From Microbacterium sp. YJN-G (GTDB taxonomy: Bacteria > Actinomycetota > Actinomycetes > Actinomycetales > Microbacteriaceae): a stretch of 64,000 bases of DNA. Below the pieces are notes generated by a model that saw nothing but the letters and a program-made list of their open reading frames with translations, searched no databases and had not been told where the DNA came from. The translations under genes and the position numbers were made by a program. Positions 1 through 64,000 of this stretch are shown here, piece by piece (within the stretch, counting starts at the first letter, position 1; every line of letters begins with the position of its first letter). The stretch lies in assembly GCF_015040615.1 (NCBI RefSeq), contig NZ_CP060402.1, positions 2,604,001 to 2,668,000 of the forward strand, in the 5' to 3' direction.

Positions 1-1044
1 CGCGGAGCCGGAGTCCAGGTGGCCCGAGTACACGCGCACGTAGGTGAGGCGACCGAAGAACGGGTGCACGGCGACCTTGAACGCGAGAGCCGAGAACGGG
101 TCGTTGGCGTCGGGGTGACGCTCGATGACCTTCTCCTCGTCCTTCGGGTCGTGAGCCTCGATGGCGCCCACGTCGAGCGGGTTCGGCAGGTAGTCGACGA
201 CCGCGTCCAGCATCGGCTGCACGCCGCGGTTCTTGAACGCCGAGCCGCACAGGACCGGGTAGATCTCGTTGGCGACGACCAGCTTGCGGATGGCGCCCTT
301 GATCTCGGCGATCGTGAGCTCCTCACCGCCGAAGAACTTCTCGAGCAGCGCGTCGTCGGTCTCGGCGACGGTCTCGAGCAGCTGCTGACGGTACTCCTCG
401 GCCTTGGCCTGGAGGTCGGCGGGGATCTCCTGCACCTCGTACGAGGCGCCCATCGTCACGTCACCCTTGGCGTCGCCGGGCCACACCAGGGCGCGCATCT
501 CGATGAGGTCGATGACGCCGACGAAGTCGCTCTCAGCGCCGATCGGCAGCTGCAGCACCAGCGGCTTGGCGCCGAGGCGGTTCACGATGGTGTCGACGGT
601 GTAGTAGAAGTCGGCGCCCAGCTTGTCCATCTTGTTGACGAAGCAGATGCGCGGGACGTTGTACTTGTCGGCCTGACGCCACACGGTCTCGGACTGGGGC
701 TCGACGCCCTCCTTGCCGTCGAACACGGCGACCGCACCGTCGAGCACGCGGAGCGAGCGCTCCACCTCGACAGTGAAGTCCACGTGACCGGGGGTGTCGA
801 TGATGTTGATCTGGTTCTTGTTCCAGAAGCAGGTCACGGCGGCAGACGTGATCGTGATGCCGCGCTCCTTCTCCTGCTCCATCCAGTCCGTCGTCGAGGC
901 GCCGTCGTGGGTCTCGCCGAGCTTGTGGTTGACACCCGTGTAGAACAGGATGCGCTCGGTGGTGGTGGTCTTGCCGGCATCGATGTGCGCCATGATGCCG
1001 ATGTTGCGGACCTTGCTCAGGTCGGTGAGCACTTCTTGTGCCAC
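1..1044 (-). CDS. fusA: Elongation factor G, N-terminal part (runs off window)
   Basis: Translational GTPase that drives ribosome translocation and, with RRF, recycling. The visible 348 codons cover the G domain and the start of domain II; the rest lies beyond the left edge. Seen: [13 protein letters not shown] (G1 loop), the DTPGHVDF G3 motif and NKMD G4 motif, all intact. The start is GTG (reads [20 protein letters not shown]), with a GGAGGAAC Shine-Dalgarno stretch just upstream. It is the third gene of the str operon after rpsL and rpsG, 79 nt below rpsG; tuf would be expected next outside the window. Identification is very secure; only the C-terminal half is missing because of the window edge. 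Confidence 0.97.
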
Positions 1045-1087
1045 GGGGGTTCCTCCGGGATGGTTCAGGAACGATCAGAGAGTGAGG

Positions 1088-1117
1088 GAGCGGATGCCGC
1101 GGTGGCGGCATCCGCTC
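1088..1117 (-). other. Intercistronic stem-loop between rpsG and fusA
   Basis: A perfect 13-bp stem (1088-1100 with 1105-1117) closes a 4-nt loop. It lies in the rpsG-fusA gap and is not followed by a U-run, so it looks like a processing or partial attenuation site rather than a full terminator. Each arm contains the over-used heptamer GGATGCC/GGCATCC. Confidence 0.6.
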
Positions 1118-1123
1118 TGCCCT

Positions 1124-1594
1124 TTACCAGCGGTAGTGGGCGAAGGCGCGGTTCGACTCGGCCATCTTGTGGGTGTCCTCGCGGCGCTTGACCGCGGCAC
1201 CCAGACCGTTCGAGGCGTCGAGGATCTCGTTCTGCAGACGCTCGGTCATCGTCTTCTCACGACGGCCCTTCGCGTAGCTGACCAGCCAGCGCAGCGCGAG
1301 GGTGTTCGCGCGGTGCGGCTTGACCTCGACCGGAACCTGGTAGGTCGAGCCACCGACGCGGCGGCTGCGGACCTCGAGTGTGGGGCGCACGTTGTCGAGC
1401 GCCTTCTTGAGCGTGGCGACCGCGTCCTGGCCGCTCTTGGTCTCGACACCGCGGAGGGCGCCGTAGACGATCGACTCGGCGAGCGACTTCTTGCCGTCGA
1501 CGAGGATCTTGTTCACGAGCGAGGTGACGATCGGTGCGCCGTAGACCGGGTCGTTGACGACGGGGCGCTTCGGGGCGGGACCCTTACGAGGCAT
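1124..1594 (-). CDS. rpsG: 30S ribosomal protein S7
   Basis: Primary 16S rRNA-binding protein that nucleates assembly of the 30S head and touches the E-site tRNA. The product is 156 aa, the usual bacterial length. It opens [10 protein letters not shown] and has the typical stretches [20 protein letters not shown] and [11 protein letters not shown], and ends NRAFAHYRW. The ATG lies 5 nt below the rpsL stop, so the pair is tightly coupled; the Shine-Dalgarno sequence sits in the end of rpsL. Confidence 0.98.
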
Positions 1595-1599
1595 CTAAC

Positions 1600-1968
1600 T
1601 CAACCCTTCTTCGCGCCGTAGCGGGAACGAGCCTGCTTACGGTTCTTGACAGCCTGGGTGTCGAGCGCACCCCGGACGATCTTGTAGCGGACACCGGGAA
1701 GGTCCTTCACACGACCACCGCGCACGAGCACCAGCGAGTGCTCCTGCAGGTTGTGGCCCTCACCGGGGATGTAGGCGGTGACCTCGGTGCCGTTGCGGAG
1801 CTTCACACGAGCGACCTTGCGCATCGCCGAGTTCGGCTTCTTCGGGGTGGTGGTGTACACGCGGGTGCACACGCCGGCCTGCTGCGGGTTCGACTTCAGG
1901 GCGGGCGCCTTGGTCTTCGCGACCTTGGGCGAGCGGCCCTTGCGAACCAACTGCTGAATGGTTGGCAC
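1600..1968 (-). CDS. rpsL: 30S ribosomal protein S12
   Basis: Decoding-centre ribosomal protein, 122 aa, first gene of the str operon. Visible signatures are [30 protein letters not shown] and [13 protein letters not shown]. Both lysines where streptomycin-resistance changes usually fall (in PKKPNS and RVKDLP) are the wild-type residues, so no rpsL-type resistance is predicted. The start is GTG with AGGAG about 7 nt upstream. Leader of roughly 160 nt from the promoter at 2133-2162. Confidence 0.98.
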
Positions 1969-2132
1969 GTTCTCTCCTAGTAGTGCTGCACGGTGACAGC
2001 GTGATGGGTTTCACATCATGACCCACCGGCACAGCGGAACCGCTCTGCCTTTGGTGTGATGGGTATGCCGTGGAGGCGAACCGGCGGTGCCGGCGCCCTG
2101 CATGCGCGCACAGCAGTGCGCACACCCGATCA

Positions 2133-2162
2133 AGTGTAATCCGGCGTAACCACACCGGTCAA
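2133..2162 (-). promoter_or_regulatory. Promoter of the str operon
   Basis: On the minus strand TTGACC (2162-2157) is followed after 18 nt by TACACT (2138-2133), a near-consensus housekeeping sigma promoter. It points at rpsL and would give a leader of about 155-160 nt. No gene lies between 1969 and 2217. Confidence 0.7.
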
Positions 2163-2217
2163 ATGCCGCAAGGCGCCACGCCGCTCAGTTCGGATCCGGC
2201 TCAGCGCAGATCCCTTT

Positions 2218-5200
2218 TCAGCGCAGATCCCGCACGCGTGCCACCACGCCCATGCCCGCGCCCTCTCTGCGCTCCCCCGCGACGGCGATGATCAGCAGCA
2301 CCGCGCCCATCGTGGCCAGGGTGATCCACCACGGCATGGATTCTATGCCGCGGCCGAGCTGCACCGAGAAGACGAACACGTTCTCGATGGGCAGCACGAC
2401 CAGCCCGATCACGAACGGCGCGGCCAGACGGCGGGCCGCGCCCACCAGGATGGCGGCCAGGGCGATGCCCATCACGAGGATCGCCCGCCAGGTCAGCGGA
2501 TCGGTGAAGGTCGAGACGACGGATGCCGACAGCATGACGATCAGCCCGGGCGCCAGCAGCGCCCACGAGCCGCGCCAGCGGTGCGGCCAGTCGTCGAGCC
2601 GGGCCGGGGCGGTGTCGTGCGTCTGCCGCATCGCCAGCGCTCCCGCTGCGAGCAGGAACGCCCCGAGCGGCAGGGAGAACATCTCCACGCGCAGTTCGCG
2701 CGGGCTCCACGCCACGACCGCCGTGATGAAGGAGATGCCGAACAGCACCCACACCGGGGGCAGCGGCGACGAGGAGTCCGCGATCGTGCGGCGCGTTGCG
2801 CGCACCATGACGACGAGCCAGCACAGCATCAGCGTCCACATCCCCCAGATCGCGAACCAGTCCTCGGCGATCGCGGACCAGGTTCCGGCTGCGAAGGCGA
2901 GTGCCGCGGGCACCGTCACCCAGCGCGAGGTCGCGAGCCGGCCCGGGAGCGATGCGGCGGATGCCGCAGCCCCGGATGCCGCAGCACCGGATGTCGCAGA
3001 GCCGGATGTCGCAGAGCCGGCGGATGCCGCGGACGCGCCGATCGTGCGTGCATCGGAGCGCAGCATCCGCGCCGTCGCCAGCAGCACCAGCGCGGCGAGG
3101 GCACTCATGCCCACGCAGAGCAGGAAGACCCCGGCGTCACCGCCGAGCACCGGCGAGGCGTCCAGGCCGCTCCCCCAGCGCACGGACTGCGTCGTGCCGC
3201 CCAGCGCGGCGGCGGATGCCAGCAGCGCGGCCGGCGTGCGCAGCGGGCGCAGTCGGCGCAGCGGAGTGCGTGCGCCGCGACCCAGCACGACGGCGACACC
3301 GAGCAGGGCCCAGCCGGCCGCGAGCAGTCCGTGCGCCCGCCAGGGCACGGCATCCGTCCCGGCCCCGGCGACGAGCAGCACCAGCACCGGCACGATCGCC
3401 CCGGCGAGCCCCGCGGCGAAGAGGGCGGTGGCGCGCGCACTGCGCAGAGTCAGCAGTACCGCCACCAGCACCGCGCCGAGCGCGGGCGGCAGCAGGTACG
3501 CCTCGGGCAGCTCGACCCCGTTCAGCGCCCACAGCGACCAGAGTGCCCCGGTGAAGGCCGCGCCGGCCACCCACCAGCCGTAGCGGCGTCCGGCCAGCAG
3601 CGAGGTCAGAGCGGCACCGACGCCGAGGATGATGAGCACGAGGCAGGCGGTGCCGAACCCCGCCGCCTCGCGCACGAGGGCGAGACCCACGGCGATCGCC
3701 GCGGTGAGCAGCGCCGAGGCCTCGATCGCGACGCGTGCGGCATCCGCCGTCGTCTTCATGCGCCCACGTGCGACGAGTCCGTCGCGGATCAGCGCGCCGG
3801 ACGGCAGCACCAGTGCGACGAGCAGGGCGATGACCGGCAGCACGACCGGCGATCCGCTCTGCACGAGCAGCTGGGCCCCCAGGCACAGCACGACCACCGC
3901 GAGCGACGGGACGAGCATGGCGGCCGCGAGCGTGCGCACCACCACGGTGAGCCCCGCGCGGCGGGTGAGCAGCAGCGACAGCGCGAGCACGAACATGAGT
4001 CCGGTCGACAGTGCGGTCCAGCCGCTGCGCTCGAACACCACCTGCACGACCGCGATCGTGAACGGCACGGTCGCGACCACGAGGATCGCCTGCCAGTTGC
4101 GGGCCGCCACCGCCGGGACGAAGGTCGCGACGATCGCGCCGAGCAGGCCCGCCGAGGCGGTGAGGCACAGCAGTGCTATGCCGCCGACGCCGGTCAGCGC
4201 GTTGCCGGTCAATGACAGTGCGGTGGCCACGAGTGCGAGCGCGTACCCGTACCCGGCCCCCACGTGCAGGAAGCGCGAGGGGCGAGGGATGGTGCGGGCG
4301 ACCACCGCCAGCACGGCGATCGCCGCGACACCTGCCACGGGTACGAGCTGGCGGTCCTGCCAGGACAGCGGCACCGCCAGCAGCAGGGCGGCATGCGCCC
4401 CGACGACGAGGATGCCGCGGACGGATGCCGGTACGAGGTTCTTCCTCACGACGATCACGCCCGCTGCGACAGCCGTCACCGCCAGCAGCACGCCGATGGC
4501 CGCGGGCAGGATCAGCACGTGTGCGGCGGCGAGGGAGAACAGTGCACCTATCGCGTACAGCGCACAGACCACCTGCGCGGCGCCGCGCAGCACCCGCACA
4601 TCGGCGCGGTGCCGGGCGCAGAGCGCGAAGGCCCCGAACCCTGCCGAGATCACCGCGAGGGCGATGATCTGCGGCCAGCCGCCCGGCCCGAGCACCGGCC
4701 CGGGCGCGACGACGGCGCCCGCGGGCGCGCCCACCGAGCTCAGCACCGTGGTGCCGATCATCGCGGCGTACAGAACTGCCGGGGCGCTGGTCACGCCGGC
4801 GGCGAGCCCGGCGCCCACGGCGAGCGGCAGACGCGGAGTGCGCCGTGGCAGGGGCACGAGAGCACCCACGATGAGCATGACCACGGCACCCGCCGGCACG
4901 ATCGCGAGGATCCATTCGAAGGCGCGGTCGCCGTGCACGAGGCTCGACGCGGCGAAGGCACCGGCGGCCACGCCGAGCACGCCGGCCACGGCGCCCCACA
5001 CGCCCGGCATGGCCTGCGCCGCGGCCAGCACCGCGTGCACCGCGAGCACGCCGAGCACGACGGCGATGGCGATCGGTTCGGCGTCCGCGAACAGGATCCG
5101 CGCGACGGCGAGCACCGCGACGACCAGCTGCACGGCGGTGAGAGCGGCGACCTCGGGCGCGAGGGCGCGCCGGACGGGGCGCGGAGCGGCATCCGGTTCG

Positions 5201-6129
5201 GTCTGAGCCGTCTCGCGAGCGGGGAACCGCGGTGCGAGACGCGGGAGCAGGGCGATCAGGCCGGTGGCGGCGAAGCCGGCCGCCGCCAGCAGAAGAGCGG
5301 CAGGCAGTGCGGTCTGCACGGCGAAGCACAGCAGCGCCGGCACGGATGCCAGGGCGGGGAGGGCGGCCCAGAGCCAGATGCGGATGCGAGCGCGCAGCGC
5401 CGCCGCGAGCAGCAACCCGCCCGCAACCGCGGTCGCGAGGGCCGCGGATGTCCAGGAGGCGGCGTCGTCTGCGAAGGACCCCGCCACGGCCTGCACATCG
5501 AGGCCGACGAACACCAGGCCCAGTCCCCCGACAGCCTCGGCCGAGGACTGCAGGCGGCGCCGGGCGAGCAGCCACGCGCCGGCCAGGAACGCGAGCGTCA
5601 CCACCCCGATGATCGTGCTGCGCACCGCGCGGTCGGCGAGTTCGGGGTTGAAGAAGGTGAACACGATCGCCGCGACCGCGAACAGTGCCGCTCCCGCCGT
5701 GGCGAGCACCGACTGCAGGCTCGCGCCATCGTTCGCCGGCGCTCCGGCCCCGCGCCCTGCCGGCCGCACTCCTTGCCCGTGAGAAACCACATTCTGCGTG
5801 AGAAACCCTGCCTGCGCGCGTTTGTCATGCGCGATGTGGTTTCTCACCGAGGGGCCGGACAGCGAGGGGCCGGACGGCACGGGGGCGCCGGCGGCGGGGG
5901 CGGATGCCGCGGGGACGGCACGGGGGATGCGCAGCCGGGCCGCCTCGCGCACGCGCAGTGCGTCCACGGCGACGCGCGACGCGTGCCACAGCGTGGCACC
6001 CTGTGCCCCCGCCAGGTCCGCGCCGCAGCGCGGGCAGCGCCCGCTCATCAGCGGCGCCGACTCGCAGACCGGGCAGGTGTTCGCATCCTGCAGCCGCGTG
6101 ATCGCGGCATCCGCCCATCCCCCGCTCAT
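2218..6129 (-). CDS. Large polytopic membrane protein, SCO7613 C-terminal domain type
   Basis: Product about 1303 aa. It starts with a zinc-ribbon-like CPVCESAPLMSGRCPRCGADL, then a low-complexity Pro/Ala linker, then a very long run of hydrophobic helices (dozens) reaching the C-terminus, which resembles the actinobacterial SCO7613 C-terminal domain family. Function is unknown. The ATG at 6129 overlaps the stop of the upstream HTH gene as ATGA, so translation is coupled; an in-frame ATG further upstream would overlap that gene more and lacks reason. Odd points: residues around 100-130 are encoded by a palindromic element (5779-5847) that also occurs between genes at 9770-9840, and a Ser/Ala/Thr-Gly-rich tract near 2950-3040 is made of short tandem repeats of GGATGCC-type sequence. 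Confidence 0.85.
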   Translation of the reverse strand: MSGGWADAAITRLQDANTCPVCESAPLMSGRCPRCGADLAGAQGATLWHASRVAVDALRVREAARLRIPRAVPAASAPAAGAPVPSGPSLSGPSVRNHIAHDKRAQAGFLTQNVVSHGQGVRPAGRGAGAPANDGASLQSVLATAGAALFAVAAIVFTFFNPELADRAVRSTIIGVVTLAFLAGAWLLARRRLQSSAEAVGGLGLVFVGLDVQAVAGSFADDAASWTSAALATAVAGGLLLAAALRARIRIWLWAALPALASVPALLCFAVQTALPAALLLAAAGFAATGLIALLPRLAPRFPARETAQTEPDAAPRPVRRALAPEVAALTAVQLVVAVLAVARILFADAEPIAIAVVLGVLAVHAVLAAAQAMPGVWGAVAGVLGVAAGAFAASSLVHGDRAFEWILAIVPAGAVVMLIVGALVPLPRRTPRLPLAVGAGLAAGVTSAPAVLYAAMIGTTVLSSVGAPAGAVVAPGPVLGPGGWPQIIALAVISAGFGAFALCARHRADVRVLRGAAQVVCALYAIGALFSLAAAHVLILPAAIGVLLAVTAVAAGVIVVRKNLVPASVRGILVVGAHAALLLAVPLSWQDRQLVPVAGVAAIAVLAVVARTIPRPSRFLHVGAGYGYALALVATALSLTGNALTGVGGIALLCLTASAGLLGAIVATFVPAVAARNWQAILVVATVPFTIAVVQVVFERSGWTALSTGLMFVLALSLLLTRRAGLTVVVRTLAAAMLVPSLAVVVLCLGAQLLVQSGSPVVLPVIALLVALVLPSGALIRDGLVARGRMKTTADAARVAIEASALLTAAIAVGLALVREAAGFGTACLVLIILGVGAALTSLLAGRRYGWWVAGAAFTGALWSLWALNGVELPEAYLLPPALGAVLVAVLLTLRSARATALFAAGLAGAIVPVLVLLVAGAGTDAVPWRAHGLLAAGWALLGVAVVLGRGARTPLRRLRPLRTPAALLASAAALGGTTQSVRWGSGLDASPVLGGDAGVFLLCVGMSALAALVLLATARMLRSDARTIGASAASAGSATSGSATSGAAASGAAASAASLPGRLATSRWVTVPAALAFAAGTWSAIAEDWFAIWGMWTLMLCWLVVMVRATRRTIADSSSPLPPVWVLFGISFITAVVAWSPRELRVEMFSLPLGAFLLAAGALAMRQTHDTAPARLDDWPHRWRGSWALLAPGLIVMLSASVVSTFTDPLTWRAILVMGIALAAILVGAARRLAAPFVIGLVVLPIENVFVFSVQLGRGIESMPWWITLATMGAVLLIIAVAGERREGAGMGVVARVRDLR
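5779..5847. repeat. Palindromic element, copy 1, in frame inside the membrane-protein gene
   Basis: Outer arms are gtgagaaaccacat (5779-5792) and its exact complement (5834-5847), 14 bp. Inside is a second gtgagaaaccctg copy. Read on the minus strand in frame it encodes VRNHIAHDK...GFLTQNVVSH. The copy at 9770-9840 encodes a like peptide (RNHIRHEK...GFLTMNVVS) in a place with no gene, which indicates that the element, not the host protein, is the conserved unit. Confidence 0.85.
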
Positions 6130-6341
6130 GACGCGTCCTCCTCGACGTAGCGCAGGATGTCGCCGGGCTGGCACTCGAGCACCCGGCAGATGGCATCCAG
6201 CGTGGTGAAGCGCACAGCCTTGGCCCGCCCGTTCTTGAGCACGGCGACGTTCGCCGGGGTGATGCCGATGGCATCGGCGAACTCCTGAACGCTCATCTTG
6301 CGGCGGGCGAGCATGATGTCGATGTCGATGACGATGGGCAT
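6126..6341 (-). CDS. Small Cro/C1-type HTH regulator (YozG-like)
   Basis: 71-aa protein made of almost nothing but a lambda-repressor-like helix-turn-helix: MLARRKMSVQEFADAIGITP, then NVAVLKNGRAKAVRFTTLDA, then a short tail LECQPGDILRY. Such minimal regulators commonly follow DUF2975 membrane proteins in Gram-positive bacteria. The ATG at 6341 shares a base with the DUF2975 stop (TGATG) and its own stop overlaps the next ATG, so three genes form one coupled operon. It is the obvious candidate to bind the inverted repeats at 6825-6862. Confidence 0.9.
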   Translation of the reverse strand: MPIVIDIDIMLARRKMSVQEFADAIGITPANVAVLKNGRAKAVRFTTLDAICRVLECQPGDILRYVEEDAS

Positions 6342-6817
6342 CAGACCACCTCGGAGAGGTCCTGCTCGAGCTGCAGCGCCTTGCGCAGCAGCCCTCGCAT
6401 CACGCCCACCAGCAGCGCGAGCGAGAGACTGACGACGATGCCGAAGACGGCGAGGATCAGGATGCCGGGATTCACCGCCCGGCCGAGCGAGAGCACGATG
6501 TACGAGGCGATCAGCAGCAGTGCCGCGATCAGCATCGTGGCGATGATGATGTCGACGTAGCGGAACGCGCGAGGGCTGAAGATGCGGTCTGCACGCACGA
6601 GCGAGAGCAGCGCGAACACGCACAGCAGCACGGTCTCGACGAGGGCGAGGAAGAGCACGGCGCCGATGATGCCCGGAATCCGCAGGTAGGCGAGGTCGGG
6701 GTTGCGCAGCGCGGTCTCGGCCGCCACCCCGGGGATCATGATGATCTGCACGAACAGCAGCAGGGCGATCAGGACGACGATCAGGCCTCGGAGCACGAGG
6801 GTGGCGACGGGCTGCAT
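6341..6817 (-). CDS. DUF2975 family membrane protein
   Basis: 158 aa with four predicted membrane helices: VLRGLIVVLIALLLFVQIIM, GAVLFLALVETVLLCVFALL, DIIIATMLIAALLLIASYIV and ILILAVFGIVVSLSLALLVG; this is the DUF2975 layout. Function is unknown. The start chosen is ATG at 6817 with AGGAA six nt upstream; a TTG at 6841 would add eight residues (MSSFDRNA) but has no ribosome binding site and would read through the operator. First gene of the DUF2975-HTH-SCO7613 operon. Confidence 0.85.
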   Translation of the reverse strand: MQPVATLVLRGLIVVLIALLLFVQIIMIPGVAAETALRNPDLAYLRIPGIIGAVLFLALVETVLLCVFALLSLVRADRIFSPRAFRYVDIIIATMLIAALLLIASYIVLSLGRAVNPGILILAVFGIVVSLSLALLVGVMRGLLRKALQLEQDLSEVV

Positions 6818-6824
6818 GGCATTC

Positions 6825-6862
6825 CTATCGAAAGACGACAATTATCTATCGAAAAACGATAG
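6825..6862. promoter_or_regulatory. Two tandem operator-like inverted repeats upstream of DUF2975/HTH
   Basis: Site 1, ctatcgaaaaacgatag (6846-6862), is a perfect 6-bp inverted repeat with a 5-nt centre. Site 2, ctatcgaaagacgacaa (6825-6841), matches it at 14 of 17 positions. Their starts are 21 bp apart, two helical turns, on the same DNA face. Site 2 reaches the ribosome binding site of the DUF2975 gene. The likely binder is the HTH protein encoded two genes below. Confidence 0.7.
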
Positions 6863-6954
6863 CCAGTCGGCATGACGGCGGACAAGCGGATGCGGTCGAT
6901 TCCCAGGATCCGCGGCCGTGACCGTGAGACTGCGTGGCCGGACAGCCGCTCGCG

Positions 6955-7602
6955 CTACAGGCCGTCGGGGTCGAACGGCGAGTCGAGCGCCTCGCTCAGC
7001 TCGGCGAGCATGAGCTCGATCTGCGGCTCGACGTACTGCGAGATCGCCGCCTGCACCCGCAGCCGGTGGCGCAGCAGCAGCCCGCAGATCTCACGCCCGA
7101 TCATGTTCGCGTAGTCGTCGGCGAGGGCGACCTCCTGGCGCAGAGCCGCCTTCGCCTCGTCGCTCAACGGCGGCAGGGGCGGCAGCTCGGCCGCGGCCTC
7201 GTCGGCCATCCCGGCGACGGTGAAGAGGAACGGCGCGCCCGGCACGGGGTCGGGGTCCAGCGGCATCCCCTCGAACTCCGGGTCGAGCCCCTCGGCCGGG
7301 CGGTATGCGCGGGACCGGTTGCGGGCGGCCTGATGGTCGAGCTCGGCCTGCAGCATCGGCAGATTGCGCGCGGTGTACTCGGCGACGGCCTGATCGACGA
7401 TCGCCTTGATGCGGGTCGACATGCCGTGCTGCACCCCGTGCGGCACGTTCGCCCCGATCCCGGCAGCCGAGAGCACGGGCGATCCCAGGCAGCGGCGGCA
7501 GGGAGCGACCCGGCCGCGGTGCGTGGCGGGAGCCCACCTCGGCACCCAGCGCAGCCACGCCTCAACGGCCTGGCTGACCTGGGTTTCCAGTGACCTCTCC
7601 AC
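6955..7602 (-). CDS. Conserved hypothetical protein with a Cys pair
   Basis: 215 aa, soluble, no signal peptide. The N-terminal third is basic with an early CRRC pair; the middle is Pro-rich (LDPDPVPGAPF) and the C-terminal half is helical and acidic. I do not recognise a catalytic motif and give no function. Start is GTG at 7602; TACTCT lies six nt upstream on the minus strand, which fits a leaderless transcript, and there is no Shine-Dalgarno sequence. Confidence 0.65.
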   Translation of the reverse strand: MERSLETQVSQAVEAWLRWVPRWAPATHRGRVAPCRRCLGSPVLSAAGIGANVPHGVQHGMSTRIKAIVDQAVAEYTARNLPMLQAELDHQAARNRSRAYRPAEGLDPEFEGMPLDPDPVPGAPFLFTVAGMADEAAAELPPLPPLSDEAKAALRQEVALADDYANMIGREICGLLLRHRLRVQAAISQYVEPQIELMLAELSEALDSPFDPDGL

Positions 7603-7682
7603 GCATACAGAGTACGGCCGTGAGCGCGAATCGGCGCGGGTTCATGGCGTGTTGCCCGCTCACTCGCCGTCGCTCGTCACCG

Positions 7683-8177
7683 TCACTCCTCGTCGCGGTC
7701 CTCCCACGGCCAGCGCAGGGCGCGGGCCCGCGTGCGGCGCAGCGCGATCGCGATCCACGCCCCGATCAGCGCGGCCAGCAGCACGATCAGGCTGGAGCCG
7801 CGCACCACCAGCTGCGACACGGCGGCGGATGCGGCGGCGAGCCCCGCACCGCTCAGCAGCGCGGCCAGCCACACGACGGCGAGGTGCGCCAGCACCGTGG
7901 CCAGCCCGACCGGGATGACGGCCGGGAACGGCGGATGCCGCCGGGACAGCACCGTCCACAGCATCCAGGAGAACACCCCGATCGCGGCGATCATGCCGAC
8001 GATCGCCGGCCAGGAGTCGAGCCCTTCGACCGTCAGGATGTCGAGGTCGGCGTAGAAGGTCAGCATCCCGAGCCCGAGGATCGCCAGCGACGCGAATGCG
8101 GCGAAGCCGATCACCACCGCCAGGAACGCGGAGACCCCCTGCGGCGCGGGGCCGTGGGGGTCTCCGGTGGTGGTCAT
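7683..8177 (-). CDS. Small membrane protein, about four helices
   Basis: 164 aa. Hydrophobic segments: AFLAVVIGFAAFASLAILGL, IVGMIAAIGVFSWMLWTVL, a Val/Leu/Ala-rich helix near residue 95 and SLIVLLAALIGAWIAIAL near the end, followed by a basic cytoplasmic tail. No family is recognised. TAGGGT six nt before the ATG points to a leaderless start. Confidence 0.7.
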   Translation of the reverse strand: MTTTGDPHGPAPQGVSAFLAVVIGFAAFASLAILGLGMLTFYADLDILTVEGLDSWPAIVGMIAAIGVFSWMLWTVLSRRHPPFPAVIPVGLATVLAHLAVVWLAALLSGAGLAAASAAVSQLVVRGSSLIVLLAALIGAWIAIALRRTRARALRWPWEDRDEE

Positions 8178-8208
8178 AGCGCCACCCTACGCTCAGTGCG
8201 GGGCGCGG

Positions 8209-9327
8209 TCAGCGCATCGCCGAGGGGCCTGCCTCGAGCGTGCGCTCGTACTCGGCCTGGGCCTCGGCGTTCAGGGCCTTCTTGCGGGCGCCGCTGCGTG
8301 CCACCCAGGCGCCGAACCAGATGGTCAGCTCGCGGGCGAACACGAATGCGGCGATGGCCAGCGGTGCCCACAGCTGCTCGCCGATCAGCTCGGCCGACTC
8401 GCTGGGGGTGATCCGCCAGAACGGAGCCTGGAAGAGCTGACCGAGCAGGTGACCGCCGTAGGTGGCCAGCGCGACGAGCAGGCCGAGCGTGACCCACTTG
8501 CCCCAGCGCGCGCGGTTGACGAACGCGCCGAGCAGCCAGAACGACAGGAAGAACACGGCCACGGGCACCCAGAACGACCAGGTCGTCAGCGGCGCCAGGG
8601 CCGCCGTGCCGATGTTCTCGAGCGTCACGTCGCCGGCGAGGGCGCCGATGCCGAGGATCGCGCCGAGGTACAGCACGGCGAAGGCCACGGTCGCGACCAG
8701 GCCGATAGCACCGGCGGTGCCGCGGTTGCCGAGCTCGCGGGGCGGCTCGGGGGCCTGCACGAAGATGGGCTGCGGCGGCGCGGGAGCCGGCGCCACGACG
8801 GCCGTCGGCTCTGCGGGCAGCACCCGGGTCTCGGCGGATGCCGCAGACGGCGCGTAGGCGTCGTCCGCCACCGTGTGCACGGGCGCCTCCTCGGTGCGGA
8901 GGTCGTCACGGCCGGCATCGCGGTCGCGCCACTCGTCGTCGGAGCGGGCGGCGACGTCATCGCGGTCGTCGTCGCGCACTGTGGCGGCCGGGGTCGTCAG
9001 GGGCTCCGAGACGGGGGTGCCGGCGGCGTCCGTCTCGGATGCGACGACGGGCCGCTCTTCCACCGAGGGCACCGCGTCGTCGCCGGACGCGACCGGCGTG
9101 GTGCGCGTGTCGTCGCCGGGGGCCGGCTCGCTGGTGAAGGTGCCGGGGAAGTCGCGCTCGGCGGCCTCGAAGGCTGCGTGGTCAGGGTCGACGTCGTCGG
9201 CGCCGGAGTCCGTGCCCGGTACGTCGGCACGGGCCGCGGCTGCGGCGTCGAGTCCCTCGTTGGCACTGCCGACGACGTCCTCGACGTCCTTCGGCTGCTC
9301 GTTCTTGGGAACCTCGGGGTCGCTCAT
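8209..9327 (-). CDS. Membrane protein with long acidic disordered N-terminus
   Basis: 372 aa. The first ~190 residues are acidic and rich in Ala, Asp, Thr and Pro with no fold evident; a Pro-rich hinge (APAPAPPQPIF) leads into four membrane helices (VATVAFAVLYLGAILGIGAL, FWVPVAVFFLSFWLLGAF, WVTLGLLVALATYGGHLLG, LWAPLAIAAFVFARELTIW) and a short charged tail. Role unknown. The ATG at 9327 has AGGAG about 12 nt upstream; reading further upstream would add a low-complexity basic stretch unlike the protein. Confidence 0.75.
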   Translation of the reverse strand: MSDPEVPKNEQPKDVEDVVGSANEGLDAAAAARADVPGTDSGADDVDPDHAAFEAAERDFPGTFTSEPAPGDDTRTTPVASGDDAVPSVEERPVVASETDAAGTPVSEPLTTPAATVRDDDRDDVAARSDDEWRDRDAGRDDLRTEEAPVHTVADDAYAPSAASAETRVLPAEPTAVVAPAPAPPQPIFVQAPEPPRELGNRGTAGAIGLVATVAFAVLYLGAILGIGALAGDVTLENIGTAALAPLTTWSFWVPVAVFFLSFWLLGAFVNRARWGKWVTLGLLVALATYGGHLLGQLFQAPFWRITPSESAELIGEQLWAPLAIAAFVFARELTIWFGAWVARSGARKKALNAEAQAEYERTLEAGPSAMR

Positions 9328-9524
9328 GGCTTCCGCCTCTCCTGAATGGGTGCACAGCGAGGGTAGCGCCCGCGGAATCCCGCATGACGGAGGCATGCCG
9401 ACGTGTCGTCGGTCTGGTGGCGGAGCCCGCGCGTGTCGCGGCCGCTCGAGCGGCGGCCGTGCCGTACTCTCAGCCCGGCGCCTCGCCGCCGAGCGGTCCG
9501 CCCGAACAGCCAGCCGCCGAACAG

Positions 9525-9671
9525 TCAACCACCGAAGAGTGAGCCGACGACCGCGATCAGGTCGGGACCCATCGGCAGCGACAGCCAGAGCAGCCCGCCC
9601 ACGACGGCTGCGCACAGGATGCCCACGATCCAGCGGGCAACCGGGTCGCTCCCGTCCGCACGTGCCGTCAT
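9525..9671 (-). CDS. 48-aa single-pass membrane protein
   Basis: A short reading frame: MTARADGSDPVARW, one clear membrane helix IVGILCAAVVGGLLWLSL, then a short loop ending in VVGSLFGG. Codon use is GC-biased as in neighbouring genes. Start ATG 9671; function unknown. Too short for many gene finders, so it may be missing from related annotations. Confidence 0.6.
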   Translation of the reverse strand: MTARADGSDPVARWIVGILCAAVVGGLLWLSLPMGPDLIAVVGSLFGG

Positions 9672-9769
9672 GGCCAGAGGCTACGCCCGCGGGTCACCCG
9701 GACACGGCATCCCGGCGACCGTGTCGCGCCGCTCCCGCGCCGCGGTCAGGCCGCCACCCCTCCCCTGAG

Positions 9770-9840
9770 CGCGAGAAACCACATTCATCGTGAGAAACCC
9801 GCGCAGAACGGGTTTCTCGTGGCGAATGTGGTTTCTCGCG
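9770..9840. repeat. Palindromic element, copy 2, intergenic, nested hairpins
   Basis: Outer arms cgcgagaaaccacattc (9770-9786) pair perfectly over 17 bp with 9824-9840. Inner arms gagaaacccg (9792-9801) pair with 9809-9818. Both stems share the core GAGAAACC. It lies 30 nt beyond the stop of the GH13 gene and could also act as its terminator. See copy 1 at 5779-5847. Confidence 0.85.
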
Positions 9841-9869
9841 AGGGTGGAGGTCAGCGGCGGGGGCAAACG

Positions 9870-11783
9870 TCAGGGGAGGGAGACGCCGGGGAGGGACCAG
9901 ACGGCGAAGGCGGGGCCTTCGGCCGCGAGCGCCACGGCGCCGTCGGATGCCACCGCCAGGGTCGCATCTCCGAAGAGCGCCTCCGCGGCGGCGGCACCGG
10001 GCAGGGCGCCGGGGGCGAGTTCGGCATCCGCTCCCCCGCGCGTGGCGAGCACGAGGATGCTCTCCTCGGCGCTCTCGCGCACGAACACCACGGTCTCGTC
10101 ATCGGCGTGCAGCCAGCGCATGCCACCCTCGCCCAGCACGGGATGCGCGCGGCGCAGTCCGATCAGCTCGCGGTACAGCGCGAGGCGTTCGGAGAGCTCG
10201 GGTTCGTCCTGCCGCGACCACGGCATGGGCGTGCGGCTGGCCTCGCCGTCGGCGCCGGTGAGTCCGAACTCGTCTCCGGCGAAGACCACCGGCACGCCCG
10301 GCATGGTCATCGACAGGCCGACCGCGACGGGCACCGCACCCGCCGCGGCATTCGTCGCGAAGCGGCCGGTGTCGTGGGTGTCGAGCGGCTGCATGTTGCC
10401 CAGCCGCACACGCCACGGGATGCCGGCGGTGAATCGGGTCACGGCATCGGCGAACTCGCGCGCCGTGTACCGCGGGATGCCGCCGATCGGCTGCCCGAAG
10501 AACCACGGCTCGGTGCGCTCGTCCCCCTCGGCGGTGAGGTAGGGCTCACCCGTCGGCTCGCTGAGCCAGCCCCACAGCGGCCGGGTGAACGAGGGGTAGG
10601 TCATGGCGCCGTGCCAGCCGTCGCCCTGCAGATCGCTGGCGGCGTCGTTGGTCGACTCGCCGAGCAGGATGGCATCGGGGTTGATGCGCAGCATGGTCTC
10701 GCGCAGCAGCGAGCGCACCTCGGCGTTCAGGTCGACGTCGCCCAGGCGCCCGGTCATGTTCGCGACGTCGATGCGCCAGCCGTCGAGCGAGTACGGCGGC
10801 TTCAGCCACTTCGCCACGACCGAATCTTCGCCGGTGATGAAGCGCTCGCGCAGCGCCGGCGATGCCCAGTTGAACTTCGGCAGCGTGGGGGTGCCCAGCC
10901 ACGACTCGTACTGCGTGTTCGCGTCGTCGGTGAAGTAGTAGAAGCTCTCGGTCTCGGCACCGGGGTTGCCGAGCGCCTGCTGGAACCATTCGTGCCGGTC
11001 GCCGGAGTGGTTGCTGGTGAGATCGCCGATGACCCGGATGCCGCGGGCGTGCGCCTCTTCCACGAGCCGCGCGTACGCCTCATCGCCGCCGAGCAGCGGG
11101 TCGACCGAGTCGAAGCTCGCGGCGTCGTAGCGGTGGTTGGAGCCTGCCGGGAAGACGGGGGTCAGGTACAGCAGGTCGACGCCGAGGGCGACCAGGTGGT
11201 CGAGGCGCTCGATGATGCCAGGGATGTCGCCGCCGTAGAACTGCTGCGAGCGGCCGGGCATGACCGGGTCGACCGCGGCATCCCACTCCGCCGGGATGGC
11301 CCACTCCGGGGTCGGATGCCGATCGGCCTGGGCCGACCGGGCGAAGCGGTCGGGGAACACCTGGTACATCACCGCTCCGTGCAGCCACGCCGGCGGGGCC
11401 GGGTTGGCGACGAGGGCGAAGTCCTCGGCATCCAGGGTCTCGAGGGTGTGGATGCCGGTCTGGTTCACCCATTCGACCCGCCCGTTCTCGTGCAGCAGCA
11501 CGAAGCGGTAGCCGTGGCGGGGGTTGCGCACCGCGATCGGCGCCTGCCACCAGTCCCAGCCGTCGGCAGACCCGATGCGCTCGGCGTCGGTCCACTCCGG
11601 CTCGTGGTCGGGGTTGGAGCGCGTGCGCACGGCGGCCAGCGGGCCGTACCCTTCGGGCACGCGCAGGCGCACGATCACCGTCTCGCCCAGCTGCGGGGCG
11701 TCGTTCGAGACGTACAGCGGCGAGCCGTCGTGGTGCGGGAGGACGGGACCGGTGAGAGTGCCGGTGATCGATTCGGGGGTCAT
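9870..11783 (-). CDS. GH13 alpha-glycosidase (neopullulanase/maltogenic amylase type)
   Basis: 637 aa, cytoplasmic (no signal peptide). An N-terminal beta-sandwich (about 1-125) precedes the (beta/alpha)8 barrel. The four GH13 regions are intact: DLTSNHSGD (about 254-261), GWRIDVANM with nucleophile D339, LLGEST with acid E376, and DTHD with H470/D471; the usual (Y/M)QVFPDRF entry is present too. It would split imported maltodextrin. It follows the maltose-type ABC genes on the same strand after a 184-nt GC-rich, hairpin-prone gap (11893-11957 carries repeats of cgccggcgacat), which may lower its expression. ATG 11783 has AAAGG upstream; ten residues of further upstream frame have no ribosome site. 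Confidence 0.9.
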   Translation of the reverse strand: MTPESITGTLTGPVLPHHDGSPLYVSNDAPQLGETVIVRLRVPEGYGPLAAVRTRSNPDHEPEWTDAERIGSADGWDWWQAPIAVRNPRHGYRFVLLHENGRVEWVNQTGIHTLETLDAEDFALVANPAPPAWLHGAVMYQVFPDRFARSAQADRHPTPEWAIPAEWDAAVDPVMPGRSQQFYGGDIPGIIERLDHLVALGVDLLYLTPVFPAGSNHRYDAASFDSVDPLLGGDEAYARLVEEAHARGIRVIGDLTSNHSGDRHEWFQQALGNPGAETESFYYFTDDANTQYESWLGTPTLPKFNWASPALRERFITGEDSVVAKWLKPPYSLDGWRIDVANMTGRLGDVDLNAEVRSLLRETMLRINPDAILLGESTNDAASDLQGDGWHGAMTYPSFTRPLWGWLSEPTGEPYLTAEGDERTEPWFFGQPIGGIPRYTAREFADAVTRFTAGIPWRVRLGNMQPLDTHDTGRFATNAAAGAVPVAVGLSMTMPGVPVVFAGDEFGLTGADGEASRTPMPWSRQDEPELSERLALYRELIGLRRAHPVLGEGGMRWLHADDETVVFVRESAEESILVLATRGGADAELAPGALPGAAAAEALFGDATLAVASDGAVALAAEGPAFAVWSLPGVSLP

Positions 11784-11967
11784 GTCAGGCCTTTCGTGGA
11801 TACGGCGGTGCACCCGCCGGGAGTCGACGTGGTTGCACGGCCGTGGCCATGACAGAGCCCCTGGATTGTTCTTCGGTTGTGAAGTCTGCCACGCGCCGGC
11901 GACATCGGCGCGCCGCCCGCCGGCATCGCGGCGCGGGCCGGCGACATGCGCCGGCCCACGGCATCCG

Positions 11968-12924
11968 CTACTTGACGCTGCCGGCGGTGAGACCGCCGAC
12001 GATGTACTTCTGCAGGGCGAGGAACAACGCGACCGGCAGGATCGCGGCGAGCACGGCGCCGGCGGCGAACACGCTCCAGTTCTTCGAGAACTCGTCGGCC
12101 ACGAAGCGGTACAGGCCGACCGCGAGGGTCTGCTTGTCGGGGTCGATGAGGATGACGCTGGCGAGCACGAACTCGCTCGAGGTGCCGATGAAGCTCAGCA
12201 GGCCGACGACAGCGAGGATCGGGGCGACCAGGCGCAGGATGATCGTGAAGAAGATGCGGGCGTGCCCGGCGCCGTCGATCTTCGCGGCCTCGTCGATCGA
12301 CGCGGGAACGGTGTTGAAGAACCCGTACATGAGGTACGTGTTCGCACCGAGTGCGCCGCCCAGGTAGACCATGATCAGGCCGATCTGGGTGTTCAGGCCG
12401 ATCGCCGGGAAGATGTCGCTGATGGTCACCATGATCAGGAAGATCGCGACCATCGCGAGCATCTGCGGGAACATCTGCACCACCAGCAGCGCGGTGAGGG
12501 TGAAGCGGCGGCCGGTGAACCGCATCCGCGAGAAGCTGTAGGCCGCCAGGGCTCCGAGCAGCACCGTGAGCGCCGAGGTGACCAGTCCGATCACCAGGGT
12601 GTTCACGAACCAGGCGCCGTAGGGCTGCGAGGGGTTCTGGAACAGCTCGATGTAGCTGCCGATGTCGATGGTGCCGAACAGCGAGTTGGCGGTCAGCAGG
12701 GTGCCGCCCGGGTTCAGCGAGGCGCTGATCACGTACAGGAGCGGGAACAGCGCGAACACGGTCGCGGCGATGCCGACGAGGTGGCGCCAGCCGGTCTCGC
12801 GGAAGTACTTGCCGAATGGCCGGCGCGGCTCGCGGCCCTCGCCGCGGACGCCGGCGCCTGCACCGGAGGTGACGATCGCGCTCGTGGAGGGCTGGGAGGG
12901 CTGGGTGGTCTGGGAGATGGTCAT
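11968..12924 (-). CDS. Maltodextrin-type ABC transporter permease (MalG-like)
   Basis: 318 aa inner-membrane permease of the carbohydrate uptake family 1. Six membrane helices, and the cytoplasmic EAA loop that docks the ATPase is visible as EAAKIDGAGHARIFFTIILR (about 210-229). The start is ATG, one base after the stop of the MalF-like gene, so the two are coupled. No ATPase is encoded here, so it must use a shared MsmK/MalK-type ATPase from elsewhere, as is usual in actinobacteria. Confidence 0.93.
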   Translation of the reverse strand: MTISQTTQPSQPSTSAIVTSGAGAGVRGEGREPRRPFGKYFRETGWRHLVGIAATVFALFPLLYVISASLNPGGTLLTANSLFGTIDIGSYIELFQNPSQPYGAWFVNTLVIGLVTSALTVLLGALAAYSFSRMRFTGRRFTLTALLVVQMFPQMLAMVAIFLIMVTISDIFPAIGLNTQIGLIMVYLGGALGANTYLMYGFFNTVPASIDEAAKIDGAGHARIFFTIILRLVAPILAVVGLLSFIGTSSEFVLASVILIDPDKQTLAVGLYRFVADEFSKNWSVFAAGAVLAAILPVALFLALQKYIVGGLTAGSVK

Positions 12925-12925
12925 G

Positions 12926-14545
12926 TCAGTTCAGATCCTCCAGGGCCTTGGTGCGCCGGAACGCGATGACCGAGATGGTCGCGACGAGGATGAAGATGAT
13001 GATCGAGAACGCGCTCGCCAGGCCGTAGTCGGAGGTCGAGCCGACGAAGGCGACCTTGTAGACCATCGTGATGAGGATGTCGGTGGCGCCGACGTTCACC
13101 CCGGCGGTGATGTCGCGGGGCCCGCCGCCGGTGAGCATGTAGATCAGGCTGAAGTTGTTGAAGTTGAACGCGAACGACGAGATCAGCAGCGGGGCGACCG
13201 CGACGAGCAGCAGCGGCAGCTTGATCGCCCGGAACACCTGCCAGGCGCTCGCGCCGTCCACGCGCGCGGCCTCCTGCACATCCTCGGGGATGGACTGCAG
13301 GGCGCCGGTGCAGATCAGGAACATGTACGGGAAGCCCAGCCAGAGGTTCACGAGGATGATGCTGGCCTTGGCCAGCCACTCGTTCGTCAGCCACGGGATG
13401 TCGGCGCCGCCGAAGACGACCACGTTGAGGAACCCGAACTCCTGGTTCATCATGCCCGCCCACACCAGCGCCGAGAGGAACCCCGGGAAGGCGTACGGCA
13501 GGATCATCAGCACCCGGTAGTACTTCTTCGACTTCATCCGGGGGTCGTTGAAGACGATCGCGAGGAAGAGACCCAGCGCGAAGGTCGTCAGCACCGACAG
13601 GATCGCGAACGCGAAGGTCCACACCAGCACCTGCAGGAACGGCCCGCGGATGGACTGCTCGGCGAACGCGCGCGTGAAGTTGTCGAAGCCCACGTTGATC
13701 TGCCAGCCGGGCCTGAGCTCGGTGCCGTCCTCGGCGGTGAAGGCGCCGGTGCCGATGTCGCTGTAGACGACGCCGCTGCTGGTGTCGGTCATGGTGCCTG
13801 CGGCCTCGTCGTAGACGAGCTTGGAGGTGTAGACGTAGGCGGACGACCCGTCGGGGGTGCGCAGCATCCCGTCGTTGGGGTCGTCGCTGAGCGGCACCGA
13901 CATCTCGGCGATGCGCTCCTGCTGGGCGACGATGTCGCCGAAGGTGAGGGTGGTGTATCCGGCCAGGCCGACGGCCTTGCCGCCGTCCATCTCGGCGCCG
14001 GAGACCTCGTCGAGCGGCCGCTCCTCGCCACCGAGGAGCACGTCGCCGTCGGGGTCGGTGACCAGGAACGACAGCTCGCCGAGCTGGTCGACGATCGTGA
14101 GGTCGTAGGAGGGCGAATCCGGCACGCGCTCCTGGGCCGAGAGCATCAGCGCGTTCACCGCGCTGTCCTTGTCGGCGTTGTGCCCGGTGCCGTAATTGGT
14201 GAAGGCGACGTAGCCCGTGTAGAGCGCCGCGAAGATCTGGAAGACGAAGAGGAAGACCAGACCCGGCATGAGGTACTTGGCCGGCAGCCTGCCGCGGCCC
14301 AGGTACACCCAGACGGCGAGCAGGGCGACGGCGATGACGATGGCCGCGACGACCCACTGGTCGGTGCGGATCAGCACGAGGGCGGCGAAGACCGCCAGCG
14401 CGAGGATGAGCCCGAGCAGGACGATCTTGAGGAGCACGAGCCCCCAGCCGCCTCCGGCGGCCTCGGCGATGCGGGTGGCGCGACGCTGGCGCGTGGTCGC
14501 GGGCGCGGAGGAGGCGCGGCGCTCCGGGTCCTGGGTGATGGTCAT
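12926..14545 (-). CDS. Maltodextrin-type ABC transporter permease (MalF-like)
   Basis: 539 aa. It has the extra N-terminal helices and a large periplasmic-type P2 domain (about 125-290) typical of MalF, then the permease core with EAA loop EAARVDGASAWQVFRAIKLP. Start ATG 14545 (MTITQDPERR). It sits between the binding protein and MalG-like genes in one operon. Confidence 0.93.
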   Translation of the reverse strand: MTITQDPERRASSAPATTRQRRATRIAEAAGGGWGLVLLKIVLLGLILALAVFAALVLIRTDQWVVAAIVIAVALLAVWVYLGRGRLPAKYLMPGLVFLFVFQIFAALYTGYVAFTNYGTGHNADKDSAVNALMLSAQERVPDSPSYDLTIVDQLGELSFLVTDPDGDVLLGGEERPLDEVSGAEMDGGKAVGLAGYTTLTFGDIVAQQERIAEMSVPLSDDPNDGMLRTPDGSSAYVYTSKLVYDEAAGTMTDTSSGVVYSDIGTGAFTAEDGTELRPGWQINVGFDNFTRAFAEQSIRGPFLQVLVWTFAFAILSVLTTFALGLFLAIVFNDPRMKSKKYYRVLMILPYAFPGFLSALVWAGMMNQEFGFLNVVVFGGADIPWLTNEWLAKASIILVNLWLGFPYMFLICTGALQSIPEDVQEAARVDGASAWQVFRAIKLPLLLVAVAPLLISSFAFNFNNFSLIYMLTGGGPRDITAGVNVGATDILITMVYKVAFVGSTSDYGLASAFSIIIFILVATISVIAFRRTKALEDLN

Positions 14546-14630
14546 GGCTGTCCTCGTCGGGAGTCGCGGATCGGCGGATGCAGAGGAGCCGGGCGGCATC
14601 CGCAGGGGATGCCGCCCGTCTCGTCTCGGA

Positions 14631-15884
14631 TTACTTGCTGATCGCGCCCTGGATGTCGGCGCTCATCTTCTCCCACAGTGCGGCCGGGTCGCCGCCCTTG
14701 TTGTTGATGAGGGCCGTCTCGGTGACGCCCCAGAACTGCCACACCGCGCCCATCTCGGGGATGCTGGGCATCGGGACGGCGTTCGCGCCGACCTCACCGA
14801 AACCGGCGGTGATCGGGTCGCTCTCGACCGCGGCCTCGAAGGCCGACGTCAGAGCAGGAGCACGGCCGCCGACCTCGTAGAGGGCGGTCTGCACCTTCTC
14901 GGAGCCGACGTAGTTGAGCAGGAACTCGTTGGCGGCGAGCTTGTTCTTGCTCTCGGCGCTCAGGAAGAAGCCCTGCACACCGGCGAAGGGCTGTGCGTCC
15001 TCGCCACCGGCCGACGGGATCGGGTCGATCGCGATGTTGAGGCCGGCGTCGACGGCCGCGGGGGCGTTCCACGGACCGGTCAGGAAGAACGGCGACTTGC
15101 CCGCGAGGAAGTTCTCCTTGGCGAGGTCACCGGTGATGTTGGTGTTAAGGATGCCGGCGGCACCCTGCTCGCCGAGCCACGCGGCGAACGCCTTGCCGCC
15201 GTCGTTGCCGATCTGCAGGTCCTCGGCGTTGTAGCTGCCGTCGGAGTTCTGGCCGAAGACCGGGGCTCCGAATGAGGTCTGGAACGGGTACAGGTGGTAC
15301 GGGTCGGCCTGCTCGGGGTCGAGACCCACGAGGAAGGCGTACTCGGTGCCTGCGGCCTTGCCCTTGGCGACCATGTCGGCGAAGTCGGCCGGCGCCTCGG
15401 CGACGAGGTCGGTGTTGCGCATGAGGCCGATGTTCTCGATGGCGTACGGGACGCCGTAGAGCTGGCCGTCGTAGCTGAACGCGTCCAGGGCGATCTGCTG
15501 GAACTCGCCCGAGCGGTCGCCGAGCTCGACGGGGGCGACAACGCCGTTGTCGACGAGGACACCCAGCCAGTCGTGAGCGCCGACGATGACGTCAGGGCCC
15601 TTGCCCGTGGGCGCCTGCTGCACGAACTGGTCGCGGATCTCGCCGAACTCCTTCTGCACGAGCGACACCTTCACGCCGGTGTCGTCGGTGAACTCCTTGG
15701 CTGCGTCCTTGACGACGTCGGCGCGGTCCGCGTCGACCCAGACGGTGATCTGGCCGGAGAACTCTGCCTTGTCGCCCGACGCGTCGTCGCCGGACGGGGT
15801 GGACGATGCGCAGCCGGCCAGAGCCAGTGCGGACGTGGCGGCGATGGCGCCGAACGCGAGGATGCTCCTCTTGGTCACCTTCAT
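14631..15884 (-). CDS. Maltose/maltodextrin-binding lipoprotein (MalE-like)
   Basis: 417 aa extracellular solute-binding protein, family 1. A lipoprotein signal peptide is plain: MKVTKRSILAFGAIAATSAL then the lipobox LAGC, followed by a Ser/Asp-rich linker. Mature-domain features include ITVWVDADRADVVKDAAKEF, GPDVIVGAHDWLG and PYAIENIGLMRN, all typical of MalE. Start ATG 15884; frame extends upstream but only into non-coding sequence. First gene of the operon, directly behind a LacI-type operator. Confidence 0.93.
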   Translation of the reverse strand: MKVTKRSILAFGAIAATSALALAGCASSTPSGDDASGDKAEFSGQITVWVDADRADVVKDAAKEFTDDTGVKVSLVQKEFGEIRDQFVQQAPTGKGPDVIVGAHDWLGVLVDNGVVAPVELGDRSGEFQQIALDAFSYDGQLYGVPYAIENIGLMRNTDLVAEAPADFADMVAKGKAAGTEYAFLVGLDPEQADPYHLYPFQTSFGAPVFGQNSDGSYNAEDLQIGNDGGKAFAAWLGEQGAAGILNTNITGDLAKENFLAGKSPFFLTGPWNAPAAVDAGLNIAIDPIPSAGGEDAQPFAGVQGFFLSAESKNKLAANEFLLNYVGSEKVQTALYEVGGRAPALTSAFEAAVESDPITAGFGEVGANAVPMPSIPEMGAVWQFWGVTETALINNKGGDPAALWEKMSADIQGAISK

Positions 15885-15922
15885 TGGTGCGTGCCTCTCT
15901 CGATGCGGGTGAACCTGCAAAT

Positions 15923-15966
15923 CTGCAAGCGCTTACAGTATGCCTTGCCGAAATGCGGATGCGCAA
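15923..15966 (-). promoter_or_regulatory. Promoter and LacI-type operator of the maltose operon
   Basis: On the minus strand TTGCGC (15966-15961) and CATACT (15942-15937) are 18 nt apart. The operator ctgcaagcgcttacag (15923-15938) is a 16-bp palindrome with one mismatch and the central CG of LacI/GalR-family sites. It abuts the -10 box, so repressor binding would block the polymerase. The regulator gene is not in the window. Confidence 0.75.
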
Positions 15967-16020
15967 CGGCCGAGTTCACCGATATCAACCTGTGATGCGA
16001 GCAGCATCCGGCCCGTCGTC

Positions 16021-16036
16021 ATGGAAACGCTTCCAT
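16021..16036. promoter_or_regulatory. Second LacI-family-like operator
   Basis: atggaaacgcttccat is a 16-bp palindrome with one mismatch and a central CG, about 100 bp upstream of the first operator, between the binding-protein gene and the kinase gene. It could serve repression by looping, or control the divergent side. The rest of 15885-16199 shows nothing else apart from the possible leader ORF at 16148. Confidence 0.55.
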
Positions 16037-16147
16037 ATCGGATGCCGTCAGCACGGCGTCCTGTCCGGATCCTCCGCCCTCTTGCAGGTTTGGCCGTGAT
16101 CGTCAAGGCGGGCGACCGCGCCACCGGACCGGCCTAGGGTCGGTCAC

Positions 16148-16195
16148 GTGGCTGGCACGACAACCCGAAGCACCCGCAGCATCCGTCTGGAGTGA
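16148..16195 (+). CDS. Possible leaderless 15-aa leader peptide before the kinase
   Basis: GTG at 16148 lies seven nt after TAGGGT (16135-16140). The frame reads MAGTTRSTRSIRLE and stops with TGA at 16193-16195, four nt before the kinase ATG; its last codons overlap the kinase Shine-Dalgarno GGAG. It may couple translation. Weak evidence: spacing only, no homolog known to me. Confidence 0.3.
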   Translation: MAGTTTRSTRSIRLE

Positions 16196-16199
16196 TCCG

Positions 16200-17627
16200 A
16201 TGAGCACCGTCGATGAGCATCCGACCGAGGCCCTGCTCGATGGTCGATACCGCCTGGCGACCTGTGTGGGCCGCGGCGGCACGGCACTGGTCTACCGGGC
16301 CGAGGACGTGCTGCTGGGCCGCACCGTGGCGATCAAGCTGCTGCGGCAGGCGGACGAGATGCCCGTCGAGGAGGAGCGCATCCGCGGCGAGAGCGCGCGG
16401 CTGGCCTCCCTCGATCACCCCTCGCTGGTGACCCTGTACGACGCCAAGCTCGATCCCGGGCATCCGCGTTACCTCGTGATGGAGTACGTCGACGGCCCGA
16501 CGCTCTCGGGGCACCTGACGCACGGGCCGCTGAGTCCGGATGAGGCGGCAGACCTCGCCGTCGATCTGGCCGAGGCGCTGCAGGCAGTGCACGTGCGCGG
16601 CATCATCCACCGGGACGTCAAGCCCTCGAACGTGCTGCTGACCCGCGACCCGCATGACCGGCGCTGGATCGCGAAGCTCGCCGACTTCGGCATCGCCTAC
16701 GACCCCGACGACGCGCGCATGACCTCGCCCGGAGTGGCGATCGGCACGGCCGCCTACATGGCGCCCGAGCAGGTCCGTGCGCAGGAGCTGACGCCGGCGG
16801 CGGACATCTACGCGCTGGGCCTGGTGCTGATCGAGGTGCTCGCAGGGCGACGGGCTTTCCCGATGACCGACGGGGTGCAGGCCGCACTGGTGCGCCTGAC
16901 ATCGTCGCCGTCCATGCCGGAGAACGTCGACGAGGCGTGGATCGAGTTGCTCACCCGGATGACGGACGACGAGCCGCTGCGGCGCCCCACGGCCGCCGAG
17001 GTCGCCGAGGCGGCATCCGCCCTGGGCGGCGCACGGACGCACTCGGGTGCGGTCACGGCGGTCACGGCCACGGCATCCGCTGCCACGGCTTCCGGAGCCA
17101 CGCCATCCGGATCCGCCGCGCGGTCGGGTCAGGATGCTGCGGATGCCGACGGCACGCGCAGCATGACGGCTGCGGGCGGGCTGACGGCCGCGTCCGAGGA
17201 CGACGAACCGGGGTCCACCCGGGAGTTCCCGGTGCCTGTCGGCCTGGCGGCCGGTGCTGTCGCCGCCCCGAGGCGGCGGCCCAGACGCTGGCTCGCGGTG
17301 CTGGGCGCAGCGACCGCGGCGATCGCGTTCGCGTGGGGATCAATGAGCCTGCTCGATCTCTCTCAGAGCGCCGAGCCGACCCGCACGAACCCGCCGGTGG
17401 TCTCGACGCCGCTGCCGACCCCGGCCGACGTCGGCGAGACCGAGGCACCGGCCGAGGACACGGCCACCGTCGACACGCAGACCGTCGATACGCAGAAGCG
17501 CGATGCCGAGGAGAAGGCCGGGGAGCCGGCGTCGAATCCGAACAAGGGGCCGGGAAGCAACTCGGGCAGCGGCAGCGACGCGAACTCGGGCAACGGGAAC
17601 GGCGCAGGCAGGGGCAACGGCAAGTGA
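16200..17627 (+). CDS. PknB-type Ser/Thr protein kinase, single-pass
   Basis: 475 aa Hanks-type kinase. P-loop GRGGTALVYRAED, ATP lysine K46 in VAIKLL, catalytic HRDVKPSN (H137-N144), DFG at 162-164 and APE at 188-190 are all present, so it should be active. A low-complexity Ala/Thr/Ser juxtamembrane region follows, then one helix (WLAVLGAATAAIAFAWGSM) and a short extracellular tail rich in Ser, Gly, Asn with no PASTA domain. Substrate unknown. Start ATG 16200 with GGAG eight nt upstream. The stop lies in a 17-bp tandem repeat. Confidence 0.93.
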   Translation: MSTVDEHPTEALLDGRYRLATCVGRGGTALVYRAEDVLLGRTVAIKLLRQADEMPVEEERIRGESARLASLDHPSLVTLYDAKLDPGHPRYLVMEYVDGPTLSGHLTHGPLSPDEAADLAVDLAEALQAVHVRGIIHRDVKPSNVLLTRDPHDRRWIAKLADFGIAYDPDDARMTSPGVAIGTAAYMAPEQVRAQELTPAADIYALGLVLIEVLAGRRAFPMTDGVQAALVRLTSSPSMPENVDEAWIELLTRMTDDEPLRRPTAAEVAEAASALGGARTHSGAVTAVTATASAATASGATPSGSAARSGQDAADADGTRSMTAAGGLTAASEDDEPGSTREFPVPVGLAAGAVAAPRRRPRRWLAVLGAATAAIAFAWGSMSLLDLSQSAEPTRTNPPVVSTPLPTPADVGETEAPAEDTATVDTQTVDTQKRDAEEKAGEPASNPNKGPGSNSGSGSDANSGNGNGAGRGNGK

Positions 17628-17657
17628 CCCGCCAGATGACGTGACCCGCCAGATGAC
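17624..17657. repeat. 17-bp tandem duplication over the kinase stop codon
   Basis: gtgacccgccagatgac occurs at 17624-17640 and again at 17641-17657 without change. The first copy contains the TGA stop of the kinase. It looks like a recent slippage event. Confidence 0.8.
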
Positions 17658-17701
17658 AGGGCATCCGGCATGGTTCGCCCGTACGTCGTATGGTGGTCAT
17701 C

Positions 17702-18190
17702 ATGGCTGACAGCTCCTTCGACATCGTCTCCAAGGTCGACCACCAGGAGGCCGACAACGCCCTCAACCAGGCCCGCAAGGAGGTCGAGCAGCGCTACGAC
17801 TTCAAGGGCACCGGTGCCTCGATCGCGTGGAGCGGCGAGCAGATCCTCATCACTGCGAACTCCGAGGAGCGCGCCAAGGCCGTGCTCGACGTGTTCCAGT
17901 CCAAGCTCATCAAGCGCGGCATCTCGCTGAAGAGCCTCGACTCGGGCGACCCGGTGGCCAGCGGCAAGGAGTACCGCCTGGTCTCGAGCCTGAAGGACGG
18001 CATCTCGAGCGAGAACGCGAAGAAGATCGGCAAGATCATCCGCGACGAGGGCCCCAAGGGCGTGAAGAGCCAGATCCAGGGCGACGAGTTGCGCGTGCAG
18101 TCCAAGAGCCGCGACGACCTGCAGGCCGTGATCGCCCTGCTCAAGGGCAGCGACCTCGACATCGACCTGCAGTTCATCAACTACCGCTGA
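17702..18190 (+). CDS. yajQ: YajQ family nucleotide-binding protein
   Basis: 162 aa, the usual length of the YajQ/DUF520 family, whose members bind cyclic di-GMP in some bacteria and have been linked to RNA or nucleotide binding. Opens [20 protein letters not shown], contains RYDFKGT, and ends [10 protein letters not shown], all family hallmarks. ATG 17702 is seven nt after TATGGT, so likely leaderless; an upstream in-frame ATG would only add MVVI. Stands alone between kinase and GntR regulator. Confidence 0.95.
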
Positions 18191-18293
18191 GGTCGCCTCG
18201 CGCGCGAGCGCCCGGAGAGTATCCGCGTATCACCCGGCCGGCCAGACCCTCCCTGTCAGTGCGGCGCGGTGCGCAGCATCCGTTCGTCACGAG

Positions 18294-18330
18294 TAAGATC
18301 TCGAGAACAGGACCGTGTGGGGCGGTCCTG
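18294..18330 (+). promoter_or_regulatory. Likely -10 box and 5' UTR hairpin of the GntR gene
   Basis: TAAGAT (18294-18299) could be a -10 box. Right after it an 8-bp stem (18308-18315 with 18323-18330) with a 7-nt loop would form near the 5' end of the transcript. The gene follows at 18365 with a GGGGGTGA ribosome site. Confidence 0.4.
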
Positions 18331-18364
18331 AAGACGCCGCATGGCGCACAGTGGGGGTGACACC

Positions 18365-19045
18365 ATGGTGTACGTCGACCAGCGACCGCCGGGACGATCG
18401 CAGACGGAACAGCAGCACGTGCCGCAGCCGGGCACCGAGATGCGGAAGCAGCTGCTGGCGGACGGGCTGTTCCATCTGATCGGCGAGCGCATCGTCAGCG
18501 GTGAGCTGGCGCCGGGCGCACGCATCCGCGATGCCGCACTGGCCGCGGAGCTGGCCGTCTCGCGCACCCCCGTGCGGGAGGCGCTGCAGCGCCTGGAGCG
18601 GATCGGGCTGGTGACGATGTACCCGAGCCGCTACACCGAGGTCACCCTGGTCACCGCCGAATCGATCGCGCGGGCGCGCGCGTTCGCCGGCATGCAGGCG
18701 GGATTCATCGCGCGTCTGACCTCTGAACGTCTGACCGAGGACGAGCTCGCCACCGCAAGCGTGCTGATCGGCCGTATCGCGGAGACTGTCTTCGATGCCG
18801 CCGCCTGCTCGCAGGCCCGCCGCGATGCGATCCGCTACCTGTCCGCGCGCAGCGGCGATCCACTGCATCAGCACCTCTTCGACGACGCGAGCCTCACGCT
18901 GGCCCGCGCCCTGAAGGACTACGCCATCACCCCCGAGGAGCGTCCGGTCGTCATCGCGGCGTGCGAGGAGCTGACCGCTGCGCTGCGCCGCCACGACGCG
19001 GATGCCGCCGAGCGCGCCTGCCGCGAGATCTACGGCGTGCGCTGA
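18365..19045 (+). CDS. GntR family transcriptional regulator
   Basis: 226 aa. The winged helix-turn-helix is clear: GERIVSGELAPGARIRDAAL followed by LAVSRTPVREALQRLERIG; the C-terminal ~130 residues form an all-helical effector domain like FCD regulators, with weak conservation. Effector unknown. Start ATG 18365 is preceded by GGGGGTG at seven nt; an ATG eight codons upstream (18341) has no ribosome site. The 3' end overlaps the convergent hydrolase gene by 16 bp. Confidence 0.88.
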   Translation: MVYVDQRPPGRSQTEQQHVPQPGTEMRKQLLADGLFHLIGERIVSGELAPGARIRDAALAAELAVSRTPVREALQRLERIGLVTMYPSRYTEVTLVTAESIARARAFAGMQAGFIARLTSERLTEDELATASVLIGRIAETVFDAAACSQARRDAIRYLSARSGDPLHQHLFDDASLTLARALKDYAITPEERPVVIAACEELTAALRRHDADAAERACREIYGVR

Positions 19046-20037
19046 GCCTGAGCCTGAGCGGCCCAGCCGGTGACCCACCGGCTCAGGCGCGCGTACGCCT
19101 CGTCACGGGCCTCCCGTCCGGAGAGGAACACGTCGTGCAGGGCCCCGTCGATGCGCTCGATCGTGACCGACGGTCCGAGCCGCAGTGCGGCCCGGGCGAT
19201 GTCGTCGACGACGAGCACGCTGTCGGCGCGAGTGAGCTCATCCGACCAGCGGGTCGGTACTGCCGTGCGCGCCGAGAGCAGCACGCACACCGGCGCGTCG
19301 ATGTGCAGACCCGCCGAGACGCTGCGGTGTCCTTCGAGGATCGCGTGCAGCCACGCCGCGTGCACGAGCATGCTCTGCTCGGGGCGCCATGCGAGGTCGA
19401 TCTGCATCGGGTCGTCCTCGACGGCGACCTCGTTCTGCGCGCGGGAGTAGAAGCCCAGGTCGACCTGCGGTGCGGCATCCTTCGGCCACCAGCGGGCCTG
19501 CAGCCCGACCATCGGAGCGATGGCGGCGCGGGCGACGCCGAGCTGGAACTCCAGCCAGGGAGAGTTGAGCACGACGGCATCCGCCTCGCCCGGATGCCGT
19601 GATGCCCACAAACTCAGCGTCAGCCCGCCGGTGGAGTGGCCGAGCAGCACGAGGCGGCGCCCCTCGGCATCCCCTCGGGCGGCGAGAGCGGCGGCGATGT
19701 CGGCGTCGTACTCGGTGAGGTCGGTGATGTAGCCGGGGGTCTGGCCCGGCCGCAGGCTGCGGCCGTACTTGCGCAGATCGAGGGCGAAGAACCGGGCGCC
19801 GCGCGCCGTCCAGAACCGGGCGAGCCGCTTCTGGAAGAAGTAGTCCGACCAGCCGTGCACGTACAGCACGTCGACGTCGGCCAGTGGCCGCGGATCCCAT
19901 CCGAACCGCCACCAGGGTGCGGCCTGCGGCAGCGCGCGGACGAGGGTCGCGACGAGTTCGCCCTCGGAGTCCTCGCCGAGAGGCAGCGTCAGCTGCTCGA
20001 ACTCGTCACCGAGGACATCCGGAACCCACTCCGCCAT
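19030..20037 (-). CDS. Alpha/beta hydrolase (serine aminopeptidase/monoacylglycerol-lipase like)
   Basis: 335 aa, cytoplasmic. The oxyanion stretch VLYVHGWSDYFFQKRLARFW and nucleophile elbow GHSTGG are visible; an Asp in VLVVDDI and a His in DGALHDVFLS fit the rest of the triad. Substrate unknown. ATG 20037 lies six nt after TAGGGT on the minus strand, so likely leaderless and separate from fprA upstream. Tail overlaps the GntR gene by 16 bp in convergent orientation. Confidence 0.87.
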   Translation of the reverse strand: MAEWVPDVLGDEFEQLTLPLGEDSEGELVATLVRALPQAAPWWRFGWDPRPLADVDVLYVHGWSDYFFQKRLARFWTARGARFFALDLRKYGRSLRPGQTPGYITDLTEYDADIAAALAARGDAEGRRLVLLGHSTGGLTLSLWASRHPGEADAVVLNSPWLEFQLGVARAAIAPMVGLQARWWPKDAAPQVDLGFYSRAQNEVAVEDDPMQIDLAWRPEQSMLVHAAWLHAILEGHRSVSAGLHIDAPVCVLLSARTAVPTRWSDELTRADSVLVVDDIARAALRLGPSVTIERIDGALHDVFLSGREARDEAYARLSRWVTGWAAQAQAQRTP

Positions 20038-20090
20038 GCCGTCACCCTACCGGCGGTGTTCGCTCGCTCAGGAACCGGCGGACCCCGAGC

Positions 20091-21470
20091 TCATTCTCCG
20101 CGCGAGACGCGCACCATCTCGTCGCGCGGCACGAGCTTGACGCGCTCGCGCTCGCTCTCGTGAGCCGCACCGAGTGCGAGTTCGTGCTCGTCGAGCCGGT
20201 GCCAGCCGTCCAGGTCGGTCCAGGTCACGCCACGTTCGGCGAGCAGCGCCGGGATGGCGTGATCGGAGGGATCCTCCGGCTGCCACCAGGAACCCTGGTC
20301 GTTGATCAGGTGGCGGACGGTCTCCATGGCATCCGACTTGGTGTGGCCGATCAGGCCGACCGGTCCGCGCTTGATCCAGCCGGTGGCGTAGATGCCGGGC
20401 ACCCGCTGATTCGACTTCGTCTCGAGCACCTGACCCTCGCGGTTCGGGATCACGCCGTGCTTCTTGTCGAACGGCACCCCGGGCAGCGGCGAGCCGAAAT
20501 AGCCGATCGCCCGGTACAGGCCCTGCATCGGGATCTCGCGCAGCTCACCGGTTCCGACCGCACCGCCGGCGCCGTCGGACTTCGTGCGCTCGTAGACGAG
20601 GGCCGCGACGCGGCCGTTCTCGTCCTTCTTGACCTCGACCGGTCGCGCCCAGAAGTGCAGGTGCAGACGACGGGATGCCGTGCCGCCGGCGTTGTTGACA
20701 GAGTCCCTCTGACGCCAGGACTGCAGGATGCGGTCGATCACCATGACCTGCTTGTTGCTGGCCACGGCGTCCTTGGAGGCCTCGTCGTAGTCGAAGTCCT
20801 CGTCGTAGACGACCATGTCGACATCGCGCAGCTCGCCGAGTTCGCGCAGCTCGAGCGGGGTGAACTTCACCTGTGCGGGACCGCGGCGCCCGAACACGTG
20901 CACATCGGTGATCCTGCTGGCCTTCAGCCCCTGGTAGACGTTATCGGGCACCTCGGTGACGAGCAGGTCGTCGGCGTGCTTGGCGAGCATCCGCGAGACG
21001 TCGAGGGCGACGTTGCCGTTGCCGATGACGCCGACGGACTCCGCGTCCAGCGGCCAGTCCCGAGGCACGTCGGGGTGGCCGTCGAACCAGCTCACGTAGT
21101 CGGCGGCGCCGTAGGAGCCCTCGGCGTCGATGCCCGGGATGTCGAGCGAGGTGTCGCGCACGGCGCCCGTGGCGAAGATCACGGCGTTGTAGTGCCGCTT
21201 GAGGTCGTCGAGGGTGATGTCGGTGCCGAAGCGCACGTTGCCGAACAGCCGGATGTCGCCGCGGTCGAGCACGTTGCGCAGTGCCGTGATGATGCCCTTG
21301 ATGCGGGGGTGGTCGGGGGCGACGCCGTAGCGGACCAGTCCGTAGGGGGCCGGGAGCTGCTCGAACAGGTCGATCGACACATCGAACTTGCGCTCGGCCT
21401 TGAGCAGGATGTCGGCGGCATAGATGCCCGCCGGTCCCGCCCCGACGATGGCCAGCTTGAGCTTCGTCAT
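20091..21470 (-). CDS. fprA: NADPH-ferredoxin/adrenodoxin reductase, FprA type
   Basis: 459 aa flavoprotein passing electrons from NADPH to ferredoxin for P450s and other redox partners. FAD dinucleotide fold GAGPAGIYAADIL at the very N-terminus, LPAPYGLVRYGVAPDH, the NADP-binding GNGNVALDVSRML, FGRRGPAQVKFT and C-terminal YATGWIKRGPVGLIGHTKSD all match the adrenodoxin reductase family. ATG 21470 has AGGAA upstream and lies 13 nt after the prenyl synthase stop, so the two are probably cotranscribed. Confidence 0.95.
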   Translation of the reverse strand: MTKLKLAIVGAGPAGIYAADILLKAERKFDVSIDLFEQLPAPYGLVRYGVAPDHPRIKGIITALRNVLDRGDIRLFGNVRFGTDITLDDLKRHYNAVIFATGAVRDTSLDIPGIDAEGSYGAADYVSWFDGHPDVPRDWPLDAESVGVIGNGNVALDVSRMLAKHADDLLVTEVPDNVYQGLKASRITDVHVFGRRGPAQVKFTPLELRELGELRDVDMVVYDEDFDYDEASKDAVASNKQVMVIDRILQSWRQRDSVNNAGGTASRRLHLHFWARPVEVKKDENGRVAALVYERTKSDGAGGAVGTGELREIPMQGLYRAIGYFGSPLPGVPFDKKHGVIPNREGQVLETKSNQRVPGIYATGWIKRGPVGLIGHTKSDAMETVRHLINDQGSWWQPEDPSDHAIPALLAERGVTWTDLDGWHRLDEHELALGAAHESERERVKLVPRDEMVRVSRGE

Positions 21471-21483
21471 GGGGTTCCTTCCG

Positions 21484-22545
21484 TCAGCTGCTGCGATCAG
21501 CCAGTGTCTCCGCGAACCGCGTGAGCGCCTCGCGCACCGCCCCCTTGGGCAGCACGGAGAGCGCGGCGACGGCATCCGCCGTCCAGGTGCGGGCGAGCTC
21601 GAGGGTGCGCCGGGTGGCGTCATGGTCACGCAGCTCGGCGAGCGGTCCGTCCAGGATCGCGGGATCGGCGCCTTCACCGATGCGCGCGACGCCGTCGTCG
21701 ATGCGACGGGCGAGGTCGATGTCGGCCGGCGCGGAGCCGGTCTTCAGCAGCAGGGAGGGCATGGTGGGCACGCCGGCACGCAGGTCGGTTCCCGGAACCT
21801 TGCCGGTCTCCTGCGCGTTCGCGGACAGGTCGATCACGTCATCGAGCAGCTGGAATGCGACGCCGACCTTCTCGCCGTACACGCGCATCGGCTCTTCGAA
21901 CTTCGCCGGGGCGTTCGAGAAGATCACGCCGCCCTGAGTGGAGGCGGCGATGAGCGAACCGGTCTTGTCGGCGAGCACCCGAAGGTAGAACTCGATCGGG
22001 TCATCGCCCGGCTGGACGCCGACGGTCTCGTGCATCTGCCCGAGCACGAGACGCTCGAACGTGTCGGCCTGCAGCCGCATCGCCCGCGCGCCATAGCGCG
22101 ACATGATCTGGCTGGCGCGGGAGAACAGGATGTCGCCGGTGAGGATGGCGATGTTGTTGCCCCAGACGCCGTGCGCGGCGGGCACACCTCGTCGGGTGTC
22201 GGCGCCGTCCATGACGTCGTCGTGGTACAGCGAGCCGAGGTGGGTGAGCTCGAGCGCCTTGGCGACGTCGATCACCGCGGGGATGCTGCCGTCGCCGAGC
22301 TGGGCGGCCAGCAGCGTGAGCACGGGGCGGATGCGCTTGCCGCCGGCCTCGTACAGGTAGCGCGCCGCGGCGTCGGCCACCGGGTCGGCGTGCTTCAGCT
22401 CGTCGGCGAGGCCCTTCTCGACGAGGTCGAGGCCGTCTTCGATCTGCGAGGCGATACGCCGGGCGGCGGGACCGAGGAAGACGCGGTCGCTGAAGCCCAG
22501 ACGGCTCGCAAGTCGCGTGCCCGGGGAAACGGGGCTCGAAGTCAC
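21484..22545 (-). CDS. Polyprenyl diphosphate synthase (menaquinone side chain)
   Basis: 353 aa trans-prenyltransferase. First Asp-rich motif DDVMDGADTRRG, KRIRPVLTLLAA region, GDILFSRA and the second Asp-rich motif DDVIDL are intact. It would make the long isoprenoid chain attached by MenA. Position next to menF supports this. GTG start lies seven nt after TAGGCT (leaderless look). The 138 bp between it and menF holds only this promoter region. Confidence 0.93.
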   Translation of the reverse strand: MTSSPVSPGTRLASRLGFSDRVFLGPAARRIASQIEDGLDLVEKGLADELKHADPVADAAARYLYEAGGKRIRPVLTLLAAQLGDGSIPAVIDVAKALELTHLGSLYHDDVMDGADTRRGVPAAHGVWGNNIAILTGDILFSRASQIMSRYGARAMRLQADTFERLVLGQMHETVGVQPGDDPIEFYLRVLADKTGSLIAASTQGGVIFSNAPAKFEEPMRVYGEKVGVAFQLLDDVIDLSANAQETGKVPGTDLRAGVPTMPSLLLKTGSAPADIDLARRIDDGVARIGEGADPAILDGPLAELRDHDATRRTLELARTWTADAVAALSVLPKGAVREALTRFAETLADRSS

Positions 22546-22683
22546 GCCCTCCAGCCTACCTGCGCGCGGCGGTGCCGACGTCCGCGGGACTGCATCCGTC
22601 TGTTCGTCACGTAATGCCGATATTCGTGCCGGATTCCGAGAGGATGCGCCAAATGGACGGGAGATCGGCGCCAGGGAGGACGC

Positions 22684-23952
22684 TCAGGCGAGGGCGTCGA
22701 CGAGGGGACGGAACTTCACCCGGGTCTCGAGCAGCTCGGACTCGGGGTCGCTGCCGGCGACGATGCCGGCCCCGGCATATGCCGTCACCCGGCGCGCACC
22801 CGACGCGTCGGACGCGGCCGGCGCGAACTGGGCGCAGCGCAGCGCGATCGCCCACTCGCCGTCACCGGACGCGTCGATCCAGCCGACCGGGCCCGCGTAG
22901 CGGCCGCGGTCGAACGGTTCGATCCGGCGGATGGCCTCGACGGCGGTCTCGGTGGGTGTGCCCGCCACGGCGGCGGTGGGATGCATGGCCCCCACCAGGT
23001 CGAGAGAGGAGGCTCCGTCGCCCAGCTCGCCCTCCACATCGGTGGCGAGGTGGAACAGGTTCGGAAGCTCCAGGATGAACGGCTCGTCGTCGGCGCGGAG
23101 GGTGCGGGTGTGCGGGCGCAGGGTGGCGAGCACGCTCTGCACCGCGAAGCGGTGCTCGGCGAGATCCTTGACGCTGGCGGCGAGCGCGGCCGAGGCCTCG
23201 GCATCCTCCTCCGGGTCGGCGCCGCGCGCCGTCGTGCCGGCCAGCACCCGCGCGGTGACGGTGCGGGCGTGGGAGGTGACCAGCGTCTCGGGGCTCGCGC
23301 CGATGAGCCCGTCGACCGCGAACGTCCAGGTGTCCGGATAACCGGTAGACAGGGCCCGGACGAGCCGGCGCAGGTCGGCGTCGCCGGGCAGGGTGCCGGC
23401 CAGGTCGCGGGCGAGGACGACCTTGCTGTACTGACCGGCGGCGATCTCGTCGAGCGCGAGCCGGACGGCATCCTGATAGCACCGCGGAGTCTGCGCGCCC
23501 GGGCCGACCCGCCCGGCCCAGTGCGGGCCGTACGCGGCCGGCTCGGCGACCGGCGCGAAGTCGGCGGCCTCGGCGCGACGGATGCGGGTGATCCAGCTGC
23601 GCCCGTCGCGCAGGCCGATGACGGTATCGGGGACGATGAGGATGCTGTCGGCAGCCGAGTCCTCGTCGAAGGTGAGCGCGCCGAAGGCGACCAGACCGGT
23701 GCCGGGCAGGCCGAGCGGGTCGTCGATCTCGGCATCCGCGGCGATCTCGCGCCAGACGTCGGCGAGGATGTCGGACCGGCGGCGATCGCGGCCGGCGGGG
23801 ATGCTGATCGTCGCCGCCACGCCGTCGCCCGCGGCCACGATCCCCTCGCCTCGGCGCAGCCAGGCGATCGGCTGCGCGGCGGAGGTGTGTGCCAGCAGAT
23901 CGTCGACGGGCGGGATCTCGCGGGTCTGCGCGACCAGGCGGATGCTGCTCAC
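22684..23952 (-). CDS. menF: Isochorismate synthase, menaquinone pathway
   Basis: 422 aa chorismate-binding enzyme turning chorismate into isochorismate, the first menaquinone step. The conserved C-terminal block is present: YSKVVLARDLAGTL, ASPETLVT, MHPTAAVAGTPTE, EPFDRGRYAGPVGW and the GAGIVAGSDPESE end. Chosen as MenF rather than a siderophore EntC because of menD, menA, menG and the prenyl synthase nearby. GTG start is six nt after TAGGCT on the minus strand, with no ribosome site (leaderless). Confidence 0.92.
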   Translation of the reverse strand: MSSIRLVAQTREIPPVDDLLAHTSAAQPIAWLRRGEGIVAAGDGVAATISIPAGRDRRRSDILADVWREIAADAEIDDPLGLPGTGLVAFGALTFDEDSAADSILIVPDTVIGLRDGRSWITRIRRAEAADFAPVAEPAAYGPHWAGRVGPGAQTPRCYQDAVRLALDEIAAGQYSKVVLARDLAGTLPGDADLRRLVRALSTGYPDTWTFAVDGLIGASPETLVTSHARTVTARVLAGTTARGADPEEDAEASAALAASVKDLAEHRFAVQSVLATLRPHTRTLRADDEPFILELPNLFHLATDVEGELGDGASSLDLVGAMHPTAAVAGTPTETAVEAIRRIEPFDRGRYAGPVGWIDASGDGEWAIALRCAQFAPAASDASGARRVTAYAGAGIVAGSDPESELLETRVKFRPLVDALA

Positions 23953-23989
23953 CCCTCCAGCCTACTTCCCGCGCACGGGCGTGCCTGCC

Positions 23990-24057
23990 CGCTGGGCCAC
24001 TGAGGCTCTCGAAGGGCCCTGCCACCGCTGGGTCCCTGAGGCTCTCGAAGGGCCCTG
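23990..24057. repeat. Two direct copies of a dispersed 32-bp repeat
   Basis: Copies at 23990-24021 and 24026-24057 differ at two positions and share tgaggctctcgaagggccct. The same core, as an inverted pair, is at 63101-63156. It is 3' of the DUF402 gene and upstream of menF. Related sequences are a known dispersed repeat in Microbacteriaceae genomes as far as I recall. Confidence 0.8.
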
Positions 24058-24070
24058 GCGTGCGTGGCCC

Positions 24071-24667
24071 TTACCGCGCCCGCCCGAACGCCTCGAGACG
24101 ATCCAGCCACACATCCGCGGTGGCGTCGTCGAACGGCGCGACCTGCGCGCGCACCTGCTCCTCGAGCTCGAGCGCACGGGCTTCCAGATGGGCGATGACG
24201 TCGGCCGGATACCCGTACCTCACCAGGTGCTCGGCCCACTCGTCGCGGTCGTCGACCCAGGTGCCGCGCTCCCCCACGACGCGGATGACATCCAGGTCCA
24301 TGTCAATGCCCTGGGCGAATGCGGGCAGCCCGCCCGGCACCGCGGCATCCGTCTCGCCTGTCCAGCGCAGATCCCAGGCGAGGTCGATGTAGATCCGCAT
24401 CCCCTTCGGATGCCGCCTGTTGACGGTCAGCGCGTGATCGGCGGCGCCGGTCCCGGCATCCGGATGGGGAATGAGGGTGACGTTCGCGCCGGATGCCGTG
24501 AAGTCGCGCCCCGGCCGGTAGCTGCGCCATCCTTGCGGCTGGCCGACCCAGTCGCCCCAGCGGTCCGACCCGAGATAGATCTCCTCGTTCGACCAGTGCG
24601 GCGAGCCGTCCCACTTCCGCCACTGGACGATCATGGGCGTGCCGGGGGCGGGGCGATTCGCGTTCAC
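24071..24667 (-). CDS. DUF402 family protein
   Basis: 198 aa. The DUF402 beta-barrel is seen in YIDLAWDLRWTGE, DMDLDVIRV and DDRDEWAEHLVRYGYP; relatives are nucleoside di/triphosphate phosphatases using paired acidic residues to hold metal, so a phosphohydrolase role is possible but not shown here. GTG start six nt after TAGACT indicates a leaderless transcript. Divergent from menG with 70 bp between. Confidence 0.85.
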   Translation of the reverse strand: MNANRPAPGTPMIVQWRKWDGSPHWSNEEIYLGSDRWGDWVGQPQGWRSYRPGRDFTASGANVTLIPHPDAGTGAADHALTVNRRHPKGMRIYIDLAWDLRWTGETDAAVPGGLPAFAQGIDMDLDVIRVVGERGTWVDDRDEWAEHLVRYGYPADVIAHLEARALELEEQVRAQVAPFDDATADVWLDRLEAFGRAR

Positions 24668-24737
24668 CCGGCGAGTCTACGACCGGGCGCAGACACCCCG
24701 CCCGGCGAGCCGCGCCCGGCGGCCGTAGGATCGAGGC

Positions 24738-25451
24738 ATGGAGCCGAACCGCGCCGATCTCGGCAAAGACCCCTCGCTCGTCAGCGGAATGTTCGACCAG
24801 GTCGCGGCCGGCTATGACCGCACGAACACCGTGATGACGTTCGGCAACGATGTGCTGTGGCGCGCGGCGACCACCCGCGCGGTAGCCCCCCAGCCCGGTG
24901 AGCGGATCCTGGATCTGGGCGCGGGCACCGCATCCTCCTCGGCATCCCTGGCCGCCAGCGGTGCCGACGTCATCGCCGCCGACTTCTCCGCCGGGATGCT
25001 GGCCGAGGGACGGCGCCGCCACGGCCACCTGCCGAACCTCGCCTTCGTGCGCGCCGACGCCACCGACCTGCCTTTCGACGAGGGCGAGTTCGACGCCGTC
25101 ACCATGTCGTACAGCCTGCGCAACGTGCAGCAGCCGAAGAAGGCGCTGCGCGAGCTGCTGCGCGTCACGAAGCCCGGCGGGCGCCTGGTCATCAACGAAT
25201 TCTCGACGCCTCCCGGCCGGCTCTTCCGCGGGCTCTACCGCTTCTACAACGCGCAGATCCTGCCGCGGGTGGCGCGCATCGCGGGCACCAACGCCGAGGC
25301 CTACGACTACCTGAACGAATCGATCCGCGACTGGCCCGACCAGCGCACACTGGCGGCGTGGATCCGCGAGGCGGGCTGGACCGAGGTCGCCTACCGCAAC
25401 CTGTCCTTCGGCATCGTCGCGCTGCACCGGGCTCGCAAGCCGTTGAGCTGA
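24738..25451 (+). CDS. menG: Demethylmenaquinone methyltransferase
   Basis: 237 aa SAM-dependent C-methyltransferase of the UbiE/MenG family, the last menaquinone step. Motif I is ILDLGAGTASSSASL; family signatures YDRTNTVMTFGNDVLWR and LPFDEGEFDAVTMSYSLRNV are present, as is YDYLNESIRDWPDQ near the end. ATG 24738 follows TAGGAT by six nt, so probably leaderless. Confidence 0.94.
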   Translation: MEPNRADLGKDPSLVSGMFDQVAAGYDRTNTVMTFGNDVLWRAATTRAVAPQPGERILDLGAGTASSSASLAASGADVIAADFSAGMLAEGRRRHGHLPNLAFVRADATDLPFDEGEFDAVTMSYSLRNVQQPKKALRELLRVTKPGGRLVINEFSTPPGRLFRGLYRFYNAQILPRVARIAGTNAEAYDYLNESIRDWPDQRTLAAWIREAGWTEVAYRNLSFGIVALHRARKPLS

Positions 25452-25472
25452 GGGTTCAGCACCGAGCGGCCC

Positions 25473-26324
25473 TCAGCTCGCCGCGAGCCGCTTCTTCTCC
25501 GCCTCGACGTCGAAATCGGCCTTCGGCCACGGCGGGTCGATGTCTTCGAGTGCGTCGATGAGCAGCTCCTGCACGGCCAGGCGCGCGTACCACTTGTGGT
25601 TCGCCGGGATCACATGCCACGGGGTCTCCGGCGTCGAGGTGCGCTCGATCGCCATCTCGTACGCGGCCATGTACTCGTCCCAGCGCCGCCGCTCATCGAC
25701 GTCGCCGGGGTTGTACTTCCAGTGCTTGTCGGAGCGGTCGAGCCGCTCCATCAGCCGGTCGCGCTGCTCGTCGCGCGAGATGTGCAGCATGACCTTGACC
25801 ACGCGGATGCCGGATGCCGCGATGCGGCGCTCGAAGTCGACGATCGCGTCGTAGCGGCGCTCGATCTCGGCCTCGTCGGCCAGCCCGTGCACACGAGCGA
25901 TCAGCACGTCCTCGTAGTGCGAGCGGTCGAAGACCCCGATGAATCCGGGCCGGGGCAGCCGCTTCTCGATCCGCCACAGGAAGTCGTGCGCGAGTTCCTC
26001 CTCGGTGGGCGCCTTGAACGCTGCCAGTTCCACGCCCTGGGGGTCGACCCCGCCGACGACATGACGGACGATGCCGCCCTTGCCCGCGGAGTCCATCGCC
26101 TGCAGCACGAGCAGCACGGCATCCTCCGCCTCACCGGTGCGCGACGCGGCGAACAGCCGCTCCTGCAGCTCGCCGAGCACCTCGCGCCGCGACTCGAGTT
26201 CCTTGTCGCCGGCCGCTTTGTCGCCCTCGTACCCCGGCGTGCCGTCGGGGTCGACCGTGTCGAGACGGAACCCCTCCTCACGCAGGATCTCGCCCGGAGC
26301 CTGGGTCCACCCGTCCTTGCTCAT
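25473..26324 (-). CDS. ppk2: PPK2 family polyphosphate:nucleotide phosphotransferase
   Basis: 283 aa. Walker A-like MDSAGKGGIVRHVVGG (about 91-106), lid region FLWRIEKRLPRPGFIGVFDR and SHYEDVLIARVHGL, and DERRRWDEYMAAYEMAIERT are typical of class I/III-like PPK2 enzymes that phosphorylate nucleoside mono- or diphosphates with polyphosphate. No signal peptide. Convergent with menG, divergent from rmuC. Confidence 0.92.
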   Translation of the reverse strand: MSKDGWTQAPGEILREEGFRLDTVDPDGTPGYEGDKAAGDKELESRREVLGELQERLFAASRTGEAEDAVLLVLQAMDSAGKGGIVRHVVGGVDPQGVELAAFKAPTEEELAHDFLWRIEKRLPRPGFIGVFDRSHYEDVLIARVHGLADEAEIERRYDAIVDFERRIAASGIRVVKVMLHISRDEQRDRLMERLDRSDKHWKYNPGDVDERRRWDEYMAAYEMAIERTSTPETPWHVIPANHKWYARLAVQELLIDALEDIDPPWPKADFDVEAEKKRLAAS

Positions 26325-26380
26325 GCAGACATCATGCCGCGCCGCCGCCCGATGTCCGAGACCCTCGGCACAATCGAGTC

Positions 26381-27940
26381 ATGGACACCTCACTTCTCGT
26401 GATCGTCGTCGCGGTGATCGCCGCGGCCCTGGCCGGCGCTCTCGGCTTCCTGCTCGGCGCGCAGCGGGCGCGCACGGCGGATGCCGCACGGCAGGCCGAG
26501 GCGCAGGCGGCGCTGCTGCGCGCCGACGCGCTGGAGCGCGAGGCCACCGCGCTGCGCGCGGAGGTCGCGTCGCGGGTGCAGGAGGAGCGCGCGCTGGGCG
26601 AGCGCCGGGTCGCCGAGGCGCGGGCGCTCGGGGATTCCGCGGTGGCGCAGGCGAAGAAGGATGCCGAGCGGATGCTGTCCGAGGTGCGAGCCGAGCATGT
26701 GCGACGGCTCGCCGAGGTGCGCGAGGAGGCGGATGCGGATGTCGCGGCCGAGCGCGTCCGTGCCGCCGAGCGGCTGGAGGAGCTCAAAACCGACCAGAAG
26801 CGGCTGTCCGACGAGTTCGACGCCCTGAGCCGGCGGGCGCTGGAGGCGAACTCGAAGGTGTTCCTGCAGCAGGCCGAGGAGCGGCTCAAGCGCAGTCAGA
26901 GTGAGGGTGCGGCCGAGCTGCAGAAGCGTCAGGATGCCGTGCAGCAGCTGATCGAGCCGATCCAGAAGACCCTCGACACGGTCAAGACCGAGATGACGAG
27001 CGCCGAGAAGGCGCGGCTCGAGGCGAATGCGGCGCTGTCGGAGCAGCTGCAGTTCATGCGGCAGTCGTCGGAGCAGCTCGGGTCCGAGACCCGCAACCTG
27101 GTCAACGCACTGCGGGCGCCGCAGGTGCGCGGGCGCTGGGGCGAGCTGCAGTTGCGCCGTGTCGTCGAGGCGTCGGGCATGGTCAACCATGTCGACTTCG
27201 ACGAGCAGCTGCATCACACGACCGATGACGGCGCGCTGCGCCCCGACCTCGTGGTGCATCTCGCGGGTGAGAAGCGCGTGGTCGTCGACTCGAAGGTCGC
27301 GTTCAGCGGCTATCTCGAGGCTATGGAGGCCACCGACGACACGGTGCGCACGCAGCGGCTGCAGGCGCATGCCCGTCACCTGCGCAAGCACATCGACGAC
27401 CTCGGCGCCAAGGAGTACTGGGACGTGGTGGCCGGCTCCCCCGAGTTCGTGGTCATGTTCGTGCCCGCTGAGCCGTTCCTGACGGCGGCGCTCGACCAGG
27501 ACTCCACGCTGTACGAGTACGCGTTCGAGCGGAACGTGGTGATCGCCACCCCGTCGACGCTGATCGCGCTGCTGCGCACGGTGGGGCACGCCTGGCGGCA
27601 GGATCAGCTCGCGCAGGAGGCGCAGCAGATCTTCACGGTCGGCAAGGAGCTGCACAAGCGCCTCGGCACGCTGGGCCAGCATCTTGCGAAGCTCGGGCGG
27701 AGCCTGAACTCGACCGTCGACGCGTACAACAGGTTCGCCGGGTCGCTCGACCGCAACGTCGTCACCCAGGCGCGGCGGTTCAGCGCACTGCAGGGCCTCG
27801 ACGAGGTGCTCACCGACACCTCACCGGTGGAGGCGCTGGCCATTGCGCCGCAGAAGGCCGACCTGTACGACGACGAGGACGGCGGGCAGGAGCGCTACGC
27901 GAGCGCCGACGTCGAGGCGATCGCCGACCGCCTGAGCTGA
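26381..27940 (+). CDS. rmuC: DNA recombination protein RmuC homolog
   Basis: 519 aa. An N-terminal membrane anchor (LLVIVVAVIAAALAGALGFL) is followed by a long coiled coil (about 30-190, Ala/Glu/Arg-rich) and then the nuclease-like RmuC domain: NALRAPQVRGRWGELQLRRV, DLVVHLAGEKRVVVDSKVAF and PEFVVMFVPAEPFL. Its role in limiting recombination is known from E. coli; molecular action is unclear. ATG six nt after CACAAT (leaderless look). Confidence 0.93.
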   Translation: MDTSLLVIVVAVIAAALAGALGFLLGAQRARTADAARQAEAQAALLRADALEREATALRAEVASRVQEERALGERRVAEARALGDSAVAQAKKDAERMLSEVRAEHVRRLAEVREEADADVAAERVRAAERLEELKTDQKRLSDEFDALSRRALEANSKVFLQQAEERLKRSQSEGAAELQKRQDAVQQLIEPIQKTLDTVKTEMTSAEKARLEANAALSEQLQFMRQSSEQLGSETRNLVNALRAPQVRGRWGELQLRRVVEASGMVNHVDFDEQLHHTTDDGALRPDLVVHLAGEKRVVVDSKVAFSGYLEAMEATDDTVRTQRLQAHARHLRKHIDDLGAKEYWDVVAGSPEFVVMFVPAEPFLTAALDQDSTLYEYAFERNVVIATPSTLIALLRTVGHAWRQDQLAQEAQQIFTVGKELHKRLGTLGQHLAKLGRSLNSTVDAYNRFAGSLDRNVVTQARRFSALQGLDEVLTDTSPVEALAIAPQKADLYDDEDGGQERYASADVEAIADRLS

Positions 27941-28000
27941 CCCGCGCGCGCGGCAGCGACCGCGACCCCGGGCCGGCGTAGCTGATCCGGCCGACCGAGC

Positions 28001-28089
28001 ATTTACTGGGCGTAGGAGAAAGCGCGGAGGTAGGACGGATTCCGCGGTATACGTCCTACGCCGGATGAATCGCCTACGCTCGTGCGACG
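28001..28089. repeat. 89-bp direct repeat, left copy
   Basis: Matches 28837-28925 at about 78 of 89 positions with no gap. Internally it is an imperfect palindrome: gcgtagg near the left end with cctacgc near the right, and gtaggacg against cgtcctac inside. Lies in the gap after rmuC (27941-28239), which has no gene. Confidence 0.85.
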
Positions 28090-28143
28090 GCCGGCACGCT
28101 CACGTTCAGCTCATCCGGCTGACCACGGCAACCACCAGTCCGC

Positions 28144-28200
28144 TCCCGTATGAGTTTGTGCCGGTTCCGCCGCCGCCAAGCGACACAAACTCATACGGGA
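28144..28200. repeat. Perfect 17-bp inverted repeat upstream of the 2H gene
   Basis: tcccgtatgagtttgtg (28144-28160) pairs exactly with 28184-28200 across a 23-nt loop. It is AT-richer than its surroundings and unrelated in sequence to the 89-bp repeats on either side. Function unknown; could be an operator, terminator or mobile hairpin. Confidence 0.85.
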
Positions 28201-28239
28201 AGGGCAGGCGGTGGGGGGGGGATCGGATAGCGTCAGCGG

Positions 28240-28842
28240 ATGGCAGGCGACTTCATGACCGACCCCCGGCAGCTACAGGGTCTGAATGGGCAGCAGTACA
28301 TCGTGCTTCGTCCGGTCGATGCAGTCATGCGCGAGTTCGACGTGGTTCAGGATGCTCTGCGAGCTCGCCTCGGTGACAGTGTCCACTATCCGGGCGCCGC
28401 GCACGTCACCTTTCGGGGGTTACACGAGCCAGACCGCGTGGACGAAGTACGTGCCGTCGTCGAGGACTGGGCTGCGCAACAGCATCCGATCGAAGTCGTC
28501 ACGGAGGCGGTCGACTCATTCCCCGCCCCCTGGCAGATCGTGATCGCGCGGCTCGCCCGCACACCCTCGCTCCTCCATGCCTACGCTTCCCTCACCGAGA
28601 CCCTAGACCGCACGGACCTGCGCCGCATCGGCGAACTGCCGGTGGACGACTGGATCTTCCATCTGTCGGCGGTCTACGCAAAGGGTCTGGATACCGAAGC
28701 CTGGGAGAAGCTGGCATCCGACTCCCAGCGCGACTATGCGAGTCGACCTGCAGAGACGATCACCGAGGTCGAGTTCGTCTCGTACTTCGACGGCGCGGAG
28801 CACCGCGAGGTGTTCCCGCTCGCCGCCGCGGCGGGTATTTAG
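28240..28842 (+). CDS. 2H phosphoesterase / 2'-5' RNA ligase family protein
   Basis: 200 aa. Two HxT/S motifs that define the 2H superfamily are seen: HVTFRG (about residue 54) and FHLSAV (about 146), spaced as expected. Members act on 2',3'-cyclic or 2'-5' linked nucleotides, and no closer assignment is possible. ATG 28240 is six nt after TAGCGT (leaderless); ATG at 28255 is an alternative. The stop TAG lies inside the right 89-bp repeat. GC content is a little lower than neighbours, and flanking repeats suggest that the gene was acquired. Confidence 0.8.
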   Translation: MAGDFMTDPRQLQGLNGQQYIVLRPVDAVMREFDVVQDALRARLGDSVHYPGAAHVTFRGLHEPDRVDEVRAVVEDWAAQQHPIEVVTEAVDSFPAPWQIVIARLARTPSLLHAYASLTETLDRTDLRRIGELPVDDWIFHLSAVYAKGLDTEAWEKLASDSQRDYASRPAETITEVEFVSYFDGAEHREVFPLAAAAGI

Positions 28843-28925
28843 CGGGCGTAGGAGAACACGCGTAGGTAGGAGGGATTCCGGGGCGTACGTCCTACGCCGG
28901 ATGAATCGCCTACGTCCGTGCGACG
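28837..28925. repeat. 89-bp direct repeat, right copy
   Basis: Same orientation as 28001-28089. Its first bases provide the stop codon of the 2H phosphoesterase gene. The shared block from tacgtcctacgccggatgaa onward is the best conserved part. Confidence 0.85.
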
Positions 28926-28972
28926 TTGGCGCCCGCGGCATGCTCCAGGAGAACAACTCGCGGGCGCGTGGG

Positions 28973-30646
28973 TCACCGCTCCAGCGGCACCTCGATGATC
29001 TGCGGCCCGGTCACCGGCGAGGTGAGTGCCTGGTCGAGCGCCGATCGGGTGGTGACCTGCGTGTAGTCCCAGCCGTAGCCTGCCGCGATCTCACGCAGAC
29101 CCGCCGCGTGCGGCGTGTAGAAGGCCCGGTCAAGGTCCTCGGTCCGGGCGGAGCCCGCCACCTCGAGCCCGTCGAAGATCGTCCCGCCGCCGTCGTTGCC
29201 GATGATCACCTGGATGCGCGGCCGGGGCTCGTCGGGCGGCAGCAGCAGCGCACCGACGTCGTGCAGGAACGCGAGATCACCGAGCAGCACGCGGGTGACA
29301 CCGGCCGCACCCTCCGCCTGGCTGGCCAGGGCGATGCCGATGGCGGTCGCGATGGTGCCGTCGATGCCGGCCAGGCCCCGGTTCGCGTGCACGGGCACCT
29401 TCTTTCCGCCGAGCACCTGGTCGGCGCTGCGCACCAGACGCGACGACCCGAACATCAGCCGGTCGTGCGGCCAGGTGGCGCGCCACACGGCATCCGCCAG
29501 CAGTGCCCGGTCGACCCGCTGGCGCACGGCGTCGAGTTCGGCACGCACCGCACTGAGCCGCGCCGCCTTGTCGTGCGAGTACAGACCATCCTGGTCGGGA
29601 GCCGGGGCGGTGAGATCGACGGCTGCCGCCTGCGATGCGGTCATCCATGCGCCCAGCCACTGGCGGTCGGCGGGTCCGCCCTCGACAGCGGCCGCGGCAA
29701 CCGCGCGCGTGCGGCCGTTGAGGTTCAGCGCCTCGCCGCCGCGTCGTACCGCCACGACCTCGACGTCATGCCGCGCGAGCAGGGCCGCGACCTCACGGCT
29801 GAGGGTGGGATGCCCGAACACGACGGCCCGTTCGATCCGTCCGCCCAGTGCGTCGTCGCGCAGCAGGCCACGGTAGCCGTGCACGACCAGTCGCCCGAAG
29901 CGTGCGCCGCTGACGATCTCCGCGATCAGCGGCCAGCCGCCCTGGTGCGAGAGCTCTTCGGCATCCGGTCCGCCATCCGCTCCCGCGATCACGACCGTGC
30001 GCGGGCCCCGTGACAGCACCGTCGGCTCTCCCGCAGCCGCACGCGGGGCCTCCCCCGGCACGGCCGACGCCTCGCCCGCGGAGGACAGCGGATCGCGCAT
30101 GGGAAGGTTCAGGTGCACGGGACTGGGCACGCCGGGCAGCCCTTCGCCTTCGAGGCCGAGCGCCGCGCGCACCGCACGCTCGCCGAGCCCCGACCATGCC
30201 GTGGGCGCCGCCGGGAGTACCGGCACCTCGGCATCCGCCGCCAGCCGCACGAAACGGCCGAAGATGCCCGGCTGGATCGTGGCCTGGTTGGCGCCGACGC
30301 CCCGCAGCTCGGGCGGGCGATCGGCGGTCAGCAGCAGCAGCGGGATGCCGGAGTGGAAGGCCTCCATCGTCGCCGGCAGCAGATTGCCGGCCGCGGTTCC
30401 GGAAGTGCAGACGACCGCAACCGGCAGGCCGGTCTCACGGGCGATGCCGAGTGCGGTGAAACCCGCGACCCGCTCGTCGACGCGCACATGTACGCGCAGC
30501 GAGCCCGAGCGGGCGAGCGCCAATGCGGCGAGCGCGAGCGCCTGCGAGCGCGACCCGGGCGAGAGCACGAGATCGCGCACACCGTTCCCGACGAGCTCAG
30601 CCAGCAGTGCCGCCGCCGCATCGCTCGCCGGCGAAGGCGAGGTCAC
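28973..30646 (-). CDS. menD: SEPHCHC synthase, menaquinone pathway
   Basis: 557 aa ThDP-dependent enzyme condensing isochorismate with 2-oxoglutarate. Family marks: DLVLSPGSRSQALALAAL and RVHVRVDERVAGFTALGIAR at the N-terminus, VAVVCTSGTAAGNLLPA, and C-terminal NRGLAGIDGTIATAIGIALA with IIGNDGGGTIFDGLE for ThDP/metal binding. GTG start overlaps the stop of the PLDc_N gene as GTGA, so both are on one transcript. Confidence 0.96.
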   Translation of the reverse strand: MTSPSPASDAAAALLAELVGNGVRDLVLSPGSRSQALALAALALARSGSLRVHVRVDERVAGFTALGIARETGLPVAVVCTSGTAAGNLLPATMEAFHSGIPLLLLTADRPPELRGVGANQATIQPGIFGRFVRLAADAEVPVLPAAPTAWSGLGERAVRAALGLEGEGLPGVPSPVHLNLPMRDPLSSAGEASAVPGEAPRAAAGEPTVLSRGPRTVVIAGADGGPDAEELSHQGGWPLIAEIVSGARFGRLVVHGYRGLLRDDALGGRIERAVVFGHPTLSREVAALLARHDVEVVAVRRGGEALNLNGRTRAVAAAAVEGGPADRQWLGAWMTASQAAAVDLTAPAPDQDGLYSHDKAARLSAVRAELDAVRQRVDRALLADAVWRATWPHDRLMFGSSRLVRSADQVLGGKKVPVHANRGLAGIDGTIATAIGIALASQAEGAAGVTRVLLGDLAFLHDVGALLLPPDEPRPRIQVIIGNDGGGTIFDGLEVAGSARTEDLDRAFYTPHAAGLREIAAGYGWDYTQVTTRSALDQALTSPVTGPQIIEVPLER

Positions 30647-30984
30647 GAGCGCTGATCCGTGGCGTCAGGATCGTCGTCGAGGCGAGCGAGCTCGGCCTCG
30701 AGCTCGCGGATGCGGGCATCCTGCTCGGCGCGGCTCATGTGGCGCAGCGCCTCGGGATCGTCATCCGGTCCGACGATGTAGCGCGACGCGACAGCGCCCG
30801 GGCGCAGACGTCCCAGCGTGAACCACAGGATGCCGCCGATCACCGGCAGCAGCACGACGATGAGCACCCAGGCCGTCTTCGAGACACCACGGTGCCGCGT
30901 CGCCGGCTGCACGGCGCAGTCGACGATGCTGTACACCCAGAAGATGACGGCCAGGAAGCCGCCGACGATCAGGACGCGTGCCAT
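30643..30984 (-). CDS. PLDc_N domain membrane protein
   Basis: 113 aa. Two helices, LIVGGFLAVIFWVYSIVDCA and VLIVVLLPVIGGILWFTLGR, with the RGVSKTAWVL linker typical of the phospholipase D N-terminal domain; no catalytic PLD domain follows, only a charged coiled tail. Often next to menD in actinobacteria, role unknown. ATG is six nt after TACACT (leaderless look). Confidence 0.85.
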   Translation of the reverse strand: MARVLIVGGFLAVIFWVYSIVDCAVQPATRHRGVSKTAWVLIVVLLPVIGGILWFTLGRLRPGAVASRYIVGPDDDPEALRHMSRAEQDARIRELEAELARLDDDPDATDQRS

Positions 30985-31095
30985 AAGTCCAGTGTAGGTC
31001 GGCGCGCTGTGAGCGGCCCCGGGATGACTGTGGGCTCAAGTCGGGCTGACGCCCGCGCTCAGCGCGCCCCTAGCGACCGCTCGTAGACTGATCCG

Positions 31096-31353
31096 GTGAA
31101 GAAGCTGCCACCCCTCCTCATCTACACCGTGCTGCGGTTGCTGGCGTTCCTCGTGCCTCTCGCGATCCTGTGGCTCTTCTTCCCGATCTTCCGTGAGTTC
31201 TGGTGGCTGGCGGCCCTGTTCGCCGCACTGATCGGCATGAGCCTCTCGCTGCTGTTCCTGCGGAGCCCGCTCTCGCAGACCTCCCGCCGGATCTACGAGC
31301 GCCGGCAGAACCGCAACGTCGACGAGGATGCCGAGGACGAGCCCGAGGCGTGA
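31096..31353 (+). CDS. DUF4229 membrane protein
   Basis: 85 aa: MKKLPPLLIYTVLRLLAFLV opening, two helices, then SPLSQTSRRIYERRQNR and an acidic tail, the standard DUF4229 layout. Commonly found in the menaquinone region of actinobacteria; function unknown. GTG start six nt after TAGACT, no ribosome site. Confidence 0.88.
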   Translation: MKKLPPLLIYTVLRLLAFLVPLAILWLFFPIFREFWWLAALFAALIGMSLSLLFLRSPLSQTSRRIYERRQNRNVDEDAEDEPEA

Positions 31354-31375
31354 GCCCGAGGCGTGAGCCACCGGC

Positions 31376-32017
31376 TCAGCGCCGGAAGGTGATGTGCGTG
31401 GTGCCGCTCTCGGCGACCTCGCTGGTGATCTCGTAGCCGTCCTCGAGACCCCGCAGTCCGTCCCAGATCCGCTCGCCGCGGCCGAGCACGATCGGCGCGA
31501 CGGCCAGATGCATCCAGTCCACCAGCCCTGCCCGCAGGAACTGCCTCACGACGTCGACCCCGCCCCCGATGCGCACATCGGCGCCGTCGGCGACGTGCTG
31601 CGCCTGGGCGAGCGCCTCTTGCGGGGTGGCGGTGAGGAAGTGGAACACCGTGCCGTTGCCGAACTCGATCGATGGCCGCGGTGCGTGCGTGAGCACGAAG
31701 ACGGGCACACGGAACGGCGGCTCCTCTCCCCACCATCCCCGCCAGTCGGGATCGTCGGCGTTCAACTGCAGGCCGAACATGCCCGCACCCATGATCTCGG
31801 CCCCGATTCCCTCGAAGTAGGCGCTGGCGTACTTCTCGTCGACGCCGGTGGTTCCGGCACCTGAGGTGTCGCCGAAGACGCGCTCCTGCATGGTCCTGGT
31901 CGCCACATACGCGGCGACCAGCCGCGACCAGTCCTCCCCGAACGGGTTCTGCGCGGTCTGGTCCGTCGTCGTCGCATATCCGTCGAGCGAGATGTTCAGA
32001 TCGATCCTCACTGCCAT
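31376..32017 (-). CDS. RibD/dihydrofolate reductase-like protein
   Basis: 213 aa RibD C-terminal domain family. Opens MAVRIDLNISLDGYATTTDQ, contains GAEIMGAGMFGL, FVLTHAPRPSIEFG, and ADVRIGGGVDVVRQFLRAGL, which form an NADPH-binding fold. Real substrate unknown; such proteins are often annotated deaminase/reductase. GAGGAG ribosome site just upstream. Third gene of the cupin-DUF4287 operon. Confidence 0.87.
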   Translation of the reverse strand: MAVRIDLNISLDGYATTTDQTAQNPFGEDWSRLVAAYVATRTMQERVFGDTSGAGTTGVDEKYASAYFEGIGAEIMGAGMFGLQLNADDPDWRGWWGEEPPFRVPVFVLTHAPRPSIEFGNGTVFHFLTATPQEALAQAQHVADGADVRIGGGVDVVRQFLRAGLVDWMHLAVAPIVLGRGERIWDGLRGLEDGYEITSEVAESGTTHITFRR

Positions 32018-32026
32018 GGGGTCTCC

Positions 32027-32320
32027 TCAGGCGTAGTCGGGGTTGGTGGACTTGCCGTCCAGCCAGAGCGTGTCGCTCGGATCGGCGTGCGTACCTGCGG
32101 ATCCGACGTGCTTCTGACTGATCTGCGGGCCCTTGGTGATCACGTGCACGAGGGCCATGCCGTACCCGCGGGACAGGTCGTAGTCGGCTTTGAGCCACTC
32201 CAGGATCGGTGTCGCCGTGGTCTCGGCGCCGAACCCGCGCTCGGTGGCGAGGTCGACGAACTGGCGTGGCGTGAGGCCGGTCTTGGTCTCGATGTTGTCG
32301 AGATAGGCCTGAAAGGACAT
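32027..32320 (-). CDS. DUF4287 protein
   Basis: 97 aa. Starts MSFQAYLDNIETKTGLTPRQ, continues FVDLATERGFG and LKADYDLSRGYGMALVHVI, matching DUF4287, a small domain of unknown role often fused or next to DUF5655. Sits 9 nt upstream of the RibD-like gene and 21 nt below the cupin gene. Confidence 0.88.
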   Translation of the reverse strand: MSFQAYLDNIETKTGLTPRQFVDLATERGFGAETTATPILEWLKADYDLSRGYGMALVHVITKGPQISQKHVGSAGTHADPSDTLWLDGKSTNPDYA

Positions 32321-32341
32321 GTGTCTCTCCGGTCTTCGAGG

Positions 32342-32698
32342 TCAGTCGAGGTTGGTCTGGATGATGACGGGCGAGGCGTGGATGCCGATCAGGCGCATCG
32401 TGCTCTCGCCGGTGTTGGTGAACCGATGCGGCACGAAGGCGGGCCCGGTGACGGTGTCACCGGCCGTGGCCACGATCTGCTCGCCGCCGACGGCGAAGGT
32501 GACATCGCCCTCGAGCACGACCCAGGTCTCGGGGTACGGATGCCAGTGCAGGCCCGAGCCCTGACCGGGCTGGTTGTCGACGTAGAAGTACGAGACGGCC
32601 GCGCCGTGCTCGCTGCCCTGGAACCTTCGGCCGCGGCCGCTGCCCAGCCGGATCTGCTCCGGTTCGACGAGAGTCGGCTCAGCCAGCGTGTCGATCAT
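32342..32698 (-). CDS. Cupin domain protein
   Basis: 118 aa single cupin. Motif 1 is GLHWHPYPETWVVLEGDVTF (two His and a Glu as metal ligands) and motif 2 is GDTVTGPAFVPHRFTNTG with the last His. Small-molecule binding or sensing is likely. ATG 32698 has AGGGGG upstream. First gene of the operon divergent from the ArsR-type regulator. Confidence 0.87.
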   Translation of the reverse strand: MIDTLAEPTLVEPEQIRLGSGRGRRFQGSEHGAAVSYFYVDNQPGQGSGLHWHPYPETWVVLEGDVTFAVGGEQIVATAGDTVTGPAFVPHRFTNTGESTMRLIGIHASPVIIQTNLD

Positions 32699-32740
32699 GA
32701 TGTTCCCCCTCTGCTCGCTGCTTCGTTGTGCGTGTTCACT

Positions 32741-32788
32741 CTGACGCGACGTACCGTCACGCCCTAGAGTTTCGATATGGATCGAAAC
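32741..32788 (+). promoter_or_regulatory. Leaderless promoter and palindromic operator over a start codon
   Basis: CTGACG (32741-32746) and TAGAGT (32765-32770) are 18 nt apart; six nt later is the regulator ATG (32777). gtttcgat (32769-32776) pairs perfectly with atcgaaac (32781-32788), and the 4-nt centre atgg contains the start codon. Autoregulation by the encoded protein is the obvious guess, and the divergent cupin operon would be controlled too. Confidence 0.7.
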
Positions 32789-33814
32789 ACGGCACGCACC
32801 GATCGTCCGGTCGAAGGCGTGAACCACCCTGACCACCGTGTCGATTTCCGCCTGAGCCCCGGCGACATCCAGGCGGTCCGGTTCGGCATCTCGCCCGGCC
32901 ACGAGCTCGCCCACGCGGTGCGCATCCTGCTGCGCCCCGGTCAGCATCCGCTGCAGTGGGGCTGGCTGCGCCAGGTGCGCGACCACCTGCCCCGCGAGCC
33001 GTTCGGCCTGCTCGCGCAGGTGATCGGCTCCGACGGGTACATGCCCGACTTCCTGACCGCCGACGCACGCTGGGACATGACACCGGCCGACGAGCTGGCC
33101 GCGCTGCGCACGGCATCCGTGCCGGGGATGCTCGTCGACCTCGGCAAGATGATCGTGCGGTCCTCGGGCGAGCGTCAGGCACTGCTGCGCCGCATGCGCG
33201 ACGACCCCGAACGGACGCGGGAGCACATCGCCGACGCCTGGGAGCAGGTCTGGGATGCCGCGATCGCCCCGGTCTGGGCGCAGCTGGAGCGTCTGCTGCG
33301 TGCCGACATCGCCGTGCGCGCCCGCACCATCACCACCGACGGGATCTCGGCCATGGCGGGCGGACTGCACCGATCGGTGCGCTGGAGTGACGGCGCGGTG
33401 CGGGTGCAGTTGCGCCGGCACAGCGAAGACGTCGACTGCCGCGGCAGCGGCCTGGTGCTCGTCCCCTCGGTGATGTCGTCGTGGGGATGCATGGTGATCA
33501 CCGAGCCGCCGGCACAGTCCACGCTGTTCTATCCGGCACGCGGCGTGACGGCCGGGTGGGCCCGCGATGCCGTCGACCTCGCCGATGCCCTGGGTGCGCT
33601 GGTCGGCCCGGTGCGGGCCGGCATCCTGCTGCAGGCGCACGACGCGCGCACCACATCGCAGGTGGCCCGGGATGCCGGGATCGCCGTGTCCACGGCATCC
33701 CATCACCTGACCGTCCTGCGCGACGCGGGACTGGTCTCCAGCTCCCGGGAGGGGAACCGGATGCTGCACCTGCGCACGCCGCTGGGCGAGGCACTGGTCG
33801 GTGCCGGGCTCTGA
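32777..33814 (+). CDS. ArsR-type winged-helix regulator with N-terminal DUF5937-like domain
   Basis: 345 aa. The last ~80 residues form a winged helix (GPVRAGILLQAHDARTTSQV, GIAVSTASHHLTVLRDAGLV, SSSREGNRMLHLRTPLGEAL). The large N-terminal part (RFGISPGHELAHAVRILLRP and on) is the actinobacterial DUF5937-like effector domain. Ligand unknown. Divergent from the cupin-DUF4287-RibD operon. Confidence 0.88.
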   Translation: MDRNTARTDRPVEGVNHPDHRVDFRLSPGDIQAVRFGISPGHELAHAVRILLRPGQHPLQWGWLRQVRDHLPREPFGLLAQVIGSDGYMPDFLTADARWDMTPADELAALRTASVPGMLVDLGKMIVRSSGERQALLRRMRDDPERTREHIADAWEQVWDAAIAPVWAQLERLLRADIAVRARTITTDGISAMAGGLHRSVRWSDGAVRVQLRRHSEDVDCRGSGLVLVPSVMSSWGCMVITEPPAQSTLFYPARGVTAGWARDAVDLADALGALVGPVRAGILLQAHDARTTSQVARDAGIAVSTASHHLTVLRDAGLVSSSREGNRMLHLRTPLGEALVGAGL

Positions 33815-33859
33815 GCGGCGCGGCGGGTCGGTGACCGACCGGTCGGGGGCCCGCCGTCG

Positions 33860-34834
33860 TCAGCCGACGAGCGCCCAGTAGATCAGCACGGCGTAGCCGA
33901 CTGACGACAGCGAGGTGAGGCTCAGCGCGATCACCAGTTCGCGCGGGTCACGGTAGGTCCACACGATGAGGACGGCCGGCAGGACCGCCAGCAGGGCCAG
34001 CAGTGCCAGCCAGGCGATCGTGTACAGCGTCAGCGCGAGGAACACCGCGACGCCGAACGGCACCAGCGCGAAGATCGTGAACAGCACCTGGGTGGCGCGC
34101 CGCCCGATGACGACGGTCAGCGTGCGCTTTCCGACCTCTCTGTCCTGGTCGATGTCGCGCAGGTTGTTGGCCAGCAGCACCGCACAGGCGAACAGTCCGG
34201 CGGCGACGGCGGCCAGCCACGCCTCGGGCGGTAGGGCGAAAGCCTGCACCCAGGTCGTGCCGAGCACGGCGACGAGCCCGAAGAAGACGAAGACGAACAC
34301 CTCACCGAGCGCGTTGTAGCCGTAGGGTCGCTTTCCGCCGGTGTAGAACCAGGCGGCGACGATGCTCAGGGCACCGACGGCGAGCATCCACCACTGCTGG
34401 GTGCGGATGACGATCGCGAGTCCGGCGGCGGCGGCGAGCGCGAAGAAGATCAGCGCGGCGATGAGCACGTGCCGGGACGGCACGCGGCCGGATGCCGTCA
34501 GCCGGGCGGGTCCGACGCGATTCGCATCGGTGCCGCGGATGCCGTCGCTGTAGTCGTTGGCGAAATTGACGCCGATCTGCAGGAGGACGGCGACGGCGAG
34601 ACAGGCGAGCGCGATCACCCAGTGCAGGTTCCGATCGACCACCTGTGCGGCGCCGGTGCCGAGGATCACCGGGGCGACCGCGAGCGGCAGCGTGCGCAGG
34701 CGCGCGGCTCCGATCCAGTCGCCGACGGCCACCGGGGCGAGTTCCACCGCGGGGCGTCTGGCCGGGTTGCCGGTGGTGCGGCGCCTCTGCTTCCGAGGGG
34801 CGCGCTTGCTCGACTTCTTGGACGTTCCTGCCAC
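33860..34834 (-). CDS. menA: 1,4-dihydroxy-2-naphthoate polyprenyltransferase
   Basis: 324 aa UbiA-superfamily membrane enzyme that attaches the polyprenyl chain to DHNA. The first Asp-rich motif is NFANDYSDGIRGTDANRVGP, the second NNLRDIDQDREVGKRTL, with about eight helices. An unusually basic N-terminal stretch of ~30 residues (KKSSKRAPRKQRRR) precedes the first helix. GTG start is six nt after TAGGAT (leaderless). Confidence 0.95.
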   Translation of the reverse strand: MAGTSKKSSKRAPRKQRRRTTGNPARRPAVELAPVAVGDWIGAARLRTLPLAVAPVILGTGAAQVVDRNLHWVIALACLAVAVLLQIGVNFANDYSDGIRGTDANRVGPARLTASGRVPSRHVLIAALIFFALAAAAGLAIVIRTQQWWMLAVGALSIVAAWFYTGGKRPYGYNALGEVFVFVFFGLVAVLGTTWVQAFALPPEAWLAAVAAGLFACAVLLANNLRDIDQDREVGKRTLTVVIGRRATQVLFTIFALVPFGVAVFLALTLYTIAWLALLALLAVLPAVLIVWTYRDPRELVIALSLTSLSSVGYAVLIYWALVG

Positions 34835-34889
34835 ACGCGAATCCTACTGGCCGCGCCTACGCGGCCTCGTGGTCGAGGTTCTCCGCCGG

Positions 34890-35339
34890 TCAGGCGCGGG
34901 AGACGATCGGGCGGCGCTCGTAGAAGGTCTGCAGCACGACGGTGGTGCGGGTGCGCACGTTGGCGGCGATGCGGACGTCGCGCACGAGCTGCTCGAGGGC
35001 GCGCGGCGAGGCCACTCGCACGAACAGCATGTAGGCCGCATCACCCGCGATCGAGTGGCAGGCCTCGATCGCATCCAGGTGCTCGAGCATCTCCGGTGCG
35101 TTGTCGGGCTGAGCCGGGTCGAGCGGCGTGATCTCGATGAACGCCGACAGCGGCGCACCGACCGCCTCCGGGTCGAGCACGGCCTGATAGCCGGTGATCA
35201 CTCCGCGGGTCTCGAGCCGCTTCAGCCGGGACTGCACGGCCGAGGTCGACAGTCCCACCCGCTCCGACAGCTGCGCGAGGGTGGCCCGCCCGTCGCGGGA
35301 GATGGCAGCGAGGATCGCTCGGTCGACAGCATCATCCAT
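34890..35339 (-). CDS. Lrp/AsnC family regulator
   Basis: 149 aa. HTH ISRDGRATLAQLSERVGLST then VQSRLKRLETRGVITGYQAV, followed by a RAM ligand-binding domain (FIEITPLDPAQ, SIAGDAAYMLFVRVA, TRTTVVLQTFYERR). Lrp proteins sense amino acids. It is divergent from the DUF6421 gene with 72 bp between, so probably controls it. Start ATG 35339, TATTCT seven nt upstream. Confidence 0.93.
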   Translation of the reverse strand: MDDAVDRAILAAISRDGRATLAQLSERVGLSTSAVQSRLKRLETRGVITGYQAVLDPEAVGAPLSAFIEITPLDPAQPDNAPEMLEHLDAIEACHSIAGDAAYMLFVRVASPRALEQLVRDVRIAANVRTRTTVVLQTFYERRPIVSRA

Positions 35340-35411
35340 ACATGGAAGAATAGCGGCATAGTCCGGTCACCACCGGAAAATTTCCACCTCTCCCCACGAT
35401 CGGAGGTTCTG

Positions 35412-36842
35412 ATGTCCCCCACCACCGCAAACTCCCAGGCCATCATCGGCGAACCGGAAGTGGTCGAGGACGCCTCCGTCGCCGAGCAGAGCACGGCCTG
35501 GAAGATGCTCAAGGATGCCGCGATCGCGATCCGCCCGCTGCAGATCAAGGACGGATCGATCCCGGAGCAGGGCGACCACGCCGCCGCCGGGCAGCACGTC
35601 GCGACGATCGTCGCCGGCATCCGCGCCCTCTCCCCCGCCTTCCCGCACGACGCCGAGTACCTCGACGCCCTGGTCATCGACTTCGAGCGGTGGGCCGCGG
35701 ACGGCTTCGGCGTGCCCGACTTCCTCGACTCGCTCGTGGCGTTCCAGCCGCAGCAGCACCGCGTCGACGGCATCCGGCACCTCGTCGTCTTCCCGATGTA
35801 CACCCAGAACGGCTCGAGCGACCGCCTCGTCGAGGCGCTGATCGTCGAGACCATCTGGCCGGAGTTCATCGCCGAACTCGAGGCCGGCGACTACGGCAAC
35901 CGGCTGTTCGTCTCGCTGCGGCTGATCGACTTCACCCCCGGGTACGACACGAACTCGGCCGTGCTGTTCCCCGAGACCGTCGCGATGCGCGAGATCCCGA
36001 CGTTCACCTGGGGCGCGATCTTCCAGGACCGCGAGGCCGCCCGGTTCCGCCGGGTGACCAGGGCCGCCGCCGAGATCACCAAGCTCGATCTGCCCGACGA
36101 CGCCGCACGGATGCTGGATGACCAGGCCCTCACCGAGAAGACGTTCGTGATGTGGGACATCATCCACGACCGCACCCACATGCGCGGCGACCTGCCGTTC
36201 GATCCGTTCATGATCAAGCAGCGGATGCCGTTCTTTCTGTACTCGCTCGAGGAGCTGCGCTGCGACCTGACCGCGTTCCGCGAGTCGGTCAGGATCCAGA
36301 AGCGGCTCGCGACCCTCGCCGAAGGCGGCGAGACCCTTCCGGATGCCGAGCAGGAGATGCTCGAGCACGCCGGTCTCGTGCAGTACGCGGTGATCTTCGA
36401 CCGCATCTTCCGCTTCGCGATCACGGGTTCGCGGGTGCGCAACTACGACGGACTCGGCGGTCAGCTGCTGTTCGCTTGGCTGCACCAGCGCGGCGTGCTG
36501 CACTGGACCGACACGCAGCTCGCCTTCGACTGGGACGGCGTGCCCGACGCGGTGGTCGCCCTGGGCGACGCGATCGACGAGCTGTACTGGCGGTCGATCG
36601 ACCGGCCCAAGACCGCGCACTGGCTGGCGGCCTACGACCTCGTGCGCGGCGTGCTGACCCCGCACCCGGCATCCGCCTGGGCTCGTGGCCTGCCCGACGA
36701 GGTGCTCGCCGGCGCGCCCAAGGGATACACGGATGCCGTGCTGGATGACGAGTTCCCGCTGTCGATGTTCTTCGAGGCGCTGTCGAAGAAGATGAAGCCG
36801 GTCATCGAGTCGACGGTCGGCATCCGCGGCACCGACGACTGA
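35412..36842 (+). CDS. DUF6421 family protein
   Basis: 476 aa, soluble, conserved in actinobacteria, function unknown. The most striking stretch is WDIIHDRTHMRGDLPFDPFM (about 248-267) with H252 and H256 in an HxxxH pattern and acidic residues E280/E281 and D285 after it, which looks like a metal site (my inference). ATG 35412 has GGAGG at a good distance. Forms a pair with the SDR downstream. Confidence 0.8.
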   Translation: MSPTTANSQAIIGEPEVVEDASVAEQSTAWKMLKDAAIAIRPLQIKDGSIPEQGDHAAAGQHVATIVAGIRALSPAFPHDAEYLDALVIDFERWAADGFGVPDFLDSLVAFQPQQHRVDGIRHLVVFPMYTQNGSSDRLVEALIVETIWPEFIAELEAGDYGNRLFVSLRLIDFTPGYDTNSAVLFPETVAMREIPTFTWGAIFQDREAARFRRVTRAAAEITKLDLPDDAARMLDDQALTEKTFVMWDIIHDRTHMRGDLPFDPFMIKQRMPFFLYSLEELRCDLTAFRESVRIQKRLATLAEGGETLPDAEQEMLEHAGLVQYAVIFDRIFRFAITGSRVRNYDGLGGQLLFAWLHQRGVLHWTDTQLAFDWDGVPDAVVALGDAIDELYWRSIDRPKTAHWLAAYDLVRGVLTPHPASAWARGLPDEVLAGAPKGYTDAVLDDEFPLSMFFEALSKKMKPVIESTVGIRGTDD

Positions 36843-36857
36843 GCGCCCGCGCAGGCA

Positions 36858-36924
36858 CCCGATCTGCGGAGTGTGACCCGATCTGCGGACGTTCTCACCG
36901 AATCCGTCCGCAGATCGGCACACT
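36858..36924. repeat. Palindromic element with GATCTGCGGACG arms
   Basis: ccgatctgcggacg (36878-36891) pairs exactly with 36905-36918; beyond a 2-nt bulge agtgtg (36870-36875) pairs with cacact (36919-36924). A direct copy, cccgatctgcgga, precedes it at 36858-36870. Lies between the DUF6421 and SDR genes. Confidence 0.85.
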
Positions 36925-36957
36925 GTCAGTGGATCGTGTCATCAGAGGAGGACGTCC

Positions 36958-37599
36958 ATGAGCATCTCCCGCACCGTCGTACTCGCCGGAGCCACCAGCG
37001 ATGCAGGCCTCGCGACCGCGAAGGCGCTGCTGATCGCCGCCGGCGCCCGCGTGATCGCCACCGGGCGCTCGGCCGACCGGCTGGCACCGCTGGCGGAGGC
37101 CGGCGCGCAGACCGAGGTCGCCGACGCGACCTCACTGGCTGAGATGAGCGCCCTGGCCGAACGGCTCGGACCGGTCGACGCGGTCATCCCGCTCGTCGGC
37201 GGCTGGCGCGGCGGCGGCGGGCTGGCCGGCCAGAGCGACGAGGACTTCGACGCGCTGATGCCGGCATTCCAGGCCGTGCGAGCCACGAGCCGCGCCTTCG
37301 ACGAGCAGATCAAGGCCTCCGAGGCCGGGCGCTTCGCGATCGTCTCGTCCACGGTGGTCACCCGGCCGCTCGCGGGCGGCGCGAACTACGCGAGCATGAA
37401 GGCGGCCGGCGAGGCATGGGCGCGCGCGGTCGCGCAGGGCTACGCGAAGGCGGCCAGGGATGAGGGCGTGCCGCTGCGCGCGGCATCCGTCATCTTCCGC
37501 GTCGAGGGCGGCCTGCAGGCCGACGCCCTCGCACGCGCCGTCGTCGCGTTGTGGGATGCGGATGCCGCAGAGCTGAACGACACCGTCATCGAGCTCTGA
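36958..37599 (+). CDS. Short-chain dehydrogenase/reductase
   Basis: 213 aa. The cofactor loop is AGATSDAGLATAKAL (a degenerate glycine motif in which the usual TGxxxGxG is AGATSDAG), active-site YASMK with the serine in IVSSTVV. Substrate unknown. ATG 36958 with GAGGAGG ribosome site. Likely cotranscribed with DUF6421. Confidence 0.88.
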   Translation: MSISRTVVLAGATSDAGLATAKALLIAAGARVIATGRSADRLAPLAEAGAQTEVADATSLAEMSALAERLGPVDAVIPLVGGWRGGGGLAGQSDEDFDALMPAFQAVRATSRAFDEQIKASEAGRFAIVSSTVVTRPLAGGANYASMKAAGEAWARAVAQGYAKAARDEGVPLRAASVIFRVEGGLQADALARAVVALWDADAAELNDTVIEL

Positions 37600-37603
37600 G
37601 CGC

Positions 37604-39145
37604 TCAGGTCCGCTCGTCCCTCTCTGCCTCGGCCGCGTCGCTCACGGACGGGGCGACGCCGGCGGCCCCACCGCGCGCAGCGACCGGATCGAGCACCCCG
37701 CCGGGCACGGGGTCGAGCGTCGTCTCGAACAGGGCTGCAGGTTGAGCGACCGGCTCGTCCGCGGCATCCGGCTCCTCCCTCTGCGAACCGGCGTCCGTCG
37801 GCGTACCGGCGTCCTCCGGCCCACCGGCGTCCGCCGGGGCCTGCACGTACAGCTCGGTGAGACGGCGATACGAGCCGGTGAGGAAGGCGAGACCTGCCAC
37901 CACCACCATGATCAGTCCGGCGAACAGGCAGATGAGCGCGATGCCGCGCGCCTCACCGTCGCCCAGCAGCCAGTGCCACTGCATCCGCCCCTCTCCCTCG
38001 CGCATGTACGGGATAATGACGAACTCGGCGATCGGGGCGATCAGGAACGCGGTGACGGGGGCCGCCGCGGCCTCCATCGCCGCGGCCATTCCGAAGACCC
38101 GCCCCTGGCGAGCGTAGGGAACGACCTTCTGGATCACGGTCTGCTCAGCCGCCTCGACCGGCGGCACCAGCAGCATGTACATCCACATGCCGACCACGTA
38201 CAGCGGCCACCATTCGCGCACCATGAACAGAGCGCCGATGACTCCCATCGCAATGACCACCAGCAGCATCGTGCGCACAGGTCTGCGGCTCAGCCCGAAC
38301 TTCGCCACCAGCGCGCCGCCGACCAGGAATCCCGTCGAGCCGACCGCAAGCATGATGCCCCACATCTGGGCATTGAACAGGGTGAGGCCGTAGGGATCCA
38401 TCAGCGCCATGTAGACGCCGCCGATGAGATTGTTGAAGGTCGAGAACACGATGAGTGCGAACAGTCCGGGTGCCCGGCGGATCGCCGCGATGCTACCGCG
38501 GAAGTCCAGGGCGCTCGGCGCCTCGGGGTCGCGCTGCGGCGCGCCCTCGGGGATGCGCACGAACAGCAGGTGCACGAAGGTGAGCATCATCGCGGCGATG
38601 GCGATGACCAGCGTCCACCCCATGCCGAGGAAGCCGATCGAGAGCCCGGAGAACACGCTCGTGATCAGGAAGGCGATGCCCTGAACGGTGCCGACCAGCC
38701 CGTTGGCGTTGGCGTGGCGCTCTTCGGGGATGAGCAGTGTGACGGTCGTCGAGAGGGCGATATTGCGCAGCTGTTCGATCACCCCGCCGAACAGGATGAT
38801 CAGGGCGAACAGCCAGAACCACGGCCCGCCGATGTCGAGCAGCGTCGACTCCGGCTGCCAGAGGTACAGGATGCCGGCTGCGCCGAACGCGATCGCCGAG
38901 ACGACGCTCGAGAGCACCATGACGGTGTGCTTGCGGTAGCGGTCGACGATCGTGCCGAACACCATCGAGAAGAACGCCACGAGCAGCATGTAGGCGCCGC
39001 CGATCACCCCGGTGGCGAGCACCGACTGGGTCTCGATGTAGACCCAGAAGGTGAGCGCGAACCAGAGGAAGCTCGTCGTCACGTTGGCGATGAGCGTGTT
39101 GACGAGCACGTTCGCGAACGCCCTCGTCTCGGCTGTGGCCTTCAC
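37604..39145 (-). CDS. MFS transporter
   Basis: 513 aa, 12 helices, with an extended C-terminal tail rich in Ala, Pro, Asp and Glu. SMVFGTIVDRYRKHTVMVLS is the conserved MFS loop 2-3. Looks like an enterobactin-exporter-like (EntS) or general drug exporter; substrate unknown. GTG 39145 chosen: frame further upstream overlaps the divergent threonine aldolase gene. Confidence 0.87.
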   Translation of the reverse strand: MKATAETRAFANVLVNTLIANVTTSFLWFALTFWVYIETQSVLATGVIGGAYMLLVAFFSMVFGTIVDRYRKHTVMVLSSVVSAIAFGAAGILYLWQPESTLLDIGGPWFWLFALIILFGGVIEQLRNIALSTTVTLLIPEERHANANGLVGTVQGIAFLITSVFSGLSIGFLGMGWTLVIAIAAMMLTFVHLLFVRIPEGAPQRDPEAPSALDFRGSIAAIRRAPGLFALIVFSTFNNLIGGVYMALMDPYGLTLFNAQMWGIMLAVGSTGFLVGGALVAKFGLSRRPVRTMLLVVIAMGVIGALFMVREWWPLYVVGMWMYMLLVPPVEAAEQTVIQKVVPYARQGRVFGMAAAMEAAAAPVTAFLIAPIAEFVIIPYMREGEGRMQWHWLLGDGEARGIALICLFAGLIMVVVAGLAFLTGSYRRLTELYVQAPADAGGPEDAGTPTDAGSQREEPDAADEPVAQPAALFETTLDPVPGGVLDPVAARGGAAGVAPSVSDAAEAERDERT

Positions 39146-39230
39146 GGGATCCGAGCGTAATCCGGGGCGCCGACATCCGACAGTGCCTGTGTGCCGATCG
39201 GGCAGGATACCGAAGAAGTAGGCTTGCCGA

Positions 39231-40313
39231 GTGAGCGTTCTGCATGACACCCCGCTGCACGACACGACCGTGCGCGGCTTCGCATCCGACAACTATTCCG
39301 GAGTCCACCCCGCGGTGCTCGCCGCCATCGCGGCGGCCAACGACGGCCACCAGGTCGCCTACGGCGAGGACGTCTACACCGAGCGCCTGCAGCAGGTCTT
39401 CGCACAGCATTTCGGCGAGGGCGTGCAGGCATTCCCCGTGTTCAACGGCACGGGCGCGAACGTCACCGGCCTGCAGTCGATGCTGCCGCGCTGGGGGGCC
39501 GTGATCGCGGCATCCACCGCGCACATCAATGTCGACGAGGGTGGCGCCCCCGAGCGCATCGGCGGCTTCAAGCTGCTCACCATCCCGACCGACGACGGCA
39601 AGCTCACCCCCGAGCTGGTCGACCGCGAGGCCTGGGGCTGGGGCGACGAGCACCGCGCGCAGCCGCTGGTGGTCTCGATCACCCAGTCCACCGAGCTCGG
39701 CACGCTGTACACGGCCGACGAGATCCGGGCCCTGGCCGACCACGCGCACGAGCGCGGCATGAAGCTGCACGTCGACGGCTCGCGGATCGCGAACGCCACG
39801 GCGGCTCTCGACGTGCCGGTGCGCACCTTCACCCGCGACGCGGGTGTGGACGTGCTCAGCTTCGGCGGCACGAAGAACGGCGCCATGCTCGGCGAGGCGA
39901 TCGTCGTGCTCAACCCCGAGGCCTCGGACGGGCTGATCTACGGCCGCAAGTTCAACATGCAGCTGTCGTCGAAGATGCGCTTCATCTCGGCACAGCTGAT
40001 CGCCCTGCTGGAGGGCGATCTGTGGCTGCGCAACGCCCGCCACTCGAACGCCATGGCCGCGCGGCTGCGCGGTGAGATCGAGCAGGGTCTCGCCGATGGC
40101 AGCATCCGGGGTGTCGAGTTCACCCAGCCGACGCAGGTCAACGGCGTCTTCGCGACGCTCCCCGACGGGGTGGCCGACCGGCTGCGCGAGAGCTTCCGCT
40201 TCTACGACTGGGATGCCGCGCGCAACGAGGTGCGCTGGATGTGCGGCTTCGACACCCAGGAGGCCGACGTCGACGCCTTCGTCGCCGAGCTGGCGCGTCT
40301 CACCACCGCCTGA
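39231..40313 (+). CDS. ltaE: Low-specificity threonine aldolase
   Basis: 360 aa PLP enzyme cleaving L-threonine/allo-threonine to glycine and acetaldehyde. FASDNYSGVHPAVLAAI opening, VDEGGAPERIGGFKL, LHVDGSRIANATAAL and the PLP lysine in LSFGGTKNG. GTG start six nt after TAGGCT (leaderless). Confidence 0.93.
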   Translation: MSVLHDTPLHDTTVRGFASDNYSGVHPAVLAAIAAANDGHQVAYGEDVYTERLQQVFAQHFGEGVQAFPVFNGTGANVTGLQSMLPRWGAVIAASTAHINVDEGGAPERIGGFKLLTIPTDDGKLTPELVDREAWGWGDEHRAQPLVVSITQSTELGTLYTADEIRALADHAHERGMKLHVDGSRIANATAALDVPVRTFTRDAGVDVLSFGGTKNGAMLGEAIVVLNPEASDGLIYGRKFNMQLSSKMRFISAQLIALLEGDLWLRNARHSNAMAARLRGEIEQGLADGSIRGVEFTQPTQVNGVFATLPDGVADRLRESFRFYDWDAARNEVRWMCGFDTQEADVDAFVAELARLTTA

Positions 40314-40324
40314 GTCATACCCGC

Positions 40325-40354
40325 CCGATTTATATTCACTGGGATATAAATCGG
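40325..40354. repeat. AT-rich 11-bp inverted repeat
   Basis: ccgatttatat (40325-40335) pairs with atataaatcgg (40344-40354) over an 8-nt loop. It is an AT-rich island between ltaE and the SDR gene: either ltaE terminator or an operator in the SDR promoter. Confidence 0.75.
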
Positions 40355-40452
40355 CGAGGCCTGTTGTATCGGATGACGGTCCGCGAGACCGTCGAAGAAC
40401 GTCCGGCGACCATCCACTGCCGGACTCCACCGATCTCGGAAGAGGCAGAGAA

Positions 40453-41190
40453 ATGAACAGGTTCGAAGGTCGCGTCGGCCTCATCACCGGCGGCGCAAGC
40501 GGCATCGGCAAGGCGACGGCCCTGCGGATCGCATCCGAGGGCGGGACGGTTGTGATCGCCGACCTGCAGGACGATGCCGGCAAGGCGGTCGCGTCGCAGA
40601 TCGAGGGTGATGGCGGCCGCGCCGGCTACGTTCACCTGGATGTCACGAGCGAGCAGGGCTGGGCGGATGCCGTGGCCGAGACGCTCTCGATGTTCGGACG
40701 CCTCGACGTGCTGGTCAACAACGCGGGCATCGGCGACACCGAGCCGCTCGAGGTGACCACGAGCGACACCTGGAACAAGGTCGTCGCCGTCACTCAGACC
40801 AGCGTGTTCCTCGGCATGAAGGCTGCCGCCGACGCGCTCAAGGCCAGCGGCAACGGCTCTGTGGTGAACGTCAGCTCGATGTACGGGATCGTCGGATCGG
40901 GAGTGAGCCCGGCCTACCACGCCGCCAAAGGCGCTGTGCGACTGCTCACCAAGACGACGGCGCTCGGCTGGGCGACCGAGGGTGTGCGCGTGAACTCGGT
41001 GCACCCCGGGTTCATCGACACCCCGATCCTGGGCGACACCGACCGCGACATGCTGATCGCAGGCACTCCGATGGGCCGCCTCGGCCGCCCCGAGGAGATG
41101 GCGTCGCTGATCGCCTTCGTCGCGAGCGACGACGCGAGTTTCGCCACCGGTGCGGAGTTCGTCGCCGACGGTGGGTACACCGCCCGCTGA
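40453..41190 (+). CDS. SDR family oxidoreductase (hydroxysteroid/glucose dehydrogenase type)
   Basis: 245 aa classical SDR: TGGASGIG cofactor loop, NNAG, Ser in NVSSMYG, YHAAK catalytic pair, and PGFIDTPI. Closest type is 3-alpha(20-beta)-hydroxysteroid dehydrogenase-like, which is a loose label. ATG 40453 with AGAGG upstream. Confidence 0.93.
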   Translation: MNRFEGRVGLITGGASGIGKATALRIASEGGTVVIADLQDDAGKAVASQIEGDGGRAGYVHLDVTSEQGWADAVAETLSMFGRLDVLVNNAGIGDTEPLEVTTSDTWNKVVAVTQTSVFLGMKAAADALKASGNGSVVNVSSMYGIVGSGVSPAYHAAKGAVRLLTKTTALGWATEGVRVNSVHPGFIDTPILGDTDRDMLIAGTPMGRLGRPEEMASLIAFVASDDASFATGAEFVADGGYTAR

Positions 41191-41217
41191 GCGCCGTCTC
41201 GGCGCACCGTATCCCTG

Positions 41218-41301
41218 CGCCGAGACCCCTCCGCATTGCCGACACCCCCTTCTGCTGACGTCAGCAGAAGGGGGTATCGACGCTCATGAGGGGTTTCGGC
41301 G
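41218..41301. repeat. Nested palindrome, CGCCGAGAC family, copy 1
   Basis: Outer arms cgccgagacccct (41218-41230) and 41289-41301 match at 12 of 13. The inner part is a perfect palindrome with 16-bp arms and no loop (41244-41259 / 41260-41275), each arm starting accccc. Lies between converging genes (SDR stop 41190, Nudix-like stop 41322). Copy 2 at 59562-59645. Confidence 0.88.
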
Positions 41302-41321
41302 GGAGAAGAGAGCGGATGCCG

Positions 41322-41909
41322 TCAGCGCAGCAGGCCGAGGTGCGCGAGGGCATGGCGCAGCAGGGTGCCGCGTCCGCCCTCCATCTCGCCGGCGAGGGCG
41401 TCGGATGCCGCTTCCTCGGGCGAGAACCAGGTGACCTCCAGGGCATCCTGACGCGGTTCGCAGGTGCCGGTGACCGGCACCACGAACACGAGCGAGACAG
41501 CGTGCTGACGGTCGTCGTGGTAGGCGCTGACCCCGGGCAGCGGGAAGTACTCGGCGACCGTGAAGGGCGTCGGCGAGGGCGGCAGCAGCGGGAACGCCAT
41601 CGGCCCGAGATCGTTCTCGAGATGACGGAACAGCGCGTCCCGGATCGTCTCGCCGTAGCGGACGCGCCCCGAGATGAGCGTGCGGGTGATCTCGCCCAGC
41701 GGCGTCGACCGCAGCAGCACGCCGATCGAGGTGACCTGCCCCGAGCCGTCGGTCACGACCGGCACGGCCTCGACGTACAGCATCGGCAGCCGGCGGCGTG
41801 CGGCCTCGAGCTCGATGTCGGTCAGCCAGCCCGGATTGTCATCTGCAGACGGCACGTCGTCGAAACCGAAGTCGCCGTCGGGATCGGGATCAGGTGTGCG
41901 CACCGCCAT
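41322..41909 (-). CDS. Nudix-like protein, DUF4916 type
   Basis: 195 aa. A Nudix fold is suggested by LISGRVRYGETIRDALFRHL followed by ENDLGPMAF, but the usual REuxEExGu box reads RHLENDLGP, so most catalytic glutamates are absent; this is how the DUF4916 subfamily looks and activity is uncertain. ATG is six nt after TAGAAA (leaderless look). Confidence 0.8.
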   Translation of the reverse strand: MAVRTPDPDPDGDFGFDDVPSADDNPGWLTDIELEAARRRLPMLYVEAVPVVTDGSGQVTSIGVLLRSTPLGEITRTLISGRVRYGETIRDALFRHLENDLGPMAFPLLPPSPTPFTVAEYFPLPGVSAYHDDRQHAVSLVFVVPVTGTCEPRQDALEVTWFSPEEAASDALAGEMEGGRGTLLRHALAHLGLLR

Positions 41910-42005
41910 GTGTCTTTTCTACCAGCCCTCGCCCCGGCATCCATGAGGTCGCCCAAGGTCGGCACGAGGTCGTCCGAGGTCGGTACTGGAGGGCAGGATG
42001 GGAGC

Positions 42006-42662
42006 ATGACCGAGCCGCTGACGATCGACGACGCCGCCACGAGGTGGTCCACCGAAGACCGCGACGGGATGCCGCTGCTCGTGCTGCTGCACGGCTACGG
42101 CGCCGATGAGCACGACCTGTTCGGACTCGTGCCGTATCTGCCCGACGGCCTCGCCGTGGCATCCGTCGCCGCACCTCTCACGCCGCCGTGGCCGATGCCC
42201 GGACGCTCGTGGTACCTGATCGATTCGCTGCAGACGAGGGATGCCGCGGGCATCACGACCGCCGCCGAGTCGCTGCTGCGCTGGCTCGACACGGCCGCTG
42301 CAGGTGCGCCATCGATCGCCCTGCTGGGCTTCTCGCAGGGCGCAGCGGTGTCGCTTCAGGCGCTGCGTCTGGACCCCGACCGGATCGACGCGGTGGTGGC
42401 GCTGAGCGGCTACGCCGCGCAGGGAGAGCTGCCGGGTGACGCCGTGCTGCAGGAGCAGCGTCCGCCGGTGTTCTGGGGTCGCGGCAGTCGCGACGATGTC
42501 ATCCCGCCCAACCTCGTCGATCACACCGCGCAGTGGCTGCCCGGGCACTCCGAGCTCTCCGGCCGCGTCTACCAGGGGCTCACCCACTCCATCTCGGAGC
42601 AGGAGCTCGCCGACGTGCGGGTCTTCCTGTCGCAGTGGAAGGACTCGGTCGCCCCGGCCTGA
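42006..42662 (+). CDS. Alpha/beta hydrolase, phospholipase/carboxylesterase family
   Basis: 218 aa. LLHGYGADEHDLFGL oxyanion region, nucleophile LLGFSQGAAVSL, Asp in GRGSRDDVIPP and His in QGLTHSISEQEL complete the triad; typical of the Abhydrolase_2 (acyl-protein thioesterase-like) group. Start ATG 42006; upstream caggatgggagc is identical to that before the PspC gene at 49404. Confidence 0.9.
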   Translation: MTEPLTIDDAATRWSTEDRDGMPLLVLLHGYGADEHDLFGLVPYLPDGLAVASVAAPLTPPWPMPGRSWYLIDSLQTRDAAGITTAAESLLRWLDTAAAGAPSIALLGFSQGAAVSLQALRLDPDRIDAVVALSGYAAQGELPGDAVLQEQRPPVFWGRGSRDDVIPPNLVDHTAQWLPGHSELSGRVYQGLTHSISEQELADVRVFLSQWKDSVAPA

Positions 42663-42690
42663 GCCGGGCCTCGGGCCGGGACCTGCAACC

Positions 42691-44055
42691 TCAGCGCTTC
42701 GCGCCGGGAACGTCGGCGTCGACCCAGACCAGCCGGTGGTCGCTCGACGGAAACGGGTACGTGCCCGTCAGCCGTGAGAGCGGATCGTCGGATGCCGGCC
42801 AGAAGACGCCGGAGTCGACGATGCGGATCTGCCGGCTGGGCAGCACGTAGTCCACGCGCAGGTTTCCCGGAGGCTCGGAGAAATCGGCGGTGTCCTCGGC
42901 CGGGTCGCCGAGGTGCTCGGCATTGACCCCGCCCTGCGAAGCGGCCGCCTCCGCACCTCCGGAGCTGGCGGGAACCGAACCGGTGTTGATGTGCGGATGC
43001 TCGAGCAGCTGCGCGATCGCGCCCGCCGTCGAGTCGCCGTCGTGCGGGTCGGCGTTCTGGTCGCCGGCGATGACGAACAGGTCGCCGCCGCCCAGGCCGC
43101 CGGTGCGCCCTGCGTCGTCGACGATGTACGCGCTGGTCTCGGCATCCGAGACGTAGTCGGCCCAGAAGCGGATCTCGTCGTGGTTGCGGGTGCCGTTGCG
43201 ATCCTCGGCCCCGTCGAAGGTGGGCGGCGTGGGGTGCGAGACGAGGAAGTGCACGGTCTTGTTCTTCGACACGCGGATCGGCAGATCCCAGTGCGACTTG
43301 CTCGACAGCGGGAACTGCGCGAGCTCCTCCTCGGAGTAGAAGTCGCCGGGCTCAGGCGTCGAGGGATCGTCGGGAAGCATCGCCCCCGGCATGTCCGCCC
43401 AGCGGAAGTTCTGGAACGTGCGGATCGCGTCTTCGTCGATCGGATGCTTCGAGTACACCGCCATACCGTACTGGCCGGGGAAGAGACCGAATCCCCAGGC
43501 GTCGTCGCCGCCCGAGACCCGTCCGTCGTCGTTGAGATCGAAGCCGCTGGGCACTCCGGTGTTCACCGGCGCCGCGTATCGATAGGGGTAGCTGACCGGC
43601 TGCGCATCGCCGTGCGGCACAGCGAGGTAGTTGTCGTGGAAGAGGCGCAGCGCCTCGCCATCGGCGTCGTAGTCGAACTCGTTGATCAGCAGCACATCGG
43701 GGTCGGCCCGCTGGATGATCTCGGCCACCGCATCCGCCTGGGCATTGCCGGGCTCGGACAGGTCGCGCACGAGCGCACCCAGCTCGCCGCGGTTCAGTGA
43801 GGCGTTGAAGGTCGCGAATCGCACGTCAGCCACACCACCCTTCGTCTCGGACTGCGCCGGCTTGGAATGCGCCGGCTTCCGGTGCTCGGAGTTCTTCCCC
43901 TGGCCGGACCTGTCCGGCGTGTGCAGCGCCGGCGGCTCCCCGCCGGTTCCGCCGTCGTCGGCCAGCGCGGGCATCGCGACGGCTCCGGAGGCGCCGATGA
44001 ACAGGACGGATGCGGCGAGCGCGAGACTGCGCAGGCGCCGTGGCGTGTTCGTCAT
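42691..44055 (-). CDS. Secreted endonuclease/exonuclease/phosphatase family protein
   Basis: 454 aa. Sec signal peptide MTNTPRRLRSLALAASVLFI...MPALA, then a charged linker and the EEP fold: VRFATFNASLNRGE, DVLLINEFDYD, FVIAGDQNADPHDGDS and C-terminal SSDHRLVWVDADV with the catalytic His. Probably an extracellular nuclease or phosphodiesterase. ATG 44055 six nt after TATCGT (leaderless). Confidence 0.88.
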   Translation of the reverse strand: MTNTPRRLRSLALAASVLFIGASGAVAMPALADDGGTGGEPPALHTPDRSGQGKNSEHRKPAHSKPAQSETKGGVADVRFATFNASLNRGELGALVRDLSEPGNAQADAVAEIIQRADPDVLLINEFDYDADGEALRLFHDNYLAVPHGDAQPVSYPYRYAAPVNTGVPSGFDLNDDGRVSGGDDAWGFGLFPGQYGMAVYSKHPIDEDAIRTFQNFRWADMPGAMLPDDPSTPEPGDFYSEEELAQFPLSSKSHWDLPIRVSKNKTVHFLVSHPTPPTFDGAEDRNGTRNHDEIRFWADYVSDAETSAYIVDDAGRTGGLGGGDLFVIAGDQNADPHDGDSTAGAIAQLLEHPHINTGSVPASSGGAEAAASQGGVNAEHLGDPAEDTADFSEPPGNLRVDYVLPSRQIRIVDSGVFWPASDDPLSRLTGTYPFPSSDHRLVWVDADVPGAKR

Positions 44056-44132
44056 GCGGTCACGATAACCGTGCAGGATGACCGGGGACAGGCGGTTGCG
44101 TGAACGGCCGGCCACATGCTCGACCCGGCCGT

Positions 44133-44477
44133 TCAGCGGTCAGCGGCGTCTTCCGGGCCGCCGGGGGCCTCATCACCCGGCAGGTCGCCCGAAGTGACGT
44201 CGGGAGCGACGTCGGGAGCGACGTCGGGCGCGGCATCCGCTGCGTCTGCGGCATCCGCTGCGTCTGCGGCATCCGCGTGACGACGGGCGCGACGCGCCCC
44301 GGCGACGGTGAACGCCGCCATCAGCGCGGCGCCGATGGCCACGCCGATGCCGAGCCCCAGGGGCATGTTGTCGAGTGCTGAGCCGAGCGCGACACCCGTG
44401 CCCATCCCGATCGCGAGCCCGGCGCCCCAGCTCAGCCGCGCGCGCATCTCGTGGGAACTCGGCTGCCTGTCATCCAT
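44133..44477 (-). CDS. Small membrane protein with repeat-encoded tail
   Basis: 114 aa. Two hydrophobic Gly-rich segments (GAGLAIGMGTGVALGSAL, LGIGVAIGAALMAAFTVAG) then a basic stop and an acidic tail of ADAADAADAADA and PDVAPDVAPDV repeats coded by 15-bp and 12-bp tandem DNA repeats (44185-44275). Function unknown. ATG six nt after TACCGT. Confidence 0.75.
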   Translation of the reverse strand: MDDRQPSSHEMRARLSWGAGLAIGMGTGVALGSALDNMPLGLGIGVAIGAALMAAFTVAGARRARRHADAADAADAADAADAAPDVAPDVAPDVTSGDLPGDEAPGGPEDAADR

Positions 44478-44530
44478 GCCTCCACGGTACGGGGGCGCGG
44501 ACGCTGCGGCATCCCTCGACCAACCCGCGT

Positions 44531-44548
44531 CGTTCCGTATTTGGAACG
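44531..44548. promoter_or_regulatory. Operator-like inverted repeat upstream of the GH5 gene
   Basis: cgttccgtatttggaacg is a 6-bp perfect inverted repeat with a 6-nt AT-rich centre, similar to IclR-family sites. It is ~90 bp upstream of the glycosidase ATG in an AT-richer stretch. Confidence 0.5.
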
Positions 44549-44638
44549 TTCGTTAAGTCTATTGAACAGCGAGTGGTTTTCCCGCTACTCTCGGGCCGAC
44601 CCCGTCACCGCAAGACCGATCACAACGGAGAGATCAGC

Positions 44639-47257
44639 ATGACAATCGACCTGTCACGGCGAACCCTGCTCATGGGCGTCGGCGCCATCGTCACGACAAG
44701 CGTCCTCGGCGACATCGCCGGCCCTCTGCCCGCGGCCGTCGCCGCCGGGCCCGTGACGTGGACCGATGTCGTCGGACGATTCGAATCACGCCACGAACCG
44801 TGGACGGTCTCGTACGGCCCCGAGTACGGCACCGCAGGCGGCGGATTCGTGCGGGACGAGGAACGTGCTGCTGAAGGGACGTTCTCGGGCCGGCTCACGG
44901 CGGACTTCACCAGCGCCGGACGATACGTCGCCCTCGTCAAGACGCTCGACCACCTCGAGATCCAGAAGGTGCGCTTCAAGGTCACCGGCCGCAACATCAC
45001 CCGGGTCGCGGTGCGGCTGGTCAGCGGCACCCGGGTGCTGCGCCAGGCCTATGCCGCCGTACCACCCGGCCCCGGCGCCTGGATCGGCATCGAGATGGAC
45101 CGCTGGAACAACATCGTCGGATTCCCCGACGCGGTCACCCTGCAGATCCAGGTCTGGAAGGACCACCTCGCCCTCGCCACCGACCCCACCGGCGACCTGT
45201 GGGTGGACGACGTGCAGATCGACCACCTCGTGCAGGAGCAGAAGCCGGCGACGCTGGAGACCTCGGGCCTGCCCGTGCTGCTGCTCGGCGATGCCGATCC
45301 TGTCCCGCTGAGCGTGCGAGCCACCTACTCCGACCGCGACCCGCGGGATGTCACCCAGCACTCCGCGCTGAGCAGCTCAAACACCGCAGTGATCACCATC
45401 GACAAGTACGGCGCGCTCAAGCCCGTGGCCGCCGGACGGGCTGAGATCCGCATCGAGCACCTCGGCGTCTCCCAGACGTTCCCGGTCGAAGTGCGCGCAC
45501 CGCGCGACCTCGCACCGATCACGATCCGCGACGGCAAGTTCCATGACGGCGATGCGCCGTTCGGGTTCACCGGCTTCAACTACGACCTGTTCCTGCTTAG
45601 CTATCCGCGCCGCGCACTGTGGTCGGGCCTCGACGCCGACGTGAGCCTCATGGCCAGCTGGGGTCTCGCTGCGATCCGCGTGCCGCTCGCCATCGGTCTC
45701 GTGCAGCCGGCGAACGGCGTCTTCCCCGACGACGACGCCTGGGCGGGTGAGCTGCGCAAGCGCGGGCTGAACACCGAGTTCATCAAGATGCTCGACCATT
45801 TCGTCGCACGTGCCGGCGAGCACGGCATCCGGGTCATCCTCGACTGGCACCGCTCGCCCACCGACCCGTACGACTACTGGCAGGGCGGCACGCCGTCGGA
45901 CCGCGGGACGGGCAAGCCGGGCACCGCGGTGTCGTACCTCGCACCCTCGCCCACCGAGAGCGGCGAGCTCGACCTGACGGATGCCGAGCACCGCACGGTG
46001 CTCTTCGACTCGCACCGGTGGATCGCCGGCCACTACAAGGGCAACCCGAACGTGCTCGGTATCGAGGTGCCGCACAACGAACCGCATGCCGCGTACATGT
46101 CGATCCAGTCGAACTGGCGTCGCCTGACCGAGCAGGCGTCGCTGGCGGTCAAGGCCGGCGACCCCGGCCGGCTGACCCTCGCGATGCCGCCCGCCTACGG
46201 CCACGACGTCTCGACGGCGGCACCGACCTGGCAGTTCTCGAACATCGTCGACGCGAACGCGCCGCACCACTACCTGCCCAATGCGCCGATCCCCGCCCGT
46301 GACGACGCGTCGTCGCGCCGGTCGCCGTGGCTGGCGCGCGACATCGACGCGGTCTTCGCCTACGCCATCCCGGCCCTGTTCGCGCCGTACTCCACCTCGA
46401 AGCACCCGGTCTACAACGGCGAGGGCGGCCACTACGGCTTCGAATCGTTCCTGCCCGACATGGATCGCGTCGAGGCCGCCGACTACATGACCGAGGCCGG
46501 GCTGGTGCAGTACTACGCGGCGGGTGCCGCCGGGCAGCTGCACTGGAGCCTGTGGCACAACCTGAACGACTTCGTGCCGTTCGAGGAGCTGTTCGACAAG
46601 CACTACCGGCGGTTCTCGCCGGTCTACTCGGCGGGGCCCGTCGACTGGTCGGGTGCTGAGGTCGCCTTCATCCAGAATCCCGCAGCGGTTCCCGCCGCGA
46701 ACGGGCACAATTTCGCGGTCGTCCCGTTCGTGCGCCGCGCACTCGATCTGCACCTGCCGACCTGGCACCTGCTGACGGACGACGAGATCATCGAGACGAT
46801 GCTCACCCAGGTGCCCTCTGGGCTCGAGCAGGTCGAGGGGCTGGCAGCCTCGTTCGACTACAAGGCGGTGGTCGCCGACCGGCGCAACCTCGACCGGCGC
46901 GTACGGCAGGTGCTCGAGCGCGACGACTTCGACCGGCCGATCCTCTGGCTCGACGACGCGGAGGATCTCACTGTCGATGCGCTGGGTGCGTTCCTGCGCC
47001 GCGCGGGTGTCGCAGAGGACAGGCGCACGAGTGCACACCTGCAGCTGGTCTACGGGCCGCAGCACCTGGTGGTCTACCGTCGCGGTGGCGCGGACGGCCG
47101 GGAACGCGTCTTCCCTCGGGTGCGACGGGACGGGGCGTTCTCGCTCGTGGACGAGTCGGGCGAGAAGGTCTACCAGGGGGATGCCGCGACCCTCTCGACC
47201 CGCGGGATCTCGGTCGATCTGCCCACCTGGCGCAGCCTGATCCTGCGCATCGAGTGA
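44639..47257 (+). CDS. Tat-exported GH5-family glycoside hydrolase
   Basis: 872 aa. Twin-arginine signal MTIDLSRRTLLMGVGAIVTT, cleaved near AVAAGP. Next a beta-sandwich, CBM-like domain (about 40-200), a BIG2 Ig-like domain (about 215-285), and the GH5 barrel from about 300: GFTGFNYDLFLLSY, RVILDWHRSPTDP, acid/base in VPHNEPH (E481) and likely nucleophile in YNGEGGHYG (E595). The ~200-residue C-terminal part is not recognised, contains SLVDESGEKVYQGD and may bind cell wall or sugar. Substrate (beta-glucan, mannan or other) cannot be told. Start ATG 44639. Confidence 0.88.
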   Translation: MTIDLSRRTLLMGVGAIVTTSVLGDIAGPLPAAVAAGPVTWTDVVGRFESRHEPWTVSYGPEYGTAGGGFVRDEERAAEGTFSGRLTADFTSAGRYVALVKTLDHLEIQKVRFKVTGRNITRVAVRLVSGTRVLRQAYAAVPPGPGAWIGIEMDRWNNIVGFPDAVTLQIQVWKDHLALATDPTGDLWVDDVQIDHLVQEQKPATLETSGLPVLLLGDADPVPLSVRATYSDRDPRDVTQHSALSSSNTAVITIDKYGALKPVAAGRAEIRIEHLGVSQTFPVEVRAPRDLAPITIRDGKFHDGDAPFGFTGFNYDLFLLSYPRRALWSGLDADVSLMASWGLAAIRVPLAIGLVQPANGVFPDDDAWAGELRKRGLNTEFIKMLDHFVARAGEHGIRVILDWHRSPTDPYDYWQGGTPSDRGTGKPGTAVSYLAPSPTESGELDLTDAEHRTVLFDSHRWIAGHYKGNPNVLGIEVPHNEPHAAYMSIQSNWRRLTEQASLAVKAGDPGRLTLAMPPAYGHDVSTAAPTWQFSNIVDANAPHHYLPNAPIPARDDASSRRSPWLARDIDAVFAYAIPALFAPYSTSKHPVYNGEGGHYGFESFLPDMDRVEAADYMTEAGLVQYYAAGAAGQLHWSLWHNLNDFVPFEELFDKHYRRFSPVYSAGPVDWSGAEVAFIQNPAAVPAANGHNFAVVPFVRRALDLHLPTWHLLTDDEIIETMLTQVPSGLEQVEGLAASFDYKAVVADRRNLDRRVRQVLERDDFDRPILWLDDAEDLTVDALGAFLRRAGVAEDRRTSAHLQLVYGPQHLVVYRRGGADGRERVFPRVRRDGAFSLVDESGEKVYQGDAATLSTRGISVDLPTWRSLILRIE

Positions 47258-47339
47258 TCTGAATCGGACGGGCGGGGTGGGGCCGCGGGTGCCCCGCCCC
47301 GCCCGTGTTCCCTGCAGCCACACGTGCGACACGCCCGGG

Positions 47340-47369
47340 TTGCGCGATGCAGGGATGCGCCGGTACAGT
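47340..47369 (+). promoter_or_regulatory. Promoter of the ABC-F gene with long leader
   Basis: TTGCGC (47340-47345), 18 nt, TACAGT (47364-47369). Transcription would begin near 47376 and leave a ~230-nt leader before the ABC-F ATG. The gap 47258-47605 has no conventional gene but has two short frames (see next entries). Confidence 0.55.
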
Positions 47370-47387
47370 CGTCGAGTCCTGTCCGCC

Positions 47388-47411
47388 GTGTCTGGAAGTC
47401 CCTTGATCTGA
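47388..47411 (+). CDS. Possible 7-aa upstream ORF in the ABC-F leader
   Basis: GTG at 47388 reads MSGSPLI then stops at TGA. It lies about 12 nt after the predicted transcript start. Only position supports it. Confidence 0.2.
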   Translation: MSGSPLI

Positions 47412-47489
47412 ATCGTCGCCTCTCCGCGTAATCATCCACGCGCTGATCCGACGATCCTTCCGACCCGCAGGAACCAGCCTTCCCGGCTC

Positions 47490-47684
47490 ATGGTCCTCCG
47501 CGACCTCATGGTCTTCCGCGACCTCCGCGTCCTCCGCGACGCGATGCGACCTGTCCGAGGGCTCACCGTCGGCATCCGCGCACCCGCACACTCCGGGAGT
47601 CGCTCATGTCATCCATCTCCGTTCACACCGCGGTCACCCTCGACCGCCTCACCTTCACCTGGGCCGACGGAACCGTCGCGCTGA
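47490..47684 (+). CDS. Possible leader peptide with internal repeats before ABC-F
   Basis: The frame reads MVLRDLMVFRDLRVLRDAMR, from three imperfect 18-bp repeats (47490-47507, 47508-47525, 47526-47543), then continues out of frame past the ABC-F ATG. Arg/Asp/Leu-rich repeats in a leader of an ABC-F gene could give ribosome-stalling control. No good ribosome site; may be chance. Confidence 0.25.
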   Translation: MVLRDLMVFRDLRVLRDAMRPVRGLTVGIRAPAHSGSRSCHPSPFTPRSPSTASPSPGPTEPSR

Positions 47685-49324
47685 CCGCGTTGTCCGGGTC
47701 GTTCGGCTCCGGTCGGACGGGCCTCGTCGGGCGCAACGGCTCGGGAAAGTCGACGCTGCTGCGCCTGATCGCCGGCGAACTGCATCCGACCTCGGGTCAT
47801 ATCACCACGACCGGCGACATCGCCTATCTGCCGCAGCGGCTGACGCTCGACACCGGCCGCCGCGTCGCCGACCTGCTGGGCATCGCCGGCGCACTCGACG
47901 CGGTGCGTGCGATCACGGCCGGTGACGTCGACCCCGCACACTTCGATGCAATCGGCGACGACTGGGACATCGAGGCGCGAGCCGAGGTGTCACTGACCGA
48001 GGCGGGGCTCGATCCATCGTTCCTCGACCGCACCGTCGGCGAGCTCTCCGGCGGCGAGGCGGTGCTGGTGGCGATCGCCGGCATCCGGCTGCGCCGCGCC
48101 CCGATCACCCTGCTCGACGAGCCGACCAACAACCTCGACCGCGAGGCGCGCGGTCGGCTTGCGGAGATGGTGCGTACCTGGAAGGGGACGCTGATCGTGG
48201 TCAGCCATGACGTGTCGCTGCTCGAGCTGATGGACGACACCGCCGAACTGTACGGCAGCGAACTCACGGTGTTCGGGGGCCCGTACTCCGAGTGGCGGGC
48301 GTGGCTGGATGCCGAGCAGGATGCCGCGCGCCAGTCCGAGCGCGACGCCGCGCAGGCCTACCGGAAGGAGAAGCGGCAGCGGATCGAGGCCGACACGAAG
48401 CTCGCGACGCGGGCGCAGATGGGACGGAAGGCGTTCGAAGAGAAGCGGGTGCCGAAGATCATCGCGAACGGGCGCAAGATGGCCGCGCAGGTGTCGGCGG
48501 GCAAGCTGCGCGGGGAGAAGCAGGCCAACGAGTCAGCCGCACGGGCGGCTCTGGACGAGGCCGGACGCCGTGTGCGCGACGACGACCTGATGAAGATCGT
48601 GCTGCCCGACCCCGGGGTGTCGGCCTCGCGCCGCATCGCCACCCTCGGCGACGGCTCCCGGTCGTGGATCGTCCAGGGGCCGGAGCGGGTCGCGCTGATC
48701 GGACGCAACGGCGTCGGCAAGACGACGCTGCTGCGGCGGCTGGTCGCGTCCGGTGCGAGCGAGATCGACGCTTCGCGCGGAGAAGTGCGCTTCGCGCGGA
48801 CAGATTCGGGGAATCCTTCCGCGGCAAGCGCACATTCCCGCGCGGAGAGTGCGGATGCCCAGGCATCCGCACCTCCGATGAACCCGAACCTGCACGCCGA
48901 GTCGTACACCGACCGGATCGGGTACCTCTCGCAGCGGATCGACGGGCTCGACGACCGGGCCTCGGTGGTGCAGAACATCGCCGCCGCGGCGCCGCACGTG
49001 CCCGACAAGGAGCTGCGCAACCGGCTCGCCCGGTTCCTGATCCGCGGCGGCACCATGGACCGCCCGGTGGGCCTGCTCTCGGGCGGTGAACGGTTCCGCG
49101 TCGCCCTGGCGAAGCTGCTGCTCGCCGATCCGGCGCCGCACCTGGTGGTGCTCGACGAGCCGACGAACAACCTCGACCTGGACACGGTCGACCAGCTCGT
49201 CGAGGCGCTGCGCGCCTACCGCGGGGCGATCCTGATCGTCAGCCACGACGATGCGTTCCTCGCGCGGCTCGGGCTGGATCTGACGCTGGAGCTGGATGCC
49301 GATGGCGCGCTGACCGAAGTGTGA
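47606..49324 (+). CDS. ABC-F family ATPase
   Basis: 572 aa, two ABC domains in tandem without membrane helices. Domain 1: Walker A GRNGSGKST, signature LSGGEA, Walker B TLLDEPTNNLD. Domain 2: GRNGVGKTT, LSGGERF, VVLDEPTNNLD. A long basic linker (about 230-330) fits the tRNA/P-site interaction region of ABC-F proteins, which act on ribosomes; antibiotic protection or translation quality control are both possible. ATG 47606 with GGGAG five nt upstream. Confidence 0.9.
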   Translation: MSSISVHTAVTLDRLTFTWADGTVALTALSGSFGSGRTGLVGRNGSGKSTLLRLIAGELHPTSGHITTTGDIAYLPQRLTLDTGRRVADLLGIAGALDAVRAITAGDVDPAHFDAIGDDWDIEARAEVSLTEAGLDPSFLDRTVGELSGGEAVLVAIAGIRLRRAPITLLDEPTNNLDREARGRLAEMVRTWKGTLIVVSHDVSLLELMDDTAELYGSELTVFGGPYSEWRAWLDAEQDAARQSERDAAQAYRKEKRQRIEADTKLATRAQMGRKAFEEKRVPKIIANGRKMAAQVSAGKLRGEKQANESAARAALDEAGRRVRDDDLMKIVLPDPGVSASRRIATLGDGSRSWIVQGPERVALIGRNGVGKTTLLRRLVASGASEIDASRGEVRFARTDSGNPSAASAHSRAESADAQASAPPMNPNLHAESYTDRIGYLSQRIDGLDDRASVVQNIAAAAPHVPDKELRNRLARFLIRGGTMDRPVGLLSGGERFRVALAKLLLADPAPHLVVLDEPTNNLDLDTVDQLVEALRAYRGAILIVSHDDAFLARLGLDLTLELDADGALTEV

Positions 49325-49403
49325 CGCGCTGGGTCCACGAGCCCGCCCAACGCCCGAGCATCCCGGGGTTTTCCCTCCCACCCGGGCGGGGCAGGATGGG
49401 AGC

Positions 49404-49586
49404 ATGAACGCTCTCATCCGCCCCACCCGGGACCGCGTGATCGCCGGCGTCTGCGCGGGCATCGCCCGCCGGTTCGATATCCGTCCGACCACGGTGCGCG
49501 TCATCACGGTGCTCGCCGTCCTGTTCGCCGGCCTGTCGATCTGGGCCTACGTGCTGCTCTGGATCCTCGTCCCGAACGAGGACTGA
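49404..49586 (+). CDS. PspC domain protein
   Basis: 60 aa: LIRPTRDRVIAGVCAGIARR then VRVITVLAVLFAGLSIWAYV, ending LLWILVPNED, a bare PspC domain. Envelope stress proteins in other bacteria. CAGGAT six nt before ATG (leaderless) identical to the region before 42006. Confidence 0.92.
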   Translation: MNALIRPTRDRVIAGVCAGIARRFDIRPTTVRVITVLAVLFAGLSIWAYVLLWILVPNED

Positions 49587-49597
49587 CACGCGCTGAT

Positions 49598-50212
49598 TCA
49601 GGCCAGCCGCGCGCTCCACAGATGCCCGGGCAGGGTGCGCTCCAGCGCCTCCGCCAGCCAGGCCCTGCGCTGCTCGTCGAGGAACGGCAGCGTCGCGTCG
49701 AAGTCGGCCTGATCCTTCGCGCGCAGCCCCTTCGCCTTGTACAGCAGCTGAATCTGCGGTTGCAGGTACCGGATGCCGTCGCGTTCCCACAGCGCTTGCG
49801 CCATCGGCATCCGGATGCTCGGGTCCCGCCGGTAGCGCCACTCATCCGGCGTTCCCGGGCCGAGCAGGATGTCGTACTGCCACGCGTCGGACGCGCTGCG
49901 CCGCGACCAGAGCTGACCGCATCCGTCCGGCAGGTCGCCGGGGTCATCGGATGCCACCGGCTTCAGCGCTCCCGAGAACGCGGCCCACAGATCGAGGCGG
50001 CCCTGCGCGTGCCTGCGCAACAGGGGCAGATCGGCGCGCAGGATGCCGGGATCGATGTCCTCGTGATGGCGCTCGACACCGGTGAAGGCCTCGAGCGCCC
50101 AGCCGCCGGCGATCCACCAGGCGCCCGGATAGCCCTCGAAGAAGTCGCGGACGTCGGCCGGCGTGCGCGGCATCCATTCTCCGTACAGGCGGGTGAACTC
50201 CGCGTCATCCAT
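49598..50212 (-). CDS. Nucleotidyltransferase-fold protein (aminoglycoside 2''-adenylyltransferase-like)
   Basis: 204 aa. GAWWIAGGWALEAFTGVERH then HEDIDPGILR is the fold's GG[WS] and D-x-D-like loop (here E-D-I-D), and LYKAKGLRAKDQADFDATLP is the conserved C-terminal helix found in ANT(2'')/Lnu-like proteins. Drug resistance is not shown; many such genes are of unknown role. ATG six nt after TAGCGT. Confidence 0.78.
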   Translation of the reverse strand: MDDAEFTRLYGEWMPRTPADVRDFFEGYPGAWWIAGGWALEAFTGVERHHEDIDPGILRADLPLLRRHAQGRLDLWAAFSGALKPVASDDPGDLPDGCGQLWSRRSASDAWQYDILLGPGTPDEWRYRRDPSIRMPMAQALWERDGIRYLQPQIQLLYKAKGLRAKDQADFDATLPFLDEQRRAWLAEALERTLPGHLWSARLA

Positions 50213-50330
50213 GGTTTCACGCTATCGGCACGCGATGGTCGGACCCCCGCATCCGGCGCTTCCTCGCAGAAATGCAGGCAGGATCCGCAGCTGCGGAGCG
50301 GATGTCGGAGGGGCGGGTGAAGATAGGAGG

Positions 50331-53300
50331 ATGAGCGATGTGCTCGACCGCTTCACGCCCGCGACGCAGGACTGGTTCCGCGGGGCGTTCGACGCACCCA
50401 CCCCGGCGCAGACCGGCGCGTGGGAGGCGATCTCCGCCGGCCGCAACGCGCTCGTCGTCGCGCCCACCGGGTCGGGCAAGACGCTCTCCGCATTCCTCTG
50501 GGCGATCGACAGCGTGTTCCGTGAACGCGCGACGGCGGATCCGGATGCTGAGAAGGGCGCGCCGCGCACCCGCATCCTCTACATCTCACCGCTGAAGGCG
50601 CTGGGCGTCGACGTCGAGCGCAACCTGCGCTCCCCGCTGATCGGCATCGGCCAGTCCGCACGCCGGCTGGGCGTGCCGGTGCCCGAGGTCACGGTCGGCG
50701 TGCGCTCGGGCGACACGACCTCGAGTGACCGGCGCAAGCTGGTCAGCGATCCGCCCGACATCCTCATCACGACGCCCGAGTCGCTCTACCTCATGCTCAC
50801 CAGCCGGGCAGGCGAGACGCTGCGCGGCGTGCACACGGTGATCATCGACGAGGTGCACGCGGTCGCCGCGACCAAGCGCGGCGCCCACCTCGCCGTCAGC
50901 CTGGAGCGCCTCGACGCGCTGCGGAAGGCGCGCGGTGCCGAGCAGCCCGCGCAGCGCATCGGCCTGTCGGCCACGGTCCGCCCGATCGACGAGGTCGCCC
51001 GGTTCCTGGGCGGCTCTGCCCCCGTCGAGATCGTCGCTCCGCGTGCGGTGAAGACCTTCGAGCTGGGTGTGGTCGTGCCCATCGACGACATGCGCAACCC
51101 TCCCCCGCCACCGGGCGCTGCGACGGCGAACGACGAACCCGCCGAATACACGGAGGTCACGGGTTCGGTGTGGCCTCATGTCGAAGAGGCGATCGTCGAC
51201 AAGGTGCTCGAGAACCGCTCGACGATCGTGTTCGCCAACTCCCGGCGCCTGGCCGAGCGGCTCACCGGCAGACTCAACGAGATCTACTCGGAGCGCATAG
51301 GGATGCCTGTGCCGGAGGGCGCCGCACCGCCCGCCGCGATGATGGCGCAGGCCGGGTCCACCGCGGGCGCCGAGCCCGTGCTCGCGAAGGCACACCACGG
51401 CTCGGTGTCGAAGGAGCAGCGCGCGCTCGTCGAGGAGGAGCTGAAATCCGGGATGCTGCGCTGCGTCGTTGCGACCAGCAGCCTCGAACTCGGCATCGAC
51501 ATGGGCGCCGTCGACCTGGTGATCCAGGTCGAGGCGCCGCCGTCGGCGGCATCCGGTCTGCAGCGCGTCGGCCGCGCCGGCCACCAGGTCGGCGAGGTCA
51601 GCCGGGCCTCGCTGTTCCCCAAGCATCGCGGCGACGTGCTGCACACCGCGATCGTCACCGAGCGGATGCTGGCGGGGCAGATCGAGGCGATCGCGGTGCC
51701 GCGCAACCCGCTCGACATCCTCGCCCAGCAGACCGTCGCCGCCTGCGCTCTCGATCCGATCTCCGTCGAGGAGTGGTTCGAGACCGTGCGGCGCAGCGCA
51801 CCGTTCCAGACTCTGCCGCGTTCGGCGTACGAAGCGACCCTCGACCTGCTGGCCGGCAAGTATCCGTCCGACGAGTTCGCCGAGCTGCGTCCGCGCGTGG
51901 TCTGGGATCGGGATGCCGGAACGCTGACCGGCCGCCCTGGTGCGCAGCGCATCGCGGTGACCAGCGGCGGGACGATCCCTGATCGCGGCCTGTTCGGAGT
52001 GTTCGTCGCCGGAGAGACGACCGGCGCGCGGGTCGGAGAGCTTGACGAGGAGATGGTCTACGAGTCGCGCGTGGGCGATGTGTTCACACTCGGCACCACC
52101 AGCTGGCGCATCGCCGAGATCACCCACGATCGCGTGAACGTGATCCCCGCGTACGGGCAGCCGGGCAAGGTGCCGTTCTGGCACGGTGACGGCATCGGGC
52201 GCCCCTTCGAGCTGGGTGAGGCACTCGGGCGCTTCTCACGCGAGGTGTCGACGGCCGCGCCCGCGAAGGCCCAGCAGCGGCTGATCGACGCCGGCCTCGA
52301 CGAGCGCGCCCGCGACAACCTGATCGGCTACCTGACCGAGCAGCGCGAGGCGACCGGCACCCTGCCCACCGATCGCACGCTGACCGTCGAGCGCGGTCAC
52401 GACGAGGTCGGCGACTGGCGCGTGATCCTGCATTCCCCGTACGGCATGAAGGTGCACGCACCGTGGGCGCTGGCGATCAACGCCCGGGTGCGCGAGCGGC
52501 TGGGCGTCGAGGGTTCGGCTGTGGCGAGCGACGACGGCATCCTCGTGCGCATCCCGGATGCCGATGCCGAGCCGCCCGGTGCGGAGCTGTTCGTCTTCGA
52601 CGCCGATGAGCTGGAGCAGATCGTCACCGCCGAGGTCGGCGGGTCGGCGCTGTTCGCCTCGCGGTTCCGCGAGTGCGCGGCCCGCGCACTGCTCATGCCC
52701 CGCATGAACCCGAACAAGCGCACGCCGTTGTGGCAGCAGCGGCAGCGGTCGGCGCAGCTGCTCGAGGTGGCCAGGCGGCATCCGACCTTCCCGGTGATCC
52801 TCGAGACGCTGCGCGAGGTGCTGCAGGACGTCTACGATCTGCCCTCGCTGCGGCGGCTCATCACCGACGTCGCCGAGCGGCGCATCCGGCTGGTCGAGAC
52901 CGAACCCGCACAGCCTTCGCCCTACGCACGCGACCTGCTGTTCGGGTACGTCGGCGCGTTCATGTACGAGGGCGACTCCCCGCTCGCCGAGCGGCGCGCC
53001 GCCGCCCTCTCGGTCGACCCGGCGCTGCTGGGTGAGCTGCTAGGCACGGTCGAGATGCGTGAGCTGCTCGATCCGGATGTCATCGCCCAGTTCGAGCGCG
53101 AGGCGCAGCGCCTCGACCCGCAGCGGCGGGCACGCGGAATCGAAGGCGTGGCCGACCTGCTGCGGCTGCTGGGCCCGCTGGATGCCGATGAGGTGGCACT
53201 CCGGCTGGAGCCCGTCGCCGCTGCTGCTTCGGCCCCTGAGCATCCGGCGCCTGAGCACCCGGCCCCCGAGCGTCCGGCCCCCGAGCGAGCGGAGCGCGAC

Positions 53301-55025
53301 GAGACGCCTTCGTCCGTCTCGGCGACGCCCGAACAGGCCGCTGCTATGCTCGCCGAGCTCGTCACCGCTCGCCGGGCCATTCCGGTCACGGTCGCCGGGC
53401 AGCCCCGCTTCGCGGCGATCGAGGATGCCGGGCGACTGCGCGACGCCCTGGGCGTGGCGCTGCCCACCGGCATCCCGGTCGCGTTCCTCGAGCCTGTCGC
53501 CGATCCGCTCGGCGACCTCGTGTCGCGCCACGCACGCACGCACGGTCCGTTCACCACCGCATCCGTCGCCGCCCGATTCGGGATCGGTGCGGCGGTCGCC
53601 CGGCACACGCTGCAGCGGCTCGAGTCGGCGGGTCGTCTGACCAGCGGCTTCTTCCTTCCTGCCGACGACGCCGACCCGGGCGGGGCGAAGGAATGGTGCG
53701 ATGCCGAGGTGCTGCGGCGCCTGCGGATGCGCTCGCTCGCGGCTATCCGCGGCAGCGTCGAACCGGTCAGCCCGCACGCCTACGCACGATTCCTGCCCGA
53801 CTGGCAGCACCTCACCCGACCGCTCGAGGGCATCGACGGCGTGCTCGCGGTGATCGAGCAGTTCGCGGGCGTGCCGATCCCGGCCAGCGCCTGGGAGTCG
53901 CTCGTGCTCCCGAGCCGCGTGCGCGACTACACCCCGGCGCTGCTCGACGAGCTCACCGCGTCGGGCGAAGTCGTGTGGGCGGGACACGGAGCGCTGCCGG
54001 GAAGGGACGGCTGGGTGTCGCTGCATCCGGCCGACCTCGCCCCGTTCACGCTGCCGGTGCCAGAGGAGCCGCCGGCCGCAGGGTCGCTGGAAGAGCAGGT
54101 GCTCGATGTGCTGCGACTCAGCGGCGCCTCGTTCGCGGGCGCTCTGCGCGCGATGACGGATGCCGAGAACGAGCAGTCCGTGCTCGACGCGCTGTGGAGT
54201 CTCACCTGGCAGGGCCATGTCACCAACGACACCTTCGCGCCGGTGCGGGCGCTGATCGCGGGCGGATCCCAGGCGCACAAGACGACGCGGCGCGCACCGC
54301 GCACGCGCACCTATCGCGGTGTCTCCCTCACCCGGCCCACCGCACGCCCGTCGACGGGAAGTTTCGGGGGCCGCTGGGCGGTGCTGCCCGAGACGGATCC
54401 GGATGCCGCGCGGCGCGCGACCGTCACCGCCGGGCTGCTGCTCGACCGGTACGGGGTGGTCACCCGCGGCGCTGTGCAGGCCGAGGGGGTTCCGGGCGGT
54501 TTCGCCCAGGCGTACCGCGTGCTGGCCGGGTTCGAAGAGGCCGGCCACTGCCGCCGCGGATACGTGATCGAGAAGCTGGGTGCCGCGCAGTTCGCAGCAT
54601 CCACCACCGTCGACCGCCTGCGCACCTTCTCCGGCCTCGCCGACCCGCCACCGCGCAAGGCCGTGACGCTCGCCGCCACCGACCCCGCCAATCCGTACGG
54701 CGCTGCCCTGCCCTGGCCGCGCCTCGACGAGGTGTCGCACCGGCCGGGCCGCAAGGCGGGCGGGCTGGTGGTGCTCGTCGACGGCGCACTCGTGCTCTAC
54801 CTGGAGCGCGGCGGTCGCACGGTGCTGGCCTTCGACGACGATCCCGACGTGCTGCGTGCGGCCGCATCCGATCTCGTCGCCACGTCGCGTGCCCGGCGGC
54901 TCGAGACGCTCACCGTCGAGAAGATCAACGGCGAGGGCATCTACGGCACCCCGTTCGCGCTCGCTCTGCAGGAGGCCGGCTTCGTCGCCACCCCGCGTGG
55001 CTACGCGCTGCGCAAGGCGGTGTGA
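50331..55025 (+). CDS. lhr: Lhr family ATP-dependent helicase
   Basis: 1564 aa superfamily 2 helicase. PTPAQTGAWEAI Q-motif, Walker A APTGSGKT (K50), DEVHAV box II, SAT box III, GLQRVGRAGHQ box VI, winged helix and long C-terminal domain, as in actinobacterial Lhr involved in DNA repair. Start: AGGAGG (50325-50330) directly abuts ATG 50331; GTG at 50340 in frame is nine nt from it and may be used instead (three residues shorter). Confidence 0.95.
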   Translation: MSDVLDRFTPATQDWFRGAFDAPTPAQTGAWEAISAGRNALVVAPTGSGKTLSAFLWAIDSVFRERATADPDAEKGAPRTRILYISPLKALGVDVERNLRSPLIGIGQSARRLGVPVPEVTVGVRSGDTTSSDRRKLVSDPPDILITTPESLYLMLTSRAGETLRGVHTVIIDEVHAVAATKRGAHLAVSLERLDALRKARGAEQPAQRIGLSATVRPIDEVARFLGGSAPVEIVAPRAVKTFELGVVVPIDDMRNPPPPPGAATANDEPAEYTEVTGSVWPHVEEAIVDKVLENRSTIVFANSRRLAERLTGRLNEIYSERIGMPVPEGAAPPAAMMAQAGSTAGAEPVLAKAHHGSVSKEQRALVEEELKSGMLRCVVATSSLELGIDMGAVDLVIQVEAPPSAASGLQRVGRAGHQVGEVSRASLFPKHRGDVLHTAIVTERMLAGQIEAIAVPRNPLDILAQQTVAACALDPISVEEWFETVRRSAPFQTLPRSAYEATLDLLAGKYPSDEFAELRPRVVWDRDAGTLTGRPGAQRIAVTSGGTIPDRGLFGVFVAGETTGARVGELDEEMVYESRVGDVFTLGTTSWRIAEITHDRVNVIPAYGQPGKVPFWHGDGIGRPFELGEALGRFSREVSTAAPAKAQQRLIDAGLDERARDNLIGYLTEQREATGTLPTDRTLTVERGHDEVGDWRVILHSPYGMKVHAPWALAINARVRERLGVEGSAVASDDGILVRIPDADAEPPGAELFVFDADELEQIVTAEVGGSALFASRFRECAARALLMPRMNPNKRTPLWQQRQRSAQLLEVARRHPTFPVILETLREVLQDVYDLPSLRRLITDVAERRIRLVETEPAQPSPYARDLLFGYVGAFMYEGDSPLAERRAAALSVDPALLGELLGTVEMRELLDPDVIAQFEREAQRLDPQRRARGIEGVADLLRLLGPLDADEVALRLEPVAAAASAPEHPAPEHPAPERPAPERAERDETPSSVSATPEQAAAMLAELVTARRAIPVTVAGQPRFAAIEDAGRLRDALGVALPTGIPVAFLEPVADPLGDLVSRHARTHGPFTTASVAARFGIGAAVARHTLQRLESAGRLTSGFFLPADDADPGGAKEWCDAEVLRRLRMRSLAAIRGSVEPVSPHAYARFLPDWQHLTRPLEGIDGVLAVIEQFAGVPIPASAWESLVLPSRVRDYTPALLDELTASGEVVWAGHGALPGRDGWVSLHPADLAPFTLPVPEEPPAAGSLEEQVLDVLRLSGASFAGALRAMTDAENEQSVLDALWSLTWQGHVTNDTFAPVRALIAGGSQAHKTTRRAPRTRTYRGVSLTRPTARPSTGSFGGRWAVLPETDPDAARRATVTAGLLLDRYGVVTRGAVQAEGVPGGFAQAYRVLAGFEEAGHCRRGYVIEKLGAAQFAASTTVDRLRTFSGLADPPPRKAVTLAATDPANPYGAALPWPRLDEVSHRPGRKAGGLVVLVDGALVLYLERGGRTVLAFDDDPDVLRAAASDLVATSRARRLETLTVEKINGEGIYGTPFALALQEAGFVATPRGYALRKAV

Positions 55026-55105
55026 ATGGGCTGCGATCGACCGCAAGCGGCACGGACCGCGCGCTTCGCATCCGCGCGTCGGCCCCGTCTGGTTGACTTC
55101 TGATC

Positions 55106-55924
55106 ATGGTCAGCGAGTTCCTCACCGGCATCCGCTTTCTCGGGCGCGGGTTCGGATACTGGCGGCGGCGCCCCGGGCTCATGATGCTCGGGCTGCTTCC
55201 GGGGCTGATCGCACTCGCACTGCTCGCCGCGGTGATCATCCCGCTGCTGTTCTCGCTGGGCGCGATCACGACCTGGATGACCCCGTTCGCCGACGGCTGG
55301 GATCCGTTCTGGGCCACCGCGCTGCGCGCCGCCATGTCGGTGGTGATCGCCATCGGCGTGATCGTGCTCGCCACCGTGACCTTCACCGCGCTCACGCTGC
55401 TGATCGGCGACCCGTTCTATCAGCGCATCTGGCGCGCCGTCGAGAACGACCTGGGGGGTGCGGTGCCCGAGAGCGACGGGGGTCTGCGGGTCGCCGTCGG
55501 AGAGAGCATCCGCCTGATCTCTCTTGGCGCGCTGGTCGCCCTGCTCGCCCTCGCGCTCGGGTTCATCCCTGTCGTCGGTGCTCCGCTCGCCGCGGTGGTC
55601 AGCGTGCTGCTCACCGGTCGCCTCCTCGCCCGCGAGCTCACCGGCCGCGCCTTGAACGCCCGCGACATTCCCGGCTCGGTCCGCTCGCGCATGCTCGGCG
55701 CGCGCCGCACCCGGCTGCTCGGCTTCGGCGTCGCGACGCAGCTGTGCTTCATGGTGCCGCTCGGTGCCGTCTTCATCATGCCCACGGCGGTAGCGGGTGC
55801 GACTCTGCTGGCGCGCGATCTGCTCGACCATCCGCCCCTTGCCGCACCTCGGACGACAGCCGCGTCGGAGCCCGCCCGCCGCACGCCACCTCCGCCCGCC
55901 CCACCGGAGCCCCCGCGTGACTGA
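55106..55924 (+). CDS. EI24/CysZ-like membrane protein
   Basis: 272 aa. FLTGIRFLGRGFGYWRRRPG opening, then helices PGLMMLGLLPGLIALALLAA, VIAIGVIVLATVTFTALTLL and others, with the GDPFYQRIWRAVENDLGG loop that marks the EI24/CysZ family (sulfate transporter-like in enterics, role unclear here). C-terminal Pro-rich tail overlaps the glycosylase start by 8 nt. Confidence 0.88.
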   Translation: MVSEFLTGIRFLGRGFGYWRRRPGLMMLGLLPGLIALALLAAVIIPLLFSLGAITTWMTPFADGWDPFWATALRAAMSVVIAIGVIVLATVTFTALTLLIGDPFYQRIWRAVENDLGGAVPESDGGLRVAVGESIRLISLGALVALLALALGFIPVVGAPLAAVVSVLLTGRLLARELTGRALNARDIPGSVRSRMLGARRTRLLGFGVATQLCFMVPLGAVFIMPTAVAGATLLARDLLDHPPLAAPRTTAASEPARRTPPPPAPPEPPRD

Positions 55925-56690
55925 GGGCGACACCGTCTTCCAGGTCGCGCGGCGTCTCGACGAGGCACTTCGCGACCAGACCGTGACGCGCTTCGACCTG
56001 CGCGTCCCTCGCGTCGCAACGGTCGATCTCACCGGCCAGATCATCCACGACGTCGTGCCCAGGGGCAAGCATCTGCTCATGCGCATCGGCGCGTTCACCC
56101 TTCATTCCCATCTGCGCATGGACGGCATGTGGCGCCTCTACCGCCCCGGTGAGAAGTGGCGGCATCGCGCGTTCAAGGTGCGCGCGATCGTCGGCACCGC
56201 GACGCGAGAGGCCGTCGGCGTCGACATCGCCGAGGTGAAGGTCGTCCCCACGCGCGACGAGAGCGAGCTCGTCGGCCATCTCGGCCCTGACCCGCTCTCC
56301 GAGCACTGGGATGCCGCCGAGGCCACGCGCCGGGTGGCGGCCGACGCCCGCAGCATCCACGTCGCGCTGCTCGACCAGCGCAATGTCGCCGGTTTCGGCA
56401 ACGAATACGCGGCTGAGCTGCTGTTCCTGCGCGGCATCCTGCCCGAGACGCCGGTATCCGAGGTCGACACCGCAGCCCTGATCGACCTCGGCGCCCGCAC
56501 GATCCAGGCCAATCGTGACCGGGTCGACCGCACCTTCACCGGCGACGCGCGCCGCGGCATGACCGACTGGGTGTACGGCCGGGCCGGCCGGCCCTGCCGC
56601 CGATGCGGCATGCTCATCCGCCGTGACGAGCTGGGCGCCTCGCCCACCAGCGAGCGCATCACCTTCTGGTGTCCGAACTGCCAGCACTGA
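55917..56690 (+). CDS. Fpg/Nei family DNA glycosylase, Nei2-like, with Thr2
   Basis: 257 aa base-excision repair enzyme. N-terminus reads MTEGDTVFQVARRLDEALRD; the expected residue 2 is the catalytic proline (MPEGDT), here Thr (ACT in place of CCT, one base). Glu3 and Lys51 (VPRGKHLL) are present; C-terminal zinc finger C227-C230-C252-C255 is intact. The GTG start overlaps EI24, and no other in-frame start would supply Pro. Human NEIL3 works with Val2, so activity is possible. Confidence 0.9.
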   Translation: MTEGDTVFQVARRLDEALRDQTVTRFDLRVPRVATVDLTGQIIHDVVPRGKHLLMRIGAFTLHSHLRMDGMWRLYRPGEKWRHRAFKVRAIVGTATREAVGVDIAEVKVVPTRDESELVGHLGPDPLSEHWDAAEATRRVAADARSIHVALLDQRNVAGFGNEYAAELLFLRGILPETPVSEVDTAALIDLGARTIQANRDRVDRTFTGDARRGMTDWVYGRAGRPCRRCGMLIRRDELGASPTSERITFWCPNCQH

Positions 56691-56788
56691 ACACATCTCC
56701 ACCGTGCACAACGCCATCCCAGATGGGGAATGAATTTCCACTTCTGGTGGTTGTAGCTATATCCGGAAGTCTCCGGACGGGAGGAAAT

Positions 56789-57196
56789 GTGGGTAAGAAC
56801 TACATCGACATCGAGGACGACCAGGGCGCGACGCTGCGGTACCGCAAGCACGCGAACGGCCGTGGGCTCGTCGCGCACGGCGCGAAGGTGCACCCCAAGG
56901 CGCTCATCGAGGCAGGGGCCTATGTCGAACCCGGGGCGCGCATCGGCGCGGGTGCGAAGGTCGCCCGTGGCGCATGGGTGGACTCGGATGCCGTGGTCGG
57001 CGAGAACGCGTACATCGACGCGCACGCGCACATCGGCCAGGGTGCCGCGATCGGCGAGGGCGCGCACATCGGTGTCCGCACCGAGATCGGTGCCGGAGCC
57101 CGAATCGCACGCGGCGCACGCATCGGCGACGACGAGACCGTCGCCGCCGGCCTGCGGATCGCCACCGACCAGAAGGGTCTCTGGCTCGCCGCCTGA
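56789..57196 (+). CDS. Hexapeptide-repeat (left-handed beta-helix) protein
   Basis: 135 aa. Imperfect hexapeptide repeats: AHGAKVHPKALIEAGAYVEP, GARIGAGAKVARGAWVDSDA, VVGENAYIDAHAHIGQGAAI, giving about five coils; similar to gamma carbonic anhydrase and acyltransferase folds, but no catalytic signature is apparent. GTG 56789 with GGGAGGAA upstream. Function unknown. Confidence 0.75.
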   Translation: MGKNYIDIEDDQGATLRYRKHANGRGLVAHGAKVHPKALIEAGAYVEPGARIGAGAKVARGAWVDSDAVVGENAYIDAHAHIGQGAAIGEGAHIGVRTEIGAGARIARGARIGDDETVAAGLRIATDQKGLWLAA

Positions 57197-57259
57197 GTGC
57201 TGCCCGGCCGGCACCTGAATGGGGTGCTGGCCGTGACGCGCCGAGCCGCAGCCATCCGA

Positions 57260-57396
57260 TGTCCCAGAAGATGCGGGTGCGACAGCCCGACACCCACCAT
57301 TTCTGAGACATGCCCCACTGGTGTGTCCCAGAAACTGCGGGTGCGACCGCCCGACACCCACCATTTCTGAGACATGCCCCACTGGTGTCTCCCAGA
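57260..57396. repeat. 64-bp tandem repeat with hairpin units
   Basis: Unit 1 57260-57323, unit 2 57324-57387, and a partial third from 57388. The units differ at three positions. Each has tgtcccagaa at one end and ttctgagaca further on, which pair imperfectly. Located between converging genes (stops at 57196 and 57507); the rest of 57197-57506 shows nothing else. Confidence 0.9.
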
Positions 57397-57506
57397 AGCA
57401 CCACGACCCCACCCATGGGTGCCTCCCCCGGCGACTGCGCCGGCGGCAGGCATCCATGGGCTGTCTCGTCAGGCCGGCTGCCGGGCCGACCCGTCAGTTC
57501 ATCCCG

Positions 57507-57935
57507 TCAGCCGCGACGCCGCAGCCAGCCGTAACCGCGGCCGGCGGCCAGGAACGACAGGGCGAGCGCACCGACGAGCAGGCCGAAGTCGCGCAGCGCG
57601 ATGTCGAGGTAGCCGCCCACGCTGACCAGGCTCACGATGATGCCCGCGAGCCACGCGGCGACGACGAGGCCGCCCAGCCGGGGCAGGAACGCGACCAGCA
57701 CGCCGGCGGCGATCTCCACGACACCGACGATCGCCATCGCGGTGGTGGCGTCACCGGGGATGATGTCGTCCATCCAGGGCGCCAGATAGCGCTCCCAGTC
57801 CGACGTCAGGACCCTGACGAACTTGTCGAGCCCGAACAGGATCGGCGCCACGGTGAAGACCGTGCGCAGCAGCATGAATGCAATCCGGTCGCCGTCTCGC
57901 GTCACCGCGGGACGGGCCTCACTCCGAACGCTCAT
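57507..57935 (-). CDS. DoxX family membrane protein
   Basis: 142 aa, four helices: RTVFTVAPILFGLDKFVRVL, MAIVGVVEIAAGVLVAFLP, LVVAAWLAGIIVSLVSVGGY and DFGLLVGALALSFLAAGRG. DoxX-like. Role likely in redox or thiol homeostasis in other actinobacteria. ATG 57935, GGAG upstream. Divergent from the Cys-rich regulator. Confidence 0.87.
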   Translation of the reverse strand: MSVRSEARPAVTRDGDRIAFMLLRTVFTVAPILFGLDKFVRVLTSDWERYLAPWMDDIIPGDATTAMAIVGVVEIAAGVLVAFLPRLGGLVVAAWLAGIIVSLVSVGGYLDIALRDFGLLVGALALSFLAAGRGYGWLRRRG

Positions 57936-57950
57936 CTCCGAGCCATCCTT

Positions 57951-58016
57951 TCTAAAAGAAGTTATTATCAAAAATAGAAGCCTCCGCTTCTAAGCGCAAG
58001 ATCAACTTCTTTTAGA
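57951..58016. promoter_or_regulatory. Divergent operator region, three AGAAG-based sites
   Basis: tctaaaagaagtt (57951-57963) pairs exactly with 58004-58016 over 13 bp; between them tagaagc (57975-57981) pairs with 57986-57992 over 7 bp with a 4-nt loop. All carry AGAAG. The low-GC stretch serves both the DoxX and regulator genes. Confidence 0.75.
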
Positions 58017-58023
58017 GGTCATC

Positions 58024-58701
58024 ATGGACATCACCAGTCGCGCATCGAGCATCGGCACCCTGGCGGACGACACCCGCAGGGCGCTCTACGACCACATCTC
58101 CGCGCAGCCGGAGCCGGTCAGTCGCGAGGCCGCGGCGAGCGCGGTCGGCATCCCGTCCCACATGGCCCGCTTCCACCTCGACAAGCTCGTCGAGGCGGGG
58201 CTCCTCGAGACCGAGTTCCGCCGGCTGAGCGGACGGACCGGCCCCGGTGCGGGGCGCCCGTCCAAGCTCTACCGCCGGGCATCCGGAACGATCTCGGTGT
58301 CGCTGCCCGAGCGCCGTTACGACCTCGTCGGGCACGTGCTCGCCGGGGCGATCGAGCGTGCGGCGGAGGGCGCCGACCTCGCGGAATCCGTCGCGATCGT
58401 CGCCCGGGAGGAAGGCCTGCGGATCGCCGCCGAAGCGGCCGGGACCGCGGATGCCGAGGGCGGCCTGCAACGGGCATCCGCCGTCCTGGCCACCCAGGGG
58501 TACGAGCCGCAGGGCGACGACGTCGCGCTCACGCTCGCCAACTGCCCCTTCGACTCGCTGGCCCGAGACCACACCGCACTGGTCTGCTCCGCCAATCTCG
58601 CGCTGGTCGGCGGCATCCTGGAGGGCCTCGGATGCAGCGAGCTGCACGCCTGCGCCGAGCCGCACGAGGGGCAGTGCTGCGTGGCCGTCCGCCCCGCCTG
58701 A
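58024..58701 (+). CDS. HTH regulator with C-terminal Cys cluster (SufR-like)
   Basis: 225 aa. Winged helix in SIGTLADDTRRALYDHISAQ and GIPSHMARFHLDKLVEAGLL. C-terminal Cys pattern: NCPFDSLARDHTALVC, then HACAEPHEGQCC, as in SufR-type Fe-S sensing repressors. Likely redox/Fe-S sensor for DoxX. ATG 58024, AGAGGT upstream. Confidence 0.85.
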   Translation: MDITSRASSIGTLADDTRRALYDHISAQPEPVSREAAASAVGIPSHMARFHLDKLVEAGLLETEFRRLSGRTGPGAGRPSKLYRRASGTISVSLPERRYDLVGHVLAGAIERAAEGADLAESVAIVAREEGLRIAAEAAGTADAEGGLQRASAVLATQGYEPQGDDVALTLANCPFDSLARDHTALVCSANLALVGGILEGLGCSELHACAEPHEGQCCVAVRPA

Positions 58702-58781
58702 CGACGGACCGCACTCGTCGCCCCCGTCGCACGGCCGGCGAGAGAAGCGGATGCCGCAGCATCGCCGGGTACGCTGTGCAG

Positions 58782-59543
58782 GTGCCCGCATCGAGAGGTC
58801 GTCCCGGCCGCCCCCGCAAGCAGGCCTCGAGGTCTGCGAAGACGGTGAGGTCTGCGAAGCCGGTGAAGCCCGGGAAGAAGGATGCCGGCGGCCGGCAGCC
58901 CCGCGGCGCCGCGACCCGCCGCCCGCAGCCCACGCCCGGACCCGCGCCGGAAGAGCCGCGCACGTTGCGGCTCGGCCTGATCGCCGGCACCACACCGGGC
59001 CGGTGGATCGACAGCTGGCACCAGCGGATGCCGCACGTCACCCTCGAGCTGATCCCGGTGAGCTTCGCCGATCAGCGCGAGCAGCTGGAGGAGCTCGACC
59101 TCGCGCTTGTGCGGCAGCCGCTCGAGCGCACCGACGACCTGCATGTCATCCCGCTCTACGACGAGATCCCGGTGGTCGTGGCATCCACCGACTCGTTCCT
59201 GATGGCGACCGACAGGCTGACCCCCGACGACCTCGCCGGGCAGGTGCTCATCACGCCCGGCGACGACGTGCTCGGCCCGCTCGGTCTGCCGACCGTCGCA
59301 CCGAACTTCCCGACGATCGCGACGACCGAGGACGCCATTGCGACCGCGGCATCCGGGGCCGGGATCGTCGTGGTGCCGATGTCGCTCGCGCGACTGCACC
59401 ACCGCAAGGATGCCGACTACCGTCCGCTGCTGGGCGGACGCACCTCCCCCGTCGTGCTGGCGTGGCGTCGCGACGCGACGACCCCCGACATCGAGACGTT
59501 CGTGGGCATCGTCCGCGGCCGCACCGCGAACTCCTCCCGCTGA
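58782..59543 (+). CDS. LysR-type effector domain with AT-hook-like N-terminus
   Basis: 253 aa. Residues from about 70 on (LRLGLIAGTTPGRWIDSWHQ, LDLALVRQPLERTDDLHVIP) form a LysR substrate-binding fold. There is no HTH; the first ~60 residues are basic and hold RGRPGRPRK, an AT-hook-like motif, and KPVKPGKK. DNA binding through the minor groove is inferred. GTG 58782 six nt after TACGCT (leaderless). Confidence 0.8.
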   Translation: MPASRGRPGRPRKQASRSAKTVRSAKPVKPGKKDAGGRQPRGAATRRPQPTPGPAPEEPRTLRLGLIAGTTPGRWIDSWHQRMPHVTLELIPVSFADQREQLEELDLALVRQPLERTDDLHVIPLYDEIPVVVASTDSFLMATDRLTPDDLAGQVLITPGDDVLGPLGLPTVAPNFPTIATTEDAIATAASGAGIVVVPMSLARLHHRKDADYRPLLGGRTSPVVLAWRRDATTPDIETFVGIVRGRTANSSR

Positions 59544-59561
59544 CGCGGCACTCAAACCCCT

Positions 59562-59645
59562 CGCCGAGACCCCCATTTCGCGTCGACACCCCCAGCTGCG
59601 GGGATCCGCAGCTGGGGGTGTCGACGGCAGGTGAGTGTCTCGGCG
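59562..59645. repeat. Nested palindrome, CGCCGAGAC family, copy 2
   Basis: Outer arms cgccgagac (59562-59570) and gtctcggcg (59637-59645). Inner arms 59581-59601 and 59606-59626 pair perfectly over 21 bp with a 4-nt loop, and begin cgtcgacaccccc. Lies between converging genes (stops at 59543 and 59654). Same plan as 41218-41301 with a different inner end. Confidence 0.9.
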
Positions 59646-59653
59646 GAAAAGGG

Positions 59654-62245
<2,592 letters not shown>

Positions 62246-62258
62246 GTGTTTCCTCTCA

Positions 62259-62283
62259 AAGTTGAGCGTGTTGCTATCAACTT
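62259..62283 (-). promoter_or_regulatory. HAIR-like heat shock operator upstream of clpC
   Basis: aagttga (62259-62265) and tcaactt (62277-62283) pair over 7 bp with an 11-nt centre. The TTGA-N11-TCAA core matches the core of the HspR HAIR site (CTTGAGT-N7-ACTCAAG); the inner GT/AC bases are not kept. Confidence 0.6.
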
Positions 62284-62343
62284 CAACGTCACACCATGAC
62301 GACTATTCCCGGGCCCGGTGAAACGGACGAATAGAATCACCGC

Positions 62344-63060
62344 ATGTCCTCGGTGCTGTACGTGTGCGTCCGCCCCGAGCGGAGTGCGGCGGATGCCGAG
62401 CACCGCTCGTTCCGGCGCGGCCTGGGCGTCGACAGCCTCGATCGCGTCGACCTGCTGCACGCCTCGCTCGAGACGGTGGAGTGGCAGCAGTACGACGGGT
62501 TCGTCATCGGCGGCTCGCCCTTCAACGTCACCGAGGCTGACAAGAGCGAAGCTCAGCTCGCCGTGGAACACGACCTCGAGCGCATCGCATCCCGGGCCCT
62601 CGACGGTGCGGCGACCGCGCTGTTCACCTGCTACGGCATCGGCGTGGTGACCCGGATGCTGGGCGGCGAGGTGACGCTCGCGCACCCCGAGCGCGTGCAG
62701 GCGGCGCGCATCCAGCTCACCGACGCCGGTGCGGCCGATCCGCTGTTCGGCCCGCTCGCACCGTCGCTGTCGGTGTTCACCGCGCATAAGGAGTCCGCCG
62801 CGGCCACGCCGCCCGGCGCCGTGCTGCTGGCGACCCGGGAGGAGTGCCCGGTACAGGCGTACCGCGCCGGCGACCGGCTGTACGCGGTGCAGTTCCACCC
62901 CGAGGCGTCTCCGCAGGACTTCGCCGACCGCATGGCCGTGTACCGGGCATCCGGCTATTTCGATCCGCGCGAGTACGCGCACACCGAGCAGACCGTGCTG
63001 TCGGCCTCCGTCGACGGCGACGCGCTGCTCTCGGGATTCCCCGGGCTGCTGGGCGCCTGA
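62344..63060 (+). CDS. Class I glutamine amidotransferase-like protein
   Basis: 238 aa. Cys nucleophile in LFTCYGIGVVTR, and HPEASPQDFADRM gives the His-Glu pair. Related to GuaA-like GATase1 proteins that stand alone in actinobacteria. ATG 62344 is six nt after TAGAAT (leaderless). Confidence 0.85.
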   Translation: MSSVLYVCVRPERSAADAEHRSFRRGLGVDSLDRVDLLHASLETVEWQQYDGFVIGGSPFNVTEADKSEAQLAVEHDLERIASRALDGAATALFTCYGIGVVTRMLGGEVTLAHPERVQAARIQLTDAGAADPLFGPLAPSLSVFTAHKESAAATPPGAVLLATREECPVQAYRAGDRLYAVQFHPEASPQDFADRMAVYRASGYFDPREYAHTEQTVLSASVDGDALLSGFPGLLGA

Positions 63061-63100
63061 GCGCCGGGGGCTGGGGTACTGAGGCCCGCCAACTGGGATG

Positions 63101-63156
63101 CTGAGGCTCTCGAAGCACCCAGCATCCGGATGTCTGGGGCCCTTCGAGAGCCTCAG
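63101..63156. terminator. Bidirectional hairpin made from the dispersed repeat
   Basis: ctgaggctctcgaag (63101-63115) pairs exactly with 63142-63156 over 15 bp. It lies between converging genes (stops 63060 and 63175) and has the same core as 23990-24057. A terminator role is inferred from position. Confidence 0.6.
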
Positions 63157-63174
63157 GGACCCAGGAAGCAGCTG

Positions 63175-63633
63175 TCAGGAGCGCAGGAGCGCGATGCGCT
63201 CGTCGAGATACCCCGCCAGCGGCACGAGCGCCCCGCCGGGCGACCAGCGCACGCCCGGCACGCCGTCGATCAGTGCGAGAGGGCCGGATGCTGCGCCGGA
63301 ATCGACGGCATCCGGATCGAGCACCTGCCAGCCGAGGTGCACGACCTCACCCTCGCCGAAGCCTCCGCGTCGCGCCTGCGCGCGGCGTTCGGCGCGCGCC
63401 CTGGCCGATTCGGCGGTGTAGCCGCGGCGCACCTCCTCGGCGGCACGCAGGATCTCACCGGTGGCGAGCACCCCGTCATCGGTGAGCAGCAGCACGCCCA
63501 GGTGCCACGCCTCCCCCGCCCGTACGATGCGATCGGCGCGCCACCGCGAGCGGCGCAGCATCCCGAGTCCCTCCCGCGGCGTGCCGGACAGGCGGCGGCG
63601 TGCGTCGTCCAGCAGCGCGGCGGTGGGGCCCAT
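63175..63633 (-). CDS. Conserved hypothetical protein
   Basis: 152 aa, soluble. Arg/Ala-rich: TAALLDDARRRLSGTPREG, AWHLGVLLLTDDGVLATGEI, GEVVHLGWQVLDPDAVDSG. Not recognised. ATG 63633, TACCCT six nt upstream. Confidence 0.7.
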   Translation of the reverse strand: MGPTAALLDDARRRLSGTPREGLGMLRRSRWRADRIVRAGEAWHLGVLLLTDDGVLATGEILRAAEEVRRGYTAESARARAERRAQARRGGFGEGEVVHLGWQVLDPDAVDSGAASGPLALIDGVPGVRWSPGGALVPLAGYLDERIALLRS

Positions 63634-63708
63634 CCCACCAGGGTAACGATTCGCCGCGGCCGGGCCGATGCGGGCAGAATCGACAGACACCCCGTATCAG
63701 GAGCGCCC

Positions 63709-64000
63709 ATGCCTCAGACCGACACCGCACGCCTTCTCATCGCCTGCGACGACCAGCCCGGCATCGTCGCGGCCGTCGCCGGAGTGCTGGCGTCGCACGG
63801 GGCCAACATCATCTCGCTCGACCAGCACTCCACCGATGAGGAGGGCGGCCGCTTCTTCCAGCGCACCGTCATCCACCTCGAGGGGCTCACGGCGAAGCGG
63901 CCCGCACTCGAGGCGTCGATCGGCGAGGTCGCCGACCGCTTCGGCATGGAGTGGTCGCTGCACGACACCTCCAAGCGCAAGCGCGTCGCGATCTTCGTCT
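63709..64000 (+). CDS. purU: Formyltetrahydrofolate deformylase, N-terminal part (runs off window)
   Basis: 97 codons of the N-terminal ACT domain are visible: TARLLIACDDQPGIVAAVAG, VLASHGANIISLDQHSTDEE and GRFFQRTVIHLEG are family marks, then the linker KRKRVAIFV. It releases formate from 10-formyl-THF. AGGAG lies four nt upstream of ATG 63709. The catalytic domain is beyond the edge. Confidence 0.92.
   Translation, partial: MPQTDTARLLIACDDQPGIVAAVAGVLASHGANIISLDQHSTDEEGGRFFQRTVIHLEGLTAKRPALEASIGEVADRFGMEWSLHDTSKRKRVAIFV

Follow-up and report, generated by a model that had tools for sequence, protein, structure and literature searches.

REPs are short, dispersed intergenic palindromes that favour the 3′ ends of genes, and the RAYT gene is itself bracketed by REPs. 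To our knowledge, RAYTs account for the dispersed palindromes of bacteria in some lineages only. Three other described systems are relevant here. Rickettsia palindromic elements are ~150 bp long and nearly half of them lie in open reading frames (PMC10969869); PARCELs are coding repeats arranged in tandem, with a unit of 75 nt (PMC2996958); and the promoters of AbiEi-family genes contain two or four inverted repeats of 23 bp to which the encoded proteins bind (PMC7319586).

The element described here, from Microbacterium sp. YJN-G and its relatives, resembles the REP/RAYT system in its many short dispersed intergenic palindromes, in its preference for gene 3′ ends and in bracketing a single gene of DNA-processing type. 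It differs in being a 65-bp four-box array with a 19-bp pitch, and the bracketed gene belongs to a different protein family, an AbiEi-like protein with a predicted Vsr/homing-endonuclease-like fold instead of a Y1 transposase. Similar to PARCELs, the palindromic DNA can be translated as protein; compared to those tandem repeats (PMC2996958), the present element is dispersed and mostly intergenic.

The window, a stretch of 64,000 nucleotides of the YJN-G chromosome, contains two copies. As the first-pass annotation had stated, the arms GTGAGAAACCACAT (5779-5792) and their exact complement (5834-5847) are both present, and the palindrome is read in frame (peptide ...VRNHIAHDKRAQAGFLTQNVVSHG...) within the SCO7613-type membrane protein gene, called on the minus strand at 2218..6129 with its ATG at 6129 and its stop ending at 2218. 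The copy at 9770-9840 likewise proved to be palindromic and intergenic. A repeat search of the window gave 28-nt arms of 82% complementarity for the first copy (5781-5845) and 32-nt arms of 88% for the second, and a gapped 12+12-nt pattern matched twice in the window, compared to a maximum of zero in 100 shuffles. From box positions in the sequence, the 65-bp element at 5781..5845 comprises the outer box 1 GAGAAACC (5781..5788, plus strand), the inner box 2 GAGAAACC 19 bp further on (5800..5807, plus), the inner box 2′ CGTTTGTC (5819..5826, minus), which has two mismatches against GGTTTCTC, and the outer box 1′ GGTTTCTC (5838..5845, minus). Between the second element (9773..9837) and the 3′ end of the neighbouring GH13 alpha-amylase-type gene (9870..11783, minus strand) there are 32 bp.

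In the whole genome, exact GAGAAACCA sites number 36, against two for the reversed-word control. Two thirds of them (24/36) bound 12 palindromes at either end; a thirteenth copy carries one mismatch, giving 13 copies when up to two mismatches are allowed. The element follows one plan of four 8-bp boxes in the order forward-forward-reverse-reverse, 65 bp long and rarely 64. Among 153 element rows from YJN-G and related genomes, in which a few five-box arrays are counted twice, forward boxes begin at position 0 in 148 and at 19 in 116, and reversed boxes at 38 in 115 and at 57 in 144, up to one mismatch per box being allowed. Extra boxes with at most two mismatches occur 19 times one 19-bp step beyond an end (nine left, ten right), oriented like the near arm with one exception, compared to about 0.3 at each off-pitch position.

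A search against Microbacterium genomes revealed a dispersed family. BLAST matched 27 of the 149 genomes, and covariance model matches were found in 102 of the 149, in 39 of 398 genomes drawn from the family and in 26 of 297 drawn from the order; these counts are lower bounds, with 6 to 32 candidates scored per genome, and the weak matches may be ordinary hairpins. The exact pattern occurs in 21 stretches of named records, whose titles give Microbacterium or unplaced actinobacteria. The geometry is shared by other species of Microbacterium and by other genera, with different box words, as do the families f6, f9 and f14 of the order, with words such as GAGAAGCCAC, GAGATAGCGC and GAGATCGCAC. The element was not found in viral contigs, plasmids or phages, each searched with one pattern or one short query, and a phage, plasmid or viral origin was rejected on that basis. 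An Rfam identity was also rejected, the only matches being miRNA hairpins below the gathering score, which we take as chance. The annotation had known of no such description for Microbacteriaceae; among the matches listed from the open-licence literature, none describes an element of this kind in the family.

Comparison among copies bears on whether the element acts as a structure or as a set of sites. The outer boxes are nearly invariant and the spacers variable, although this invariance is in part ascertainment, as the outer boxes belonged to the search pattern. At one orthologous site in eight genomes (28 pairs), a comparison less prone to ascertainment in which a genome with a decayed copy would be missed, identity is 100% in the outer boxes, 93% in the inner boxes and 57% in the spacers and loop. 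This orthologous element adjoins a LacI-type regulator in eight Microbacterium genomes (L151, L017, L198, L115, L184, L200, L213 and L225), the regulator being identified by a profile scan in L151. Spelling the box in the RlmG-type genes of G000 (the YJN-G genome) and G071 takes two rare codons, AAA (5%) and CCA (3%), and both genes retain them.

A bidirectional terminator or mRNA-protecting hairpin, whose function would reside in the RNA hairpin formed where genes end, fits several observations. Strong RNA hairpins are predicted for both window copies on both strands (z −4.8 to −9.3), elements lie at a median of 38 nt from adjoining 3′ ends (n=114) compared to 99 nt from 5′ ends (n=72), and convergent gaps hold 27 of the 84 intergenic copies, against 47 of 233 gaps of at least 75 bp in the same stretches, element-bearing gaps included. 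If the pairing were kept by selection, as in intrinsic terminators, the two arms of one copy should match each other better than arms taken from different copies. Within genomes they do not: same-copy pairing is 0.799 and other-copy pairing 0.797, and 713 of 2000 shuffles reach 0.799 (G138, with three copies, and unlisted copies of G031, G034 and G067 being left out). An earlier comparison had stood above its shuffles (78.3 vs 75.7%), an excess that the within-genome comparison did not show; the element set in one analysis was 60 of 66, omitting three offset registers (L022, L047), two copies of 64 nt and one weak copy (L045). Thus the boxes are conserved and the arm pairing is not, and since pairing is equal within and between copies, the repeat acts as an array of inverted sites rather than a structure kept by compensation. 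The conservation of box letters beyond pairing, together with in-gene copies that precede the methyltransferase domain of RlmG-type genes and, in a Nei-type gene, both the H2TH and the zinc-finger domain, makes a terminator or protective hairpin quite unlikely in our judgement.

The chromosomal setting was examined in 81 stretches picked for strong elements. Of 96 element rows, in which two five-box arrays (L168, L205) are counted twice, 84 are intergenic, nine overlap gene ends and three lie inside genes, all three in YJN-G. The intergenic copies occupy 45 tandem, 27 convergent and 12 divergent gaps; in other taxa, 31 copies comprise 17 convergent, 12 tandem, none divergent, one at an edge and one inside a gene, an orientation that again favours a hairpin at 3′ ends. 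One stretch (L207:2688-3366, in G064) bears three elements in succession in a long divergent intergenic region. On six complete chromosomes, 60 of 72 copies fall in the dnaA-nearest half (61 of 75 with G138, 1/3), as might be expected if the boxes bound a nucleoid or segregation protein and organised the chromosome. The bias is absent from G119 (8/13) and G085 (2/5), however, and the count is inflated by copies shared by descent, which its binomial statistic ignores, leaves out copies of G031, G034 and G067, and stands without a genome-wide intergenic control. As box words differ among related species as well, we regard a chromosome-organising role as improbable.

At some sites the element is present in one relative and absent from another, and copies are more alike within genomes than between them. 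From this pattern among relatives, without target duplications, we infer that the elements may be mobile. Dispersal of this kind would suit a non-autonomous transposon (MITE) moved by another transposase, with the bracketed gene as a passenger. Yet no target-site duplication was found: all six settings fell within the maximum of 200 shuffles (for 8-mers two, against a mean of 0.5 and a largest value of three), and of two candidate empty sites that were aligned, neither was clean. None of 13 recurrent neighbouring gene families, judged by eye with flanking genes partly profile-scanned, was recognised as transposase-like, and a transposase adjoining the elements was rejected on these grounds. 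A RAYT as the cognate gene was rejected as well, as PF01797 is matchless in 148 of the 149 genomes, including YJN-G, and its single match is in G041, which has no match to the element model. A MITE of another transposase therefore appears to have only a small chance of being the correct explanation.

The gene associated with the element has ~320 codons. It adjoins elements in 14 genomes, on both sides wherever both sides are readable; the loci were fetched for carrying elements, and the association is thus seen from the element side alone. In 12 genomes (G042, G036, G134, G081, G071, G080, G004, G114, G067, Microbacterium sp. 18062, G497 and G325, the last of another genus), element pairs 1,052-1,106 bp apart enclose this one gene family. 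One side of the G046 unit is lost at a contig end, and in G030 a truncated gene (L030:1024-1745) still lies between elements 592 bp apart. Their flanking sequences place the units at several distinct loci. The downstream element overlaps the stop codon or lies within ~5 nt of it in 11 of the 12 units (~24 nt in G497), and some 51-137 bp separate the upstream element from the gene start, starts being uncertain. An EKP-type C-terminal tail, found in 26 of 120 homologs, overlaps the element in DNA in G004, G114 and G036, and the motif occurs in none of 240 control proteins and in 39 of 2400 internal windows.

The encoded protein points to the AbiE type IV toxin-antitoxin systems (AbiEi, Rv2827c). 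PADLOC matched AbiEi in all four proteins scanned (best E 1.5e-7 to 0.0025), precomputed PF09407 assignments exist for 10 of 120 listed homologs, and Pfam AbiEi_4 was found in one of 70 members (E 0.0023), with no Pfam nuclease domain in any of the 70. Of 7,990 scored candidates, 736 qualify as homologs at E 0.001. In its AlphaFold model (mean pLDDT 92.4), the top Foldseek match is Rv2827c of the AbiEi family (1zel; prob 0.94, whole-chain TM-score 0.31), and there are further matches to homing endonuclease I-Bth0305I (prob 0.97) and Vsr (prob 0.66); none of the matches attains E 0.001, and TM-scores over the whole chain are low. As far as this model goes, the protein resembles an AbiEi antitoxin joined to a Vsr/homing-endonuclease-like fold, in which E195, D226, E237 and D239, invariant in 70 sequences, would be putative active-site residues. 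Nothing linking AbiEi with Vsr appears among the matches listed from the open-licence literature. Compared to AbiE, where the two or four inverted repeats lie upstream of the gene (PMC7319586), the arrays here also occur downstream of the gene and across the chromosome, and the protein has an added nuclease-like domain. The bracket holds a single gene and has no room inside for an AbiEii/DUF1814 toxin gene.

The association has its exceptions. A close relative of the AbiEi-nuclease was not found in the 1.26 Mb of YJN-G sequence covered (35% of 3.62 Mb), and the YJN-G locus matching the G080/G081 unit site holds an unrelated hydrolase and no GAGAAACCA site. No such gene was found in the f6, f9 and f14 stretches. 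The correlation between box word and protein is weak (r 0.49, reached by 234 of 5000 permutations). In YJN-G the elements may by now be kept for binding although no cognate gene lies close by.

A second gene-palindrome set turned up during the search for that relative. A distant AbiEi-like gene (L361:1925-3345, G000:C1:661925-663345; profile E 5.5e-6), whose REase_MTES_1575-type end scores 23.3 bits against a Pfam cut-off of 38.2, is flanked on each side by two copies of a ~60-bp palindrome with the word CGCGGGTCCC, two of the four being degenerate (64 and 70%). Further CGCGGGTCCC palindromes lie at L353:14155, L359:16832, L364:5173-5575 (four in succession) and L366:8457. This set would be the best independent support for a gene-palindrome rule. 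The words of the two sets, GAGAAACC and CGCGGGTCCC, are unrelated, and together the sets may point to a general rule. The same genome holds a third dispersed repeat with the words GGTCCCTGAG and TCTCGAAGGG (61 and 43 matches in 1.26 Mb), with sites at 24007-24043 and 63140 of the window and at L353:17020-17160.

Copies read in frame are few and occupy linkers. In the SCO7613-type protein, the element lies in an Ala/Pro/Ser linker between the zinc ribbon and the membrane part. The peptide was not seen at any of the 29 remaining loci of this type (the linkers of L074 and L093 being incompletely read), and among 120 listed homologs a one-frame pattern found it only in P0121, 99% identical. Of the 34 RlmG-type linkers read (of 50), those of G000, G071 and G092 contain the element in frame, at two linker positions, the G092 copy having a different place; in G000 it replaces the usual linker instead of simply being added. 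The 74 linkers read among 120 RlmG-type homologs include related peptides in P0001-P0010 and P0023 and another, of the G092 type, in P0018. In a Nei-type glycosylase gene of family f9, an in-frame copy separates the N-terminal domain from the H2TH domain, and the third in-gene copy of YJN-G lies within the C-terminal end of an acetyltransferase-like open reading frame, where gene calling is weak. Whichever strand is read, two of the three element frames are open in 84-88% of the 146 copies, compared to 42-44% in mononucleotide-shuffled copies.

The first-pass annotation had likened the palindrome to the Rickettsia elements. That comparison holds for a dispersed palindromic family with in-frame copies in unrelated genes (SCO7613-, RlmG- and Nei-type). 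It fails in other respects. A core of 65 bp, with 3 of the 96 rows lying within genes, stands against ~150 bp and nearly half in open reading frames for the Rickettsia elements (PMC10969869). In addition, the in-frame copies employ two different reading frames, individual copies do not preserve their hairpin pairing, and a bracketed gene is evident here.

Altogether, we consider it rather probable, and the best explanation at hand, that a dispersed four-box element is served by an AbiEi-nuclease that binds the boxes and spread them. By analogy with AbiEi-family antitoxins at their own promoters, the AbiEi-type winged-helix part would bind the boxes, one monomer per box, and the Vsr/homing-endonuclease-like part may have driven the spread of the system, much as RAYTs spread REPs. 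Copies would be left where they are least harmful, at gene 3′ ends and occasionally in frame in flexible linkers.

The bracketing suggests a previously unrecognised dispersed-palindrome system in which RAYTs are nearly absent and an unrelated, common and unexplained type of protein is bracketed in their stead. More tentatively, and at somewhat less than even credence, solo actinobacterial AbiEi-nucleases might form a class of genes, self-dispersing or domesticated and each paired with a four-box or nested palindrome of its own, in which the 19-bp pitch holds order-wide as the word changes, and which seed the origin-proximal halves of chromosomes and insert peptides as a by-product. Through the bracketing, solo AbiEi-nuclease genes would gain a testable role, protein linkers a possible route for the gain of peptides, and these bacteria a chromosome-wide set of sites, origin-biased in most genomes counted.
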